Source: Aliikangiella marina
GTDB lineage: Bacteria; Pseudomonadota; Gammaproteobacteria; Enterobacterales; Kangiellaceae
NCBI RefSeq assembly: GCF_007004765.1
Contig: NZ_VIKR01000001.1
Span: 930,001 to 994,000, forward strand
Direction: 5' to 3'
DNA length: 64,000 bases
Position 1 is the stretch's first letter, and each line of letters starts with the position of its first letter. Under the pieces are notes generated by a model, which saw only the letters and a list, made by a program, of their open reading frames with translations, was not told the DNA's origin and made no database searches. A program made the position numbers and the translations under genes. Of the stretch, positions 1-64,000 are shown piece after piece.

Positions 1-1260
1 CCACCAATAGTTTTCCTTTGGCAGTCCCATTTCGTCAATACGCGAATCTAAGATATCCAAGCGCTCTTCACGCTGGCTGCCACCGATGATCTCACCAATG
101 CCCGGCGCTAAAACATCCATAGCCGCAACGGTTTTGCCATCGTCATTCATGCGCATATAGAAAGCTTTGATATCTTTCGGATAGTTCATCAAGACAATCG
201 GCTTGCCAACTTTTTCTTCGGCTAAGTAACGTTCATGCTCAGATTGCAGATCAGTACCCCATTCAACCGGGAACTCAAATTTCTTGCCACTGTTTTGCAG
301 AATCTTAACCGCCTCAGTGTAATCCATGCGCTCGAACTCGCTATTCACAACACCCTCTAATCGTTCTATAACTGTCTTATCGATGCGCTGATTAAAGAAG
401 GCTAGATCGTCGCCACGTTCATCGAGCACCGCTTTGAAAATATATTTGAGCATGTCTTCTGCTAGATCAGCATTTTGTGCCAAATCAGCGAATGCGATTT
501 CTGGTTCTACCATCCAGAATTCAGCTAGATGTCGACTAGTATTTGAGTTCTCTGCTCGGAAAGTCGGTCCAAAGGTATACACCTTACTCATCGCTGAGAC
601 ATAAGTTTCAACATTCAGCTGACCTGAAACGGTTAAAAACGCTTCTTTGCCGAAAAAGTCTTGTGAATAGTCGACTTCACCTTTGTCAGTCATCGGCATA
701 TGGGTTTGATCTAAGGTACTGACACGGAACATTTCTCCTGCACCTTCGCAATCACTGGCAGTAATTAAAGGCGTGTGAATCCAGTAGAATTGACGCTCAT
801 GCATAAAACGATGAATGGCTTGTGCGAGACAGTTTTGCACCCGAGTGACTGCGCCAATTGCATTGGTTCTAGGACGCAGGTGGGCGACGGTTCTTAAAAA
901 CTCCATCGTGTGGGGTTTTGGCTGAATCGGGTAACTCGCCGGGTCATCTACCAAACCAAGCACTTCAATCGCTGTTGCTTGAACCTCGAACGATTGACCT
1001 TTGCCTTGGCTGGCAACCAATTTGCCTTCGACGGCCATTGAGGCGCCAGTAGTCGCCTGTAGAATTTCAGAATTATAATTATCAAGCTCTGCAGGGGCGA
1101 TTATTTGAATTGGATCAAAGCATGAGCCGTCGTGCAAATTAATGAACGAAAAGCCAGCTTTAGAGTCTTTGCGGGTTCTCACCCAGCCTTTGACGGTGAC
1201 GGTTGTGTCAGCGTCCACTTTACCTGCAAGTAGGTCGGAAATAGACCAGTGCTTACTCAT
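1..1260 (-). CDS. asnS: Asparaginyl-tRNA synthetase (3' end outside window)
   Basis: Class II aminoacyl-tRNA synthetase charging tRNA-Asn in the cytoplasm. Reading from the ATG at 1258-1260 gives 420 residues open to the window edge. The N-terminal OB-fold anticodon-binding domain ([31 protein letters not shown]) is followed by the catalytic core with the class II motif-2-type stretch around [15 protein letters not shown] and the later [10 protein letters not shown] block. The family is about 466 residues, so roughly 45 C-terminal residues including motif 3 lie beyond position 1. Identity is certain from length and motifs. Confidence 0.96.
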
Positions 1261-1506
1261 TGTGTTACTCCATTTTGGTTTTCTTGAGCTGATAATTTTC
1301 AGGACGGCAATCTTAACCCTGAATAAGCCTGAACTCCAGCTTAAATCAGCCGAAACAAGCGGAATGAGGGCTTTGCCATACGAATCCCAGTAATCTGGGG
1401 GAGTTATATAAGTAAACTTTATATGGAGATGCTGAAAAACAATTTAAAGTCCTGATGATTTTGGCTTAAACTGCGGCCCAAATACCGAGAAATTTAGAGC
1501 ATCGTT

Positions 1507-1977
1507 TTGAGTAATAAAACAGACTTTTATCAATCGTTGGACAAGCAATTAGCTGCGTTGTTAACTGGGAATCGCAATGCGATTACTAATCTGAGTCAGT
1601 TTAGTGCGTTTTTAAATATGCACCTTGAGGATATTAACTGGGCGGGATTTTATTTAAACCAGCAGGATGAGGAATTATTACTCGGTCCATTCCAGGGAAA
1701 AGTTGCCTGTACCAATATTCCCTTCGGTAAAGGTGTCTGTGGAACTTCCGCCAGCGAACGGGCAACCCTTGTGGTTGAAGATGTTGATCAATTTGATGGA
1801 CATATTGCGTGCGATGCAGCGTCACGTTCAGAGGTCGTTTGTCCGATAGTGGTCGAAGAGCGATTAATAGGTGTACTAGATATTGACAGCCCCAGCCTCA
1901 AACGTTTCGATAATGAAGACGCAAAAGGCTTAGAAAAATTAGTAGACACTTTGATTACTGCCACCGATTTCGATTAA
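1507..1977 (+). CDS. msrC: Free methionine-(R)-sulfoxide reductase, GAF domain
   Basis: A single 156-residue GAF domain. It reduces free L-methionine-R-sulfoxide in the cytoplasm, with the thiols recycled by thioredoxin-type donors. Cysteines at 68, 78 and 102 have the 10- and 24-residue spacing of the three redox cysteines of characterised fRMsr enzymes (84, 94, 118 in E. coli); a fourth lies at 112. The NWAGFYL and GKGVCGTSA motifs are typical. The start is TTG at 1507; no ATG is available in frame before conserved sequence and no strong Shine-Dalgarno is seen. The gene stands alone, convergent with kynA. Confidence 0.9.
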   Translation: MSNKTDFYQSLDKQLAALLTGNRNAITNLSQFSAFLNMHLEDINWAGFYLNQQDEELLLGPFQGKVACTNIPFGKGVCGTSASERATLVVEDVDQFDGHIACDAASRSEVVCPIVVEERLIGVLDIDSPSLKRFDNEDAKGLEKLVDTLITATDFD

Positions 1978-1982
1978 TAGAT

Positions 1983-2003
1983 AGGTTGGCTAGAAGCCAA
2001 CCT
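1983..2003. terminator. Perfect hairpin between convergent msrC and kynA
   Basis: A 9-bp perfect stem (AGGTTGGCT / AGCCAACCT) with a 3-nt loop lies 6 bases after the msrC stop. No clear T-run follows on either strand, so a role in termination is plausible but not shown. Confidence 0.4.
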
Positions 2004-2031
2004 AAGCCTAGCACCTAGCACTTAGTACTTA
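2001..2031. repeat. Short heptamer repeat (CTAGCAC type)
   Basis: About four degenerate 7-bp units (cctaagc, ctagcac, ctagcac, ttagtac) lie between msrC and kynA. The same 7-bp period and CTA/TTA core occur in the larger arrays at 41155-41315 and 41785-41823, so this looks like a small member of the same repeat class. Confidence 0.6.
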
Positions 2032-2042
2032 ATTTATAGCTC

Positions 2043-3143
2043 TTACTCTGATCTCAACCCCATCGCTTTTTTCAGCGACTCGGGTAAAGCGGGTAATGAA
2101 GAACGCGGGATTAAGAAGGTTGATAAATTAAACAGGTCTTTAAAAAAACGGTTATTTTGGGTCGTTTGACGCAGATAATCGTGGCCTGAACTTCCGCCGG
2201 TGCCGATTTTTGTTCCGAGCATGCGATGGACCATTACCGTATGTCGATAGCGCCATTGGGTAAACTCTTCGTCAATGTCGATTAATTTTTCCAACAATAG
2301 GTACGGCTGTTGAAACGCGGGCTCATCTCGATAAAGGTTGATAAAAATGGCGCCCATCAGGGCTTTTTGACTCATTCTAAATTGCCCATCTTTAGTCAGG
2401 TGGTCAAAGGTTTCGTTATCAAACACTGCTTCAAAAGTTTGTTTGGTTTTCTCTAAGTCTTTCTTTTGAAATTCGCGGTCTTTCTCTGATAAATATTCAA
2501 CACCTTCAATGATCTCGAGATCATGTTGCAGCATTTCCGATACAGCAGTTTTATAGGCTTCAACAAATGAAAAGTTTGCTTGATCGAGGAAGGGCATTCT
2601 CTCTAACCATTCCTGAAGCCGGTCAAATAAACTGGGCTGTCCTTCTAAGTTCATCAAATGTTCGCGATCTTGGTCGTTGAGCCGGTTATAGAATGACTTT
2701 TTATCAAAGTTAATTCGATACTCCATTTTTAGGCCGAGCAAGATTTCAATCTCTTTAAACTGAATACTTTGAAAGCCACTCGCAGGCACTAAATAATCTC
2801 GAAAGTCCAGAAAGTCGAGCGGGGTCATGGTTTCCAATATACCGATCTGTTGGTTGAGGAGCTTTTGGATCTCGTTGATCCGGTTTAACCGCTGAATTAT
2901 TTTTCCATAATTATTGGCATCAAGATTCGGTTGATGAAAGGCGCTGAGGACAGAATTTAGCTCGTGGAGTATTTGTTTAAACCAAAGCTCATAAGCTTGA
3001 TGAACGATAATAAACAACATTTCGTCATGCGCTTCATGCGCTTGGTATTGGCCGCTAACAGGGTGTTGACTGTCAAGGAACTTATCGAGTTGTAGGTATT
3101 CACCATAGTAACAGGGCGATGTGTTTTTCTGCATAGCGCACAT
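2043..3143 (-). CDS. kynA: Tryptophan 2,3-dioxygenase
   Basis: Haem enzyme opening the indole ring of L-tryptophan to N-formylkynurenine, the first step of kynurenine-route tryptophan degradation. The 366-residue length is somewhat above the roughly 280-300 residues of short bacterial forms. The N-terminal signature YGEYLQLDKFL and HDEMLFIIVHQAYELWFKQ are diagnostic. The C-terminal YRHTVMVHRMLGTK block carries the haem-proximal histidine region, and GTGGSSGHDYLR closes the active site. The start at 3143 is chosen because AAGGATC lies upstream; Met4 is an alternative. No kynB/kynU neighbours are present. Confidence 0.95.
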   Translation of the reverse strand: MCAMQKNTSPCYYGEYLQLDKFLDSQHPVSGQYQAHEAHDEMLFIIVHQAYELWFKQILHELNSVLSAFHQPNLDANNYGKIIQRLNRINEIQKLLNQQIGILETMTPLDFLDFRDYLVPASGFQSIQFKEIEILLGLKMEYRINFDKKSFYNRLNDQDREHLMNLEGQPSLFDRLQEWLERMPFLDQANFSFVEAYKTAVSEMLQHDLEIIEGVEYLSEKDREFQKKDLEKTKQTFEAVFDNETFDHLTKDGQFRMSQKALMGAIFINLYRDEPAFQQPYLLLEKLIDIDEEFTQWRYRHTVMVHRMLGTKIGTGGSSGHDYLRQTTQNNRFFKDLFNLSTFLIPRSSLPALPESLKKAMGLRSE

Positions 3144-3644
3144 ATTGTTCGGATCCTTAGATTGGCAAGATGATGCATTTGTTATACAAACTTCAAATTT
3201 GAAGGCATTCTAACACCCTTATAATCCTGCCTCTAGTAGCCAAAAGCAGTTACTTTAGCATTTGCTGATAAACCTTAAGCGGTCATTAAACCGTCAATTA
3301 TTCAATGAAAAATGAGTACTACTTAAAAAATATAGCAATTATCAATATTGGGGTGTTTCAGCCAGTGAATTGCAGGTTATAATGGTAGTCGTTTATTATG
3401 GAAGACGAAATTCTTAATTAGGTTACTTGTTAGTAGATTCCGGTTTTGTGTTTTGCACGTCGGAAATCGTACCATGGAATGTCATTAACGGAATTAGGTA
3501 AGCTGGATCTAATCGTTAGCAATAACCTATAAATAAACAATAGTTTAAAAACAAAAGTTAGAATGTAGTTTCGTAGTTGACTGGCTATTGAAGACAGTGA
3601 CTTGATAGCAGTTTCTATTAAGAACAGAATAACAAGGAAAAGGA
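3144..3644. other. Intergenic region, divergent kynA / ATPase
   Basis: About 500 bases between divergent genes. It is A+T-rich and must hold both promoters, but I could not assign a confident -35/-10 pair. No RNA gene, repeat or credible small ORF was recognised. Confidence 0.5.
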
Positions 3645-4658
3645 ATGTACGAATCATATTACAAGCTTTCAGGGAAGCCTTTCCAATTAGCCCCGGACCC
3701 ATTTTTCTTTTTCGGTAGTAGCACCCATAAACGAGCACTGGCTTATCTAAAATACGGTTTATCCCAAGGAGAAGGATTCATCGTAGTAACCGGTGATGTT
3801 GGAACCGGTAAAAGTACCTTGGTTCGTACTTTGTTTGGCTCTTTAGAGGGTAAAGACGATGTGGTTGCCGCTGAATTAGTTAATACTCAGTTGGATTCTA
3901 CTGAAATTTTAAGAATGGTTGCAGCGACTTTTGGGCTCGCTCACAAAGAGAACGAAAAGTCGTCAATTCTTAAAAATCTCGAAAACTTTTTCATCGCTCG
4001 CTGTAAAGAAGGTAAGCGGTGTATGCTGGTTATCGATGAAGCACAAAATTTACCTTTTGATACGATAGAAGAGTTGCGGATGTTGTCAAACCTCTATCAT
4101 GACGGTAAAACGCTTTTACAAATCTTCTTGTTAGGACAGTCCGAATTCCGAGAGCACTTGCGAGATCCGGCGCTAGAGCAAGTCCGTCAGCGAGTTACGG
4201 CCTCTTATCATTTGGCGCATTTAGATGTTGAGGAAACCCAGGCATATATTGAGCATCGATTGAGAAAAGTCGACTGGGATAATCATCCGAGCTTTACAGC
4301 TGAATCGTTTCAATTGATTTACGATTACACTGAAGGCGTTCCGCGCCGCATTAACACCACATGCGATAGGTTATTACTTTACGGATTTCTTGAAGAAAAA
4401 GAGCGAATTGATGGTGAAATTGTCAAAATCGTTACTGCAGAAATCACCCAGGAAAATGACGCGGGTAAAGAAGCTGCGGCAAAATCAAAAGTGCCATTAA
4501 AAGTTGTCGAAACGCAATTGCCTTCAGATGCGTCTGCAATGGATATCCGTATTCATCAATTAGAAAAAGAGATGCAAGAACTAAAAGACAAATTTCGTAA
4601 AGAGCGAGAGTTTATGCGGAAAATCGTTCAGATATCGTTAAACTTCGATGATGATTAG
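3645..4658 (+). CDS. ExeA/PEP-CTERM-locus type AAA ATPase
   Basis: A 337-residue P-loop ATPase of the GspA/ExeA-MshM superfamily. The N-terminus (YYKLSGKPFQLAPDPFFFFGSSTHKRALAYLKYGLSQGEGF) closely resembles the ATPase of PEP-CTERM/exosortase and exopolysaccharide loci. The Walker A is GDVGTGKST (about residues 50-58), Walker B CMLVIDEAQNLP (about 126-137), and a sensor/lid region ends in EGVPRRINTTCDRLL. The C-terminus (about 300-330) is a charged coiled coil. The ATG at 3645 follows AAGGAAAAGGA. No exosortase, EPS or type II secretion genes are adjacent, so partner and function are unknown. Confidence 0.8.
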   Translation: MYESYYKLSGKPFQLAPDPFFFFGSSTHKRALAYLKYGLSQGEGFIVVTGDVGTGKSTLVRTLFGSLEGKDDVVAAELVNTQLDSTEILRMVAATFGLAHKENEKSSILKNLENFFIARCKEGKRCMLVIDEAQNLPFDTIEELRMLSNLYHDGKTLLQIFLLGQSEFREHLRDPALEQVRQRVTASYHLAHLDVEETQAYIEHRLRKVDWDNHPSFTAESFQLIYDYTEGVPRRINTTCDRLLLYGFLEEKERIDGEIVKIVTAEITQENDAGKEAAAKSKVPLKVVETQLPSDASAMDIRIHQLEKEMQELKDKFRKEREFMRKIVQISLNFDDD

Positions 4659-4705
4659 CGACGAGTCCGAAATCAAATCAGGCTCAAGTTAACCAAAGCT
4701 TCAAC

Positions 4706-4734
4706 AAAAAAGGCGCATTCAATGCGCCTTTTTT
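4706..4734. terminator. Bidirectional rho-independent terminator
   Basis: A perfect 14-bp inverted repeat (AAAAAAGGCGCATT / AATGCGCCTTTTTT) with a one-base centre, flanked by A- and T-runs. It sits between the convergent ATPase and gltA genes and serves either direction. Confidence 0.92.
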
Positions 4735-4757
4735 CGTTATCCATCTAAGCGTTGTGA

Positions 4758-6047
4758 TCAACGTTGCTCAATTGGCTTAACCGGACGCTCACTTTCGCCA
4801 GTGTATAGCTGACGTGGACGACCAATTTTTTGCGTTGGCTCGGCAATCATTTCAGACCATTGCGCGACCCAGCCGACAGTTCTTGCTAGCGCAAAAATAA
4901 CCGTAAACATATTAGTCGGTATACCGATCGCTTGAAGTATGATACCAGAATAGAAATCAACATTTGGATAGAGCTTCTTTTCGACAAAATAAGGGTCTTC
5001 AAGAGCAATTTTCTCAAGCTCCATAGCGACTTTTAAGATAGGGTCATCAGCCTTGCCAGTTGCACTGAGTACTTCATGAGCCGATTCACGCATGACTTTA
5101 GCGCGTGGATCAAAGTTTTTATAAACTCGGTGACCGAAGCCCATTAAACGGAATGGGTCGCTCTTGTCTTTCGCTTTTGAGATGAACTCAGGGATACGGC
5201 TGACGTCGCCGATTTCGTTGAGCATGCGCAAACAAGCTTCATTGGCACCACCATGTGCTGGTCCCCACAAGGATGCGATACCGGCTGCAATACAAGCGAA
5301 CGGGTTAGCACCTGATGAACCGGCTAAACGGACGGTTGAAGTCGAACAGTTTTGTTCATGATCAGCATGCAATGTGAAGATACGATCCATCGCTTTAACG
5401 AGCACCGGATCTGGCTTGTCATCATGAGAAGGCATGCTAAACATTTGATGAAGGAAGTTTTCAGCGTAAGACATCTCATTTCTAGGATATACAAAAGGAT
5501 GCCCCATCGAATAGCGATAACACATCGCCGCGATAGTCGGTACTTTCGCGATGAGTCGAGTCGCACTTCTTTCACGATGTTCCGGGTTATTAATATCTAA
5601 AGAGTCATGGTAGAACGCTGATAGTGCCCCAACAACACCAACCATAATGGCCATGGGGTGAGCGTCTCGTCTGAACCCACGGAAGAAGGTTGCTAATTGC
5701 TCGTGAACCATTGTGTGGTTGTTGATTTTGTCGACAAATTCAGTTTTTTGCGCCGCGTTTGGTAATTCACCGTTTAGTAGAAGGTAAGATACTTCCATGA
5801 AGTCACATTGGTCGGCTAGCTGGTCAATTGGGTACCCGCGGTATAAGAGAATACCCTTGCCACCATCGATATAAGTGATCTTTGATTCGCAGGAAGCGGT
5901 GGACATAAAACCTGGATCGTAGGTAAATACGCCGCTTTTTACGAGTTGTGTTACGTCGATAACATCGTTGCCTTCACTCGGTGAATACATTGGCAAGTCG
6001 AGGTTGTCTCCGCTTGGTAAGGTTAGCTTAGCGGACTTATCCGTCAT
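4758..6047 (-). CDS. gltA: Citrate synthase
   Basis: Condenses oxaloacetate and acetyl-CoA to citrate, the entry step of the TCA cycle. The protein is 429 residues, as in hexameric Gram-negative type II enzymes. Catalytic blocks are visible: [14 protein letters not shown], the [14 protein letters not shown] histidine motif and the [10 protein letters not shown] aspartate motif. The ATG at 6045-6047 ([13 protein letters not shown]) is preferred over an upstream in-frame codon because GGGAG lies 8 bases before it. It is divergent from sdhCDAB, with a strong sigma-70-like promoter upstream. Confidence 0.96.
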
Positions 6048-6150
6048 GTTTTTAGCTCCCGTTTGTTTACAAGTTACCTGCAGTTTGTAACGACTTATAC
6101 GCAAAAGCCGTCATTAAAGTTCGTTTTGTTTATTTTTATTAGAGCGCGCT

Positions 6151-6178
6151 ACTATAAGGACTGAAAAATTTTTGTCAA
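6151..6178 (-). promoter_or_regulatory. Sigma-70 promoter of gltA
   Basis: On the minus strand a perfect -35 TTGACA (6173-6178) and a -10 TATAGT (6151-6156) are separated by 16 bp, about 105 bases before the gltA start. Assignment rests on consensus match only. Confidence 0.7.
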
Positions 6179-6257
6179 TTTAAAGTACCTATTGGACACA
6201 TATAACTGAACATAAATTAGGCATCTATGATTTCGGTCATGTTGGGCCTTAATTCAT

Positions 6258-6286
6258 TTGTAATCAGCCGGTTAGCCTTATATAAT
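6258..6286 (+). promoter_or_regulatory. Sigma-70 promoter for sdhCDAB
   Basis: TTGTAA (6258-6263), a 17-bp spacer and TATAAT (6281-6286) read towards sdhC. The implied transcript would have an untranslated leader of about 250 nt before the sdhC GTG. The rest of the gltA-sdhC gap (6287-6544) has no ORF; I recognised no known riboswitch fold in it. Confidence 0.6.
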
Positions 6287-6544
6287 TCGCTCCCGGTGGG
6301 GTTGGCCTTTCAGCGGCAATTTAGAGCCGAGAGCTTCCTGACGCAGCTGAGTTTATAAAAAGCGCTAAAAAGCTGAGTTATACGCAAATGTCGTACTGAT
6401 TATGTACCGATAATGCTTGATATTATAAATAAAGTATAACGCGTAGGGAGCAGCCGACTGATAAAGTTTAGCAGAATCTCAAATATCTGCGTAAAATTAA
6501 GTCAACACTCTTTCAATTTCAGATAACTGAGAAGAATCGGAATC

Positions 6545-6916
6545 GTGAACAAAAATAGACCAGTAAATCTTAATCTGGCGGCATTCAGTTTTCCTGTAAC
6601 TTCGATTTCATCAATCGTACATCGAATTACTGGCGTGCTGCTATTCCTTTCCATTCCATTTTGCCTTTGGGCTCTCGATCAGAGTCTAACGCCAGACGGG
6701 TTCGTCAAAGTCAAAGCCGTGCTTTCAGGTGTATTTGCCAAGATAATTTTGTGGGCGATACTCTCGATGTTGGCTTATCACATCATTGCAGGTGTACGTC
6801 ATTTACTGATGGACGCTGGTATCGGTGAAACCCTTGAGGGCGGACGAGCTGGCGCCTATGCGGTGATCGTTTTAGGTGTAGTCGTAGCAGCTTTAATAGG
6901 AGTATGGATATGGTAG
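6545..6916 (+). CDS. sdhC: Succinate dehydrogenase cytochrome b556 subunit
   Basis: Membrane anchor subunit of complex II, passing electrons from SdhB to ubiquinone. The 123 residues have three transmembrane helices. RPVNLNLAAFSFPVTSISSIVHRITG (residues 5-30) holds the quinone-site Ser/Arg pair, and YHIIAGVRHLLMD carries haem ligand His79, equivalent to E. coli His84. The start is GTG at 6545 with a weak purine-rich leader. The 3' end overlaps sdhD. First gene of the sdhCDAB operon. Confidence 0.95.
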   Translation: MNKNRPVNLNLAAFSFPVTSISSIVHRITGVLLFLSIPFCLWALDQSLTPDGFVKVKAVLSGVFAKIILWAILSMLAYHIIAGVRHLLMDAGIGETLEGGRAGAYAVIVLGVVVAALIGVWIW

Positions 6917-7257
6917 CGTCAGCAACGAGTTTAGGCCGAAGCGGTCTTCACGACTGGATCATCCAGCGAGTAACCGCGGTTGTCTTGGCAGGCTATGTTA
7001 TTTACTTAACTGCGTTTATCGTTTCAGCGGGCGGTTTAACCTTTGCGGTCTGGCAAACACTTTTTGCCCAGCTTTGGTTTAAGATTTTTTCGCTTTTAGC
7101 GGTCGCTTCGCTATGTTTTCACGCCTGGATCGGCATGTGGATCGTAACAACAGACTACATTAAGCCAACCGGTATGAGGATGATTGTTCAAGTGTTAATT
7201 ATTTTAGCCTGTTTCGCGTTCTTAATTTGGGGCGCTCAAATTTTGTGGAGTGTTTAA
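6910..7257 (+). CDS. sdhD: Succinate dehydrogenase membrane anchor subunit
   Basis: Second hydrophobic subunit of complex II, with three membrane helices. The motif FHAWIGMWIVTTDYIKP contains the haem ligand. Starting at the second ATG (6910) places that histidine at residue 71, as in E. coli SdhD, and gives AGGAG at 6898-6902 a normal 7-base spacing; the ATG at 6904 is too close to it. The gene overlaps sdhC by 7 bases, consistent with translational coupling, and its stop abuts the sdhA start. Confidence 0.94.
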   Translation: MVASATSLGRSGLHDWIIQRVTAVVLAGYVIYLTAFIVSAGGLTFAVWQTLFAQLWFKIFSLLAVASLCFHAWIGMWIVTTDYIKPTGMRMIVQVLIILACFAFLIWGAQILWSV

Positions 7258-9021
7258 ATGAGCGTACCAGTATATAACTACGATGCAGTAATCGTTGGTG
7301 GTGGTGGCGCTGGTATGCGTGCCTCACTTCAATTAGCACAATCGGGTCAAAAAGTGGCCCTGATTTCAAAAGTTTTTCCAACTCGCTCGCACACTGTGTC
7401 GGCACAGGGTGGTATTACCGTTGCGTTAGGGAACTCGCACGACGACGATTGGCGCTGGCACATGTACGACACGGTCAAGGGCTCAGATTACATTGGTGAT
7501 CAGGACGCGATTGAATATATGTGTCAAAACGGTCCCGATGCAATTTTAGAACTTGAGCATATGGGATTACCATTTTCTCGCTTCGATAATGGAAAAATCT
7601 ATCAACGTCCTTTTGGCGGACAGTCAAAAGAATTTGGTGGCGAACAAGCCGCGCGAACCGCTGCTGCTGCGGACAGAACAGGACACGCGTTATTACATAC
7701 GCTTTACCAGCAAAACTTAGCTGCCAAGACTCAGTTCTTCAACGAATGGTATGCCTTAGATCTTATCATGAATGATCAAGGCCAGTGTTGCGGTGTCGTC
7801 GCAATGTCAATCGAGTCAGGCGAAGTCGCTTTGTTTAAGTCGCGAGTGACTGTTTTTGCGACTGGTGGTGCGGGGCGCATTTACGCGTCAACGACTAACG
7901 CATTGATCAACTCAGGCGACGGAGTTGGTATGGGCGTTCGTGCTGGATTACCACTTCAAGATATGGAGATGTGGCAATTCCATCCAACGGGTATTTATGG
8001 TGCAGGAACGCTGGTAACTGAGGGTTGCCGAGGTGAGGGTGGATACTTAATCAACAAAGACGGCGAACGTTTCATGGAACGTTACGCACCAAATGCCAAG
8101 GATTTGGCTGGTCGAGACGTTGTTGCACGCTCAATGACGAAGGAAATTCTCGAAGGTCGAGGCTGTGGACCAAACGGTGACCACGTCATGTTGAAGCTTG
8201 ACCACTTAGGAGCAGAAACGCTTAACGCGAAGTTACCTGGGGTTTGTGAGTTGTCTAAAACCTTTGCTCACGTTGACCCGGTTGATGCACCAATTCCAGT
8301 GGTACCGACTTGTCACTACATGATGGGCGGACTACCAACCAATAAATATGGACAAGTAATTGGCAAACGTGCGGGACAAGATGAATATATCGTCGATGGC
8401 TTGTATGCTGTAGGTGAGATAGCGTGTGTGTCAGTTCATGGGGCAAATCGCCTTGGCGGAAACTCGCTGCTTGACTTGGTTGTCTTTGGTCGCGCCGCTG
8501 GAATGCACTTAGAAAAAGCGCTTAAAGAAGGGATGCCGCAAAGCGAATACACTCCAGAAAACGTTGATGAGTCGATGGCTCGCTACAATCGCTGGGAAGC
8601 AAGCGAGAAGGGTGAAGACCCGGTTGCGATTAAAGCAGACATGCAACGAATCATGCAGAATTGCTTCGGAGTATTTAGAACCGGTGAGTTAATGGAAAAA
8701 GGCATGGTTGAGTTAGACGAAGTCGCTGAACGTTTAAAGAATGCGACTTTGGCTGATAAATCAAAAGCCTTTAACACCGCTCGTGTCGAGTGTTTAGAGC
8801 TAGAAAACTTAATGGCGACTGCTCGCGCAACGGCAAAAGCAGCGAATTTCAGAACTGAGAGTCGTGGGGCTCACAGTCGAGAAGATTATCTGGATCGAGA
8901 TGACCAAAACTGGTTGGTTCATTCACTCTATTATCCTGAAACTGACGAGATGGATAAGCGTGATGTCAACATGACGCCAGAAACGGTTGAAGCTTTCCCG
9001 CCAAAAGAAAGAACTTACTAG
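7258..9021 (+). CDS. sdhA: Succinate dehydrogenase flavoprotein subunit
   Basis: Catalytic subunit oxidising succinate to fumarate on the cytoplasmic face. The 587-residue length is typical. The N-terminal Rossmann motif is [21 protein letters not shown] places the covalent FAD histidine at residue 45, as in E. coli. Substrate-site blocks [30 protein letters not shown] and [16 protein letters not shown] are all intact. The ATG follows the sdhD stop directly with GGAG just upstream. Confidence 0.98.
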
Positions 9022-9032
9022 GGTAGTAAAAG

Positions 9033-9740
9033 ATGAAGATTAAATTTTCGATATATCGATACAATCCTGAAACCGATAAGAAGCCTCGCATGCAAGATTA
9101 CGATCTTGAAGTAGAGGAAGGTTCAGACATGATGGTTCTCGAGGCTTTAATTAAGCTTAAGGAGCAGGATCCAACCCTGACTTTCCGTCGTAGTTGTCGT
9201 GAGGGAGTCTGCGGATCTGATGGCGTAAACATGAATGGTAAAAACGGCCTAGCTTGTATTACACCATTGTCTGCTGTTAAGGGGAGTAAAATCACCATCC
9301 GTCCGTTACCTGGTTTACCAGTTATCCGCGACCTAGTGGTCGATATGGCGCAGTTCTATCGTCAATATGAAAAGGTACGTCCTTACTTGATCAATAATGA
9401 AGAGCCGCCTGCGCGAGAAAGACTGCAGTCGCCAGAAGATCGAGCGAAATTAGATGGACTTTACGAGTGTATCCTGTGTGCCTGTTGTAGCACGGCTTGT
9501 CCTTCATTCTGGTGGAACCCAGACAAATTTGTCGGTCCATCGGGTCTATTGCAAGCCTATCGCTTCTTGATTGATAGCCGAGATACCGAGACCGATTCAA
9601 GACTGTCTGATTTAGATGATGCTTACAGTGTGTTCCGCTGCCGCGGAATTATGAACTGTGTTAGTGTTTGTCCGAAAGGACTAAACCCAACACAAGCGAT
9701 TGGTCATATTCGCTCGATGCTATTGCAAAAGGGTGTTTAG
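9033..9740 (+). CDS. sdhB: Succinate dehydrogenase iron-sulfur subunit
   Basis: Electron-transfer subunit of complex II, 235 residues. The N-terminal [2Fe-2S] domain has CREGVCGSDGVNMNGKNGLAC. The C-terminal domain has CILCACCSTACP and CRGIMNCVSVCPKGLNP for the [4Fe-4S] and [3Fe-4S] clusters. An 11-base gap from sdhA and the hairpin after its stop mark it as the last gene of the sdh operon. Confidence 0.98.
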   Translation: MKIKFSIYRYNPETDKKPRMQDYDLEVEEGSDMMVLEALIKLKEQDPTLTFRRSCREGVCGSDGVNMNGKNGLACITPLSAVKGSKITIRPLPGLPVIRDLVVDMAQFYRQYEKVRPYLINNEEPPARERLQSPEDRAKLDGLYECILCACCSTACPSFWWNPDKFVGPSGLLQAYRFLIDSRDTETDSRLSDLDDAYSVFRCRGIMNCVSVCPKGLNPTQAIGHIRSMLLQKGV

Positions 9741-9790
9741 ACAGCAAAAATTCAAAAATAGTCTATTATTGAAACATATAAATCGTAACA

Positions 9791-9824
9791 ACAGCTTTTA
9801 ACGATAAGTTAAGAGCTGTTTTTC
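9791..9824 (+). terminator. Terminator after sdhB
   Basis: A 10-bp stem with one G-T type mismatch (ACAGCTTTTA / TAAGAGCTGT), a 9-nt loop and a T-run. It separates the sdh and suc transcripts. The following stretch to 10010 holds a TATAAT at 9924-9929 that may belong to a sucCD promoter, but I found no good -35 partner. Confidence 0.75.
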
Positions 9825-10010
9825 GTTGGGGCGACGAAACAGTAATGTTCTTCAGGGAGACTTTTTGGTTATCAATTCGTCTAAACCGCCCGTTGAATGC
9901 TAGAAAACCAATGGTTTACATTCTATAATACGCGCGTTTTTTGGCGGGTCTCGACACAACCCCGGCAAAGCTCTATTAACTTTTAAATTAACCTAAGTGG
10001 AAAATTAATC

Positions 10011-11177
10011 ATGAATCTACATGAGTATCAGGGTAAGCAATTATTCCGTGAATACGGCTTACCAGTTTCAAACGGAATCGCAGTCGATTCACCCAAAGCT
10101 GCATTTGAAGCAGCCGGTCAAATTGGTGGTGATAAATGGGTCGTTAAAGCGCAGGTGCACGCTGGTGGCCGCGGTAAAGCGGGCGGTGTAAAATTAGTCG
10201 ACACTAAAGAAGAAGTTAAAGAGTTTGCCAAGCAATGGTTGGGTAAAAACTTGGTCACCTACCAAACTGACGAGAATGGCCAGCCAGTTTCTAAAATTTT
10301 GGTAGAAGATTGTACTGATATCGACCAAGAATTATATCTCGGTGCGGTCGTTGATCGTTCAACTCGTCGCGTTGTATTTATGGCATCGACGGAAGGTGGT
10401 GTTGAAATCGAAAAAGTTGCCGAAGAAACACCTGAAAAAATTCATAAAGCGATCGTTGATCCGCTTGTTGGCGCACAGCCTTACCAAGGGCGTGAGCTTG
10501 CATTTAAGATGGGGTTGGAAGGTAAAAACGTTAAGCAATTTACCCATATTTTTATGCAGCTGTCCAAATTGTTCCACGACTTAGATTTAGCGCTTCTTGA
10601 AATCAATCCATTGGTAATTACCACTGCTGGTGATTTGCATTGTTTAGATTCAAAAATCAATATTGATGGCAACGCGGTTTATCGCCACGCTCAGTTACGT
10701 GACATGCACGATCCGAGTCAAGAAGATGAACGCGAGGCGCATGCTGCATCATTTGACTTAAACTACGTAGCGCTAGATGGCAACATTGGCTGTATGGTGA
10801 ACGGTGCTGGCCTTGCAATGGGAACCATGGATATTGTTAATCTACATGGCGGCTCTCCTGCTAACTTCCTTGATGTTGGTGGTGGCGCGACTAAAGAGCG
10901 TGTTGTCGAAGCATTTAAAATCATTTTGACTGACGATAATGTTAAAGCCGTTCTTGTTAATATCTTCGGCGGAATCGTGCGCTGTGATTTAATCGCAGAA
11001 GGTATCATCGGTGCGGTTGAAGAAGTCGGTGTTGAAGTTCCGGTTGTTGTGCGCCTTGAAGGTAACAACGCTGAAAAAGGTCAGCAAGTTTTAGCTGATA
11101 GTGGTTTGAATATTATTGCTGCGACTGGTTTAGCAGATGCTGCGCAAAAAGTTGTTGCTGCAGCGGAGGGCAAGTAA
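10011..11177 (+). CDS. sucC: Succinyl-CoA ligase [ADP-forming] beta subunit
   Basis: With SucD, converts succinyl-CoA to succinate with formation of ATP/GTP. The 388 residues match the family. The N-terminal ATP-grasp begins [32 protein letters not shown] binds nucleotide and EINPLVIT binds Mg; the C-terminal domain includes [11 protein letters not shown]. The sucAB genes that normally precede it in gammaproteobacteria are absent here. Confidence 0.97.
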
Positions 11178-12050
11178 ATGAGCGTTTTAATCGATAAAAA
11201 TACAAAAGTTATCTGCCAGGGCTTCACTGGCTCACAAGGTACTTTCCACTCTGAGCAAGCGATCGAGTACGGCACCCAAATGGTGGGAGGCGTTACTCCA
11301 GGTAAAGGTGGTCAAACTCACTTAGGTTTACCTGTTTTCAATACTGTTGCTGAAGCGGTTGAAGCGACGGGTGCTGATGCTTCGGTTATTTATGTTCCTG
11401 CACCATTTTGTAAGGACTCTATCCTTGAAGCTGCAAACGCTGGAATCAAGTTAATCGTTTGTATCACTGAAGGTATTCCGACACTGGATATGCTTGACGC
11501 GAAAGTAAAATGCGATGAGCTAGGTGTGCGTTTAATCGGGCCTAACTGTCCCGGCGTTATCACTCCGGGTGAGTGTAAAATCGGTATCATGCCAGGCCAT
11601 ATCCATTTGCCAGGTAAAGTTGGAATCGTTTCTCGTTCAGGAACCCTGACTTATGAAGCGGTCAAGCAAACGACAGACACTGGTTTTGGTCAATCGACAT
11701 GTGTTGGTATCGGTGGGGATCCAATTCCCGGAACAAATTTCATCGATGTACTTGAAATGTTCCAAAATGACCCGGCGACAGAAGCAATCGTAATGATTGG
11801 TGAAATTGGTGGTACTGCTGAGGAAGAAGCTGCTGCTTACATTAAAGAAAATGTAACCAAGCCGGTTGTTTCATACATCGCAGGGGTAACTGCTCCTCCT
11901 GGAAAGCGTATGGGTCATGCGGGTGCGATCATTTCTGGCGGTAAAGGTACTGCAGATGAAAAGTTTGCGGCGCTAGAAGATGCTGGTGTGAAAACTGTTC
12001 GTAGTTTGGCTGACATCGGTAGTGCGCTGAAAGAAGTTACTGGTTGGTAA
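11178..12050 (+). CDS. sucD: Succinyl-CoA ligase alpha subunit
   Basis: CoA-binding and phosphohistidine subunit, 290 residues. The Rossmann CoA domain starts [20 protein letters not shown]. The active-site histidine lies in [14 protein letters not shown] near residue 246. The start ATG follows the sucC stop directly, with GGAGGGCAAG as ribosome binding site inside the sucC end, so the two are translationally coupled. Confidence 0.97.
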
Positions 12051-12066
12051 GTTTTTTCAAGATACG

Positions 12067-12094
12067 AAAAAGCCGGCTTTATGCCGGCTTTTTT
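12067..12094 (+). terminator. Terminator after sucD
   Basis: AAAAAGCCGGC / GCCGGCTTTTTT stem with a TTTAT loop, 17 bases after the sucD stop. A second hairpin without a T-run (CCACGT/ACGTGG) follows at about 12110-12128. Confidence 0.92.
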
Positions 12095-12255
12095 ATTGCC
12101 AACATAAAACCACGTTGTGAAGACGTGGTCATTTCTGGTCGGCTGCGACTATCAACGGCGAGCCTTGATGTAAGTTCGGGATGACAGCTGACGATCAGAA
12201 AGCGTAGAATAAGCTAAACGGTTTACTTAATTTTTAAATTTGTAAGAAACAAAAA

Positions 12256-12864
12256 ATGAGCACAGCAAATTTCAAAGTAGAGTCTGTAACTTTAATAGGT
12301 ACACATGTCGAATTAGTTCCTCTCGAAAAAAAACATCGAACCGAATTGTTAAAAGCAGCAGCTGACGGAGAACTTTGGAACTTGTGGTATACCAGTGTAC
12401 CGAGTGAGGATTCCGTTGACGATTATATTGAGGCTGCTATCCTACAACGAGAAGCGAAGAGTCAGCTGCCTTTCGTTGTGATAGAAAAATCATCCGGTAG
12501 AGTCGTCGGCTGCACTCGTTTTTGCAATATTGATCATACGAATACCCGCTTGGAAATTGGTTATACGTTTTATGCTCAGTCGGTTCAGCGTAGTGCGGTC
12601 AATTCAGAAACTAAATTATTGTTATTAACGTATGCCTTCGAATCTTTAGGCTGTATCGCAGTAGAGTTTCGAACGAATTGGTTTAACTATGCGTCGAGAA
12701 ATGCCATTGCTCGGTTAGGTGCAAAACAAGATGGCGTATTAAGAAACCACGTGATAATGCCTGATGGATCCTATAGAGATACGGTGGTTTTTTCAATTTT
12801 AAATACCGAGTGGTCTGGTGTAAAAACAAACTTAAAATTCAAATTAAGTCAGCATGCGAGCTGA
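12256..12864 (+). CDS. GNAT-family acetyltransferase (RimJ/RimL-like)
   Basis: A 202-residue protein of the RimJ/RimL type of acetyl-CoA N-acetyltransferases. It begins with a strand resembling GTHVELVPLEKKHRTELLKAA, then FVVIEKSSGRVVGCTRFCNID and LEIGYTFYAQSVQRSAVNSETKLLLLTYAFE, which matches the acetyl-CoA loop region, and the Asn-rich WFNYASRNAIARLGAKQDGVLRNH block usual in this subgroup. The substrate (a ribosomal protein N-terminus, an amino acid or an antibiotic) cannot be told. A weak AAG-rich leader precedes the ATG. Confidence 0.8.
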   Translation: MSTANFKVESVTLIGTHVELVPLEKKHRTELLKAAADGELWNLWYTSVPSEDSVDDYIEAAILQREAKSQLPFVVIEKSSGRVVGCTRFCNIDHTNTRLEIGYTFYAQSVQRSAVNSETKLLLLTYAFESLGCIAVEFRTNWFNYASRNAIARLGAKQDGVLRNHVIMPDGSYRDTVVFSILNTEWSGVKTNLKFKLSQHAS

Positions 12865-12923
12865 AACATTTGTCGATCGATAACGATTTAGTAACACCTA
12901 TTTAATTCAGCAGAGAAAGTTTC

Positions 12924-13235
12924 ATGAAAGAGCCGGAAGCAAACAATACTCATTCAGATTTAGATGAGTTAAGAAAAGCAATCGATCGGATTGATGAAAA
13001 GTTGATTAATTTGTTAACCCAACGTTCAAATTGCGTCGAAAAAATTGCTGAAATCAAGTGTCATTCAAAAGTATCAATATACGATAGTGAAAGAGAAAAC
13101 AAAATTCTTCAAGCGGTAACTGAAAATAATCCGACTAAATACCAATCAGTCGATATGGCTAATATTTTTCACGCGATCTTAAGGGCAGGGCTTAATCAAC
13201 AATTGCTCTATCGATCAGAACACATCGATGATTAG
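12924..13235 (+). CDS. Chorismate mutase, AroQ class
   Basis: A stand-alone 103-residue all-helical chorismate mutase converting chorismate to prephenate for Phe/Tyr synthesis. The active-site pattern is visible: LRKAIDRIDEKLINLLTQRSNCVEKIAEIK (helix 1 Arg and Lys), then YDSERENKIL with the catalytic Asp/Arg/Glu set, and a C-terminal helix ending LNQQ. No signal peptide is present, so it is cytoplasmic. The gene lies 59 bases after the acetyltransferase gene and convergent with the antiporter gene. Confidence 0.86.
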   Translation: MKEPEANNTHSDLDELRKAIDRIDEKLINLLTQRSNCVEKIAEIKCHSKVSIYDSERENKILQAVTENNPTKYQSVDMANIFHAILRAGLNQQLLYRSEHIDD

Positions 13236-13251
13236 CTTGGTGGTATCGGTA

Positions 13252-14472
13252 TTAAATTGAAGAACCATATATTCTTTTAAGTAAGATAGGCGTGACTAAA
13301 GTTGTGATCACCGCCATTAAGACGATGGCTGAAAAAACGTTATCGACGACTAAGCTGTCTGCGCCATTATCGAACAATCCAGCGGTGAGGGCGATATCAG
13401 CTATAACTAATTCAACTGCGCCTCTAGCACTCATTCCAGCGCCCACTGCTGCAGACTCTTTGTTGTTTAACCCCGCGATCTTAGCAGCGATTCCTGCCCC
13501 AAGAAATTTGCCAACAAAGGCCAAAACGATTAGTACTGCTAAAAATAATGGAATGGCGCTCACTGCAGATAAATCTAAGTTAAGGCCGATAGACGCGAAA
13601 AAAATAGGTGCCAAGAAACCATAGGTCATTGCAGAGGTCGCATTTTTAACTTCAAAGTAAGCCTTTTCATCAATGGTTTTGCGACCGAAAAATAACCCCG
13701 CCATAAACGCACCGACAATAAAATGTAAGTCGAAAAACTCGGCGAGAACCGCAAAAAATAACGCGCCGATCAATAACGCGCTCATCTCAAATTCTTTTTC
13801 TTTGAAGTTGCGCATAAATTTACCACCTAACGGAAAGATGATTAGACCGATGAAAGTAGTAATTGCGAAAAAACCAAATATATTTAAGAGCAGATCGGTT
13901 AATGAAAAATGGTTGGCAGGATCGATACTAATGAGCGCTGTTAACCAGGTTAGCAGAATGAGACTGAGAACATCGTCGAAGACTGCTGCGGAGACAATCA
14001 CCTGTCCAGAACGCGAATCGAGTTGATTGAGATCCATCAGAATTCTAACCGAGGCTGGGACAGCGGTTACTGCAAGGGCAGTTCCCAAAAAAATACATTG
14101 CGCAAAAAAATGATGAGATTCAGGTAGAAAAACATAGCCTAAACCAACGCCTAGAGCGAATGGAATGACCATTCCGGCGACGGCAACTGAAAAGGCACTT
14201 TTTGAATATCGAACCAGGTGGCTGGGTCGCAATTCAAGTCCTGCATAGAGCATAATGAAAAACATCCCGAGGTCGGTTATGGTTTGGAAAACAGGACTTT
14301 CATTGAGATGAGTGAATTCAGGATACGATTCTAGGTAGTTAGCAGCAATCGCGCCAAGTGCGATTCCAGCAATCAGTTCACCAACCAGTGCTGGTTGGTC
14401 GAGTCTTTCGGCTATTTCTCCAAATGCTCTGGTTGTGACTAGGAGTACTAGCAGGATAAAGAAAAGTTCCAC
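13252..14472 (-). CDS. Kef/Nap-type cation:proton antiporter (CPA2)
   Basis: A 406-residue membrane protein with about 12-13 hydrophobic segments and the monovalent cation:proton antiporter-2 fold. The N-terminal QPALVGELIAGIALG and the mid-protein VSAAVFDDVLSLILL (the DD exchange-site motif) are characteristic. It stops after the transport domain, with no RCK/TrkA-N nucleotide-binding domain, unlike KefB/KefC. The start is GTG at 14470-14472 with a poor ribosome binding site. Na+/H+ or K+/H+ specificity cannot be told. Confidence 0.86.
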   Translation of the reverse strand: MELFFILLVLLVTTRAFGEIAERLDQPALVGELIAGIALGAIAANYLESYPEFTHLNESPVFQTITDLGMFFIMLYAGLELRPSHLVRYSKSAFSVAVAGMVIPFALGVGLGYVFLPESHHFFAQCIFLGTALAVTAVPASVRILMDLNQLDSRSGQVIVSAAVFDDVLSLILLTWLTALISIDPANHFSLTDLLLNIFGFFAITTFIGLIIFPLGGKFMRNFKEKEFEMSALLIGALFFAVLAEFFDLHFIVGAFMAGLFFGRKTIDEKAYFEVKNATSAMTYGFLAPIFFASIGLNLDLSAVSAIPLFLAVLIVLAFVGKFLGAGIAAKIAGLNNKESAAVGAGMSARGAVELVIADIALTAGLFDNGADSLVVDNVFSAIVLMAVITTLVTPILLKRIYGSSI

Positions 14473-14574
14473 GGATTTTTTATTCTCTTTTTACGTCAGA
14501 AGCGCAGTGTAAATTGAGAATAGTCAGATGCAATGTCCGGTGCAAGTCAGTTGTATGTTTGTGATAATTTAAAA

Positions 14575-14610
14575 GAAACAAACCTGATTTGCATCAAATC
14601 AGGCTTGTTT
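14575..14610 (-). terminator. Terminator after fdxA
   Basis: Long stem built of AAACAAGCCTGATTT and its near-complement (one mismatch) with a 5-nt loop, flanked by A/T runs, 36 bases past the fdxA stop on the minus strand. Confidence 0.88.
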
Positions 14611-14645
14611 TATGTGGTTATCAGGTAACTGGAAGGGAGCTGAGA

Positions 14646-14969
14646 TTATTTTTCCAAATGCTCAATTTTGTTTTTAACGCCATCCCATTTTTCGGCATCG
14701 GGTAGTGGGTCTTTTTTCTCAGTGATGTTTTCCCATTTTTGAGCCAACTCAGCGTTAAGTTCAACAAAATGCTTTTGATCTGCTGGTAGGTCATCTTCTT
14801 CAAATATCGCCTCAGCCGGGCATTCAGGTTCGCAAAGTGCGCAATCGATACATTCGTCTGGATCGATAACCAGAAAATTGGGACCCTCATAAAAGCAATC
14901 GACTGGACAGACTTCAACGCAGTCGGTGTATTTACACATAATACAATTGTCGGTTACAACAAATGCCAT
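14646..14969 (-). CDS. fdxA: 7Fe ferredoxin (FdxA)
   Basis: A 107-residue cytoplasmic electron carrier with one [3Fe-4S] and one [4Fe-4S] cluster. [18 protein letters not shown] and [16 protein letters not shown] supply the ligands. The first cluster motif has Tyr/Thr in place of one cysteine, as in Azotobacter FdI-type proteins. In many gammaproteobacteria fdxA lies beside mutS, as here. The ATG at 14967-14969 follows AGGAG. Confidence 0.95.
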
Positions 14970-15066
14970 TGATAACTCCTGAAAGTATCTTTCTCTATAA
15001 ATCGGGCGTATTTTAACGAATTAAATTCATAGGGTGAATCGAATTTGTTGGTTATTTATCAGAATT

Positions 15067-17640
15067 TTATACGTTTTTAGTCAGTTTATAGAGCAGATCA
15101 AGTGCTTGTTTAGGGGTTAGCTCGTCAGTATTAACCGATTCTAAAAGCTTAATGCGCGGGTCGACTGATTTAAATGCGTGATGAAGTTCAGCATTCGTTG
15201 TGTCCTCGTTGTCACTGATAGACGCTCTGTGATGTCCACCTTGCTCTAAATGGATTTGATAGTCCTTGGCCGCCTGAATGACGTTTTGCGGCACTCCAGC
15301 AAGCTTAGCAACGTGTATCCCATAACTTTTACTGGTTGGCCCAGGATGAATCTGGTGGTCGAGAATCAAATTTTCACCATGCTGAATTGCGCCAAAGTGA
15401 AGGTTTCTAATCTGTGGGTTAGCTTGACTGATTTGTGTCAACTCAAAATAGTGGGTTGCAAATAAAGTCAGCGGATTGATTTTATTGGTCAAATGATCAA
15501 GTGTTGCCCAAGCTAGTGCCAAGCCATCGTAGGTGCTGGTCCCTCGGCCGATTTCATCTAAAATAACTAGGCTGCGATCGGTCGCATTATTTAATATATT
15601 TGCAGTTTCACTCATTTCAACCATAAAAGTTGAACGACCGCCCGATAAATCATCACTGGCTCCAATTCGAGTATAAATCGCGTCTATTAATCCGATATTT
15701 GCTTCCGCGGCCGGGACAAAACTTCCACAATGAGCGAGTAGACAAATGATCGCTGTCATTCGCATGTAAGTCGATTTACCGCCCATATTGGGCCCTGTGA
15801 TGATTAGGCTCTTTTGGTTTGACTCAATGTGAACGTCATTCGCGATAAAAGGATCTTGCTGAAATGCTTCAACAACAGGGTGACGACCTCCAGAAATGGC
15901 TAAGCCTTGTTCCTGTAACAACGTCGGTCTGGTGTAGTCGGCGACTAGCGCCATTTCTGCGAAACTTTGCAACACATCGAGTTGAGAAATTTCGCCTGCG
16001 GTAAACTGGAGCTCTGGTACCTGTGGTTGTAATTGTTCGATTAGCGCCTGGTAAAGCTGTTTTTCTAGCGCCAGCGCCTTGGCCTGGCTTGATAATACTT
16101 TCTCTTCAAGTGTTTTTAATTCGGGCGTGATAAAGCGCTCAGCATTTTTTAGCGTTTGGCGACGAGTGTAAGACACCGGTGCGCTTTCTGATTGCGCTTT
16201 TGATATTTCGATATAAAACCCATGGACCTTGTTATAACCAACTTTTAAGGTTGATATTCCGGTTGCTTCGCGTTCTCGTTCTTCCATATCCGCAAGTAAA
16301 TCGCTTGCGTTATTTGAGAGATATCTGAGCTCATCCAGCTCTTCACTATATCCATCTCGGATCACGTTTCCATCACGCAGTACAACCGGCGGATTATCAA
16401 AAATTGCGCGTGCCAATAACTCATGGATATCTTGATGCAGTGGCATCTTTTCCGCCAGCTCAAATAGTAAAGGGGATCCTTGGTTTTTAAGCCAATTTGT
16501 TAAGTCTGGCAAAACTGCAAGACTCTCTCTTAAACCCGTCAAATCTCTTGGTCTTGCTGAGTTAAGTGCTATCCGCGTGAGCGTTCGCTGTATATCCCTG
16601 ACGGGTTTTAGAATTTCACGTAAGGTATCTAAGTCTTGGGTATTCACTAGCTCGGTGACCACGTCTAATCGAGCTTGAATTTCAGCTTGGTTAACCAACG
16701 GTGCATGCAGCCAGCTTTTCAACAGACGAGTGCCCATTGCGGTTTTGGTTTTGTTAATCACATTAAATAGTGATTTGTCCGCTTCGCCGAATAGGTTTTC
16801 GGTGATTTCCAAATGTTTACGCGAATGCGAGTTTAAGTGCAGGATTTGCCGATTATCAAATGGCTTAAGTCGCGTCAGGTGGGCAAGGAGACTTTGTTGA
16901 GTTAATTTTGCGTAGTTCAGTGCTGCACCGGCTGCACAAATTGCGGCGGGCATGTCGTCACAACCATACCCATCGAGGTTTTTAACCTTAAAATGTTTAA
17001 GCAAAGCAGTATAATTTTGTTGATAGTCGAACTGCCAGTCTTCCTGAAGTTTTGTGATGTAGTTAAGCTTTGTTAACTTCTCACAAAAATCTCCATCAGC
17101 TAAGGTTTCTGCCGGTTTAAGGCGCGATAGTTCGCTAAAAAGCAGCGCTTCACTTGAAAATTGATTGCAATAGAATTGGCCGCCGGCGAGGTCTATCCAG
17201 GCGAGCCCATAGTCGTTGTTATTACTTTTAGATTTATGTTGATAGACTGCCGCTAAAAGGTTTTCTGAGTCGGCTTCAAGTAAGCTATCTTCGCTGAGAG
17301 TACCAGGAGTGATGACACGCACAACTTTTCGTTCAACCGGACCTTTGCTAGTGGCCGGATCGCCAACTTGCTCACAGATTGCAACGGATTTACCTTGTTT
17401 GACCAAACGCGCTAGATAATTATCAACTGCATGGTAAGGGACGCCCGCCATCGGAATTGGGTCGCCATTGCTCTTTCCGCGGTGAGTAAGCGTAATACCG
17501 AGCCAATCTGCGGCTTTGTGAGCGTCTTCATAGAAGAGTTCGTAGAAATCTCCCATTCTATAAAACAGCAGGATGTCTGGATGTTGTTCTTTTATTTCCA
17601 GATATTGCCTCATCATGGGCGTATGAGTTGTTGTATTCAA
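15067..17640 (-). CDS. mutS: DNA mismatch repair protein MutS
   Basis: Recognises base mismatches and small loops and recruits MutL. At 857 residues it has the MutS1 layout: N-terminal mismatch-binding domain with [11 protein letters not shown] (the Phe-x-Glu mismatch wedge), connector, core/clamp, then ATPase with [13 protein letters not shown] (Walker A) and [16 protein letters not shown] (Walker B), and a C-terminal tail. The start is the TTG at 17638-17640, because the HTPMMRQYL segment conserved with E. coli MutS precedes the first ATG; AGGGAC lies just upstream. Confidence 0.97.
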
Positions 17641-17750
17641 AATGTCCCTAAATTTCTTATTCTTCGACTATCATGATCAGAGCTGAAGATTTTACTAGAT
17701 TTAACCATTAAACCAAATAAAATTGTCACAAACAAAGAAGGCAGCGCGTG

Positions 17751-18227
17751 ATGCAAAAAATAGTTTCTCAACTCTCGGTTAGGTTGATTTTTAAGCAGTT
17801 AAAGGTTGCTACTGTAGAATCCTGTACAGGCGGTTTTATTGGTAAAGCTTTAACGGATCAAGCAGGGAGCTCTCAATGGTTTGCGGGCGGATTGATCACC
17901 TATACGAATGAAAGCAAAACTCAGCTAGCGGATGTAGCACCTGATTTAATCGAGAAATATGGTGCGGTATCTTTAGAGGTCGCTGATGCTATGGCGCGGG
18001 GTGCGCAAAGACACTTTCCTGGTTGTGTTAGTGTTGCTGTGACAGGCGTTGCGGGTCCCGATGGTGGAACCCCGGATAAGCCCGTGGGCACAGTTTGTAT
18101 TGCGACATGTTTAAACGGTCGGGTCAATGCGAAGAAGTTTCTCTTTGAAGGTAATCGTGAACAAGTCAGAGAATCGACGGTTGATCAAGCCTTAGAAATG
18201 GTATTGGCGGACATAGAGAAAAAATAG
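17751..18227 (+). CDS. pncC: Nicotinamide-nucleotide amidase (CinA C-terminal family)
   Basis: Deamidates NMN to NaMN in the pyridine nucleotide cycle. The protein is the stand-alone CinA_C domain of about 158 residues. Signature segments are ATVESCTGGFIGKAL, the FAGGLITYTNESKTQL block with the catalytic lysine, and VAVTGVAGPDGGTPDKPVGTVCI. The ATG at 17751 is 9 bases after GAAGG; GTG at 17748 is also possible. In many relatives the next gene is recA; here an unrelated lipoprotein gene follows. Confidence 0.92.
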   Translation: MQKIVSQLSVRLIFKQLKVATVESCTGGFIGKALTDQAGSSQWFAGGLITYTNESKTQLADVAPDLIEKYGAVSLEVADAMARGAQRHFPGCVSVAVTGVAGPDGGTPDKPVGTVCIATCLNGRVNAKKFLFEGNREQVRESTVDQALEMVLADIEKK

Positions 18228-18317
18228 CCTATAATCATGTGATAGTCGGGTTTAGGCCAAAATGGTGCTAGCCCATAGGGAAGTAGTAATTATTAACAAG
18301 AATAAGAGGAAAGGGTG

Positions 18318-18881
18318 ATGCAACAAATTCGTTGGGTTTTATTGGTAGTAAGCGTTATGTTGGTTTCTGGTTGTCAAACCATGCAAGGATCGAATCCTGC
18401 TCAGAAGCGACAATCGGTGCAAGATATGCGTGAAGAAGTTTTGACGGAGTTATTTAAATTAAAACCGGACACGCGTGGTCAGCTCCAAGGCTCAAAAGGG
18501 TATGCTGTGTTCAGCAATGTGAACGTGAATGTGATTTTTGCGAGCTTTGGCGGTGGCTACGGGGTTGCAAAGAATATGGCGACTGGAAAATACACTTACA
18601 TGAAAATGGGAGAAGTCGGACTTGGACTTGGCGCTGGCGTAAAAGATTTTAGAGCTGTTTTTGTATTCCACACCAATGAAGCGTATAACCGATTTATCAC
18701 CAAAGGTTGGGCGTTTGGCGGACAGGCAGATGCTGCAGCCAAAGCAAGTGATAAGGGAGCAGCAGTTGCCGGTGAAGCAATCGTTGATGATGTCACTATC
18801 TATCAGCTAACCAAAAGTGGGCTGGCGTTGCAAGCAACCTTAAAAGGTACGAAGTATTGGAAAGATGATGAGCTGAACTAA
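18318..18881 (+). CDS. SYLF/YSC84-domain lipoprotein
   Basis: A 187-residue lipoprotein. The signal peptide ends in LVSGC, so cysteine about residue 19 is lipidated and the protein is anchored in the envelope. The body matches the SYLF lipid-binding family: LKPDTRGQLQGSKGYAVFSNVNVNVIFASFGGGYGVAKNMATGKYTYMKMGEVGLGLGAGVKDFRAVFVF. Eukaryotic SYLF domains bind phosphoinositides; the bacterial role is unknown. The ATG at 18318 follows AGAGGAAAGG; GTG at 18315 is also open. Confidence 0.88.
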   Translation: MQQIRWVLLVVSVMLVSGCQTMQGSNPAQKRQSVQDMREEVLTELFKLKPDTRGQLQGSKGYAVFSNVNVNVIFASFGGGYGVAKNMATGKYTYMKMGEVGLGLGAGVKDFRAVFVFHTNEAYNRFITKGWAFGGQADAAAKASDKGAAVAGEAIVDDVTIYQLTKSGLALQATLKGTKYWKDDELN

Positions 18882-18962
18882 TAAAATTGTCATTCCGTCT
18901 GTTTTTCTAAATAAGCAGGCGGAAGCTCTCATTTCCCTCAAAAGCTCTACCCGCAACGTCTC

Positions 18963-19398
18963 CTTATTCTAGACAGTCACAATTTTATTTCCTCAATTAA
19001 GACAGCCACTAATAGGTTTAGTGCCCGCAAAGTTTTGTGTTGTTAACGCATCTGCTATCCGTATTCAGATAATCGAATGGTTGTCATCATGATGTTGCTG
19101 AATATCAGTCTTTGACAATCCTAAAGGCGAAATACTACCTGCCACTTTCTCTTCTAGTGTCAGAATTTCATCGATATTAGCTTATTCTAGACAGTCACAA
19201 TTTTATTGCCTCAATTAAGACAGCCACTAATAGGTTTAGTGCCCGCAAAGTTTTGTGTTGTTAACGCATCTGCTATCCGTATTCAGATAATCGAATGGTT
19301 GTCACCATGATGTTGCTGAATATCGGTCTTTGACAATCCTAAAGGCGAAATACTATCTGCCACTTTCTCTTCTAGTGTCAGAATTTCATCGATATTAG
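18963..19398. repeat. 218-bp tandem direct duplication
   Basis: Copies at 18963-19180 and 19181-19398 differ at four positions by eye. Each copy contains AGACAGTCACAATTTTATT followed by a second AATTAAGACAGCCACTAAT box. The block lies between the SYLF gene and the transposase and carries the left terminal inverted repeat of the transposase element in each copy. No ORF is convincing in it. Confidence 0.97.
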
Positions 19399-19408
19399 CG
19401 CATGAATC

Positions 19409-19446
19409 ATTTAGGTGGTTGCGAGATATTTAGGTGGTTGTGAGAT
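19409..19446. repeat. 19-bp direct repeat at the transposase 3' end
   Basis: ATTTAGGTGGTTGCGAGAT is repeated directly with one change as ATTTAGGTGGTTGTGAGAT. It covers the transposase stop codon. Confidence 0.8.
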
Positions 19447-20404
19447 ACAAAGCTCGAATGTTCGATATCCCTTTAAGCCATTTAAGTTTGAGCCTTTCAG
19501 TGTATGCGCGAATCAGGTCAAGTGGCCCAACAGCTCGATAGAAATTACGCTCGTAGTGATTCACTTGATTAAGCCAGCTCGCTTGGTTGATATTCAGTTG
19601 TTGCAAAATCGGCAATAACCGAGAGGGGAGATGGGCTTTATTGGGATGGATAATTGTCTTACCGGTCCACTCAACCAGCTCGATATAATCCTTTAGCGGT
19701 ATGACCATGGTTCTCTCGCGAACTTTGCCGGCGAGTGATTCGAGTGCTTTGTTTAATTTTGCTTCGCTTATCGAGTTTAACCGAGACTGGATACTGGTAT
19801 AGTCCGAGGTTTCAAGGCTATCCGTTAAACCTGCCCGAACCGGATTGAGGTCGACATAAGCCATACAGGTCAATGCAGCGGCCTCATCGAGTAACGCTTG
19901 CGAGGTGAATCGAGACTCCCAAAAATGTCCTTTCACACAGTCTTCTTGATTACTTCGTTTAGCAATCGGCTCATTAATGCATCGCATTAGCCATGATATT
20001 GACCCGAGACGGTGTCGATATTCTGCCAATAGCGCTTTATCATCGGCAATTGCCTGTAATCTGAGCGCTCGTTGATGTTTAAGTTGAGGATTATTGAGTT
20101 TACCGGGAAAGAGTCGTAGCCAGCGATCAGCAACCTCTAAATCGGTCCATTGGCATGGTCCTAATGGATTTGAATAAACTACTAGGTGATAGTGATTATG
20201 CATAACGGCATAGCTATAGACTTCGATGGCGAAAATCTCGGCGAGTTGTACGATTCGTTGTTCAATCCATGCCCGGCGGTGCTCAAAGGAAATCCCTGTC
20301 GCTTCATCTACTCCACATAAGAAAGCACGGCGAACACAGCGTGACATCAAGTGGTAATACCCCGCATTTTCCGAGTCAATCTGTTCACTACGTTTAATAG
20401 CCAT
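19430..20404 (-). CDS. REP-associated Y1 (HUH) transposase
   Basis: A transposase of the IS200-like Y1 superfamily, RAYT-type branch, expected to nick single-stranded hairpin ends. It begins MAIKRSEQIDSENAGYYHLMSRCVRRAFLCG. The metal-binding HUH motif is in YAVMHNHYHLVVY, and AYVDLNPVRAGL is a family hallmark near the nucleophile region. The start at 20402-20404 gives 324 residues; an open upstream extension to 20476 lacks family resemblance. It appears intact and is flanked by inverted repeats. Confidence 0.88.
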   Translation of the reverse strand: MAIKRSEQIDSENAGYYHLMSRCVRRAFLCGVDEATGISFEHRRAWIEQRIVQLAEIFAIEVYSYAVMHNHYHLVVYSNPLGPCQWTDLEVADRWLRLFPGKLNNPQLKHQRALRLQAIADDKALLAEYRHRLGSISWLMRCINEPIAKRSNQEDCVKGHFWESRFTSQALLDEAAALTCMAYVDLNPVRAGLTDSLETSDYTSIQSRLNSISEAKLNKALESLAGKVRERTMVIPLKDYIELVEWTGKTIIHPNKAHLPSRLLPILQQLNINQASWLNQVNHYERNFYRAVGPLDLIRAYTERLKLKWLKGISNIRALYLTTT

Positions 20405-20594
20405 ACTCACTACCTTGTTGAACTGAAACCGATTATGAAGGGGATGTAATTGGAAAAACAGGCGAGTTAAACGCACAACGATATAGGAGATTGTCAGAGG
20501 ATGGCGTGAGTGATTGTCGATATTGTGACTGTCAGTTAGTTAGTGTCAAATAGTTAGTGTCGTGACTGTCTGTTAGTTAGGGTCAGACGAAAAA

Positions 20595-20620
20595 AAATAC
20601 CGCCCGAATGGGCGGTATTT
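20595..20620 (-). terminator. Terminator of the subtilase gene
   Basis: AAATACCGCCC / GGGCGGTATTT stem with a GAAT-type loop, read on the minus strand into the T-run complementary to the A-run at 20590-20597. Confidence 0.9.
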
Positions 20621-20667
20621 AAAAAGATTAAGCTTTTAGTTAAAACTTAATAATCAACCACACTCAC

Positions 20668-22521
20668 TTAAGGTGTAGCAGTAACATTTAGAGTCACACC
20701 AGACGCCGCAGAATAACCGCGGATGTCAATGTGCCATGTACCTGCTTGTGGGTTGTTGAAACTACAAGTTTCATTGTTACCATTTCTGTATGGACGACAA
20801 TCATAGTTAGAAGTGCTTGATTGTGAACCGAAGTTAACATACAAGTCTGCATCACCTGATCCACCAGAGATACTCACAGTAAGGTTTGAGTAACCTGCTG
20901 CTAAATCAAGGGTGTAACGTTGCCACGCACGACGTGCAACAGAAATGTTAGAGATGGTTTCGTTGATTGGCTCAAGACCACCACCGCCACCACCACCTGG
21001 TGCAGTATAGCTACCAGTTAGGGTAACACCTGAGAAGGTAGAGTAAGCTTTCACGCGAACATAGTAAGTTCCGCCAGATTGAGTACCTGTACAAGTTTCG
21101 TTGTTACCATTTCTGTATGGACGACAGTCATAAGTCGAATCAGTCGGTGCTGAACCGAAACGCGTGTATAGGTCTGCATCACCAGAACCACCACTAATAG
21201 TGAAGGTAATATCAGTTGCACCTGATGGTACTTCCATGGTGTAAACAATATCGTTACCTTGAGATGCAGCAAGACCAGTTACTGGAACGCCATTCTCCAA
21301 TGAGTCACCGCCTGGTGGTGGTGGAGGTGGAGGAGGTGTAGAGTCAAATAGGCTGTAAAGTAACAAGTTAGGTGAACCAGAACCTACGCTTGATATTTTG
21401 CCAGTAGACGCTGTACTCTCAATTGCATTTTTAACTTGCGCTGGAGAAGCAGAAGGATTTGCAGCTAAGTAAAGCGCAGCAACACCTGCAACGTGTGGCG
21501 AAGCCATTGACGTACCACTGATAGTGTTTGTCGCACTGTTACTGGTATACCAAGCCGCAGTGATGCTTGAACCAGGTGCGAAAACGTCAACACAACTTCC
21601 GAAATTTGAGAAGGAAGAACGTGAATCAGAGCTAGTTGTAGAACCAACAGTAATCGCGTTGGAGACGCGAGCTGGAGAGTAGTTACAAGCGTTTGCGTTA
21701 TCGTTACCAGCGGCAACCGCATAGGTAACACCTGCGTTGATAGAAGCATTAACCGCATTATCAAGTGCAGAAGAAGCGCCACCACCTAAACTCATGTTAG
21801 CAACAGCAGGAGAGATGTGATTGTTAGTAACCCACTCAACACCGTCGATAACACCCGCGTTAGTACCTGAGCCAGAGCAGCTTAATACTCTTACGCCATG
21901 TACTGTTGCGCCTTTCGCTACACCGTAAACGGTACCAGCAACAGTTCCTGCTACGTGAGTACCGTGACCGTTACAATCATTAGGATCGTTGTCGTTGTCT
22001 ACGGTATCAATACCATTACCCATGCGTCCACTGAACTCGTTGTGAGAGGTGCGAACACCGGTATCGATGATGTAAACGTGAACGTTTGAAGCATCAGTAT
22101 TGTAAGTGTAAGTTGTGTCTCTTGGTAAATCGCGTTGATCGATTCTGTCGAGACCCCAAGTTGCATTGTTTTGTGTCGCATTAGCAAAAACATATCGGTT
22201 AGGTTCAACCAATTTAACAGAAGGGTGGCTAGCCATCTTCTGTGCTTGTTTTTCGCTCATTTTTACCGCAAAGCCTTTAATAGCAGTTTGGTAAACTTTA
22301 AATACATCAGATGATGTCGCGCCGTAACTCCGTGCAAGTGATTGAGCAGTGCTGTGAGCGTTAACTTGAGCACCGAGTGCACTGACCGGATGTAGCTGAA
22401 CGATGTACTCGCCAGGAACCTCCAAACCAGTTACTTGCGTGTCAAACTTTTCAACCGCAAAAGCCATTTGCGGTGTCAGTAAGACTGCACTTAGAGTAAT
22501 TATTCTTTTAAAGAATTTCAT
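20668..22521 (-). CDS. Secreted subtilisin-like serine protease with two PPC domains
   Basis: A 617-residue exported S8 peptidase of the proteinase K type. A signal peptide ends near AFA (residue 22), an I9 inhibitor propeptide spans about 35-113, and the catalytic domain about 120-390 carries Asp153 (YIIDTGV), His186 (NGHGTHVAG) and Ser338 (SGTSMASPHVAG). A proline-rich linker is followed by two pre-peptidase C-terminal beta domains (about 400-510 and 518-617), each with SGGSGDADLY and a CRPYRNGNNETC disulfide segment; a Gly-rich linker separates them. It likely degrades extracellular protein, feeding the amino-acid catabolic genes that follow. Confidence 0.94.
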   Translation of the reverse strand: MKFFKRIITLSAVLLTPQMAFAVEKFDTQVTGLEVPGEYIVQLHPVSALGAQVNAHSTAQSLARSYGATSSDVFKVYQTAIKGFAVKMSEKQAQKMASHPSVKLVEPNRYVFANATQNNATWGLDRIDQRDLPRDTTYTYNTDASNVHVYIIDTGVRTSHNEFSGRMGNGIDTVDNDNDPNDCNGHGTHVAGTVAGTVYGVAKGATVHGVRVLSCSGSGTNAGVIDGVEWVTNNHISPAVANMSLGGGASSALDNAVNASINAGVTYAVAAGNDNANACNYSPARVSNAITVGSTTSSDSRSSFSNFGSCVDVFAPGSSITAAWYTSNSATNTISGTSMASPHVAGVAALYLAANPSASPAQVKNAIESTASTGKISSVGSGSPNLLLYSLFDSTPPPPPPPPGGDSLENGVPVTGLAASQGNDIVYTMEVPSGATDITFTISGGSGDADLYTRFGSAPTDSTYDCRPYRNGNNETCTGTQSGGTYYVRVKAYSTFSGVTLTGSYTAPGGGGGGGLEPINETISNISVARRAWQRYTLDLAAGYSNLTVSISGGSGDADLYVNFGSQSSTSNYDCRPYRNGNNETCSFNNPQAGTWHIDIRGYSAASGVTLNVTATP

Positions 22522-23550
22522 ACCTATTTAGCCTCCTAAAACTAGTAGTATTTTTTTGGTATAGATTAAACCTTAACCGACATCTGGCATTGCACCGACA
22601 ACAATTGGTTAAAGCTGGAAGCAATTGAGACTACAAAGAAAAAACATTCTTCAAATGCTTTGCCTAAAATCTCAGGTTCTAGGTAGAAATAAACTGTCTG
22701 TCATTTGCTACGACATTGGGTAAGCGTTATTAGAATCAATTGATCGAAATCAAATTTTATTTTGTTGCTTGTTATAATATGCAAATGTGTGTTGTTAAAT
22801 TTTCTTTTCAATTTATTAAAACGTAACCGAGAGATTTTTGTCCTATTTATTTAGGCCCTAAAATCCTAATGTACATTTTTTTACATTTCAAAATTATTTC
22901 TGCCGCAAATTACGAAAAAAAGATAGAAACAAATATATAACGCGCTATAAAATCGCTTTGCGATATAAGTGTGAATATTCACACTTTTTTCGTGTAAAAA
23001 TTATCAAACACTTAATATTTGTTTCATGTAAAGCTGGTTAATTCGAATTTAATGTTAACGCGTTAACTAATAAATAACGGGTAGTTTCAATGAAAGGTAT
23101 CTCTTTTTTCTATAGATAAAAATATTATTAGAGAACTTTTATTTAAAAATAAAAACGCGTGTTTATAAAGGCGGTAACATTAAAATTTGCAAATGGACTT
23201 TGTGTAATTAGGCTAAAGTTTTTTCGAGATTAAAATTTTCATTTAAGTTTTACTGTTAATAAAACCAATCTAAATAGATTAGTGCCTAGAAAGTTAAACG
23301 CTATCGTTGTGTGATAAAGCTTAATCATTATTTTTATAACATAGAAAAATATCAATAAAGCAGGCAGTTGGAATAGGGTAGTTAAAAAATCGTCCGTAAA
23401 AAGCTAAAACAGAAAGCTAAAGCAGAAAGATAAAAAGTGACTCAAAAAAAATGATTAAGTAAAAGCAAAATCCACAAATTTAGCGAAAATAAAAAAGAAC
23501 GGTGTTCAATATATTCTCACAAGACTATGGGCAAGTTAAGATTTTAAGAT
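22522..23550. other. Long A+T-rich intergenic region
   Basis: More than 1 kb without a credible ORF between the subtilase start and the leucine dehydrogenase terminator. It must contain the subtilase promoter. The only distinct structure is the palindrome at 22967-22986. Composition is markedly more A+T-rich than the genes around it. No tRNA or known RNA was recognised. Confidence 0.6.
22967..22986. promoter_or_regulatory. Perfect 20-bp palindrome with T-run
   Basis: AAGTGTGAATATTCACACTT is a perfect palindrome immediately followed by further Ts (to 22990). It could be a regulator operator upstream of the subtilase or an intrinsic terminator of an unseen plus-strand transcript. No gene ends beside it. 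Confidence 0.5.
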
Positions 23551-23556
23551 AATAAA

Positions 23557-23579
23557 AAAGGCGCTATTAAAGCGCCTTT
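23557..23579 (-). terminator. Terminator of leucine dehydrogenase gene
   Basis: AAAGGCGCT / AGCGCCTTT 9-bp stem with ATTAA loop and adjoining A-run/T-run, 28 bases past the stop codon on the minus strand. Confidence 0.9.
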
Positions 23580-23607
23580 ATTGCCATTCATTTTTAATTA
23601 AAACGAA

Positions 23608-24651
23608 TTATGCTTTTGCTGCTGCGATTCGCTTACGAGCAAGTTCGTCCGCAACAACATTAGTTGTTTTACCTTCGCTCTCAGCATGGCCAAAAATTTC
23701 AAGTAGCGTGCCATAGATTTCATCAACTTTGTCTAGTGCTGCTTGCTTATTGTACTCACTACCATCTTTTTCGAATGAAACGTTGATGATTCCACCCGCA
23801 TTAATGACGTAATCAGGCGTGTAAAGGATACCTTTTTGTTTCAGGATATCTCCGTGGCGATCTTCAGCAAGTTGATTGTTAGCTGCGCCTGCAACGACCG
23901 AGCATTTCAGTTGAGGGATAGTCACATCGTTGATGGTTGCACCCAATGCACATGGGGCGTATACGTCAACATCTTGTGAGTAGATTTCATCTTTATCGAC
24001 TGCTGTTGCACCTAAGTTAGAAACAACGCGATCGATGGATTCTTTATTAATGTCAGTGACGAACAGCTCGGCACCTTCATTTTTAAGATGTTCACAAAGA
24101 TAATAACCAACGTGACCGAGCCCTTGAACAGCAACTTTGACGCCATCCAAGCTTTCACGACCTAAGCGATGTTTTACCGCTGCTTTCATTCCCTTATAAA
24201 CGCCATATGCAGTAACCGGAGAAGGATCGCCGCTGCGACCTTCAAGCCCTAAAACATAATCGGTTTTACGGTGTACGATTGCCATATCTGCTGGGTTAAT
24301 ACCAACATCTTCTGCAGTGTAGTATTGACCGTTTAAGTTGTTAACAAAACGTCCAAAGGCTTCGAATAACGCTTCTGACTTCATCGTTTTTGAGTTACCG
24401 ATGATGACCGATTTACCGCCACCCATACTAAGACCGGCGAGTGCATTTTTGTAGCTCATTCCGCGAGATAAACGTAACGCGTCGATTAAGGCTCCTTCGT
24501 CTGAGTTGTATTCCCACATGCGACAGCCGCCAACAGCTGGGCCGAGTGCAGTTGAGTGAACACAGATGATGGCACTTAAACCAGACTCTTGGTCACGACA
24601 GAAAACTACCTGTTCGTGATCGTCATAAGCGCGTAAATTAAAAACAGCCAT
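23608..24651 (-). CDS. Leucine/branched-chain amino acid dehydrogenase
   Basis: A 347-residue NAD-dependent oxidative deaminase of the Glu/Leu/Phe/Val dehydrogenase family, closest in appearance to leucine dehydrogenases. It would convert Leu, Val and Ile to 2-oxo acids plus ammonia. The N-terminal domain has GPAVGGCRMW and the catalytic lysine in GLSMGGGKSVIIG. The Rossmann domain has VAVQGLGHVGYYL. NAGGIINVSFE closes the substrate site. The ATG follows AGGAG. It lies 106 bases downstream of the ALDH7 gene on the same strand. Substrate preference is inferred from family resemblance. Confidence 0.9.
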   Translation of the reverse strand: MAVFNLRAYDDHEQVVFCRDQESGLSAIICVHSTALGPAVGGCRMWEYNSDEGALIDALRLSRGMSYKNALAGLSMGGGKSVIIGNSKTMKSEALFEAFGRFVNNLNGQYYTAEDVGINPADMAIVHRKTDYVLGLEGRSGDPSPVTAYGVYKGMKAAVKHRLGRESLDGVKVAVQGLGHVGYYLCEHLKNEGAELFVTDINKESIDRVVSNLGATAVDKDEIYSQDVDVYAPCALGATINDVTIPQLKCSVVAGAANNQLAEDRHGDILKQKGILYTPDYVINAGGIINVSFEKDGSEYNKQAALDKVDEIYGTLLEIFGHAESEGKTTNVVADELARKRIAAAKA

Positions 24652-24757
24652 GCTTTTCTCCTAATGAGATTGTACTTTGTGGCGCATCACCTAAAAGTAA
24701 TACGATGCGCCCCTTGGGTAATTTCAAATTGAAATTGGCTTAAGGGTTAACAAGGCA

Positions 24758-26278
24758 TTAGCCAATGTTAAATGTGATCCCTTGAGCAAGAGTAGGGGTG
24801 TCACCCCAGAAAATCGTGTTGGTCTGACGACGCATGTAAGCTTTCCAAGAATCGGAACCCGCTTCGCGGCCACCGCCAGTATCTTTTTCACCACCGAAAG
24901 CACCGCCAATTTCAGCGCCAGAAGTGCCGATATTTACGTTGGCAATACCACAGTCGCTTCCAGCATAAGATAAAAACTTCTCAGCGTTACTCAGGTTTTG
25001 AGTGAAGATAGCTGATGATAAACCTTGACGAACGCCATTGTTTAACTCGATAGCTTCTTCAATTGTTTTGAAAGTCATAATGTAGAGAATTGGCGCAAAA
25101 GTTTCGTTTTGGACGACTTCCCAATTGTTTTCAGCGCGAATAATGGTCGGCTCAACATAATGACCAGGACGATCAATGCGATTGCCACCGAAGAGTATTT
25201 CGCCGCCTTGTTGTTTTGCTTTTTCGATTGTTGCTTCAAAGTTAGCAACTGCCGTTTCATCGATGAGTGGGCCCATCAAGTTATTAGTATCTAAAGGGTC
25301 ACCAATAGTGACTTGCTTATAAGCATCGACAAGGATGTCGGTCACTTTATCTACAATTGACTCATGTACTATCAATCTACGTGTTGTCGTACAGCGTTGC
25401 CCCGCGGTCCCTACCGCGCCAAATGCAACAGCAGGAATGGCATGCTCTAAATTCGCTGATTCATCAACAATTAACGCATTGTTACCAGCTAGCTCAAGTA
25501 AACATTTGCCCATTCTTTCTGCGACTTTAACACCGACCATTTTGCCAACAACTGACGAACCGGTGAAAGACATCTTTTTAACGCGTTTGTCGGTTACAAA
25601 TTTTTCAGCTAGTTTATTTTGCTCTGAATCGACAAACATATAGAAGATAGGTTTGTATCCTGACTCTGCTAGTACATCATTACAGATATTTTGTACTGCA
25701 ACCGCAGTTAAAGGAGTTTTAGGACTTGGTTTCCAAATGGTAACGTTGCCACAAATTGCTGCGATAAAAGCATTCCAAGACCATACCGCAACAGGGAAGT
25801 TAAACGCTGAGATAACCCCAACCAAACCCAGTGGTTGCCACTGTTCATACATTCTGTGCTGAGGACGCTCAGAATGCATCATTTTGCCGTAAAGCATTCT
25901 CGATTGACCAACCGCAAAATCGGCCATATCGATCATTTCTTGTACCTCGCCGTCACCTTCCGCTTTACTTTTACCCATTTCCAAAGAGACTAGGCTGCCT
26001 AGAGCATCTTTCTTTTCGCGTAACGCTTCGCCCATTTTGCGCACAAGCTCGCCGCGGATAGGCGCTGGAATCGCTCGCCATTCGACAAAGGCTTCTTCTG
26101 CTTTTGCAACGATGGTGTCGTAATCAGATTCGCTTGCTGCGTAGACTTTGGCGATTTCTTCGCCATTAGCAGGGCTGAAAGAGGTGATAAGTTCGTCTTG
26201 TGACTCAGACCATTGGTTTACGCCCCAACAGGCGCCGGCGTTGACCGGTTTAATTCCTAAATCGGCGAGTATATTCAT
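24758..26278 (-). CDS. amaB: L-2-aminoadipate 6-semialdehyde dehydrogenase (ALDH7 family)
   Basis: A 506-residue aldehyde dehydrogenase strongly resembling antiquitin/ALDH7A1 and bacterial AmaB. It oxidises alpha-aminoadipate semialdehyde (in equilibrium with piperideine-6-carboxylate) to 2-aminoadipate in lysine degradation. Visible are [30 protein letters not shown] for NAD, the general-base Glu in LLELAGNNA, and the nucleophile Cys in [13 protein letters not shown]. The family-specific [26 protein letters not shown] block is complete. The start at 26276-26278 follows GAGGAA. A lysine-6-dehydrogenase-like gene nearby would supply its substrate. Confidence 0.9.
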
Positions 26279-26870
26279 TGGGTTCCTCAAAATGTCGCTC
26301 GTGAACATGACTTGGGTCGCGCGGGTAAAGCGCGTTAAACGCCTGACTGAAACTTAATAGGTAAGCATCAGAGGTATTTAACTACCTGATTTTAAAAGTC
26401 TTTCAATGGGCTCGATTGGCTCAATAAAACACGTCAAAATCGTCATGCTCAGATATATATCTTTGCAGATGGAAAATGTGGCGCAAAGATACCACTGCTT
26501 TTAGGGAATAGCCAGTTTAAATGCGCCGAATTGACTAAAATTAAGCCTGTTTTCGCCGGAGATTACGGCATTTCGCGCTGTTTGAGGACATCTGACCAGT
26601 TATCAAAATTCTCGTAGATTGACGTTAGCGTAAACTAACCGGCAAAAATTCAGTAAATTTGCGGTCTGTAGCGGTAAAAAATTAAATAAATTTGGGAGAA
26701 CTAAAGCCCCAATTTGGGGTCTGATACCCATCACAGTTTTATTAAATCGTGGGGATTTGCCTTGAACAATGGCAATAAATCCCTTAAGTTTATGGCCCTC
26801 AAGTTTGCAGCGCTGGGTTTCACTCACCGCTTTGCATGAAGTACTTCATCAACTAAAAAGGCGTAAGATT
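26279..26870. other. Divergent intergenic region
   Basis: About 590 bases between the divergent amaB and small conserved gene. It must carry promoters for both; I could not fix them. The upstream in-frame extension of the plus-strand ORF (from 26769) reads here but lacks a ribosome binding site and family resemblance. No RNA gene or repeat was recognised. Confidence 0.5.
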
Positions 26871-27353
26871 ATGACGCAATCTCAAACTAATTCTGCCACT
26901 CCCAACCCAATGACTCCGGAAGAAAGAGAAGCGATGTCGCGGAAGTGGGGGCAGGAAGAAGTTGTTAAGATTCAAAAATTTTGTTTTTCAAACGGAATCG
27001 AATTCAAAAGTTTTAAGCAGGATCGTTGTCTGTGTATCCCGCCGGTTATCGGAATTTGGTATGTCACGAGCAAAACTAAGGAAGATTACTGGGTAGTCAG
27101 TGGTGAAATGCCGACTGATTTAGCGCCAGCATCCGTTGCCGCCAACGCGCGAGAAGCACTAAGATACTTTTCAATGTCGTGGCACTTAAAAGCAGCCAAA
27201 ATGGAAGATTCATTGGCAGAGGGAAAAGTACAATTAGGTGATAAAGAAACGCAACAAAAAGCAATTGCTGAGTTAATTACTAAAGCCAATACGCTCGCAA
27301 CGCTTCACCAAGACGATAAACTTTGGGCTGAGTCCGAACTGAAAATCGCTTAG
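26871..27353 (+). CDS. Conserved small protein, probably DUF4826 family
   Basis: A 160-residue cytoplasmic protein without signal peptide or membrane segment. The central part (EEVVKIQKFCFSNGIEFKSFKQDRCLCIPPVIGIWYV, DYWVVSGEMPTDLAPASVAANAREALRYFSMSWHLKAA) resembles the uncharacterised DUF4826 family of gammaproteobacteria. The assignment is from memory and has moderate certainty. The ATG at 26871 is preferred over an upstream in-frame codon because AAAAAGG lies before it. Function unknown. Confidence 0.72.
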   Translation: MTQSQTNSATPNPMTPEEREAMSRKWGQEEVVKIQKFCFSNGIEFKSFKQDRCLCIPPVIGIWYVTSKTKEDYWVVSGEMPTDLAPASVAANAREALRYFSMSWHLKAAKMEDSLAEGKVQLGDKETQQKAIAELITKANTLATLHQDDKLWAESELKIA

Positions 27354-27371
27354 GATTTTTAAAGGTCTCAC

Positions 27372-27399
27372 AAAAAAAGAGCCTGAGGGCTCTTTTTTT
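27372..27399. terminator. Terminator after the small conserved gene
   Basis: GAGCC / GGCTC stem extended by an A-run and a long T-run (AAAAAAAGAGCC...GGGCTCTTTTTTT), usable from both sides. Confidence 0.88.
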
Positions 27400-27479
27400 A
27401 TGTCTTGTATATTTACATTTACATTTTATTTCTTGTGTCGTTATGTGTAATGAAAATTTTTAAGCGGCAATTTTAGAAA

Positions 27480-27728
27480 CTAGTATTCCCACCAGCAAGT
27501 TTGCCACCACTCAATAAATTCATTTAAATCGATGTGACCATCATTGTTTTCATCGACATAAGCGAAACCTTTTTCACCTTGTTCTTTGGTGCTATCAGGC
27601 GATATCACTTTCAGTAATTTAACAAACTCTTCTTGATCAATTTCACCATTGTTATCTTGATCAAAGAAATCAAAATTTTCTTTAATTTCTGCCAATTGTT
27701 TTTCTGGGATGGCTCTTATTTCTGACAT
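27480..27728 (-). CDS. EF-hand calcium-binding protein
   Basis: An 82-residue protein made of two canonical EF-hands: loop 1 DQDNNGEIDQEE (about residues 23-34) and loop 2 DENNDGHIDLNE (about 58-69), each with acidic residues at positions 1, 3, 5 and 12. No signal peptide is seen, so it is predicted to be cytoplasmic, like bacterial calmodulin-like proteins. The ATG follows AAGGA. It lies 43 bases downstream of the lysine-6-dehydrogenase-like gene on the same strand and may be co-transcribed. Target unknown. Confidence 0.88.
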   Translation of the reverse strand: MSEIRAIPEKQLAEIKENFDFFDQDNNGEIDQEEFVKLLKVISPDSTKEQGEKGFAYVDENNDGHIDLNEFIEWWQTCWWEY

Positions 27729-27771
27729 TGTGAATCCTTGTTATTAAGCATTTAAAAATTAAACTAGAAAT

Positions 27772-28908
27772 TTACTCGAGAGTAAACTCTTCAATTCGAT
27801 ATTCAACATCTCTTTGATTGAGGTAATCGAGAATAAACTGATAAGCACCGTCCATGGAACCGATTGATTCGGGTGCAAAAACGCCAGCTTCAATTTTATT
27901 TTGAGCAACAAAGTTAACCATCGCGGTGGCAGTATAACCGGTTGTTCTCGCCATTGAAGTTGTCTTAGTTGCTTCACTGCCTTTATCAAGTAAGCGATAA
28001 ACATAGCGACGTTGTTTTCCGTTGCGATCACCTTCAATGGTAATTCGCATGACAGTAAACTCTTCATCGGAACTTTTAAGTTTCCAATTGTCGCGCAAAA
28101 TACGCGCAGTCACATCAATCGGTCGAAAGGAAACGCCCTCCAGCTCCATTGATTCTTCAGAGAAAAAACCGGATTTTTGGAGCACTTGAATATACTCTGC
28201 ATGACCAGGGTAGCGAAGCGTTTTTTCTTTCATATTTGGAATATGATCCATGGTATGAATCAAGGTTCGGAGACCATCGGTGTTGAACGCTTCTAAGGTG
28301 CCGACGCGTTGAATTTCCATCAATTCGCAATCGGATAGCGGCTCTCTTATAACGAGTTCACCATTTTCGACGTAACGAGCCGGCCTAGTGTATTCTTCGA
28401 TAACATCAATAGGGGAAAATGGTGCTTTATAATTAAAAGGCCATTCGCGTTTGCTAGGAAGACCGCCGACTAAACATTCGTAATTTTTAATATCGATCTG
28501 ATTGTCTAAGTGACCGAGAACAACGTTACTCATCCCTGGTGCGACACCACAGTCAACGATTGCAAAACAGTCGTTCTTTTTCGCGAGGTAATCGAGATCA
28601 AAACAATTTTCTGGGAAGAAAGAAATATCAACCACACTCGTTCCGGTATGAAGAATCTTTTTGAGTGTTTCAAATCCCATGAAGCCCGGAACGGCGCATA
28701 CAGCAAGGTCAAACGGTTTTAATAATTCCTCGTAGGAATCATTTTCACTGAGGTCGAATACCTCAGTGTTAATTTTGTCGTTTACTTTCTGTAAATTTTG
28801 TAGCGAGCGCTTGTTTTTATCTACCGCTGTGACATCAAATTTATCGGCAAGATCAACAGCCATAGCATGACCGATCATTCCACTACCTAAAACCACAATT
28901 TTTGTCAT
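27772..28908 (-). CDS. Lysine 6-dehydrogenase / saccharopine dehydrogenase-like
   Basis: A 378-residue NAD(P)-dependent enzyme of the saccharopine dehydrogenase superfamily. An N-terminal Rossmann motif IVVLGSGMIGHAMAVDL is followed by the C-terminal domain with DCGVAPGMSNVVLGHLD and TDGLRTLIHTMDHIPNMKEKTLRYPGH. Length and these blocks resemble bacterial lysine 6-dehydrogenase, which oxidises lysine directly to aminoadipate semialdehyde. The amaB product at 24758-26278 would take the next step. The start at 28906-28908 is chosen because GGAG precedes it; the longer ORF begins with TTG. A carboxynorspermidine- or saccharopine-type reaction is the alternative. Confidence 0.78.
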   Translation of the reverse strand: MTKIVVLGSGMIGHAMAVDLADKFDVTAVDKNKRSLQNLQKVNDKINTEVFDLSENDSYEELLKPFDLAVCAVPGFMGFETLKKILHTGTSVVDISFFPENCFDLDYLAKKNDCFAIVDCGVAPGMSNVVLGHLDNQIDIKNYECLVGGLPSKREWPFNYKAPFSPIDVIEEYTRPARYVENGELVIREPLSDCELMEIQRVGTLEAFNTDGLRTLIHTMDHIPNMKEKTLRYPGHAEYIQVLQKSGFFSEESMELEGVSFRPIDVTARILRDNWKLKSSDEEFTVMRITIEGDRNGKQRRYVYRLLDKGSEATKTTSMARTTGYTATAMVNFVAQNKIEAGVFAPESIGSMDGAYQFILDYLNQRDVEYRIEEFTLE

Positions 28909-28963
28909 TAAATTCTCCAACGTTCCTGTCGTTATTGCTGGTTTTTAATCGCTTTTTCTAAGA

Positions 28964-30664
28964 CTACATTGAAAGAGGCATCAAGCCCTCTTGCTCGGTT
29001 AGTTCCTGGTCTTTCTCGTACGGTCTAATCATGATGATTACACCCATCATCGGATGATCGAAAAAGTGGAGCTCGCCACTTCTCACCCGACGTGATTGTT
29101 TGAGTGGGTAATTAAACAGTCTTTCTATATACATTTTTTCAGTTTCTGTCTCAAGAAAATTATCATCTATCTCCCAAGAAAACTGCGATTGAGATAAAGA
29201 TTGACCACTTGCGTTCACAAATTGGTTATTAGACAAAAGAAAATTATTAATCGAACTTCCCGAGTCAGTTATTGCCGAGCCGTTAACATTCGATGTAGCT
29301 GCCGACATGGTAGAAGGGGAGTTTGTATCAGCAGCAGATATCGTTGGAATTTCAAGACCACTCATCAATGGATTGACATCGTTATTGTCAACCGATGAGT
29401 TCTGGTTAGCCGGAATCAAATCATTATTATCTGATACGCCGAGAATGCTAAGTCCAGATTGCGGTGTCTCACCGGAAATGATGCCTCCGGTAAGCGGGTT
29501 GCTGGCCAGTTGAATTTCTGTCATATCGACTTCTTCTTTATCTGGCATGCGTAAGTATAAATTGGTTTTTATATGTAAAAAGCGACTCAGGTAAACTTTA
29601 ATATCTCCATCGACTTCTGGTACCCACGGTAGCGCCAGCGGAGTACCTTCAAGCGCTTGTGCTTGCATTAAAAGGTTGCCGCTTTCAAAAACGTCTTTGT
29701 TCTTTGCTTCGGTTGAACTATTGTTCGTTGGGTCGTCCAATTGTGTTGCTTGTTGAGACGACGCAGCCCCCGAACTATTTGCTTGAGCAGGCTCGGTGGT
29801 TGATTCATTGGTGGCAAATTGGGCATCCCCAAGCGTGTCCGACTGCGATGAGTCATAGCCAGGCTGTTGCGCGCCAATAATGTTTCCGTCTTCATCAAAA
29901 ATTAATTCGGGCACATCATCATAAGACTGCTCCGCTAAAAGTTTTTTGGCACCATTAAATTCATATTCTTCACTAAAGTCTTTTCCACCTGCGATACGAA
30001 TATGCGGGGCATCGCGATTACCTAAAACCGGTTGCCGCCATGCGTAATGAACCACGACTCGATATTCAGGATGTCGGTTAAGTGTTCTGGCCTCATTGGT
30101 CAGTTGTAGCAGCGACTTGTCGAGTAACTCAAAGGGTTTTTCCTCGATCATTTGACTGCTGTCTGAACCACCTGGATTTTGCGTTATTTCAGCACTTGGT
30201 GTCTCTGCAAAACGACCTTGGGCAAAAACGCCAGGCGAAGTTGTTCCTGCTAATGTATCGGCTTGGCTGAGTCCTGGCTGGTTGTTGAGTTGCGCATCGT
30301 CAAGTTGCGCCAGCGGATCATTGGATGAATGATCTAAGGCCGAAGCATCTTCTGATGCTACAGGCTCATTGACTAATTGAGCTTTAGGGTCTTCGTTGAT
30401 CAGATACTCGCCAATTTGAGTCAGTAGGTCGTGTTCGTCAATTAGCTGTGCGGTCGGTTGTAAAAAGTCCACCAAGTTTTCGGGAAACTCAACTTGATAG
30501 TCGGTATCCCAAGATTCAGCAAACAAACCGTTTTGATTGGTTGATTTAAATACAATAACCTCAATTTCAAACCATCTTGGTTCGTCCTCTTCGGCAAATA
30601 CCGTCGCCTCTGGGCAGAGCGCACCCAAAACGCACAAACTTGTACCTAATATCAGTTTCTTCAT
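28964..30664 (-). CDS. csiV: CsiV family periplasmic protein
   Basis: A 566-residue exported protein. A signal peptide ends near VFA (residue 24), then RWFEIEVIVFKSTNQNGLFAESWDTD, the hallmark of CsiV, a peptidoglycan-binding activator of the LD-carboxypeptidase route studied in Vibrio. The conserved C-terminal part is LPWVPEVDGDIKVYLSRFLHIKTNLYL and GELHFFDHPMMGVIIMIRPYE. Between them lie long Ser/Asn/Gln/Asp-rich low-complexity stretches (about 85-165, 275-325, 400-480) that make it about twice the length I recall for the family. It sits directly downstream of mfd, a common arrangement. Confidence 0.86.
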   Translation of the reverse strand: MKKLILGTSLCVLGALCPEATVFAEEDEPRWFEIEVIVFKSTNQNGLFAESWDTDYQVEFPENLVDFLQPTAQLIDEHDLLTQIGEYLINEDPKAQLVNEPVASEDASALDHSSNDPLAQLDDAQLNNQPGLSQADTLAGTTSPGVFAQGRFAETPSAEITQNPGGSDSSQMIEEKPFELLDKSLLQLTNEARTLNRHPEYRVVVHYAWRQPVLGNRDAPHIRIAGGKDFSEEYEFNGAKKLLAEQSYDDVPELIFDEDGNIIGAQQPGYDSSQSDTLGDAQFATNESTTEPAQANSSGAASSQQATQLDDPTNNSSTEAKNKDVFESGNLLMQAQALEGTPLALPWVPEVDGDIKVYLSRFLHIKTNLYLRMPDKEEVDMTEIQLASNPLTGGIISGETPQSGLSILGVSDNNDLIPANQNSSVDNNDVNPLMSGLEIPTISAADTNSPSTMSAATSNVNGSAITDSGSSINNFLLSNNQFVNASGQSLSQSQFSWEIDDNFLETETEKMYIERLFNYPLKQSRRVRSGELHFFDHPMMGVIIMIRPYEKDQELTEQEGLMPLSM

Positions 30665-30781
30665 GAATTCGTTTTCTTAATGGTTAACGTTCCGTTTTAC
30701 ACTTTTGCTCGATATTTAACCGAGTTTGGCCCAATACTCGGCCAAACGGAGCTAAATTGAACCGAACCCGCATACTAACCT

Positions 30782-33700
30782 TTAGCTGGTCAGAGATTCA
30801 ATCAAAGAATCAATCTGTTGCCTACGATGCTCTAGATTATTGTTTGGACTCGTTACTTTTAAGGTTGTTCCCTGTAATAATTTGTATTTTGATGGGTTGG
30901 TTTGAATAAGATTAATCAGCTTACTGGTGTCAATCGTCGGCGCCTGATTAAACTCCACAGTGATGACAGAATCATTGGCTTCCAGCTTAACAACGCCTAA
31001 TTTTGATAAGCGCAGTTTCAGTTCGGTGGCACTAAATAGTACTTTGGCAGGCTCGGGTAGTAGCCCAAACCGGTCAATCAACTCAATTTGCAGGTCTTTG
31101 AGTGCTTTTTCATCTTTCGCATTAGCAATTCGTTTATAGAGAGACAAACGGATACCGACGTCTGGAACAAAGGTATCTGGGAGCAGGGAAGAGGCGCCCA
31201 AGTTAACTTCGGTCTGCTGCGACTGGGTCACTTTGAGGCTGGGCTCTTGTCCCGACTTCAGTGCCTTTACAGCCCCATCGAGCAGTTCCATATACATGCT
31301 AAAACCAATTGTCTGCATATGACCACTTTGCTCGTCGCCTAATAACTCGCCTGCGCCGCGGATTTCCAAATCATGCGTCGCGAGAATGAAACCAGCTCCT
31401 AAATCTTCAAGGTTTTCAATCGCTTCTAAGCGCTTGCGAGCATCTTTGGTAATCGTTTTAGGGGGCGGCGTCAGTAAATAGGCATAGGCTTGATGGTGCG
31501 AGCGTCCAACCCGGCCTCGCAATTGATGCAGTTGCGCCAAGCCCAGTTTATCAGCGCGATCCATAATGATCGTGTTAGCTGTCGGTACATCAATACCCGT
31601 CTCGATAATCGTGGTACACACCAGCACATGATATTGCTGGTGATAAAACTGTTTCATCACATCTTCAAGTTCACGTTCGCGCATTTGACCATGCGCGACC
31701 GCGACTTTTATTTCAGGCATTAAATCTTGGATCTCGCGGGCTGTACGCTCGATTGAGTCGACTGAATTATGCAGAAAGTAGACTTGACCGCCGCGTCGAA
31801 TTTCTCGCTGAATCGCTTCTTTAATTAGCGGTGTATTATGCTGTCGGACGAAGGTTTTGATCGCCAAGCGTTTAGCCGGTGGCGTTGCAATAATTGATAA
31901 ATCTCGCATGCCTGACATAGACATGTTTAAAGTCCGCGGAATAGGTGTTGCGGTTAAAGTTAGAATGTCAACTTTCGCTCGATAAGATTTTAAAACTTCT
32001 TTTTGACGCACGCCAAAGCGGTGTTCCTCATCAATCAACAATAAGCCGAGGTTTTTAAAGGTTGGTTTGCCCATTAGCAGACGATGCGTGCCAATCACGA
32101 TATCAATCTGACCCGAGGCGAGCTGATTTAGGATGGCTTCTTGTTCTTTCTTGGTTTGAAACCGCGATAACACGCCGACATTAACCGGCCATTGTGAGAA
32201 GCGATCTTGAAATGAATTAAAGTGCTGCTGGGCGAGCAGTGTGGTTGGCACTAGCATGGCAACCTGCATCCCGCTCTGGATTGCGACAAATGCGGCACGC
32301 ATAGCGACTTCTGTTTTACCAAAACCGACATCACCACAGACCAAACGATCCATTGGAGTTGAAGCCTTCATATCTTTGATGACGGCGGCAATCGCTTGCT
32401 CTTGATCGGGGGTTGCTTCAAACTCAAATTCAGACGCAAATTTCTCATAATCACTCGCACTGATTTTGTGCGATATACCTTTTTCTGCCGCTCTTTGAGC
32501 GTAAAGATCAAGCAACTCCGCCGCCGTATCGCGGGCTTTCTCCATTGCTTTAGTCTTAGCTTTACTCCAAGATTCTGCGCCTAATTTGTGCCACGGCGCG
32601 GTCTCTGGGTTACTCCCAGAGTATCGATGGATCAGATGCAAAGATTGCACAGGCACATAGAGCTTATCGCCACCTGAGTATTCGAGTGTCAAAAACTCAC
32701 TGGTCATGCCGCCGGCGTCAATTGACTGCAGGCCCAAATATCGTCCAACACCTTGGTCAACGTGAACCACCGGATCACCGGTTTTCAATTCAGCAAGACT
32801 GTGAATCAGCTGGTCCGGGGAAATACCTTTATCTTGACGACGACGTGATTGCAATACTTGGCTGCCAAACATGTCAGCTTCACAAATCACGATGTAATGG
32901 GCATCGTCCGTGCTGGAAACGGATTCAACAAACCCTTGTTGCACGGGAGCAATGGTTAAGGCGATCCCTTGATTGAGTGATGAGAACTCCCGCCAGTCGG
33001 TAACAATTTCATGAGCAATGTGATGTTTAGCAAAAAGCTCTCGTAAGACTTCTTGGCGACCGGGAGATTCTGCACAAATCAGTGCTTTGCTCGGTTTCTC
33101 TAGGGCTGATTGGAGTGCACCAACCGGATTAGTGAGCTTGTGGTCAATGGTCACTTTAGGGCACGGCGCAAAGCCTAACTCAACAGATTGCTTGTTAGTT
33201 GGCTTTCGCGCAGTTAGCTGAATATCAGGGTATTGGCTCAAGGCTTGATTTAATTCTTCTGCCCGTAAATACAAACTTTGTGGTTCGACGATCGGTCGCT
33301 CTATATCGTAACGGTATTGCTCATAACGGTCGTTGAGCTCTGTCCAGAATTGCTTCACAGGCTCGCTAATATCGCCTTGGTGAATCATCAATAAGTTATC
33401 TGAGTCGATAAAGTCGAAAATTGTTGAGAGCTTGTTAAAGAAGATGGGCAAATAGTATTCAATGCCCGCAGGAAAAATGCCATTACTCACATCCCGATAA
33501 ATATTAGACTCACGAATATTGCTATCAAACGTGCCGCGCCAATTTTGGCGAAAGGTTGCAATTGCACTCTCGTCAGTAGGATATTCTCGCGCTGGAAGTA
33601 AATTAATTTCACTGACTTTTTCTGTAGTGAGTTGGTTATCGGGGTCAAAGTAGCGGAGTGACTCGATTTCATCGTCGAACAACTCAATTCGAATGGGCTG

Positions 33701-34285
33701 TTCGGTCCCCATAGGGTACATATCAATGATTGATCCTCGTACTGCAAACTCCCCATGCTCCATGACATTGGCTGCACTACTGTAACCACTATTGGTGAGG
33801 TTAATCCGCAGCGATTCAATATCAATAGTTTGACCAACTTTTAATTGCAAACATTGGGTTTCAATATATTCCCGAGGTGGCAATTTCTGCAGTGCCGATG
33901 AAATCGGCATCAACACAATACCGCGCTTGAGTCGCGGTAAACGGTAGAGCGTTTGTAATCTTTCAGAGATGATATCTTGGTGCGGTGAAAAATAATCGTA
34001 AGGTAGCGTTTCCCAATCAGGTAAAGTTACAACTGGGATATCATCGATATCGGATGTTCGTTCGCCATATTCGTCAACCGTTTTACCTAAAAAATAACCA
34101 ATCTCGCGCTTTAAGCTAAAACTACTTGCTGCATCGGGCAATAACACAACAATCAGGCCGCCATATTCCCTTGCTGCTTCAGCGACAGATAGGGCAAATG
34201 CGCTGCCATGGACACCGTTAACATAATGGGTGTACCCAGCTCTCAATTTGTTGTTCTCGATTAATTGAAACAGTGAGGTGTGCAT
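30782..34285 (-). CDS. mfd: Transcription-repair coupling factor
   Basis: A DNA translocase that removes RNA polymerase stalled at lesions and recruits UvrA. At 1167 residues it has the full layout: UvrB-like N-terminal module, RNA polymerase interacting domain (about 490-560, [21 protein letters not shown]), RecG-like translocase with [16 protein letters not shown] (Walker A), [11 protein letters not shown] (DEEH box), [21 protein letters not shown] and QLRGRVGRS, and a C-terminal autoinhibitory domain. The ATG is at 34283-34285 with a weak ribosome binding site. csiV follows 117 bases downstream. Confidence 0.98.
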
Positions 34286-35153
34286 AATGCTTTGGTCGAT
34301 ATTTGGCTAAACCGTAAAAGGCCGCGAATTATACCTGAGCAAGGTGACAAAATGTAGCTGGAAACGATTAAAGCACTTTCTGAAAATTAAAATAAGGCTC
34401 GACAAAGCTAACGTATCAAGGACCATAATTCGAAGTAAGCACCGAGAGCGAGTACTAGGACAAGTATTAAGAGAAGTCCAAGAGCGAATATTGAGACAAA
34501 TTGAGGAGTAAGTACTAAGAGGAATCAAAAAGTGACTGGTGACTTCAGATTTCTCAAAACCGCAGTCAAGCAAATTACTAGCTAAAAAATACCGAGAATG
34601 TCGGTAAATTAACACATTTTCTTAAAAGTGTGCTCAATGCCTCGAAAGTGACCAAATCCTGCGAGTTTTTTTCAAACGCAAGGGATGATAGTTTAAAATT
34701 AGCGTCATTAAGCTATTGATTTATTGAGACAAATCGATCGTAATCGAATAGAAAAACGATTAGATTCAGACTGTCTATTAGTTTCGGTCTACTAGTTTCA
34801 GACTGTCTACTAGTTTCAGACCGTCTATTAGTTTTAGACTGTCTATTAGTTTTTCTAGTTTTCAGACTGTCTATTAGTTTTCAGACTGTCTGTTAGTTTC
34901 AGACCGTCTATTAGTTTTAGACTGTCTATTAGTTTTTAGACTGTCTACTCGCTTTAGAGTGTCTTTGAGCTTCAGCGAGGTTAATGCAGTGATGCGAGAA
35001 GCTAATTGAAATGGACGATGTCGAACCATTGGTTAAAATGTGAGCGGTTGCGCAAACCATTTGTTAGAGTGGAACTAATATTAAATCGCATGTATCTCAT
35101 ATAAAGATATATTGCTCGTAAGTGAGCTGTATTGACAGCTCATTCCTTGAAGA
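34286..35153. other. Intergenic region with repeat array
   Basis: About 870 bases between divergent mfd and the fused transglutaminase/ligase gene. 34400-34520 is purine-rich with loose repeats (aagtayta-type words). 34767-34975 is the array described separately. No credible ORF. Confidence 0.6.
34767..34975. repeat. Tandem array of about 18-19-bp units (AGACTGTCTATTAGTTTT)
   Basis: About 11 imperfect units of cagactgtctattagttt with variants (accgtc, ctactag, ctgttag), degenerating at the right end (agagtgtctttgagctt). The unit resembles GACTGTCTGTTAGTTAG at the right end of the transposase element (20565-20581), so it may have grown from such an end. Confidence 0.88.
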
Positions 35154-37823
35154 TTGTGTTTAAATTCGCGAGAACAGTATTTGAAACTTTTTGGCAAAAT
35201 ACTACTGAACCACATCAATCTGATTTTAGTGATCAGTTTTGTAGTCGTTTTCGCCTGGCATTTGAGTAAAGTTGACAATTTTAGTGAACAACTCAAGCCA
35301 CAGAGTGTTTATGCTCTGTCTCTAGAAATGAGTTTTGAGTCAGACGGAGATGCCGTTAACATTGAAGCTTATGTTCCGCAAGACAACGAGCGTCAGCAGT
35401 TAATTGAAGAATCGGTGGTGACCAACGGTTTAGATTTCCAAGTCGCGACTGATACTACAGGCAAAATCGGTAATTGGAGTGGTGAGGGAATCGATATCGG
35501 CTCGGTCTCGCAAGTGCAATACAATGCACTGATTGCCACCCGGGAAGTGAATTATTTAATTGATGACCAATTACGTATTCCCAAAAAATATCCCGAATCT
35601 TTATCAAGTTATTTAGCCGAGACGGATGCAATTCAAGTCAATCATCCGGAGATTGAAACCTTGTGGCAATTAATTAAACCACAAGACACGCGACGCGTTG
35701 CGCCCGTGGTTAAAGCCATTTATGACTATACCTATAATGAAATAGAGGGCGCACCCTTCAAAGGTTTCACCGACGCATTAACCGCACACCGATTAAAGCA
35801 GGCGAGTTGCAATGGCAAAAGTCGTTTATTTGTCGCCTTAGCAAGACTTAACAACATTCCCGCAAGGCTTGTTGGCGGAATCATTTTAAACCAAGGCAGT
35901 AAAAAAACTTCGCACCAGTGGCTAGAACTCTATATTAATGGTCATTGGGTGCCGTTTGGTCCAACTAATGGGCATTTTGCGACCTTGCCAGAAAATTATC
36001 TTCAGCTCTATCGAACAGACCAATATTTGTTTCGTCATACTGCGGATATCAACTTCGATTATTTATTTAGTATCGACAAAAGATTGGTTGCTTCCAGTCA
36101 TTTTCAAATTGATATTAATCCGCAACAAACTACTTCAGAAATCAATGTCACGCAATTATTGCTAGTGATGGGATTAGAACCGGAAACCGTGGGATTGTTT
36201 TTATTATTTCCGCTCTGCACATTAATGATTACTTTTTTACGCAACATTATCGGGATAAAAACTTTTGGCATTTTTATGCCCATGCTCGTTGCCGCGGCTT
36301 GTGTGTTCACTGGATTTATTAAAGGGATAACGGCATTTATTGTCATTTTATTATTTAGTTATTTTTCGCACTTGTTACTGGACAAAAAGCGCTTACTAAA
36401 GATTCCTCGTTTAGCAGCTATCATTACTTTAAATACCGTATTCTTTATTGTGGGCTTGAGTATTATTGGAATCACTAATCGACTTGAGTTTGGGATGCTT
36501 TCTTTGTTTCCGGTGGTTATTATTAGCTTTATCGCCGAGAAAATTCATAATTTATCGAGTGATGATAATTGGTTTGAATTATTTAAGGTGTCAGTTGGAA
36601 CCTTGTTATCCATCTGGTTGTGTTACTCGATTCTAAACTCATTTTTACTCGAGGGTGTTTTTGCTTTTTACCCAGAGTTTTACCTGTTAGTTTTGGCAGC
36701 ATTAATCTACATCGGTCAATGGACAGGTTTACGCCTCACAGAGCTTCATCGATTCAAAGAAATATTACCGGATAAAGACAACCCGGTAATGGGAATAAAT
36801 GTCCGAAACCGCGACTTAGTATACCGCCTCAATGAAAAAAGTCTGTTGCGATTGGCTGCTGATAAATTGCAAAGTAAACAGGTGTTGATTGCGCATGATG
36901 TACCGGTGCCAGACACAATTTTAGCGGTTGATAGTTTGGCCAAGATTGATCAAGTGGATGTTGCTTTAGCAAAGGTTGATAGTTTTGCGTTGAAACCCAA
37001 TCAAGGATCGCAAGGTAATGGAATTCTTGTCATCGTCAACAGCAAAATAGATGAACAAGGTAATAAAGTTTTTATATCCGCTGGCGGCAAGCAGTATTCG
37101 ATGCAAGCGATCAAAGATCACTGTTGCGATATTATTGGCGGTACCTATTCTCAATTAGGCGATAGTGATACCGCGTATTTTGAGCCGCTATTAATTCAAC
37201 ATCAGGCATTACAAAAACTCGCACCTTATGGTTTGAGTGATATAAGAGTGATCGTGAGCTTGGATAACCAGGCCGATGATAAAGCTGAGCACAATATTGA
37301 GAATAACGCTGAATATGATGCTGATGATTTAGCTAACGGTCATGCTGACCAGCACACTTCAGCGTCAGGCCAATTAGCGGAAAACTCTCATCAAGAACAA
37401 AACTTTCATCAACAAAAAAATTCTCATCAACAAAATGACCGGCCAAAACTTAAAGTAGTTAGCGCGATGCTGCGTATGCCGACTAAAGCATCTGATGGAA
37501 AAGCTAATCTTCATCAAGGCGCGGTCGGTGTCTCGATCAATATTGCCAGCGGTATTACTGAAACGGCTCGAATTAAAAAAGATAACGTGACTCATCACCC
37601 AGATAATCAGGAGTTGCTCGTTGGTGTTCAAATTCCATTTTGGTCACAAATTATCGAAATGTCACTGAAGTGTCCGCAAGCGATTAAACTCGGCTATATG
37701 GGGGTTGATATTTGTATCGACGAAAAGTTAGGGCCACTGGTGTTAGAAGTTAACGGTCGCCCAGGAATTGAAATTCAAAATGTCCAGCAAAAGGGGTTCT
37801 ATCATGAATTTCAACCGGTCTAA
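35154..37823 (+). CDS. Fusion: inactive transglutaminase + multi-TM domain + RimK-like ATP-grasp ligase
   Basis: An 889-residue inner-membrane protein. One N-terminal helix (about 20-37) precedes a transglutaminase-like domain (about 45-330). In it Cys219 (SCNGKS) and His254 (SHQWLELY) are present, but the usual third-position Asp in WVPFGPTN is Gly269, fitting the inactive 7TM-transglutaminase family. Several membrane helices (about 335-530) follow, then an ATP-grasp domain (about 565-885) of the alpha-L-glutamate-ligase-like type, with SFALKPNQGSQGNGILVI and LVLEVNGRPGIEIQN. These two modules are usually separate adjacent genes. An insertion rich in Asn/His/Gln (about 705-765) interrupts the ligase domain. 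The start is probably TTG 35154: no in-frame ATG precedes the first helix. Confidence 0.85.
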   Translation: MCLNSREQYLKLFGKILLNHINLILVISFVVVFAWHLSKVDNFSEQLKPQSVYALSLEMSFESDGDAVNIEAYVPQDNERQQLIEESVVTNGLDFQVATDTTGKIGNWSGEGIDIGSVSQVQYNALIATREVNYLIDDQLRIPKKYPESLSSYLAETDAIQVNHPEIETLWQLIKPQDTRRVAPVVKAIYDYTYNEIEGAPFKGFTDALTAHRLKQASCNGKSRLFVALARLNNIPARLVGGIILNQGSKKTSHQWLELYINGHWVPFGPTNGHFATLPENYLQLYRTDQYLFRHTADINFDYLFSIDKRLVASSHFQIDINPQQTTSEINVTQLLLVMGLEPETVGLFLLFPLCTLMITFLRNIIGIKTFGIFMPMLVAAACVFTGFIKGITAFIVILLFSYFSHLLLDKKRLLKIPRLAAIITLNTVFFIVGLSIIGITNRLEFGMLSLFPVVIISFIAEKIHNLSSDDNWFELFKVSVGTLLSIWLCYSILNSFLLEGVFAFYPEFYLLVLAALIYIGQWTGLRLTELHRFKEILPDKDNPVMGINVRNRDLVYRLNEKSLLRLAADKLQSKQVLIAHDVPVPDTILAVDSLAKIDQVDVALAKVDSFALKPNQGSQGNGILVIVNSKIDEQGNKVFISAGGKQYSMQAIKDHCCDIIGGTYSQLGDSDTAYFEPLLIQHQALQKLAPYGLSDIRVIVSLDNQADDKAEHNIENNAEYDADDLANGHADQHTSASGQLAENSHQEQNFHQQKNSHQQNDRPKLKVVSAMLRMPTKASDGKANLHQGAVGVSINIASGITETARIKKDNVTHHPDNQELLVGVQIPFWSQIIEMSLKCPQAIKLGYMGVDICIDEKLGPLVLEVNGRPGIEIQNVQQKGFYHEFQPV

Positions 37824-39828
37824 TTCGGCAGTTAATTCTGATATTCGCTCTAACGCTGGAAATCGTTCCAGCAGTCAGTCGACTCGTCAAACTAAAAGGT
37901 TAGCAAACGCCTTACCATTAACGTTTATATTCTCGCTTGTCGGTGTTTTGGTTGTTTACTATCAATTTAACCTCGCCAACTTACAGTCAAGTCCAATGGT
38001 GATTGAAGTTGGGGTTGAGTCAAATGAGTCACAGGAGGAGGGGGGAACCAGCGGCGGCTTTCAACCAGTCGCACCAATAGAACGTAGTCCAGAAATAATT
38101 AGCATTGCTGATCGGATGGAATCGCAATATGTCAGCGAGTCGATCGATGCGCAGCAAGCATTAACAGCCATCCAAATAAAAACCGCTTATCATTTGGAGA
38201 AAACACAATCTGTGCTGGTGTTAATGATTGAAAGCCTTATGATTCGCAAAGATTATGCGAAAGCTCTGGCGTTGTTAGAACTGATCAATGAAGCGGATCG
38301 CATTAAACTTAATCAAGATTTTTATTACGCTAAATGTCTATCCAAAGAACGAGAAAAAAGTACCGCCATAACGGCCTATCAAAATATTCTTGCACGCGAT
38401 CCGAACCATCAACCGGCAACGATTAATTTGGGTTTGTTGTTACAAAGTGAAGATCGCTTAGCAGAAGCTAAAGCGCTGTATCTAGAAGCGATCGAGTACA
38501 CCGCAGGAAGCCGAAAAGCGAAAGTCTTTGCCGGTTTGGGTGACGTAGAGTTAAAGCAAGGATTTCCAATTGCGGCTATCGATTACTATCAGCGTTCAAT
38601 TGAATATCGACCAACGTCTGCACTAACTTGGCGAAAATTGGTGCGAGCCAAGGTTGCTGCGAAGCGACCCGCTGCGGAAATAATTACTAGTTTTGAGCGA
38701 GCATCGAGTTTAGCACCCAATAACGGGCGGCTTTTCAATGATTACGCCGACTACCTATTTCAACAAATGCAGTTTAAACAAGCCGTCAACATTCTCAGAA
38801 AAAGTGTGAGTTTGTCGCGTGAAGCGTTTGAGCAACGCTTGCATTTATTGGCGACCTATTTAGAGTTGAGACGGCCCATCAATGCCAAGAAACAAATTGG
38901 TTATTTTAGAAAATATATGTTGTTTGATCACCATAGCGAATGGGCTCAAGCCGCAGAGCAGTATATGGCGAAGAATTACCGCGAAAGTATCGATACATTG
39001 CGGGCGACGCTAAAAAAAGGCCGCAACAATAATTTTGCCTATTTTTTGTTAGGACGCGCTTATCGTCAGTTAGGGTTACCTAAAAATGCGGCGGTGTATT
39101 TAGAGAAAGTGAGCGAAGATGATTCGTTTTTCAACTTGGCTCAATTTCATTTAGCTCAGGTCTATACCGAAGCAAAAGAGTCGCAAAAGGCGATGCCAGT
39201 TCTTAAAGCGTTATTAGCGCGGATCCCAGATAATCACTCAATTGCCTACGAAGTCGCCGATTTGGCGTATGACCAGAGAAACTTCCCGGTAGCCTGGAGT
39301 ACTATCGATTTAGCGATTGCCGCCGCGCCCCAAGAGAAAAAGTATCGCTTGCTCAAGTCTCGTATCGCATGGCGCACCGACCGCCAAGCAGAATCCATTC
39401 AACTGCTGCAAGACTTATTGGCGCAAAACCCGCGGTATAAAAGGGCGCTTTATCGACTGGCCGATTACCAAGAAAAATATGAGCAGCCGAAGGAAGCGCT
39501 GGAAACTTTTAATAAATTACTTGAAGTTAGCCGCGAATATAGTGACACTTTGTACCGCGTAGCACGGCTGCAAGTGGCTAATAATCAACCAGAATTGGTG
39601 ACGCGCCTTCTACAAGAGTATCTTGAAGGTAAAAACAACGATATCCGGGCAAGATTGCTGTATGCGATAAACTTTTGTGATGCCAGTCTGATCAACGATT
39701 GTGATAAGCAGCTAGAATTAGTGCTAAAACTCGCGCCTGATAATGAAGAAGCGCTAGAATTAAGACAAAAATACTTCCCTCAACAGGCAACGCAAAGCCA
39801 GGAAGAGATTGCTGGGGCGGAGATTTGA
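37804..39828 (+). CDS. Membrane-anchored TPR protein
   Basis: A 674-residue protein with a basic N-terminus, one transmembrane helix (about 37-56, PLTFIFSLVGVLVVYYQF) and a long run of tetratricopeptide repeats from about residue 130 to 660, predicted to face the periplasm. Typical units include PNHQPATINLGLLLQSEDRLAEAKALYLEAIEY and NNFAYFLLGRAYRQLGLPKNAAVYLEKV. The ATG at 37804 follows AAGGGG and overlaps the preceding gene by 20 bases, indicating coupled translation. It likely scaffolds the envelope system encoded by this operon. Confidence 0.85.
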   Translation: MNFNRSNSAVNSDIRSNAGNRSSSQSTRQTKRLANALPLTFIFSLVGVLVVYYQFNLANLQSSPMVIEVGVESNESQEEGGTSGGFQPVAPIERSPEIISIADRMESQYVSESIDAQQALTAIQIKTAYHLEKTQSVLVLMIESLMIRKDYAKALALLELINEADRIKLNQDFYYAKCLSKEREKSTAITAYQNILARDPNHQPATINLGLLLQSEDRLAEAKALYLEAIEYTAGSRKAKVFAGLGDVELKQGFPIAAIDYYQRSIEYRPTSALTWRKLVRAKVAAKRPAAEIITSFERASSLAPNNGRLFNDYADYLFQQMQFKQAVNILRKSVSLSREAFEQRLHLLATYLELRRPINAKKQIGYFRKYMLFDHHSEWAQAAEQYMAKNYRESIDTLRATLKKGRNNNFAYFLLGRAYRQLGLPKNAAVYLEKVSEDDSFFNLAQFHLAQVYTEAKESQKAMPVLKALLARIPDNHSIAYEVADLAYDQRNFPVAWSTIDLAIAAAPQEKKYRLLKSRIAWRTDRQAESIQLLQDLLAQNPRYKRALYRLADYQEKYEQPKEALETFNKLLEVSREYSDTLYRVARLQVANNQPELVTRLLQEYLEGKNNDIRARLLYAINFCDASLINDCDKQLELVLKLAPDNEEALELRQKYFPQQATQSQEEIAGAEI

Positions 39829-39987
39829 CTGAAGAGTGGCTATTCTCCGCTCGCTGATTTGCCAGTCATCAAGTTTGGCATCAGTGACGCTCAGCGGAAA
39901 CCAGCCTGACAGTGATAAAGCTAGCAATAAATTAGCAATAAACCCAATTGGCGATAAAGAGAAGACGCTTTGAAATTAGAAGTTAAC

Positions 39988-41148
39988 ATGGATAAACAAC
40001 AAAAAGTGGAAACGAATAAGCTGATCAAGTTAGCTGGTGCGGTTGCAGTCTCAGCGTCTTTGTTCGCTGCACCGGCTCAAGCTGGCATTAAATTTAACAC
40101 CAAAGCGATTGCTGGTTTGGACGATAATCCCCATGAATTGTCGGAGCGTCTTGGTAGCGAACAGCAAGAATTCTACCAAGCGGATTTCAGGTTACGAGCC
40201 GATTATGACCGTACCCTCTACTTAATCGCGGGTGCTGAGAAGTCCCTGTATGTCAATGATGATCGCGCCGATCAGTTTAAGACTAACCTCGAACTTATGC
40301 TGCGTCACGACTTCACGATTTTTGATGAAAAGTTTAAATACCGGATCAATGCCCAGCAAAGGACCAACGATGAAACCTTTGTCAGTCGACGCTCCGGATT
40401 AGTAGGCACATTCAGCGGCCAGTCAATTGCCGATCGTTATGACTTTACCACGACGGATTATAGTGCCGAGTTGTCTTATGAAAATGAGCGCGATGCCGAG
40501 TTTACCTTGCGCTTCGAGCAGCGCGAGAAAGATTATGAAGACTTTGAAATTACCGGTTTGAGCGATTTAGATTACACTCAAAACCGCTATAGCTTTGAGG
40601 TTGAGTTTAATGTCGATGACACTGGGCGGTTCGTGCTGGAAACCGAGTATTTAGAGCGAGAATTTCTTGATCGCCGCGCAAGAGATGTACTGGGAAATGA
40701 TATTGCCGATACGGATCTGCGTTTTTACTATGCTCAAGTGACCGCTGGGTACCTCTATCGTCCTGATCGCGATACTCGCTGGCGATATACCTTCCACTAT
40801 CAAGCCAGAACCGATAATGGTGGTGGCTATTATGATTCTGATAATTCCTACCTACAAATCTACACCAAGTATGAAATGGCGACTTATCACACCTTACGTG
40901 CTCGTTTGAGAGTCGGGGTGTTCACTTATGATAATCGCACCGATCGAGATGAGCTGACGCTTGAAGACGATAATCGTGAAAGAGCCGGTGGCTCGCTGAA
41001 AATCGATTACGAGTGGGTGCTATGGACTTTGTTTGATTCAAACTTAGGGCTTTACTTCGAAGTCGAAGCGCGTAACTTTAATAGTACTGATGACGACTAT
41101 ACCTTCAGAAGACAACGAGCGGCCGTTGGTGTTCGTTGGGAGCTTTAA
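39988..41148 (+). CDS. Probable outer-membrane beta-barrel protein
   Basis: A 386-residue exported protein. The signal peptide is KLIKLAGAVAVSASLFAAPAQA. The mature part is an alternation of charged/aromatic strands such as YSAELSYENERDAEFTLRFEQREKDYEDF and YYAQVTAGYLYRPDRDTRWRYTFHYQAR, and it ends in AAVGVRWEL, which looks like a barrel-closing strand. No match to a named porin is recognised. The ATG at 39988 follows AGAAG. It lies 159 bases after the TPR gene, same strand, and probably belongs to the same operon. Confidence 0.72.
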   Translation: MDKQQKVETNKLIKLAGAVAVSASLFAAPAQAGIKFNTKAIAGLDDNPHELSERLGSEQQEFYQADFRLRADYDRTLYLIAGAEKSLYVNDDRADQFKTNLELMLRHDFTIFDEKFKYRINAQQRTNDETFVSRRSGLVGTFSGQSIADRYDFTTTDYSAELSYENERDAEFTLRFEQREKDYEDFEITGLSDLDYTQNRYSFEVEFNVDDTGRFVLETEYLEREFLDRRARDVLGNDIADTDLRFYYAQVTAGYLYRPDRDTRWRYTFHYQARTDNGGGYYDSDNSYLQIYTKYEMATYHTLRARLRVGVFTYDNRTDRDELTLEDDNRERAGGSLKIDYEWVLWTLFDSNLGLYFEVEARNFNSTDDDYTFRRQRAAVGVRWEL

Positions 41149-41154
41149 TAAAAA

Positions 41155-41315
41155 TTAAGTGCTAAGAGCTAAGAGCTAAGAGCTAAGGGCTAAGGGCTAA
41201 GGGCTAAGGGCTAAGGGCTAAGGGCTAAGGGCTAAGGGCTAAGGGCTAAGCGCTAAGGGCTAAGGGCTAAGGGCTAAGGGCTAAGGGCTAAGGGCTGAGG
41301 GTTAAGGGCTAAGGG
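41155..41315. repeat. Heptamer tandem array (CTAAGGG), 22 units
   Basis: From 41162 to 41315 the sequence is 22 consecutive 7-bp units, first CTAAGAG three times, then mostly CTAAGGG with single variants (CTAAGCG, CTGAGGG, TTAAGGG). A degenerate unit ttaagtg precedes. The array lies 28 bases upstream of a four-helix-bundle protein gene. Confidence 0.98.
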
Positions 41316-41342
41316 CTCTACCTTTAAAACAAGGAATGTTTT

Positions 41343-41690
41343 ATGAAGTTTGAAGATATGGATATCTGGCAGCGTGCTGTTGGTTTATCTACGGACATTT
41401 ATCGGTTTTCTGGAACTATCAAGGATTTTGGGTTTCGCGATCAAATAACTCGAGCTGGTTTATCTATTCCCAGTAATATTGCCGAAAGTTTCGAAAGAGA
41501 GTCGATAAAAGAATGCACTCAATTTCTCACGTATGCTAAAGCATCCGGTGGAGAGTTATATACTCAAATTATTATTGGCAAAAACGTTGGATTTTTGGAT
41601 AATGACACCGCAAAAGCTTGGTTGTCAGAGACAAAAGCAATTACAGCCATTCTAGGCGCAATAATAAAAAAACGAAGACAGTTTAACTAG
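41343..41690 (+). CDS. Four-helix-bundle protein (23S rRNA-IVS / bAvd-like)
   Basis: A 115-residue protein of the family first found encoded in 23S rRNA intervening sequences and related to the accessory protein of diversity-generating retroelements. It starts MKFEDMDIWQRAVGLSTDIYRFS; IPSNIAESFERES and FLTYAKASGGELYTQI are the conserved helices. It is predicted to form a basic pentameric barrel binding nucleic acid; its cellular role outside retroelements is unknown. The ATG follows AAGGAATGTTT. Heptamer arrays flank it on both sides, and no reverse transcriptase gene is in the window. Confidence 0.92.
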   Translation: MKFEDMDIWQRAVGLSTDIYRFSGTIKDFGFRDQITRAGLSIPSNIAESFERESIKECTQFLTYAKASGGELYTQIIIGKNVGFLDNDTAKAWLSETKAITAILGAIIKKRRQFN

Positions 41691-41784
41691 AATAGCGTGT
41701 TAAAACGTTTTAATTAACATCATTACGTAAATTCTTACGCTTCTATTAAAATATTGACCAAGTTATAAGAGTTAGACTTACGGT

Positions 41785-41823
41785 CCTAGAACTTAGAACC
41801 TAGAACCTAGAACTTAGAACTTA
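41785..41823. repeat. Second heptamer array (CTAGAAC/CTTAGAA type)
   Basis: About five and a half 7-bp units (cctagaa, cttagaa, cctagaa, cctagaa, cttagaa, ctta) downstream of the four-helix-bundle gene and just before the tRNA. Same period as the array at 41162-41315. Confidence 0.9.
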
Positions 41824-41841
41824 AACACGCTTCGCGCATAC

Positions 41842-41918
<77 letters not shown>

Positions 41919-42025
41919 AATTTAGATTTAAACAATGGAACTGAAACAAACCTCGCTTCTCCGTCTTTAGCTGAATTTTGTTAAGATAGACGATAACTGA
42001 CTAACTAAAAAAGAGATAATTTTCT

Positions 42026-43705
42026 GTGATTAAAAGTGCTAAATTTTGGATATTTGTCGGTCTGATAATAGTCGTTGCGATAATCGTGAGAACTCAATTT
42101 AGGAACTTACCAGAAGAGCCCAGTGTCGTTCTAGACGTGAACAATCATTTTGATATTTACAAAGTTAACTCAAAAAAATTTCATACAACGCTACAGTCGT
42201 CTTATTCATATAACGGTGTAAATGGTCGAGAGGTAGGAGTATTGTTTATTCCCGAGTTTAATAATCCAGAAGACATTGTCAAAAGTGATTTTATGACATT
42301 GTTTAGTCGTATCAAGCCGGGAAACCACAAGGATGCATATTTCTATACTTCACCTTGCTATCAAATGACTGACTGTAATGCTTCTAAAATAGAAGTGAAG
42401 TTTGTCACTGTTAAAGACTATGAATATTACAAAAACAACGGGCTTAGTTTTGACGAGATACCATCGTTTTACGAGCGTACAATCGATATATCAATAAGCT
42501 GGCAAGCGTCTGAAAAGAATAATGACACTCTTATTCAAGAACAAACTAAAGAAGTCGATGAACTTAAACTGGCGATTTGGCTGCTAGATAGCGGGAAGCG
42601 AGGCCATCTAAGTCAAGCTAAGCGAGCTTTAGATCGAGTGATTTTAAAGGACCCAGACAATAATCAGGCTTATGTTGAGTTAGCGAGGTATCATATGAAG
42701 AGCACCGGTGGGGTGCTTGGATTCAAACGAGCCGAAGAACTCTTGAATGCGGTTCTAATCAAGGACGAAAACTTTGCTAATGCACTTGTTTTACGAGGTT
42801 ATGTTCACACTCATCTCGGTAACATTGAAAAAGCAATGCTTGATTTTAGAAAAGCTGAATCACAAGGCACCGATAATTTGTGGTTAGAAACCAATTGGGG
42901 TCAGTTACACGAGATTCAGAAAAATATTGATAAAGCGGAGGAATATTATAACAAAGCTATTCGCGCGGAGAGGAAATCGCCTTTTTCGAATGACAGAGCT
43001 AAGTTAGCTGCCTATAGTTATTTAACTGCTATTTATAAAACTCAGGGGCATGTTGAAAAGGTTCGTGAGTTAATGGAGTTTAAAGTCAAACAATTTCCCA
43101 AAAACGGGTGTTTTGTTTCGCAACTGGCTAATTTCACACTCGTAGAATATTTAGATATTCAGAAAGTAAAAGCGTTAGCCGAACAAGCGATGAAGTTAAA
43201 GTGCGAAGAAGATCCAAGAAGCGCAAAGCGTGTGCTGGCAGACTCCTTAGTAGTTGAATGGTATTTGAGAGAGCGTGAAAATAAGAATGGGGCGAATTTG
43301 CTGATTCAAGCGATTGGTTTAGACGCGGAGTGGCCTGCGAGAATTTACCGGTTTGCTTCTAGTAAAAAACTTGAGCCAGTTTTAAAGAAAATTTTAAATG
43401 AAAGAGCTGGTATCAATGATACCGATGCTGAGGGATATACGGCCTTAGCTTATGCTGTAATCATGAACAACCATGAAGTTATCCCAGCGTTAATAAAGCA
43501 TGGTGCAAACCCTAATAAAACAGTTAATAATGGTTTCTCGATCTTTTTGCAGTGTTTGATTTCTAGTGACAAGAATACGATATCGGCAATAATCGACTCT
43601 AGTAAAGAGCTTGAAACGGAGTTTATCGGTATTGGTACTGCCGAAGATATTTTAAAAAAGCGAGGATTTGACTCCTTAATTCCAAAACTGAAAAAACAAA
43701 TATAG
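42026..43705 (+). CDS. Membrane-anchored TPR/ankyrin-repeat protein
   Basis: A 559-residue protein with an N-terminal transmembrane anchor (about 6-22, FWIFVGLIIVVAIIV), an unassigned domain to about 170, TPR-like repeats (about 180-440, for example PDNNQAYVELARYHM and ENFANALVLRGYVHTHLGNIEKAMLDFRKAESQ) and C-terminal ankyrin repeats (about 465-545, DTDAEGYTALAYAVIMNNHEVIPALIKHGANPNK). The start is GTG at 42026. It is probably a protein-protein interaction factor; function unknown. Confidence 0.78.
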   Translation: MIKSAKFWIFVGLIIVVAIIVRTQFRNLPEEPSVVLDVNNHFDIYKVNSKKFHTTLQSSYSYNGVNGREVGVLFIPEFNNPEDIVKSDFMTLFSRIKPGNHKDAYFYTSPCYQMTDCNASKIEVKFVTVKDYEYYKNNGLSFDEIPSFYERTIDISISWQASEKNNDTLIQEQTKEVDELKLAIWLLDSGKRGHLSQAKRALDRVILKDPDNNQAYVELARYHMKSTGGVLGFKRAEELLNAVLIKDENFANALVLRGYVHTHLGNIEKAMLDFRKAESQGTDNLWLETNWGQLHEIQKNIDKAEEYYNKAIRAERKSPFSNDRAKLAAYSYLTAIYKTQGHVEKVRELMEFKVKQFPKNGCFVSQLANFTLVEYLDIQKVKALAEQAMKLKCEEDPRSAKRVLADSLVVEWYLRERENKNGANLLIQAIGLDAEWPARIYRFASSKKLEPVLKKILNERAGINDTDAEGYTALAYAVIMNNHEVIPALIKHGANPNKTVNNGFSIFLQCLISSDKNTISAIIDSSKELETEFIGIGTAEDILKKRGFDSLIPKLKKQI

Positions 43706-43865
43706 TGGAAGGTAGGATAAGGTTGCTTAGCATTAACCTACCTTCGAACTATTCGGTTTTTTCACTGATGACAAGTGATTAACCACCAGGCTAACTCCAA
43801 ATAAAGTTTTGTTTGTTTAAGCTTAAAACTGGAAACATTAGTTGTCTTTCTAGCGTGTTTTTGAA

Positions 43866-46055
<2,190 letters not shown>

Positions 46056-46108
46056 CTAAGGTATTGTTTTCTGTTTAATTCGGTTGTTTGAATGGTTGTG
46101 TATAAAAT

Positions 46109-46453
46109 TTAGTCTAATTTAGCATGCCCGTACACTGCGACAAGATAGTGACTTAATCTGGCTTTAAGGCGCGATTTTGATTTTGTTCCAAAGTTCTTTC
46201 TACATGCGTATGACGTGGTGTTACGAACGCCAGCAAGGCTTGCTAAAGGCTGTAGTGTTGGTTTAAAGCGCTTAAGGTTGTGCGATAAGTCTTTCCAGTA
46301 TTCACCACTCATTAACATCAGTCTGTTGAATACAGGCTCAAGAGCAGCTGCAAGTACAGCCAAAGCAAGGCTACCAGTCAAAGCCCAAGTTACGCTAAAC
46401 GCGACCAGCATCGGGGTGGATGCAAAGAACGTATTCTTTAACGCTTGTGACAT
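46109..46453 (-). CDS. Small membrane protein upstream of katG (DUF2061-like?)
   Basis: A 114-residue protein with two hydrophobic segments (about 10-36) in SVTWALTGSLALAVLAAALEPVFNRLMLMSGEYWK, which recalls DUF2061 membrane proteins, followed by a basic C-terminal tail. The start is supported by CAGGAGATAACC before the ATG, almost the same leader as katG. The 62-base gap and shared strand suggest co-transcription with katG. The family call is tentative. Confidence 0.62.
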   Translation of the reverse strand: MSQALKNTFFASTPMLVAFSVTWALTGSLALAVLAAALEPVFNRLMLMSGEYWKDLSHNLKRFKPTLQPLASLAGVRNTTSYACRKNFGTKSKSRLKARLSHYLVAVYGHAKLD

Positions 46454-46929
46454 GGTTATCTCCTGAGTGCGAATTCTTGTGTTTTAAACATAGAACCAGT
46501 CTATCGAAATTAAACAATAATAGAAATTGTCTTTAGAAATGGGTTTGATTGAATGAATATATAAATAGCCAATATTGATAGATTAAAAGAATGATTAAGG
46601 AGTGGCCGCCCTAAGCTGGACAATCGCGCTGTACGCTCGACTGACTAATGAGGATTAATAAAACTTGAAGTTAACTTTAAATCTCAAAACGAGTTTGTCG
46701 GTTTCTTGAACAATTAATAGTAGGTTGTTATTTTAATTCCCAGGAAAAAGGAATCGATAGTAAAAGGACTAGAGAAACAAAAGGAATTGATAAAGTAAAG
46801 GAATAAATAATAATCATAGGTTTAAGGGAAGGCCGTCTTTAACTACCTGCCAAGTTTTTATCCTTGCTTTGAAATTACTTACTTAAATAAATAAGTTTTA
46901 TCCGCCAGCGAGTGATTCGATGTGAAGTG
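46454..46929. other. A+T-rich intergenic region
   Basis: Divergent spacer of about 475 bases between the katG operon and the DUF4304 gene. It probably holds the katG promoter; no confident motif, repeat or ORF was found. Confidence 0.5.
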
Positions 46930-47559
46930 ATGGATGATAAAAAAGTTTTTTACAAACAGTTAAGAGAGGACTTTTATCCCGTATTAAGAGCGCTTGGGTT
47001 TAAGGGGAGCGGACAAAATTTTCGCCGGATTAAAGGTGATGTTATTCATGCGATTAATATTCAGAATAATAAATATGGTGGTAGTTGTTGCGTGAATTTA
47101 GGACTGCATTTGTCATTTCTTCCCGTGGCGTGGCCTAAAGATCAAATTCCGGATTTAAGTACCATAAAAGAAATTGATTGTGTTTTTAGAACTCGATTAG
47201 CGCCTCAAGGAAAAAGTGATTATTGGTGGAAGTTTAAAAGTGGTTTAATTTATCCCAGTGTTGAGAAAAGAGTAGAGCATTTAATTAAGACCTATCGGGA
47301 AGAGGGTGAAACCAAGTTTGCGCAATTTGATACTGTTGAGAAAGTTGCCAATATGTTTTCTATTGAGCAGATTGAAAGAGGTGATTATCTCGAAGGCTTT
47401 GGTGGATGTGTTCCTGCGCATGGTGCGTTGATAATGGCGAAGGTTAATAAGCATTTGGGTCGGTTAGAGTTGAGTAAAAGTTTAGCTGGTGCTGGTTTGA
47501 AGGTTTTGGATGGTGCTGAGGGATTGAGGGATGAGCTTGATGGATTTGTGGGAAAGTAG
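46930..47559 (+). CDS. DUF4304 domain protein
   Basis: A 209-residue soluble protein. KKVFYKQLREDFYPVLRALGFKGSGQNFRRIKGDVIHAINIQNNKYGGSCCVNLGLHL is the typical DUF4304 opening. No signal peptide. The ATG at 46930 is preferred over an upstream in-frame codon because GAAGTG precedes it. DUF4304 members are scattered in accessory regions, sometimes near toxin-immunity genes; function unknown. Confidence 0.8.
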   Translation: MDDKKVFYKQLREDFYPVLRALGFKGSGQNFRRIKGDVIHAINIQNNKYGGSCCVNLGLHLSFLPVAWPKDQIPDLSTIKEIDCVFRTRLAPQGKSDYWWKFKSGLIYPSVEKRVEHLIKTYREEGETKFAQFDTVEKVANMFSIEQIERGDYLEGFGGCVPAHGALIMAKVNKHLGRLELSKSLAGAGLKVLDGAEGLRDELDGFVGK

Positions 47560-47659
47560 ATTTTCTGTTTTTTTCTGCTTTTATCTTAAAGCAGACAAAC
47601 ATCGAAAGGTCTATTAGACAATTACAAATAAACATAAAATATTTGATTAGGAGGTAGCT

Positions 47660-48550
47660 ATGATAATTGCTTTGGGAGGAGATAATTCAAATGGAGAAAA
47701 AGACCCCTTTTGGCTGGTTCCTCCAAATGCTCTAGATGAGCAATTATTTAAAGCAGAGCTTACTCAAGTCAAGATAGAAAATCTCCAAATATTATCATTT
47801 CTAACCGCACTTAGTGCAAGCTTTAGAATAAATCATCCTATAGAGCTTATTCATGGAAACGATCCTCCTGATAAGTTTGTTCGAATAGATAAAAGAGAAA
47901 TTGGAGTGGAGTTAACTGAGGCAGCAATAACAGATGTAAGGAGAGATTTAGCGCAAGCTAGATATTTAGGTAGACTCCTACTAAATAAGTTAAATGAAAA
48001 TCTTACTGAATACCCACACCTTGATAAGAAAATTGTTAGTCTATCTGTTAATCAAGAGCAACCAGCAGGACAAAGAGAAAAAACTGTAGATGACATTTGT
48101 GAATTACTAAAAACGGACCAAGGTTACGTGGGGGAAAATGTTGATTTTTCAAAGGGATTTCCAAAGGTCTATCCAAATAGTAACGGTTTTTACGGTAGTG
48201 TTGATCAAATATCAGTGCAAGTTCATCTTAAACAGCAACAACAAGAACCAGGAATACAAGTTTCTTCGTCAACCCAAACAGAAATTAGGTTGAGCCAAAT
48301 TGATGAGCTTTTAGAAGAACGAGTAAACGAAAAAGATAAAAGCTGCAATGAAATACTGATAATTTCATGTGGGCTACCTGATAAAAAAGGGTATAGTTGT
48401 CCTCTTGATACTTTCATGTTTGGTTTAATAGAGGAACATCTATCAAATTTTTGTTTTTCGCCATCTCACTTAAAGCTTATTTGCTTACATAATTTTCAAC
48501 GAAATAAAGTAGTCGAACTCTACAGAAATAAAGATTTTACCGATTTTTAA
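47660..48550 (+). CDS. Unknown protein with nuclease-like PD...ExT motif
   Basis: A 296-residue protein with no signal peptide. IELIHGNDPPDKFVRIDKREIGVELTEAA (about 58-86) has the look of a PD-(D/E)XK-type core (PPD, then E-x-T after a strand), which would be a restriction-endonuclease-like fold. The middle contains a Gln-rich stretch (VHLKQQQQEPG), and the last third has a strand-helix pattern (EILIISCGLP). A strong GGAGG precedes the ATG. The KAP NTPase gene follows on the same strand 262 bases later. The nuclease reading is inference from one motif. Confidence 0.6.
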   Translation: MIIALGGDNSNGEKDPFWLVPPNALDEQLFKAELTQVKIENLQILSFLTALSASFRINHPIELIHGNDPPDKFVRIDKREIGVELTEAAITDVRRDLAQARYLGRLLLNKLNENLTEYPHLDKKIVSLSVNQEQPAGQREKTVDDICELLKTDQGYVGENVDFSKGFPKVYPNSNGFYGSVDQISVQVHLKQQQQEPGIQVSSSTQTEIRLSQIDELLEERVNEKDKSCNEILIISCGLPDKKGYSCPLDTFMFGLIEEHLSNFCFSPSHLKLICLHNFQRNKVVELYRNKDFTDF

Positions 48551-48812
48551 GAGCTAATTCAAAGCTAGATAAGCTAGCTGATTACGTTGAAATATAGAAC
48601 ATGGCGTTCAGAACAAGTGAGGCAATGTCCGCTTTTGGCAGTTTAGAGAAAAGTACATTAGACAGTTACATCTAAAGCATTTAGCAACCTTTGGTTGACT
48701 GTTCCTGAACCTAACATGACAAATGTTAACAACTCCTTCAATTTAAAGAGAGTAGGACATATCAATTACAGTCACAGTCACAGCTTGCTTGTTACTAAAA
48801 GGAGATATCTCG

Positions 48813-50225
48813 ATGGAATTCAAAGCTAGAAAAATTCTCATAGATCCAGCCAAACCATTTAAAAACGACTGCCTATCGCGAAGTGGTGATGTTGAAAACC
48901 TGTCTTTACTTCTAAGAAATATTGCATCTCCTATAGTAATCTCTGTTAATGCTCCATGGGGTCATGGAAAAACAACTTTTCTAGAAATGCTGCACGCAGA
49001 TCTGAAGTTAAGTAATCGTAAGTCAGTTTTTTTTAGTGCGTGGGAAACAGACTTTGCTAGCGATCCACTATTGGCGTTTTTAGGGGAAATTAATCAAGAA
49101 ATAAATAGCTTAATTACTGGTGATGAAGAAAAAAGTGAGGCATGGGAAACTGCAAAAAAAGCAGGGGGGCACATCCTCAAGAAGGGAATTCCTGCGCTAG
49201 TTAAGTTAGTTACGGCGGGCGTAATAGATGCGGAGAAAATGTTAGAAGATGAAGCTGCAAACCTATCAAAATCTTTATCAAAAGACCTAATTGATGAATA
49301 CTCAAAGAATAAAGATGCCATTTTTGAGTTTAAAGAAAATCTTAAGAAAATACTTGTTACTCAATCTGGGGAATCAGAAAACCTATATATTTTTATAGAC
49401 GAATTAGATAGATGTAGACCAACATATGCTATTGAGCTTTTAGAGCGAATAAAACACTTACTTGATATAGATGGCTTGGTATTCGTGCTTGCAATGGATA
49501 AAGAACAATTGTCACACAGTGTTAAAGCAATATATGGTAATGATTTTGAGTCTAAGGGGTATTTAAAGAGGTTTATCGACATTGAATATGTTCTGCCCAA
49601 TTCAGAGTTAGATGACTTTATAGATAAGCTCTATAAAACATTTGGTTTCTATCGGTTTTTTGAAAAAAGGAAAAAATATAGAGCTTTTCAATATGATAAA
49701 GATCGCTTAAAAAATGTATTTAAGCTAGTAGCTAAGGCTAAAGATTACTCGCTAAGAGAGGTTGAGCAAATTATCGCTCGTATTAATCTAGTTATTCACT
49801 CTACAAATGAGAATACATACATATATCCCGCACTCCTAACGTTTTTAGTTACAACCAAGGATTCGAACCCAGACGTATATCTAGACTTCATTAATCCAAG
49901 CTCTACGCCAGAAAAAGCCGTTGAGTATTTATACTCTTTAGTACCCAAAAAGGAGCGATTTGAGTCGTTTGAATGCGCTTTGATCGAAGGTTTTTTGATT
50001 GCTGCGAAGAGTAATCACTATCAAGCTAATCTAGGGGACTGTTTAGATAGACATAAGCGGAATATAGAAAGTAAAGATTGTGATCCTAAAGTACGAGAAT
50101 ATTCTAATAGGGTGTTAAACATAGCACGACAGCCCGTCGAAATAGGGGGGGATGTTGTGCTGGATAGCCTAGTTTCAAGGATAGAGTTACTGGACAGATT
50201 TAAATTCGGCGAAGGCGAAAGCTAA
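48813..50225 (+). CDS. KAP family P-loop NTPase
   Basis: A 470-residue KAP-type STAND-like NTPase. Walker A is NAPWGHGKTTFLE (about residues 44-56), followed by the family FSAWETDFASDPLLAFL block; Walker B is LYIFIDELDRCRPTYAIELLERIKHLLDIDGLVFVLAMD. GYLKRFIDIEYVLP completes the signature. An internal hydrophobic stretch (about 125-140) might be the membrane insertion seen in many KAP proteins, but it is short. The ATG at 48813 follows AAAAGGAG. KAP NTPases occur in phage exclusion and mobile contexts; the role here is unknown. Confidence 0.88.
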   Translation: MEFKARKILIDPAKPFKNDCLSRSGDVENLSLLLRNIASPIVISVNAPWGHGKTTFLEMLHADLKLSNRKSVFFSAWETDFASDPLLAFLGEINQEINSLITGDEEKSEAWETAKKAGGHILKKGIPALVKLVTAGVIDAEKMLEDEAANLSKSLSKDLIDEYSKNKDAIFEFKENLKKILVTQSGESENLYIFIDELDRCRPTYAIELLERIKHLLDIDGLVFVLAMDKEQLSHSVKAIYGNDFESKGYLKRFIDIEYVLPNSELDDFIDKLYKTFGFYRFFEKRKKYRAFQYDKDRLKNVFKLVAKAKDYSLREVEQIIARINLVIHSTNENTYIYPALLTFLVTTKDSNPDVYLDFINPSSTPEKAVEYLYSLVPKKERFESFECALIEGFLIAAKSNHYQANLGDCLDRHKRNIESKDCDPKVREYSNRVLNIARQPVEIGGDVVLDSLVSRIELLDRFKFGEGES

Positions 50226-50532
50226 CAAAATGTAAGGGAACTAGTCACTCTTTTAACGAAAACTTAAAATTAAATAGAAAACTTGGACGAATGTCCGCTA
50301 TTGGCCGTGAGCGGAAAGTGAAATGAAAGATATTGATATAATAAAGATGTTACCGACTCTGTATCAGAAATATATAAACACTCGGGGTGATTTCTGATTT
50401 TTCTCGAGGTTTAGTTTTAGCAATCAAAACAAAGCTTTTAATTGAGTTACTTAGGTATTAAATTATTTGAACGAGATTATGATAAACTTCGACAGACTAT
50501 TCATAATAGAATAGCGAAATTTGGAGTAGAAT
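50226..50532. other. Intergenic region with REP-like hairpin
   Basis: About 300 bases. TCCGCT (50294-50299) and AGCGGA (50310-50315) form a hairpin within aatgtccgctattggccgtgagcgga, resembling extragenic palindromes of the TGTCCGCTTTTGGC class. A degenerate copy is at 48623-48641. Nothing else was recognised. Confidence 0.55.
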
Positions 50533-51339
50533 ATGCTTCATCAGAATAAGAATGTTATCAAAAACCTGCTCAGACTGGTATTGTCTGTATCAATCGCGGT
50601 TGCAGGCGTTAACGCATACAGCTCAACAACAGAGAGATGCGTTAAGAATTCCGACTGTGAATCTGGGGAATGTACATTTGGTAAATGCAAACCTGCGTCT
50701 AAGCCCACTTTACCCAAATCCAAAAAATGCATCAGTAACAAAGACTGTCCCTCAGGACGCTGTGTTAATGGTGTCTGCAAACCTGATCCGCTTCGCTGTC
50801 ATAAAAATTCCGACTGCGCATCTGGCCAATGTGTTTCAGGGCGATGTAAAACCAAAGCTTCGCCAATTACGCCAAAACCAAAACGCTGCGTCAGCAATAA
50901 AGACTGTGCCCAAGGACGTTGTGTCAATGGCGTCTGTAAACCCGACCCTCTGCGTTGTCGCAAGGGAAGTGATTGCGCTTCTGGAAAATGCGACCGGGGT
51001 CAATGTAAACCCAAAGCCTCGCCAATTGCACCCAAACCGAAACGCTGTATCAGCAATAAAGACTGTGCCCAAGGACGTTGTGTTAATGGCGTCTGTAAAC
51101 CCGACCCTCTGCGCTGTCGAAAGGGCAGTGATTGTGCCTCTGGAAAATGCGATCGGGGTCAATGTAAACCCAAAGCCTCTCCAGTTACACCGAAGCCGAA
51201 ACGCTGTACCAGCAATAAAAACTGCGCCCAAGGACGTTGCGTCAACGGCGTCTGTAAACCTGACCCACTGCGCTGTCGTAAGGGCAGTGACTGTGCCTCT
51301 GGAAAATGCGATCGGGGTCAATGTAAGCCGAAAGTATAG
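50533..51339 (+). CDS. Secreted cysteine-rich repeat protein
   Basis: A 268-residue exported protein. The signal peptide (about 1-28, LVLSVSIAVAGVNA) is followed by alternating small Cys modules, CxxxxDCxxGxCxxGxC, each with four cysteines, ten modules in all. Two modules plus a Pro/Lys linker (PKPKRC...KPKASPI) make a 53-residue unit, repeated three times almost exactly (about 159 bp each at DNA level) after a diverged first copy. The modules resemble Dickkopf/EGF-like Cys knots, expected to be disulfide-bonded in the periplasm or outside. Function unknown. Confidence 0.85.
   Translation: MLHQNKNVIKNLLRLVLSVSIAVAGVNAYSSTTERCVKNSDCESGECTFGKCKPASKPTLPKSKKCISNKDCPSGRCVNGVCKPDPLRCHKNSDCASGQCVSGRCKTKASPITPKPKRCVSNKDCAQGRCVNGVCKPDPLRCRKGSDCASGKCDRGQCKPKASPIAPKPKRCISNKDCAQGRCVNGVCKPDPLRCRKGSDCASGKCDRGQCKPKASPVTPKPKRCTSNKNCAQGRCVNGVCKPDPLRCRKGSDCASGKCDRGQCKPKV
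50866..51339. repeat. 159-bp in-frame tandem repeat in the Cys-rich gene
   Basis: Three near-identical units starting about 50866, 51025 and 51184, encoding the 53-residue double module; a fourth, diverged copy lies upstream. Because the unit length is a multiple of three and lacks stops in other frames, long spurious ORFs also appear in frame +2 and on the minus strand. Confidence 0.85.
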
Positions 51340-51579
51340 CTAATTTGCGTACGTTGTAGGTTAACTACGAAATCGTGATTTTCTGGAGTAACGGGTCAGA
51401 TTGATCTGATTATCAAAGGAGTATAGATAGGCATAAAAACTCAACAGGTGTCTGCTTACGGCCTTTGGCAGATTAATCATTAGTCAATTGTATCTCAAAA
51501 AGTTAATATGCCCATTGCTAAACTAAATGACTTTATCCTAAAATAGCGCGTTTTTTGTGCTGACCAGATAATCTAGCTC

Positions 51580-53781
51580 ATGTATAGAGTCTTCAACCTT
51601 GTTCTAAGTCTAATCCTTTTTACTTTTTTGTTCGCTTGTGGCGGCGGAGGCGATTCAGCTCAGCCAAATACAGGTTCGGAACAGGTTGATGAAGGTCCAC
51701 CAATTACCTTGAATTCGGAGCTTGTTAACACTAGTTATTTAGCTTATGAGCGGATCAAGCTCCATGATGGAGCGCTTTACGCTTACATGAATTTCGATAA
51801 ACGTTTTGATCGATACGATTTTGATTCTGATCAAATCACTACCATTTATGAGTCCAATTATAATTCTGAGGGTTTTCATGATGCCTTGTTTTCGCCTGAT
51901 CCATTAGCAGATTTCGATTTGTTTTCGTACCTCAATCGAGATTTTGTGTTATTCCAAGATAGGGTATTTAATTTAAATCACCCTAATGGCAGCTTCTCAG
52001 ATGATTTTGGAATTAACTCCTTCAGTCTACACGACCGTTCTCCTTCAGTCGTTGGTGCATCTCCTTCTGGTGAGCGAGGAAATTTTTCTTCGGTGACTAG
52101 TTTTAGAGGCCATGTTTATTGGTTGAGTGATTCAAATAATGTGGATGAGCGGCATTTGTTTCGTGCTCCAAGTCAGTACCTAAAGTCAGGAGAAACGCCT
52201 CACCCATCTTTTCCTTTCGAATCATTGGTACCGACTTACAATCTAGGCTTTTCAACCCTTCATAATTTGACTAACGCTATTTTGATTTATGATCGAAGTG
52301 AAGGTTGCATTTATACATTTTATGAAGACACATTGAGTATAAACCTTATAAGGTGCGATAAAGAAGAGCTCTCGTTGCACGATATTCATATTGAAGGCGA
52401 TCGGGTTTTTCTTAACAATTACGCTTCGGGTAATGGAGACAGGGCTCTTTTTCAGCTTGACCTGGCGGACGGATCTAAAAAATATATTAAGGATATTCAG
52501 GTTGAAGATGTAGTGACTACGTCTGAAGCGCTTTATTCGTTGAGTTATGCTGATTCCGCCTGGTCTATTGAGAAGTTTGATTTTTCTAGCGAGATATGTT
52601 CAACCTTTGTTGCTCTTCAAGAGCATCTCACTGATTCGAACAATAATTATCCGACAAGCTACGAATATTTTGTTCGCCTTTTTGTCGCGCCGGAGTTCAA
52701 CCAGCTGATCGTTCTTGAGCGGTTTAACCGGCCTGAAGTTGGAGTGATGAAACATGTTTTTTCGTTAGATACCGGTGAATATCAATCATCAAATGACATT
52801 TCAAGCTATATATCTGACTTTAATCCAGACAATTTTACTGCTGTTTACAACCAGTATTTATACTTTCCTTATTCCAAGCTTGGTGAAATTTTTGCGCGAA
52901 GGGCTATCTTCGATTTGGTAAATGAATCGCAAGTTCAGCCAGATTCAATATATTGGGCACCGTTATCGAGGAATTCAAACTCTACCTATTTTAACTTTAC
53001 TGAGCGTTCTTTGATACAGACGACCGATGACACCGTTATTAGTGTTGAGCTCGATCATTATCCCGCGCCAGTCGAGCTTCATTATTATCAATCAGAGGAT
53101 GTAGAGCGCCTTGACTATAGGAGCTTACAAGTTACAGATGACAGTTTTTATTACCTAGAGTACGATGTCACGGCTAATAGCAACCTACAGTTTGATAAAA
53201 CCAGAATTCAAAGACGTGATCGTGAAACCAATGTGCTTTCTACATTGGTAGAGTTTGATGGACATATCAGAGATCTGGTTAAACATAATGGATATCTTTA
53301 TTATGTTCTTTCGGAAACTGATTCTCTTAACTACAGCGTACAGCGGTTAGACCTCCTAACCAATGAGATAGAACCTTTAGTTCAGATCACTAACGACATT
53401 ATACCCGTTTTTGAATATTCTTACTCTACTCAAGATGTCATGTTGTTTTCTCGCGATCGCATAATATTTACAGTTTACATTGGAACTAATTCGCCAAAAA
53501 ATGTTTATTCCTTTGACTTAGTGACTGGAGAGCTTAAAGCATTAATTGATGGTTTAGTCAGTAATATCACTGATATTGCCACAGATGGTGAATATCTTTA
53601 CTACACGAACGATTCTTCTTTTAATAGCTCTCGTGTCTTAGCAGTTTCACTTGAGGGTGGAGAACCATTTGTTATTAGAGAAAGACAAGATGATTTTAGT
53701 TGTGTGACTCTAGAGTACCGCGAAGCTGATCGCTCTTTGTATGCTGGCTGTGGTCGTCAACTTCTCCGTTTATATCGTTAA
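51580..53781 (+). CDS. Large lipoprotein, probable beta-propeller
   Basis: A 733-residue lipoprotein. The signal peptide MYRVFNLVLSLILFTFLFAC has its lipobox Cys at residue 20, followed by a Gly-rich linker (GGGGDSAQ). The rest consists of repeated strands such as GHIRDLVKHNGYLYYVLSETDSLNYSVQRLDLLTNEIEPLV and TDIATDGEYLYYTNDSSFN, which look like blades of a beta-propeller of the DUF5050/TolB-like kind. No catalytic motif. No strong ribosome binding site before the ATG. Function unknown. Confidence 0.78.
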   Translation: MYRVFNLVLSLILFTFLFACGGGGDSAQPNTGSEQVDEGPPITLNSELVNTSYLAYERIKLHDGALYAYMNFDKRFDRYDFDSDQITTIYESNYNSEGFHDALFSPDPLADFDLFSYLNRDFVLFQDRVFNLNHPNGSFSDDFGINSFSLHDRSPSVVGASPSGERGNFSSVTSFRGHVYWLSDSNNVDERHLFRAPSQYLKSGETPHPSFPFESLVPTYNLGFSTLHNLTNAILIYDRSEGCIYTFYEDTLSINLIRCDKEELSLHDIHIEGDRVFLNNYASGNGDRALFQLDLADGSKKYIKDIQVEDVVTTSEALYSLSYADSAWSIEKFDFSSEICSTFVALQEHLTDSNNNYPTSYEYFVRLFVAPEFNQLIVLERFNRPEVGVMKHVFSLDTGEYQSSNDISSYISDFNPDNFTAVYNQYLYFPYSKLGEIFARRAIFDLVNESQVQPDSIYWAPLSRNSNSTYFNFTERSLIQTTDDTVISVELDHYPAPVELHYYQSEDVERLDYRSLQVTDDSFYYLEYDVTANSNLQFDKTRIQRRDRETNVLSTLVEFDGHIRDLVKHNGYLYYVLSETDSLNYSVQRLDLLTNEIEPLVQITNDIIPVFEYSYSTQDVMLFSRDRIIFTVYIGTNSPKNVYSFDLVTGELKALIDGLVSNITDIATDGEYLYYTNDSSFNSSRVLAVSLEGGEPFVIRERQDDFSCVTLEYREADRSLYAGCGRQLLRLYR

Positions 53782-53855
53782 CAAAATAGATAGGGAGTCA
53801 AGTCGTTCTGTTAACAGCGGGCACACTAGGTATTGCCTGTCTATATTTTCTACAA

Positions 53856-53905
53856 AACGCTCATTACAAGTTATGTAGATAACGCTCGTCACAAGTTCTG
53901 TAGTT
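53856..53905. repeat. 25-bp imperfect tandem repeat
   Basis: aacgctcattacaagttatgtagat is followed directly by a copy with four changes, in the spacer between the lipoprotein and hydrolase genes. Confidence 0.7.
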
Positions 53906-54080
53906 AAGGATGCCTGCTTTAAAATTGATACATATTGTTAAACATGGTTGACGCTGATCCCGATAGCACAATAACATCGTGAAAATTTAGTGGGGTAGGA
54001 TACTCTTTTCATGACTGTATATGTGAGAGTCTTTTGCTAGTCATGCTTTGCCGAGAGGTTTTTTAAATTAGGAGTGCAGT

Positions 54081-55805
54081 GTGCTCAGAGTAATAACAAC
54101 ATTACTCCTATTAAGCATCGTCAATATTGCTGGCGCTGCGGACACTATAGACAGTGTTCTTAAACAGTACGTTCGACCAATTATACCGGCTACAGGATTA
54201 CAGGATCCATCCAAACCGGGAGAGTATAAATTTAAAACGATGGAGTATGGCCAAAGTAAAACGTTTTCTTTTTCAAAGCCGGATATTCTCACACCAACGA
54301 TTAGTCTGCCTGACTTTCTAGCGGACTATTCACGCAATCAAAAATACACAGATGACGCCTATCATAAATTTGATAGTTCTAGTTTAGGGCTAGATGCAAA
54401 GGTCTGGACGCCTATCGGCAAAGGGCCTTTTCCGCTGGCGTTTTTAGTCCATGGGAATTCAGATCCGGGGTTTGATTATCTCGCGGAGCTTTTAGTCAGC
54501 CGAGGATACATTGTTGCACAGATTGACCAAACTTATTTAAACGGTCTCTGGGGCGAAAACGGTGCACGTGGTTGGATTTTGCTAGAGCATTTAAAATTAT
54601 GGCGAAACTGGAACCGGGAAGTCGATAGTGAGTTTTATCAAAAAGTCGATATGGAACGGATCGCATTGATTGGAATGTCTCGTGGGGGAGAGGCTGTTGC
54701 TCTAGCGGCTGCTTTTAATCAATGGCAAAAAATCCCTGGTCTTGATGAACCGACTAATTTCAACTTCTCAATTAAAGCTGTCGCTGCGCTCGCTCCTATG
54801 GATGGTCAATACATGCATGCAGGCGGGGCCAATGTTATTAAGAATGTCAATTACATGGTATTGCAAGGTGGGCACGATGCTGATGTTTATCAGTACCTCG
54901 GTAGCCGCCAATGGCAAAGAACCCACTTTGATGACGGCAAAGATCATATAAAACTGGCGATCTATATTTACCGAGCTAATCACATCAATTTTAATCAAGA
55001 CATGTCAGGCGCTTTTAATTTCGGCCAACGGGGAGACTTTGATTTACATCTATTATCGCCTGCTCAACAAGAGCATTTGACTAAGGTTTTTGTCTCAGCT
55101 TTTCTTGAAGATTCGCTATTTGAACGTGTTGAACACCGGGCGTTATTACTACATCCATCAACCAGAGAATTCGGTTTGCCTGAAGATATCTATATCAGCC
55201 GCTATAAAACGTCAAACTTTGACGTGATAGAAGATTTTGAAAGTGGCTTCGATAAGGTGAGCGTTCCAACGAATAATTCAAATAACCCGCCAAAACCAAT
55301 GCCGATTGAAGTTGTTGCCGAACGTCTTCGCAATGGTACAAAAACTGCTAATGATGTATTAGATATAAAACTTGAAAAAGGCGTAAAAACCCATGTTCGA
55401 TTCAAGCTTTCTAAACCAAGCATCGATAAAAAAGTGAAAAGCGGACATTTTAATCTCCAATTTTCACTCGCACGCGCCGACTCAGGTGAAGCAACGATGA
55501 ACCCATACAACTTGCTGAGCGATGCTAAAATAGCGTTATTGGCGGATTCTACTGTTATTCACAACCAAGCATTGGGCTCTGCTGGTACTGTTAGCCCATT
55601 ACTACTCTCTGACTACTCTGAACTGGAAAGTGATGACTTTAAGTATCCGGTGACGGAACCAGTATTACAAACTTTTTCCGTACCTATAAAGCTAGAAAAC
55701 TTTGATGAAAGGGCTATCAATATAGACAAGGATTTAGAGTTGGATTTGATATTTTTACCCAACCAAGATGTGCATATTATTTTGGATGATATCGGTGCTT
55801 TCTAA
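54081..55805 (+). CDS. Exported alpha/beta hydrolase
   Basis: A 574-residue protein with an N-terminal signal peptide (LLLLSIVNIAGA, cut near residue 20). The alpha/beta hydrolase domain (about 85-330) has the oxyanion strand FPLAFLVHGNSDPG, nucleophile elbow IGMSRGGEA (Ser in GMSRGG) and a late His in ANHINF. The C-terminal half (about 380-574) is a beta-rich domain without a recognised family. It resembles platelet-activating-factor acetylhydrolase/chlorophyllase-like enzymes. GTG start at 54081, with AGGAG 7 bases before. Ester substrate unknown. Confidence 0.82.
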   Translation: MLRVITTLLLLSIVNIAGAADTIDSVLKQYVRPIIPATGLQDPSKPGEYKFKTMEYGQSKTFSFSKPDILTPTISLPDFLADYSRNQKYTDDAYHKFDSSSLGLDAKVWTPIGKGPFPLAFLVHGNSDPGFDYLAELLVSRGYIVAQIDQTYLNGLWGENGARGWILLEHLKLWRNWNREVDSEFYQKVDMERIALIGMSRGGEAVALAAAFNQWQKIPGLDEPTNFNFSIKAVAALAPMDGQYMHAGGANVIKNVNYMVLQGGHDADVYQYLGSRQWQRTHFDDGKDHIKLAIYIYRANHINFNQDMSGAFNFGQRGDFDLHLLSPAQQEHLTKVFVSAFLEDSLFERVEHRALLLHPSTREFGLPEDIYISRYKTSNFDVIEDFESGFDKVSVPTNNSNNPPKPMPIEVVAERLRNGTKTANDVLDIKLEKGVKTHVRFKLSKPSIDKKVKSGHFNLQFSLARADSGEATMNPYNLLSDAKIALLADSTVIHNQALGSAGTVSPLLLSDYSELESDDFKYPVTEPVLQTFSVPIKLENFDERAINIDKDLELDLIFLPNQDVHIILDDIGAF

Positions 55806-55882
55806 TAAGTTGAAAAATTAGGGTCATAAAATCAGGGTCAAAGTTGAATTTAAAATAAAAAGTAAAGGTCGAGAGATTAAAA

Positions 55883-56257
55883 ATGGTTGGATATATTACA
55901 TTAGGTGTGAGTGATGTTTCTAAGTCTGGAAATTTCTACGAACAGTTATTTGCAATGCTTGGGGCAAAACGCGTATTTGACGAAACATCATGTATTGCAT
56001 GGGCAAAAGATGAAAACTCCGTCATCTTCACGATACTAACGCCCGAAAATGGCCAGCCAGCTACTGCCGGTAATGGAACAATGATTGCACTTCAAGCAGA
56101 GTCAGAATTGCAGGTTGATTCACTTCATAAAAAAGCACTGGATTTGGGCGCTTCAGACGGAGGCGCTCCGGGACTTCGCGCTGGTGGTTATTATTGTGCT
56201 TACATTAGAGACTTTGATGGGAATAAAATTAACTTCCACTTCAATCCTAAAAAATAA
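55883..56257 (+). CDS. VOC-family (glyoxalase-like) protein
   Basis: A 124-residue single vicinal-oxygen-chelate domain: GYITLGVSDVSKSGNFYEQLFAMLGAKRVF at the start and GGYYCAYIRDFDGNKINFHFNP at the end. Such proteins act as dimers in lactoylglutathione lyases, dioxygenases or antibiotic-binding proteins. The typical first metal His is absent (ITLGVSD), so metal-dependent activity is uncertain. A GAGAG leader precedes the ATG. Confidence 0.86.
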   Translation: MVGYITLGVSDVSKSGNFYEQLFAMLGAKRVFDETSCIAWAKDENSVIFTILTPENGQPATAGNGTMIALQAESELQVDSLHKKALDLGASDGGAPGLRAGGYYCAYIRDFDGNKINFHFNPKK

Positions 56258-56519
56258 TTAAAGAAAGGCATTTTTGAGTAATTTCTTAATATAAAAATTC
56301 GGACCAGAGTCGAGTATTACAATTGGAATTTTGCTAAAAATCGTTTTACTTTAATATTTTTTACGAGATAAATATCCAGTAGTCATCACGAAGTAGTTAG
56401 ATCTTCAAACTGATTAACTGTTGGAAAATAGATGATTAAATAATCATGTGACCCTATTTAATGACTAATCGTCTTATCATTAGATGTCTTGAAACTATTA
56501 AAAAGCCACACCGATTTTT

Positions 56520-56879
56520 ATGCACAAAAATATAATCTTATTGTTTGTACTAATTTTGCTTTCTGGATGTGTGTCTGTTCCAAACCCGGGCGCGTGCGAG
56601 GACTTTCAGTCCCACTCATGGGGTTCAGTAAAAAAACCTCGTGGGGCCGAAAATATTGACAGTTATTGGCCTATTGATTTACGAGAACGACGTTATTGGT
56701 TTAGAAATACAGATAAAAGTAATAGGTTCGGCGTATGTGTACTTCCACCAGAAGGAAGTGATATATGCGGCTTTGAGGTGTCGAGGATTTTTGAATCTAA
56801 TGGAGAGGAGCTTACAGAGGTTGACCATAAGATCACTGTTACTAGCTGTGGCAGATCTAAAAGAACGAGGGAGCTTTGA
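56520..56879 (+). CDS. Small hypothetical lipoprotein
   Basis: A 119-residue protein with a lipoprotein signal (IILLFVLILLSGC, Cys about 17). The mature part has several Cys (CEDF, FGVCVLPPEGSDICGFEV) and no recognised domain. An overlapping plus-strand frame at 56641-57018 is probably not coding. Function unknown. Confidence 0.65.
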   Translation: MHKNIILLFVLILLSGCVSVPNPGACEDFQSHSWGSVKKPRGAENIDSYWPIDLRERRYWFRNTDKSNRFGVCVLPPEGSDICGFEVSRIFESNGEELTEVDHKITVTSCGRSKRTREL

Positions 56880-57229
56880 AATAAATCAGGACTGGTACCA
56901 TACCGGTGCTCGCTTAATGATGATTAGGTCAATTGCTCACCTAACAAGCTCTCAACGGTTAAAAAAACTCTTTTTGTCGAATTTTAACAATAAAAAGAAA
57001 CCAAATAGCGAAATATAGACAATTTATAAGCTATCTATTCTGATAGGTGTATTATAAAAATAGATAGTTCTTTCTGCTGATAATCAATGCCTATCGATCT
57101 TAGCGCTAAGAAAGTGCATCTTTTACTTCAATAAAGACAATAAGTTACGCTAGTTTAATGGTGGTAAATATGAAATTGGCATAGCTAATGCTCTATTACA
57201 ATTGAGTGTCCGCTAAAGAGAACAATCAA

Positions 57230-57574
57230 ATGAAACCAAACCAGCAAAAAGTACAAGAATACCTAGAGCTTGACGGATGGGAAATCGCGTCAAAAGTTGA
57301 TCCTCATATTATCGATTGGTGGGCAGACGAAATCTGGAAGCTTACTTCGGTCTGGTCTCCGCATGGTGCTATTGCATACATCACATTTTTGGTCGACCCA
57401 CAACATGATGGCAATAGACGAAAAGGTGAAGCTGTCTGGGGCGTCGGTTGTAGTAAAAAATTTCCCAAATCTCCGAGCGAAGCACAAAGTTGTGCTTCAC
57501 TTGCCTTTGGGAAGAGTTTTAAAAAGGGAATAATGGATTTTCAGACAGATATGGAATCTTTAAGAGTCAAGTAG
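57230..57574 (+). CDS. Hypothetical small Trp-rich protein
   Basis: A 114-residue soluble protein with KVDPHIIDWWADEIWKLTSVWSPHGAIAYITFLVDPQHDGNRRKGEAVWGVGCS; no family recognised. The ATG at 57230 is chosen over an upstream GTG because of the AAAGAGAAC leader. It lies 29 bases before the next gene, same strand. Confidence 0.62.
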   Translation: MKPNQQKVQEYLELDGWEIASKVDPHIIDWWADEIWKLTSVWSPHGAIAYITFLVDPQHDGNRRKGEAVWGVGCSKKFPKSPSEAQSCASLAFGKSFKKGIMDFQTDMESLRVK

Positions 57575-57603
57575 TTGATATAATAAATTCATTCGAGCAA
57601 GCT

Positions 57604-58062
57604 ATGAAGTATTCAGCTGAAGATTATAATTTTTTAATTTATGTTTTAAAGAAAAATATCATTTCGTATAAAGAACTGATTGATTGGTCTTATACACAAT
57701 ATACAGACGAGGGAATCGACCCTTTCGTTGAAAAAATAGTACTTTCATCAGATTTAGGCGAGGTTGTAAAACTTATACAAGATTCCTTTTGTGTATATGG
57801 AGATATAGACGAAAAAACATTACTGGGTGAAATCAGTCACAAGTATTATCAAGGCGAACTGAATATGAGGAAAGCGGTACAAATTGTATTGTATGATTGG
57901 GATATAAAGTTATCAAAAGAAGATGAAAGCAATTTGTATATTGCTGATGACTACTTCGACTGGCATCCAAATCCTGAGAAAATGGCTGCTGAAATTGTGA
58001 ATGATTTTTTTAATCCTTATCGACCTATATATGAAGCTTTATTGTTAAAATTTAAAGCGTGA
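57604..58062 (+). CDS. Hypothetical acidic protein, immunity-like
   Basis: A 152-residue acidic soluble protein (MKYSAEDYNFLIYVLKKNIISYKELIDWSYTQY; WHPNPEKMAAEIVNDFFNPYRPIYEALLLKF). Size and composition resemble toxin-immunity proteins, but no family is recognised. Weak ribosome binding site. Confidence 0.62.
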   Translation: MKYSAEDYNFLIYVLKKNIISYKELIDWSYTQYTDEGIDPFVEKIVLSSDLGEVVKLIQDSFCVYGDIDEKTLLGEISHKYYQGELNMRKAVQIVLYDWDIKLSKEDESNLYIADDYFDWHPNPEKMAAEIVNDFFNPYRPIYEALLLKFKA

Positions 58063-58132
58063 AAATAATCCCAATGCTTGAAATGACTTCAGTTAATGGT
58101 CGAAATTATAATCCCTATAAAATTAGATATTT

Positions 58133-58792
58133 ATGAAAGAATTAAAACTTAAATTAGAAGAATTAAAAAAAGAAGATAAACATTTCAAAAATTTTGGTTC
58201 AAGTTCGCACGAATATCAATTAAATGATACGTTGTCAGAAATTGAGTTCAGGGAAATTGAAAGCAAATACGGATGTGTTTTTCCAGATGAATACCGGGAG
58301 TTTATTACGCTTGTTGGAAACGGAGGGGCGGGTCCCTGTTACGGAGTATTTCCGGTCGAAATGGAAGATCACAATCATGGAATATGTTCTTGGTCAGAAG
58401 GGACTCTAGTAGGAGATTTGTCGAAAGAATTTCCCTATGAGTCAGATTGGAATTTACCAGATTCATTTTGGAGTAACGAGCCGCAAGACAACTATGAAAG
58501 CGAAGAAGAGGAAGATGCGGCTTGGGAAGCATGGGAAGAAAAGTTGAACGAAAAATATTGGTCGGAGGACGTTTTACCGGGTGCTATACCTATTTGCCAC
58601 GAGGGGTGTGCCAGACGAATATGGCTGGTTGTAACTGGTCCAATGAAAGGAACCATTTGGAGAGATCTCAGGGCTGACTACGCGGGAATTGAATTACTCA
58701 GAGACGATGAGGGGAGAAGTCTTAGTTTCAATAGGTGGTACTTGGACTGGCTAAACCAGTCGCTGTCAGAGATTAGAGGTTCGAAGGATTAA
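58133..58792 (+). CDS. SMI1/KNR4 (SUKH) family protein
   Basis: A 219-residue protein. LSEIEFREIESKYGCVFPDEYREFITLVGNGGAGPCYGVFP is the typical SUKH-1 opening, followed by a very acidic segment (ESEEEEDAAWEAWEEKLNEK) and CARRIWLVVTGPMKGTIWRDLRADYAGIEL. SUKH proteins commonly act as immunity proteins against polymorphic nuclease toxins. No toxin gene is adjacent. Weak ribosome binding site. Confidence 0.88.
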   Translation: MKELKLKLEELKKEDKHFKNFGSSSHEYQLNDTLSEIEFREIESKYGCVFPDEYREFITLVGNGGAGPCYGVFPVEMEDHNHGICSWSEGTLVGDLSKEFPYESDWNLPDSFWSNEPQDNYESEEEEDAAWEAWEEKLNEKYWSEDVLPGAIPICHEGCARRIWLVVTGPMKGTIWRDLRADYAGIELLRDDEGRSLSFNRWYLDWLNQSLSEIRGSKD

Positions 58793-58800
58793 AACGTTAA

Positions 58801-58866
58801 AAATAGGGGGACAGAGTCGAATTTAAAACTGGCAAGGCTAACAATAACTGACTCTGACCCTAATTT
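58801..58866. repeat. REP-like inverted repeat (GACAGAGTC...GACTCTGACC)
   Basis: GGGACAGAGTC at 58808-58818 and GACTCTGACCC near 58850-58860 are inverted copies with one mismatch, separated by a short A+T-rich spacer. Palindromes of this type commonly accompany RAYT transposases. It lies between convergent genes. Confidence 0.7.
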
Positions 58867-58889
58867 CTTATTTGTTTTGGCATTCGAAT

Positions 58890-59738
58890 CTAGGATAAAA
58901 GCTTTGCCCAGATCGGACGTGAGATTTGGAGCACAAAAAATATAGCCGATAAAGCGTACTTTTGTTTACGCCAAAAGAATTTTGATTGTCCTTTTAAAAA
59001 GGGCTTTGCTAAAAAGGCATTTGCCAAGTTAATCGATTCTTGCGCGTTGACTGCTTTTAACTCACTTAACTCACTACCGCCTAAAAAGCTTCGAGTTTTC
59101 TCTTGCTGAATCCAGTCTTGCGCTATCTCATGTGCTTTATCTAAAAGCTTCTCCTCGTTAACTAGCCATTGCGCTAGTCCTATATCCAGTGCTTCAGCGC
59201 CAGTTGGCTTCCATCCTTCTTTACCTAACATTCTCTCGGTATTCTGTTGTCCAATTAAACGAGGCAGGTGAACACTTGAACAACCTTCTGGAGTGACACC
59301 TAACGCAGCAAACGGAGTTGAAAAGGTTGCATTTTCTGAAGCGATTATACCATCGCACAAGGTCGCTGAAGTCACACTCGCACCAATTGATGGACCATTA
59401 ACCGCAGCTAAAATGGGTTTGGGAAACTCCAGGAACGATTCAAAAAGCTGCTGATTATAGTCAATAATTAAATCTCTAAGCTTTTTAGGGTGCATAAGTT
59501 TCAGCGAGCGACCTAAATTTACACCAGCAGAGTAGTAAGTTCCCTGTCCGGTTAATATGACCACTTTAACCTCGTCGTTTTTACTGGCGACCGCAAGCGC
59601 ATCCTTAATAGCTTCCATCATCTCGGTTGTCCAACCGTTTAACGTTTTAGGTCGATTCATGATGATAGTCAGCACGCCGTTATCTAGCATTGTGTCAAGC
59701 TGCTCAGCTGTTTGATTATTAAGTTTTAGAGTTGTCAT
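58890..59738 (-). CDS. Enoyl-CoA hydratase/isomerase (ECI-type)
   Basis: A 282-residue crotonase-fold enzyme. VVILTGQGTYYSAGVNLG and FPKPILAAVNGPSIGASVTSATLCDGIIASENATFSTPFAALGVTPEGCSSVHLPRLIG resemble delta3-delta2-enoyl-CoA isomerases, with the catalytic Glu in TPEGCSS. It would shift double bonds in unsaturated fatty acyl-CoA for beta-oxidation. The C-terminal tail (KYALSAIFFVLQISRPIWAKLL) is unusually hydrophobic. No other fatty-acid genes are adjacent. Confidence 0.84.
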   Translation of the reverse strand: MTTLKLNNQTAEQLDTMLDNGVLTIIMNRPKTLNGWTTEMMEAIKDALAVASKNDEVKVVILTGQGTYYSAGVNLGRSLKLMHPKKLRDLIIDYNQQLFESFLEFPKPILAAVNGPSIGASVTSATLCDGIIASENATFSTPFAALGVTPEGCSSVHLPRLIGQQNTERMLGKEGWKPTGAEALDIGLAQWLVNEEKLLDKAHEIAQDWIQQEKTRSFLGGSELSELKAVNAQESINLANAFLAKPFLKGQSKFFWRKQKYALSAIFFVLQISRPIWAKLLS

Positions 59739-59856
59739 CAGTTTTAGGGGCTAGGTTCTTTGCTTTCTCAATCAGGATTTGTACCCAGATTATCTCTGAT
59801 CCTCGTTTTACTAATCAATAGCAATAATTAACCTAATAATTAAAGACAATAATTAA

Positions 59857-60112
59857 AGACAGGCACTATTCAGCAATAATTAAAGACAGGCACTATTCAG
59901 TGATTTCTTACAATCACCTAAGCATATTTCCCATATATACCAATTAAATTACAGACATTGGCTACTTGCGTCGTAGGTTAACCATGAAATCGTGCCTGTC
60001 TATATTGGTTCCTGGTCTAAATTGGTTATGAAAACTTAGGCGAAAGAAGCATCAACATCACTCAGAGATTGACGATTGATAGCCTAAGTGATAGTCGATA
60101 TAGTGACTGTCT
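59857..60112. mobile_element. MITE-like repeat A
   Basis: The left end AGACAGGCACT (59857-59867, and again at 59884-59894 through a perfect 27-bp tandem duplication 59847-59900) is nearly inverted to the right end AGTGACTGTCT (60102-60112). The right part (agtgatagtcgatatagtgactgtc) matches the right end of the transposase element at 20508-20533. No coding capacity, so it is a non-autonomous derivative. Confidence 0.75.
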
Positions 60113-60158
60113 GTATTTATGAGCCAGCAGCAATAATGATTTGAGAAGGGGGGGTGAT

Positions 60159-60725
60159 ATGTTGCAAGCAATTCAATCACGAATAAATGGACGGATCGTT
60201 TTGGTCCTGTTTGTTCTGACCAATGCAGTTTATCTTACTATGTTGACTTACAGCATCCCTGAGTTGATGAATGGTACTGATGGTTTGCCTATTTTTGACA
60301 TGTCTCCATCCGGTTATAGTTATCAACAAGCGCTAGCGATTCTGAGTAGTCTCGGTGAAGAGGGTAGAAAATTTTACCTGTCAACGCAGCTCGTTTTAGA
60401 TTTATTTTATCCCTTGCTGTTTGGGCTTTGTTATTCTTCGTTGCTTCTGTGGTTGATTAAACTCATTGATCTAAAAGGACGAGCGTGGCATGTTCTGTCT
60501 GTAGTACCATTTTTGGCCTGCGTTAGCGATTACGCAGAGAATGTTGGTATCTGGTTGATGCTTAGTCGCTACCCGGACTTATCGGAAGAACTAGTCACAA
60601 TCAGTAGTGCGTTGACGGTGACTAAAAGTACTTTAACAATGGTGTACTTCATGGGGCTATTGGTTGTTCTAATTCTGGTTGCGGTTCATTACTACAAAGT
60701 CCGAATGGCCGAGGCGGTAGACTAA
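60159..60725 (+). CDS. Four-helix membrane protein of unknown function
   Basis: A 188-residue integral membrane protein with four hydrophobic segments (RIVLVLFVLTNAVYLTMLTY; FYPLLFGLCYSSLLLWLI; VLSVVPFLACVSDYAENVGIWLML; MVYFMGLLVVLILVAVHYY). No family recognised. The ATG at 60159 follows GAAGGGGGGG. It lies between two MITE-like repeats. Confidence 0.7.
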   Translation: MLQAIQSRINGRIVLVLFVLTNAVYLTMLTYSIPELMNGTDGLPIFDMSPSGYSYQQALAILSSLGEEGRKFYLSTQLVLDLFYPLLFGLCYSSLLLWLIKLIDLKGRAWHVLSVVPFLACVSDYAENVGIWLMLSRYPDLSEELVTISSALTVTKSTLTMVYFMGLLVVLILVAVHYYKVRMAEAVD

Positions 60726-60811
60726 CAAGGCTATCAAATTGACGTCTTTTTAGTCACTCGACTCTGTGCTTGAGCAGTACAGAAATTAAATCCAGACAGG
60801 TACTAAAATCC

Positions 60812-60882
60812 AGACAGGCACTATTAAGTGATTCAGATTTTGGTGATTGATAACGAAAGTAATTGTCGATAAAGTGACTGTC
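60812..60882. mobile_element. MITE-like repeat C (71 bp)
   Basis: AGACAGGCACTATTAAGTGA at the left and AGTAATTGTCGATAAAGTGA followed by CTGTC at the right: the same ends as repeat A with most of the interior missing. A second partial left end (agacaggtact) is at 60794-60804. Confidence 0.75.
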
Positions 60883-60918
60883 ATTAATTTTTCGTGAGAG
60901 TATTCGGTATTCAAATTG

Positions 60919-61326
60919 ATGAAAAGTGAAAATATGACGGTTAGCGAGCGAGAGCAGGTTAAGCTGCTAGCTGAATGCTTATTCGAGATGATTTCTCAAA
61001 TGGGCTCCGAGTGGGATCAAGCTTATTGTTGGTTCTCAAGCCCTAATCGGGATAGGGGAAGTTCCCAATGCACTTTCAAACATAAAGAAAGTATAGAGTT
61101 TATATATTTTGAAGGGGTGAATAAATATTCATCTGCTATGCAAAAGCAGATGTTTGCATTGGTTGACGGAATAGAAGAAAGCAACAATAGTAGGCCTCTC
61201 GCGACACTAATAGAGATACAGCGAAGTGGTGATTATAAAATGTTTTTTGATTACGACAATCCTATTGCTCTTGACGTTAGCCCTGTTAAAGTTGGAACTG
61301 AAAACTCTTACTTTAGAAATGTGTGA
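60919..61326 (+). CDS. Hypothetical protein, possibly immunity-like
   Basis: A 135-residue soluble protein (SEREQVKLLAECLFEMISQMGSEWDQAYCWF; FFDYDNPIALDVSP). Layout recalls YezG-type immunity proteins, but the match is weak. ATG at 60919; a TTG at 60916 is also in frame. Confidence 0.6.
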   Translation: MKSENMTVSEREQVKLLAECLFEMISQMGSEWDQAYCWFSSPNRDRGSSQCTFKHKESIEFIYFEGVNKYSSAMQKQMFALVDGIEESNNSRPLATLIEIQRSGDYKMFFDYDNPIALDVSPVKVGTENSYFRNV

Positions 61327-61509
61327 ACTTGGAATGCTAATGTTTCTTGGCACGAACCGTGTAGTCGCCGATGCCACCTAAGTCAGCTCGTCTTAAATAA
61401 CTCCAACCAGGCTCCATATAGCTGATTTATTCACATTAGATGACAGGTCATAGAACAAAGAAACATTATTTATGTATGTATGTATGCTTAAAGCTGGTAG
61501 ACCTCACAA

Positions 61510-61794
61510 ATGCTAAAACCTGAAATATTAGTCAATACGCCAAGACTTCAGATGCGCGAATTCTGTGCCCAGGATGCTGAGGAAGTGCTCGAGTTTAGTT
61601 CGGATGAAAGTATGCTTAAGTTCATTCCAGGAGATCACAAGGTAAAATCTAAAAAAGAAGCCCTGTTCGTGATAGAGAACATATGGCTTAAAGAATACGA
61701 GCAGTATGGCTATGCTCGTTATGCATTAATTCATAAAGATGATAATAAAATAATTGGATTCTGTGGATTTAAATATGAACCTGCAAATAATTAA
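61510..61794 (+). pseudogene. Truncated GNAT acetyltransferase
   Basis: The 94 residues (EILVNTPRLQMREFCAQDAEEVLEFSSDE ... YARYALIHKDDNKIIGFCGFKYEP) match the N-terminal half of a RimJ/RimL-type acetyltransferase, but the acetyl-CoA-binding half is missing. The ORF ends at 61792-61794, immediately before the left end (AGACAGGCACT at 61795) of a MITE-like repeat. No remaining 3' portion was found beyond the repeat. Confidence 0.8.
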
Positions 61795-61925
61795 AGACAG
61801 GCACTATTAAGTGATTTCTTACAACCACCTTAGCTTATATCTCACATATACCAATTAAACTAGTGATATTAGCTACTGATATTGCAGGTTACTCATGGAA
61901 TTCTGGATGTCTGTATCGGTTGGTC
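61786..61925. mobile_element. MITE-like repeat B (left part)
   Basis: aataattaaagacaggcactattaagtgatttcttacaa... aligns over about 140 bases with repeat A from 59875 (shared words tgatttcttacaa, catataccaattaaa, aggtta, ggatgtctgtat). The right terminal repeat is not visible. The rest of the gap to 62259 has no recognised feature. Confidence 0.7.
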
Positions 61926-62259
61926 TGTATCTGTTTGTTTTGCCGAAAAATAGGGGAAGACAAGCATTAATAGTGGTGGAATATTTAAAGGAAACCGCCG
62001 CAATAAACCTCCGATAGTACCACCTGTCCTGGGTAGTGCCGGTCACAATGCTGGTTAAAGCAACTAATGCAAGATTGTCCATTAAAAGCAGCCACCGTCA
62101 AAAATTCTTAAAAAAAACCAAAATACAACGATTCTTCAAACGCTCATATACACGGTGACCCTATAGGATAACTGAGTCAGCTAGAAAGGATAATCAAAAG
62201 GAAGGTTAAACGCGAAGGCGTTTAATCATAATGCAATTAATGAAGATTAGGAGGTCTAT

Positions 62260-63150
62260 ATGCTTTCTCAAGAACAATTTATAAATCAATTATTTGAATT
62301 AAGAGCTCAGTATCGAACCGACAACGCTTGGGTCGGTAGTTGGGATGAAAGTTGGAATGATGATGAGGTCTTGGCTAAATTCATCCGCTGTGCATTTAAT
62401 TTGTATGAAGCCACAGCGAGGAACAACTTGAAGCTTACCTTGTTGGGAGGAACTGAAATTCGTTTGGATGACCAGTACATTCGAAACTTCGGAGTCACAG
62501 GGGTGAATGGAATACAGGATGAGTCGACTCGGATTCATATCAGAAATGCAAGAGAGAGGTGGCTCAAAAATTATTTATATACAGGCAACAAGCCGCCTAA
62601 ACCTTACGCCCCAGTCAATGGTACAGGCAGTATTCTGAGCGAAAAAAGCTGGACGCCAATTCTTAATGACGCGTTAATTATCGGCGCTATAACGGGTGGG
62701 CAAGATTTTGCTTTGGCGTTAACACCTGAGGAGCAAAATGCATGGAAATTAATGTTTCCGGAAGACCGCGATGATCCAAACACTGCTCGCCCACTTGGTG
62801 GAAAAATTAATCATTTGGTCGATCAGTTTGGACAAGGAAAGTCCAAATGGAAACGCTTTTTAAAAACTAGAAAGGACATGTTTATCGATCCCGGGTATCG
62901 AAATTTAAGAGTGTTTTCGCGAGAGTTGCTTGGTCTATACTTTGCTGGTTATGAGCCGGTTTTTACCTCTCAACAGCTTGGCTTTAGGCCCTCAAATAAG
63001 CCGAACCCTCTGGATTTTAAGATCTATCTCCACAAATTACGAAAGTTAGGTTTCCAAAATAGTGTTGCGAATAGGCGTGTTTTAATGCAAGAGATTTCTA
63101 AATTTTTATTTGATGATGCTCAAGCCTTGGGCCAGGATTGGACTGACTAG
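62260..63150 (+). CDS. Hypothetical protein
   Basis: A 296-residue soluble protein with no signal peptide and no recognised domain; it is rich in aromatic and Asn residues (NAWVGSWDESWNDDEVLAKFIRCAFNLYEA; SKWKRFLKTRKDMFIDPGYRNLRVFSREL). A strong AGGAGG before the ATG and codon-like composition support it as real. Followed by a hairpin terminator. Confidence 0.72.
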   Translation: MLSQEQFINQLFELRAQYRTDNAWVGSWDESWNDDEVLAKFIRCAFNLYEATARNNLKLTLLGGTEIRLDDQYIRNFGVTGVNGIQDESTRIHIRNARERWLKNYLYTGNKPPKPYAPVNGTGSILSEKSWTPILNDALIIGAITGGQDFALALTPEEQNAWKLMFPEDRDDPNTARPLGGKINHLVDQFGQGKSKWKRFLKTRKDMFIDPGYRNLRVFSRELLGLYFAGYEPVFTSQQLGFRPSNKPNPLDFKIYLHKLRKLGFQNSVANRRVLMQEISKFLFDDAQALGQDWTD

Positions 63151-63169
63151 TGAAGCTAGCAAGTGCAAG

Positions 63170-63200
63170 GAGCTGACAGCTTTAAAACTGTCAGCTCTTA
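63170..63200 (+). terminator. Hairpin terminator after 62260-63150
   Basis: Perfect 10-bp stem GAGCTGACAG / CTGTCAGCTC with an 8-nt loop, 20 bases past the stop; only a short T-run follows. The remaining bases to 63458 hold nothing recognised. Confidence 0.7.
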
Positions 63201-63458
63201 AATATCATACTTGGCTAAGGTTAAGTGTGTTTAAAATTACCGTAAGCTGAATGGCTCAACTCCACTATATCAATTCAAACAAGTGCCAATGAAATTAATA
63301 CCCGTTAATGTTTGGCCTAGTAAAGAAGCGGAATCTAAAACAAAAAAGAGATTCGGTTTGCTCACAAAATATTGCGTATAGGACATACTGTCCAAGGAAC
63401 CTTACAAAAAATATAGTGTCTATCAGCAAAACACAGAAAACAAAGGTAGAACACTAAT

Positions 63459-63740
63459 ATGAAAAAATTATTGCTCGTTGTATTTACAGTGGCTATTTCA
63501 TCTGTTGCATTTTATGCGATTGCAGGCGATAAAAAATATTCAACTATCCAATCATGTACCGACTTGTTGCCAGAAGGGCATAAATTTACCATAACAATCA
63601 ATGCCTCAGTTGATACGAATGAAAAAGAGCGAAAAATGACGGGCCAACTTAATATTAGTGATGAAGCAAAGTCGAATAATGCGGATTTAGACAGTAAGCT
63701 AGGACCCTTTAAAGCGTGTATTGTGAAGATTATTAAATAA
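63459..63740 (+). CDS. Small exported protein of unknown function
   Basis: A 93-residue protein with a signal peptide (LLLVVFTVAISSVAFYAIA, cut near residue 22). The mature part (CTDLLPEGHKFTITINASVDTNEKERKMTGQLNIS ... ACIVKIIK) has two cysteines that could pair. No family recognised. Confidence 0.65.
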   Translation: MKKLLLVVFTVAISSVAFYAIAGDKKYSTIQSCTDLLPEGHKFTITINASVDTNEKERKMTGQLNISDEAKSNNADLDSKLGPFKACIVKIIK

Positions 63741-63824
63741 CCGTTCAATTAATTAACTCAACATTTTACAAAAGACTGATTCAAGCTGTTGTTTGCAATG
63801 AATCGATACGCTAGCAGCAAGCGC

Positions 63825-63896
63825 AAGAGAAAGAACAAGAATAAGAACAAGAATAAAAACAAGAACAAGAACAAGAACAAGAACAAGAACAAGAAC
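63825..63896. repeat. Hexamer microsatellite (AAGAAC)12
   Basis: Twelve 6-bp units, mainly AAGAAC with AAGAGA, AAGAAT and AAAAAC variants, the last six identical. Confidence 0.95.
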
Positions 63897-63901
63897 AGCC
63901 C

Positions 63902-64000
63902 TTAGCGCTTTATGGACGAGTAGAGATCGGTGAAAAATCCGAGTTGAATCAGTCGATTACCCATCCAAATCGGAATATCAAGCCAAGTCGATGGAACTTG
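63902..64000 (-). CDS. Possible 3' end of a gene entering from the right
   Basis: On the minus strand a frame open from the window edge ends at TAA (63902-63904): 32 residues, QVPSTWLDIPIWMGNRLIQL then GFFTDLYSSIKR. Composition looks coding and the stop lies just before the hexamer array, but the stretch is too short to name. Confidence 0.35.
   Translation of the reverse strand, partial: QVPSTWLDIPIWMGNRLIQLGFFTDLYSSIKR

Follow-up and report, generated by a model that had tools for sequence, protein, structure and literature searches.

The open reading frame at 35154-37823 of the window (the whole 64-kb stretch of DNA that was analysed) encodes one protein in which a transglutaminase-like domain, a seven-helix (7TM) membrane domain and an ATP-grasp ligase are joined, and sequence comparison suggests that its locus represents a widespread set of genes, perhaps for making a polymer and exporting it across the cell envelope. 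We estimate at roughly one half the probability that the fused protein drives, from the inner membrane, an envelope system of several parts that makes and exports an amide-linked chain. The architecture of the protein is well supported. Domain composition, predicted topology, the fused clade, the conserved gene order, the predicted fold of the barrel and the lack of an RloA-type gene nearby were computed; polymerisation by the ligase, glutamate as its substrate, translocation by the 7TM part, the outward direction and catalysis by the transglutaminase domain are what we infer. The modules are known and their layout is like that of known secretion systems, while their combination appears to be new: in the literature searched (open-licence full texts; a 2009 survey of amidoligases by Iyer et al. 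may mention part of it) no description was found of the fused form, or of a transglutaminase-7TM protein with a TPR protein and a barrel.

The frame is unbroken over its 889 codons and opens with TTG, and comparison with relatives makes a second TTG, at 35181, more likely to be the true start (Table 1). The fused protein has one match in its own genome (E<=0.001). In the Pfam search Transglut_core scored 57.6 bits (cut-off 23), 7TM_transglut 127.1 bits (cut-off 25) and ATPgrasp_ST 201.8 bits (cut-off 31.4; best stretch ending at residue 888), so that both modules lie in one intact frame, as an earlier note on this DNA had proposed. Two of the three families expected there, 7TM_transglut and ATPgrasp_ST, were thus found; the third, PF14400 (Transglut_i_TM), was not reported for the protein at E<=0.001 and Transglut_core stood in its place. 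No glycosyltransferase family was reported by Pfam for the fused protein.

Table 1. Features of the fused gene and its two downstream neighbours. Residue numbers follow the 889-aa frame; the numbering in alignments A1 and A4 is nine lower.
Feature	Position	Strand	Remarks
Fused transglutaminase-7TM-ATP-grasp gene	35154..37823	+	889 aa; likely start TTG 35181 = 880 aa
N-terminal membrane helix (predicted)	35214..35270	+	residues ~21-39; model helix 12-30 in 880-aa numbering; hydropathy
Predicted periplasmic transglutaminase-like domain	35301..36089	+	Transglut_core 185-270; best PDB fold match 3isr
Triad column, Cys219	35808-35810	+	
Triad column, His254	35913-35915	+	
Triad column, Gly269	35958-35960	+	Asp replaced
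7TM_transglut membrane domain	36186..36764	+	residues 345-537; Pfam, helices in model
Predicted cytoplasmic ATP-grasp ligase, RimK-like fold	36801..37820	+	residues ~550-889; GVDI...LEVNGRPG kept
Low-complexity His/Gln/Asp-rich insert within ligase	37269..37439	+	residues ~706-762
TPR protein	37804..39828	+	one N-terminal hydrophobic segment; likely ATG 37804, 20-base overlap with fused gene
Predicted outer-membrane beta-barrel	39970..41148	+	first ATG 39988; probable signal peptide and 16 strands

The AlphaFold2 model of the fused protein (32-row alignment; mean pLDDT 84) starts with a helix at the N-terminus, which is followed by an alpha/beta domain, a helical membrane bundle and, last, an ATP-grasp domain. 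Its top PDB fold match is 3isr, a putative cysteine protease that is transglutaminase-like, and this is followed by RimK structures, one of which is titled poly-alpha-L-glutamate peptides synthetase. With one helix ahead of the first domain and seven behind it, the transglutaminase domain would be periplasmic and the ligase cytoplasmic; the count of seven is part of the family definition, with which the model and the hydropathy are consistent without settling the number. The C-terminal and predicted cytoplasmic position of the ligase agrees with what had been claimed for it. As the fusion fixes the ratio of ligase to membrane part at one to one, it argues that the two act together. Within the ligase the insert of about 57 residues, modelled with low confidence, contains an 18-bp tandem repeat (37381-37435) and is missing from all eight relatives in alignment A1.

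The junction (about 36740-36860) aligns without interruption with these eight fused relatives, and both modules occur in one open reading frame in 47 of 76 classified loci among the best 80 of 176 relatives, which came from a scan of GTDB species genomes with 219 pattern matches. The fusion is therefore not a sequencing error, the outcome that the earlier note had allowed for. No evidence was found that an error of sequencing or assembly had joined two genes; the recurrence of the fused frame in many independent assemblies refutes this and leaves it practically no chance. Three of the 47 fused loci (L073, L093, L095) are short, cut or broken, and four of the 80 (L109, L119, L126, L131) were dropped because they had no core in a single frame when frames of at least 90 aa were taken longest first. 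The other 29 classified loci are unfused, 25 of them with an ATP-grasp gene adjoining the core. In a separate set of 149 genomes, 88 match the fused protein (the window's own genome included). Fused frames are present in 14 of these 88 besides the window's, 13 read as open reading frames and one (G028) from its match row only. In G015 the fused frame is interrupted by stops; the remaining matches, classed as a group and not singly, are unfused pairs or weak matches. Genes lying under a longer false frame may be missed in such readings; this is likely for the barrel of G314, so that the missing transglutaminase-7TM gene of that genome is not firm.

A quick tree was made of the transglutaminase-7TM part, with 75 rows (70 loci, the window and four RloB proteins of rlo loci) and SH-aLRT as its measure of support; six loci that were short, broken or cut (L073, L093, L095, L097, L106, L115) were left out. 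All 45 fused rows lie on one side of a branch with an SH-aLRT of 100. The survey of fused against split forms that had been proposed thus yields a single clade, well supported and made up of Gamma- and Alphaproteobacteria, and not a one-off, for which a single fusion event is the simplest account that the sequences offer.

The rlo operon of Pseudomonas aeruginosa also has a transglutaminase-like domain with 7TM followed, in the same order, by an ATP-grasp ligase of TIGR02291 type (available sections of PMC12239564). The two are unfused genes there, RloB and RloC, whereas the window's family member is fused; the earlier view that these proteins are encoded by adjacent separate genes is borne out in the rlo-type loci read. 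At the triad columns Cys and His are both missing in six of six aligned split RloB proteins, and PF14400 is matched by all three classic RloB tested, whereas the window protein has both residues and no such match. A third difference is the protease RloA, which adjoins in rlo and not at the window-family loci. Four RloA-type queries and the RimB of the window genome matched all 18 rlo-type control loci. These come from 16 genomes (L019 duplicates L047, and L029 duplicates L048); L021 contains the gene of one of the queries, and nine loci were read as open reading frames, the other nine from match rows. The same queries found no RloA-like gene in the 80 GTDB loci (flanks of up to 8 kb, less at contig ends), in 14 family loci or in the 64-kb window. 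Neither the TPR protein nor the barrel protein of the window had a BLAST match beside the four rlo loci read.

The NCBIfam models point the same way. For RloB the window protein scores 96 bits, below the cut-off of 900, which is very strict since a classic split RloB itself scores 351; for TIGR02291 it scores 215.3 bits, below the cut-off of 314.2, compared with 553.9 for a classic RloC. Transglut_core is matched by the window protein and by every one of six further family members that were tested. Two of these six also match Transglut_i_TM, L110 above the cut-off (44.3 bits, cut-off 25) and L053 below it (20.4 bits), which indicates that the window family and the RloB type are relatives. A simple RloB-RloC fusion was rejected on the differences in triad, PF14400 and RloA. 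A fusion arising from rlo pairs that share one frame with a stop between them, as some relatives do, was rejected by the tree, where the fused clade is nested within the Cys-His family and apart from the four rlo rows. The fused protein should not be filed as RloB-RloC and is better regarded as belonging to a sister family whose operon is different.

The next gene on the same strand encodes a TPR protein in all 44 fused loci with room for it (the other three of the 47 end at a contig edge), and a TPR gene is present in 22 of the 29 unfused loci; the TPR profile was built from the family's own TPR proteins and single weak matches may be wrong. The barrel protein downstream has no Pfam family above the cut-off (best E 0.0035), and its AlphaFold2 model, with a pLDDT of 87, has 16 strands and a probable signal peptide. 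A barrel adjoins 29 of the 47 fused and 20 of the 29 unfused cores, counts that rest on a profile iterated four times within these loci, so that single weak matches may be wrong; two of the unfused cases are doubtful (L121, of 579 aa, and L132, of 612 aa, which lies upstream and has only TPR in Pfam). Six of the 18 fused cores that lack an adjoining barrel are at contig ends and 12 have room, namely seven of Hyphomonadaceae, four of Kangiella and one of Hydrogenovibrio. No barrel match was found in any of the seven Kangiella genomes (genus g5). Among 369 genomes of the class nine have the barrel, eight of them with a transglutaminase-7TM gene near it on the same contig. Of the 13 matching genomes of the class, seven are among these nine; G328, which was read, has a fused gene and a TPR gene with no barrel beside them, and the other five, counted as matches only, are G214, G239, G262, G309 and G497. 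Outside Kangiella the family loci lie in differing surroundings, so that the shared gene order does not just reflect common descent of one extended segment. All four modules occur in unfused form in relatives from Pseudomonadota, Bacteroidota, Myxococcota, Nitrospirota and Thermodesulfobacteriota, while relatives from Spirochaetota (L132) and Campylobacterota (L128) have the transglutaminase-7TM, ligase and TPR genes without a clear barrel. Many records of the unfused relatives are metagenome assemblies.

Synthase-dependent exopolysaccharide systems combine polymerisation and transport at the inner membrane with a periplasmic modifying enzyme, an alpha/alpha-repeat domain and a barrel porin, and the porins PgaA and BcsC have 16 strands (PMC9384988, in the sections available). 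With these systems (alginate AlgK/AlgE, PgaA, PelB, BcsC), as far as those sections describe them, the window locus shares synthesis and transport, a processing enzyme, a repeat scaffold and a 16-strand barrel in one operon. A TPR scaffold and an outer-membrane barrel thus accompany an inner-membrane synthesiser in the window, but neither a polysaccharide synthase nor a polysaccharide product was recognised there: in place of the synthase there is an ATP-grasp ligase. The TPR protein of the window also differs in that it has an N-terminal hydrophobic segment and is neither fused to the barrel nor lipid-anchored, and no sequence kinship with these systems was shown.

For rlo, the available sections of PMC12239564 report that RloA is a secreted retropepsin encoded beside rloB, that it cleaves reporters with 8 or 10 glutamates and not those with 6 or fewer, and that a triple rloA mutant regains hypoosmotic growth, and in part its other traits, when either rloB or rloC is lost; the mechanism is left open by the authors. 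Cutting of polyglutamate by RloA, taken with this suppression, would suggest that RloC makes and RloB delivers a periplasmic polyglutamate-like chain, a reading that is ours and not theirs. The presence in the window of the same two modules as in rlo, without the protease, and of a TPR protein and a barrel that match the part list of exopolysaccharide secretion leads to the proposal of amide-polymer secretion. The cytoplasmic RimK-like ATP-grasp domain would join amino acids, most plausibly glutamate, by amide bonds with ATP into a short or long chain, and the 7TM part would pass the growing chain to the periplasm. There the Cys-His transglutaminase-like domain may trim, transfer or bind it, the membrane-anchored TPR protein would lead it through the periplasm, and the 16-strand barrel would, at loci that have one, release it outside. 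Points that count against export are that substrate and activity are predicted only, that contacts known from RimK are missing, that some fused loci have no barrel, that the fold matches are general, that the charge of the barrel lumen is mixed, that the barrel has other partners and that the triad of the window protein is incomplete.

It is possible, though somewhat against the odds, that these loci represent an undescribed machine of Gram-negative bacteria from several phyla. In such a machine a poly-amino acid made independently of the ribosome (e.g. poly-alpha-glutamate) would be synthesised at the inner membrane, processed by the periplasmic transglutaminase-like domain and secreted by way of a scaffold of TPR type and an outer-membrane barrel of 16 strands dedicated to it, one proteobacterial branch having fused synthesiser, translocator and processor. 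If so, it would correspond, for an amide polymer, to the secretion of alginate or cellulose and would extend the synthase-dependent layout from sugars to amide-linked chains. It would also give many genes annotated as 'inactive transglutaminase' or 'alpha-L-glutamate ligase-like' a testable product and route, and suggest how a glutamate chain reaches the periplasm in rlo, where RloA would cut it.

The earlier note was right that the Asp of the triad is replaced by Gly269 while Cys219 and His254 are present, so that the window protein lacks the full Cys-His-Asp triad of active transglutaminase-like enzymes. Its description of this part as inactive, which would suit the RloB type, does not fit the family. 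Cys and His occur in all 76 rows that cover these columns (the 76 loci and the window make 77 rows, and the broken frame L095 is the single row that does not cover the triad), a conservation that is partly due to selection, as the motifs of the GTDB scan were set around these two residues. The third residue, whose count is free of that selection, is Asp in 59, Gly in 16 and Cys in one of the 77 rows. Acyl transfer is common among transglutaminase folds. This, together with the retained Cys and His and the frequent Asp, favours modification of the envelope, in which the ligase would build a small peptide or aminoacyl group and the transglutaminase domain would transfer it to an acceptor in the periplasm or the outer membrane. 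In this view the barrel, or else the TPR protein, would serve as acceptor or scaffold and not as a channel. The Kangiella-type and Hyphomonadaceae loci, where the fused protein and the TPR protein are kept without an adjoining barrel, are in line with it. However, the third triad residue is variable, with six state changes on the tree, and modification alone leaves the linkage to the barrel in several phyla unexplained; we consider it unlikely, if worth keeping in mind.

The nature of the ligase was judged by comparison with RimK. It shares with RimK the ATP-grasp fold and the C-terminal D/E/N motif, and the RimK motifs GVDI and EVN-PG-E are conserved in the ligases of the window family. It differs in being fused to a membrane protein and in having no space for RimK's N-terminal part: about 20 residues after the end of the 7TM domain the sequence match already sets in, at RimK residue 86. 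Seven residues of RimK are reported to contact polyglutamate, five of them at 7-68 (Ser7, Arg8, Ser14, Arg64, Ser68; available part of PMC10092738). Of the contacts named there, equivalents of Arg189 and Asn262 alone can be recognised in the window ligase by alignment. Because five of the seven lie in the region that has no room here, glutamate, though the most plausible substrate, is not established. One may speculate that the membrane domain could stand in for this missing region, in which case the fusion would make mechanical sense.

RimK itself modifies ribosomal protein S6/RpsF (PMC12239564, PMC10092738, in the parts available), and with the placing of one domain outside and the other inside the membrane this lends something to the idea of the earlier note that the periplasmic domain senses a ligand and thereby controls a cytoplasmic glutamate ligase acting on cytoplasmic targets. 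The neighbouring genes, however, encode envelope components. RimK and RimB are encoded by separate genes elsewhere in the window genome and are not part of the fused locus; the single PF05618 gene of that genome is in a separate rimB-AstE-rimK cluster. No direct support was found for the sensor-like character of the membrane part, whereas the neighbours, a TPR protein and often a barrel, point to envelope assembly, and control of this kind is improbable.

The model of the barrel has a general resemblance to known channels, OmpG, FadL, Occ and AlgE being among its PDB fold matches (50 rows listed; query TM-score 0.30-0.47). The estimated net charge of the lumen is positive in 17 of 22 barrels and negative in five, only +5 in the window's own, and as a guess from strand parity it does not decide whether a polyanion passes through. 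Uptake of a peptide-like nutrient by the barrel, with the fused protein moving or remodelling it inward, would suit a fold like that of OmpG, FadL and Occ channels and a related barrel that adjoins a hydrolase of AstE/AspA type in four genomes, but an ATP-consuming ligase is unexpected in a catabolic route and makes this very improbable. The hydrolase loci, which contain no transglutaminase-7TM gene, do show that the barrel can have other partners. The barrel and hydrolase genes there come after gltX, identified by eye, and the gene of an M23 peptidase, assigned with Pfam except in G002, and in G012 and G015 the fused system adjoins this same gltX-M23 pair.

The insert in the ligase module of the fused protein was not found in any of the eight fused relatives with which it was aligned (absent from 8/8), and it looks like the result of a recent, repeat-driven expansion. 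In the intergenic array upstream of the gene, eight matches to the unit (AGACTGTCTATTAGTTT type) were observed, against 0.04 expected.

Repeats, regulatory neighbours of fused genes and overlapping frames
Sequence	Positions	Strand	Feature
Window	34759-34947		Tandem array of a unit of ~18 bp, intergenic, upstream of the fused gene
Window	37269-37439		Ligase insert; low-complexity, contains an 18-bp tandem repeat
Window	50533-51343	+	Two ORFs (268 and 263 aa) in different frames, strongly overlapping
Locus L041	11596-13221		Histidine kinase gene, divergent, adjoining the fused gene
Locus L058	144-878		OmpR-type response regulator gene, upstream, adjoining the fused gene

Other arrangements that resemble fusions were encountered. 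The match to PF05618 lies within open frames of ~470 codons in seven genomes (G001, G003, G004, G005, G006, G012 and G015), whereas the RimB and RimK genes of the window's genome are separate. These long frames are perhaps RimB-RimK fusions. In several rlo operons, L019 among them, rloB and rloC share one frame in which they are separated by a single stop codon.

The barrel was also encountered with another partner. In loci L139 (G005), L140 (G001), L141 (G006) and L142 (G002) the order is gltX, M23 peptidase, AstE/AspA hydrolase and barrel, gltX being named by eye and the M23 peptidase of L142 being assigned without Pfam. This barrel is related to the window-type barrel, but its partner gene encodes the AstE/AspA hydrolase. 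Its site corresponds to that of the fused system in G012 (L043) and G015 (L042).

In four Bacteroidota loci the barrel gene is followed by a fifth gene, which encodes a spermine-synthase-like domain (PF01564); the assignment was made by Pfam in L112 and L122 and by BLAST kinship in L101 and L114. Polyamines are classic acceptors of transglutaminases.

Two-component genes are immediate neighbours of the fused gene in L041 and L058. Genes resembling those of TrkA/TrkH potassium uptake (named by eye) were noted in connection with L065, L075 and L155: they lie upstream of the fused gene, and similar-looking genes are found near a lone barrel match in genome G314.
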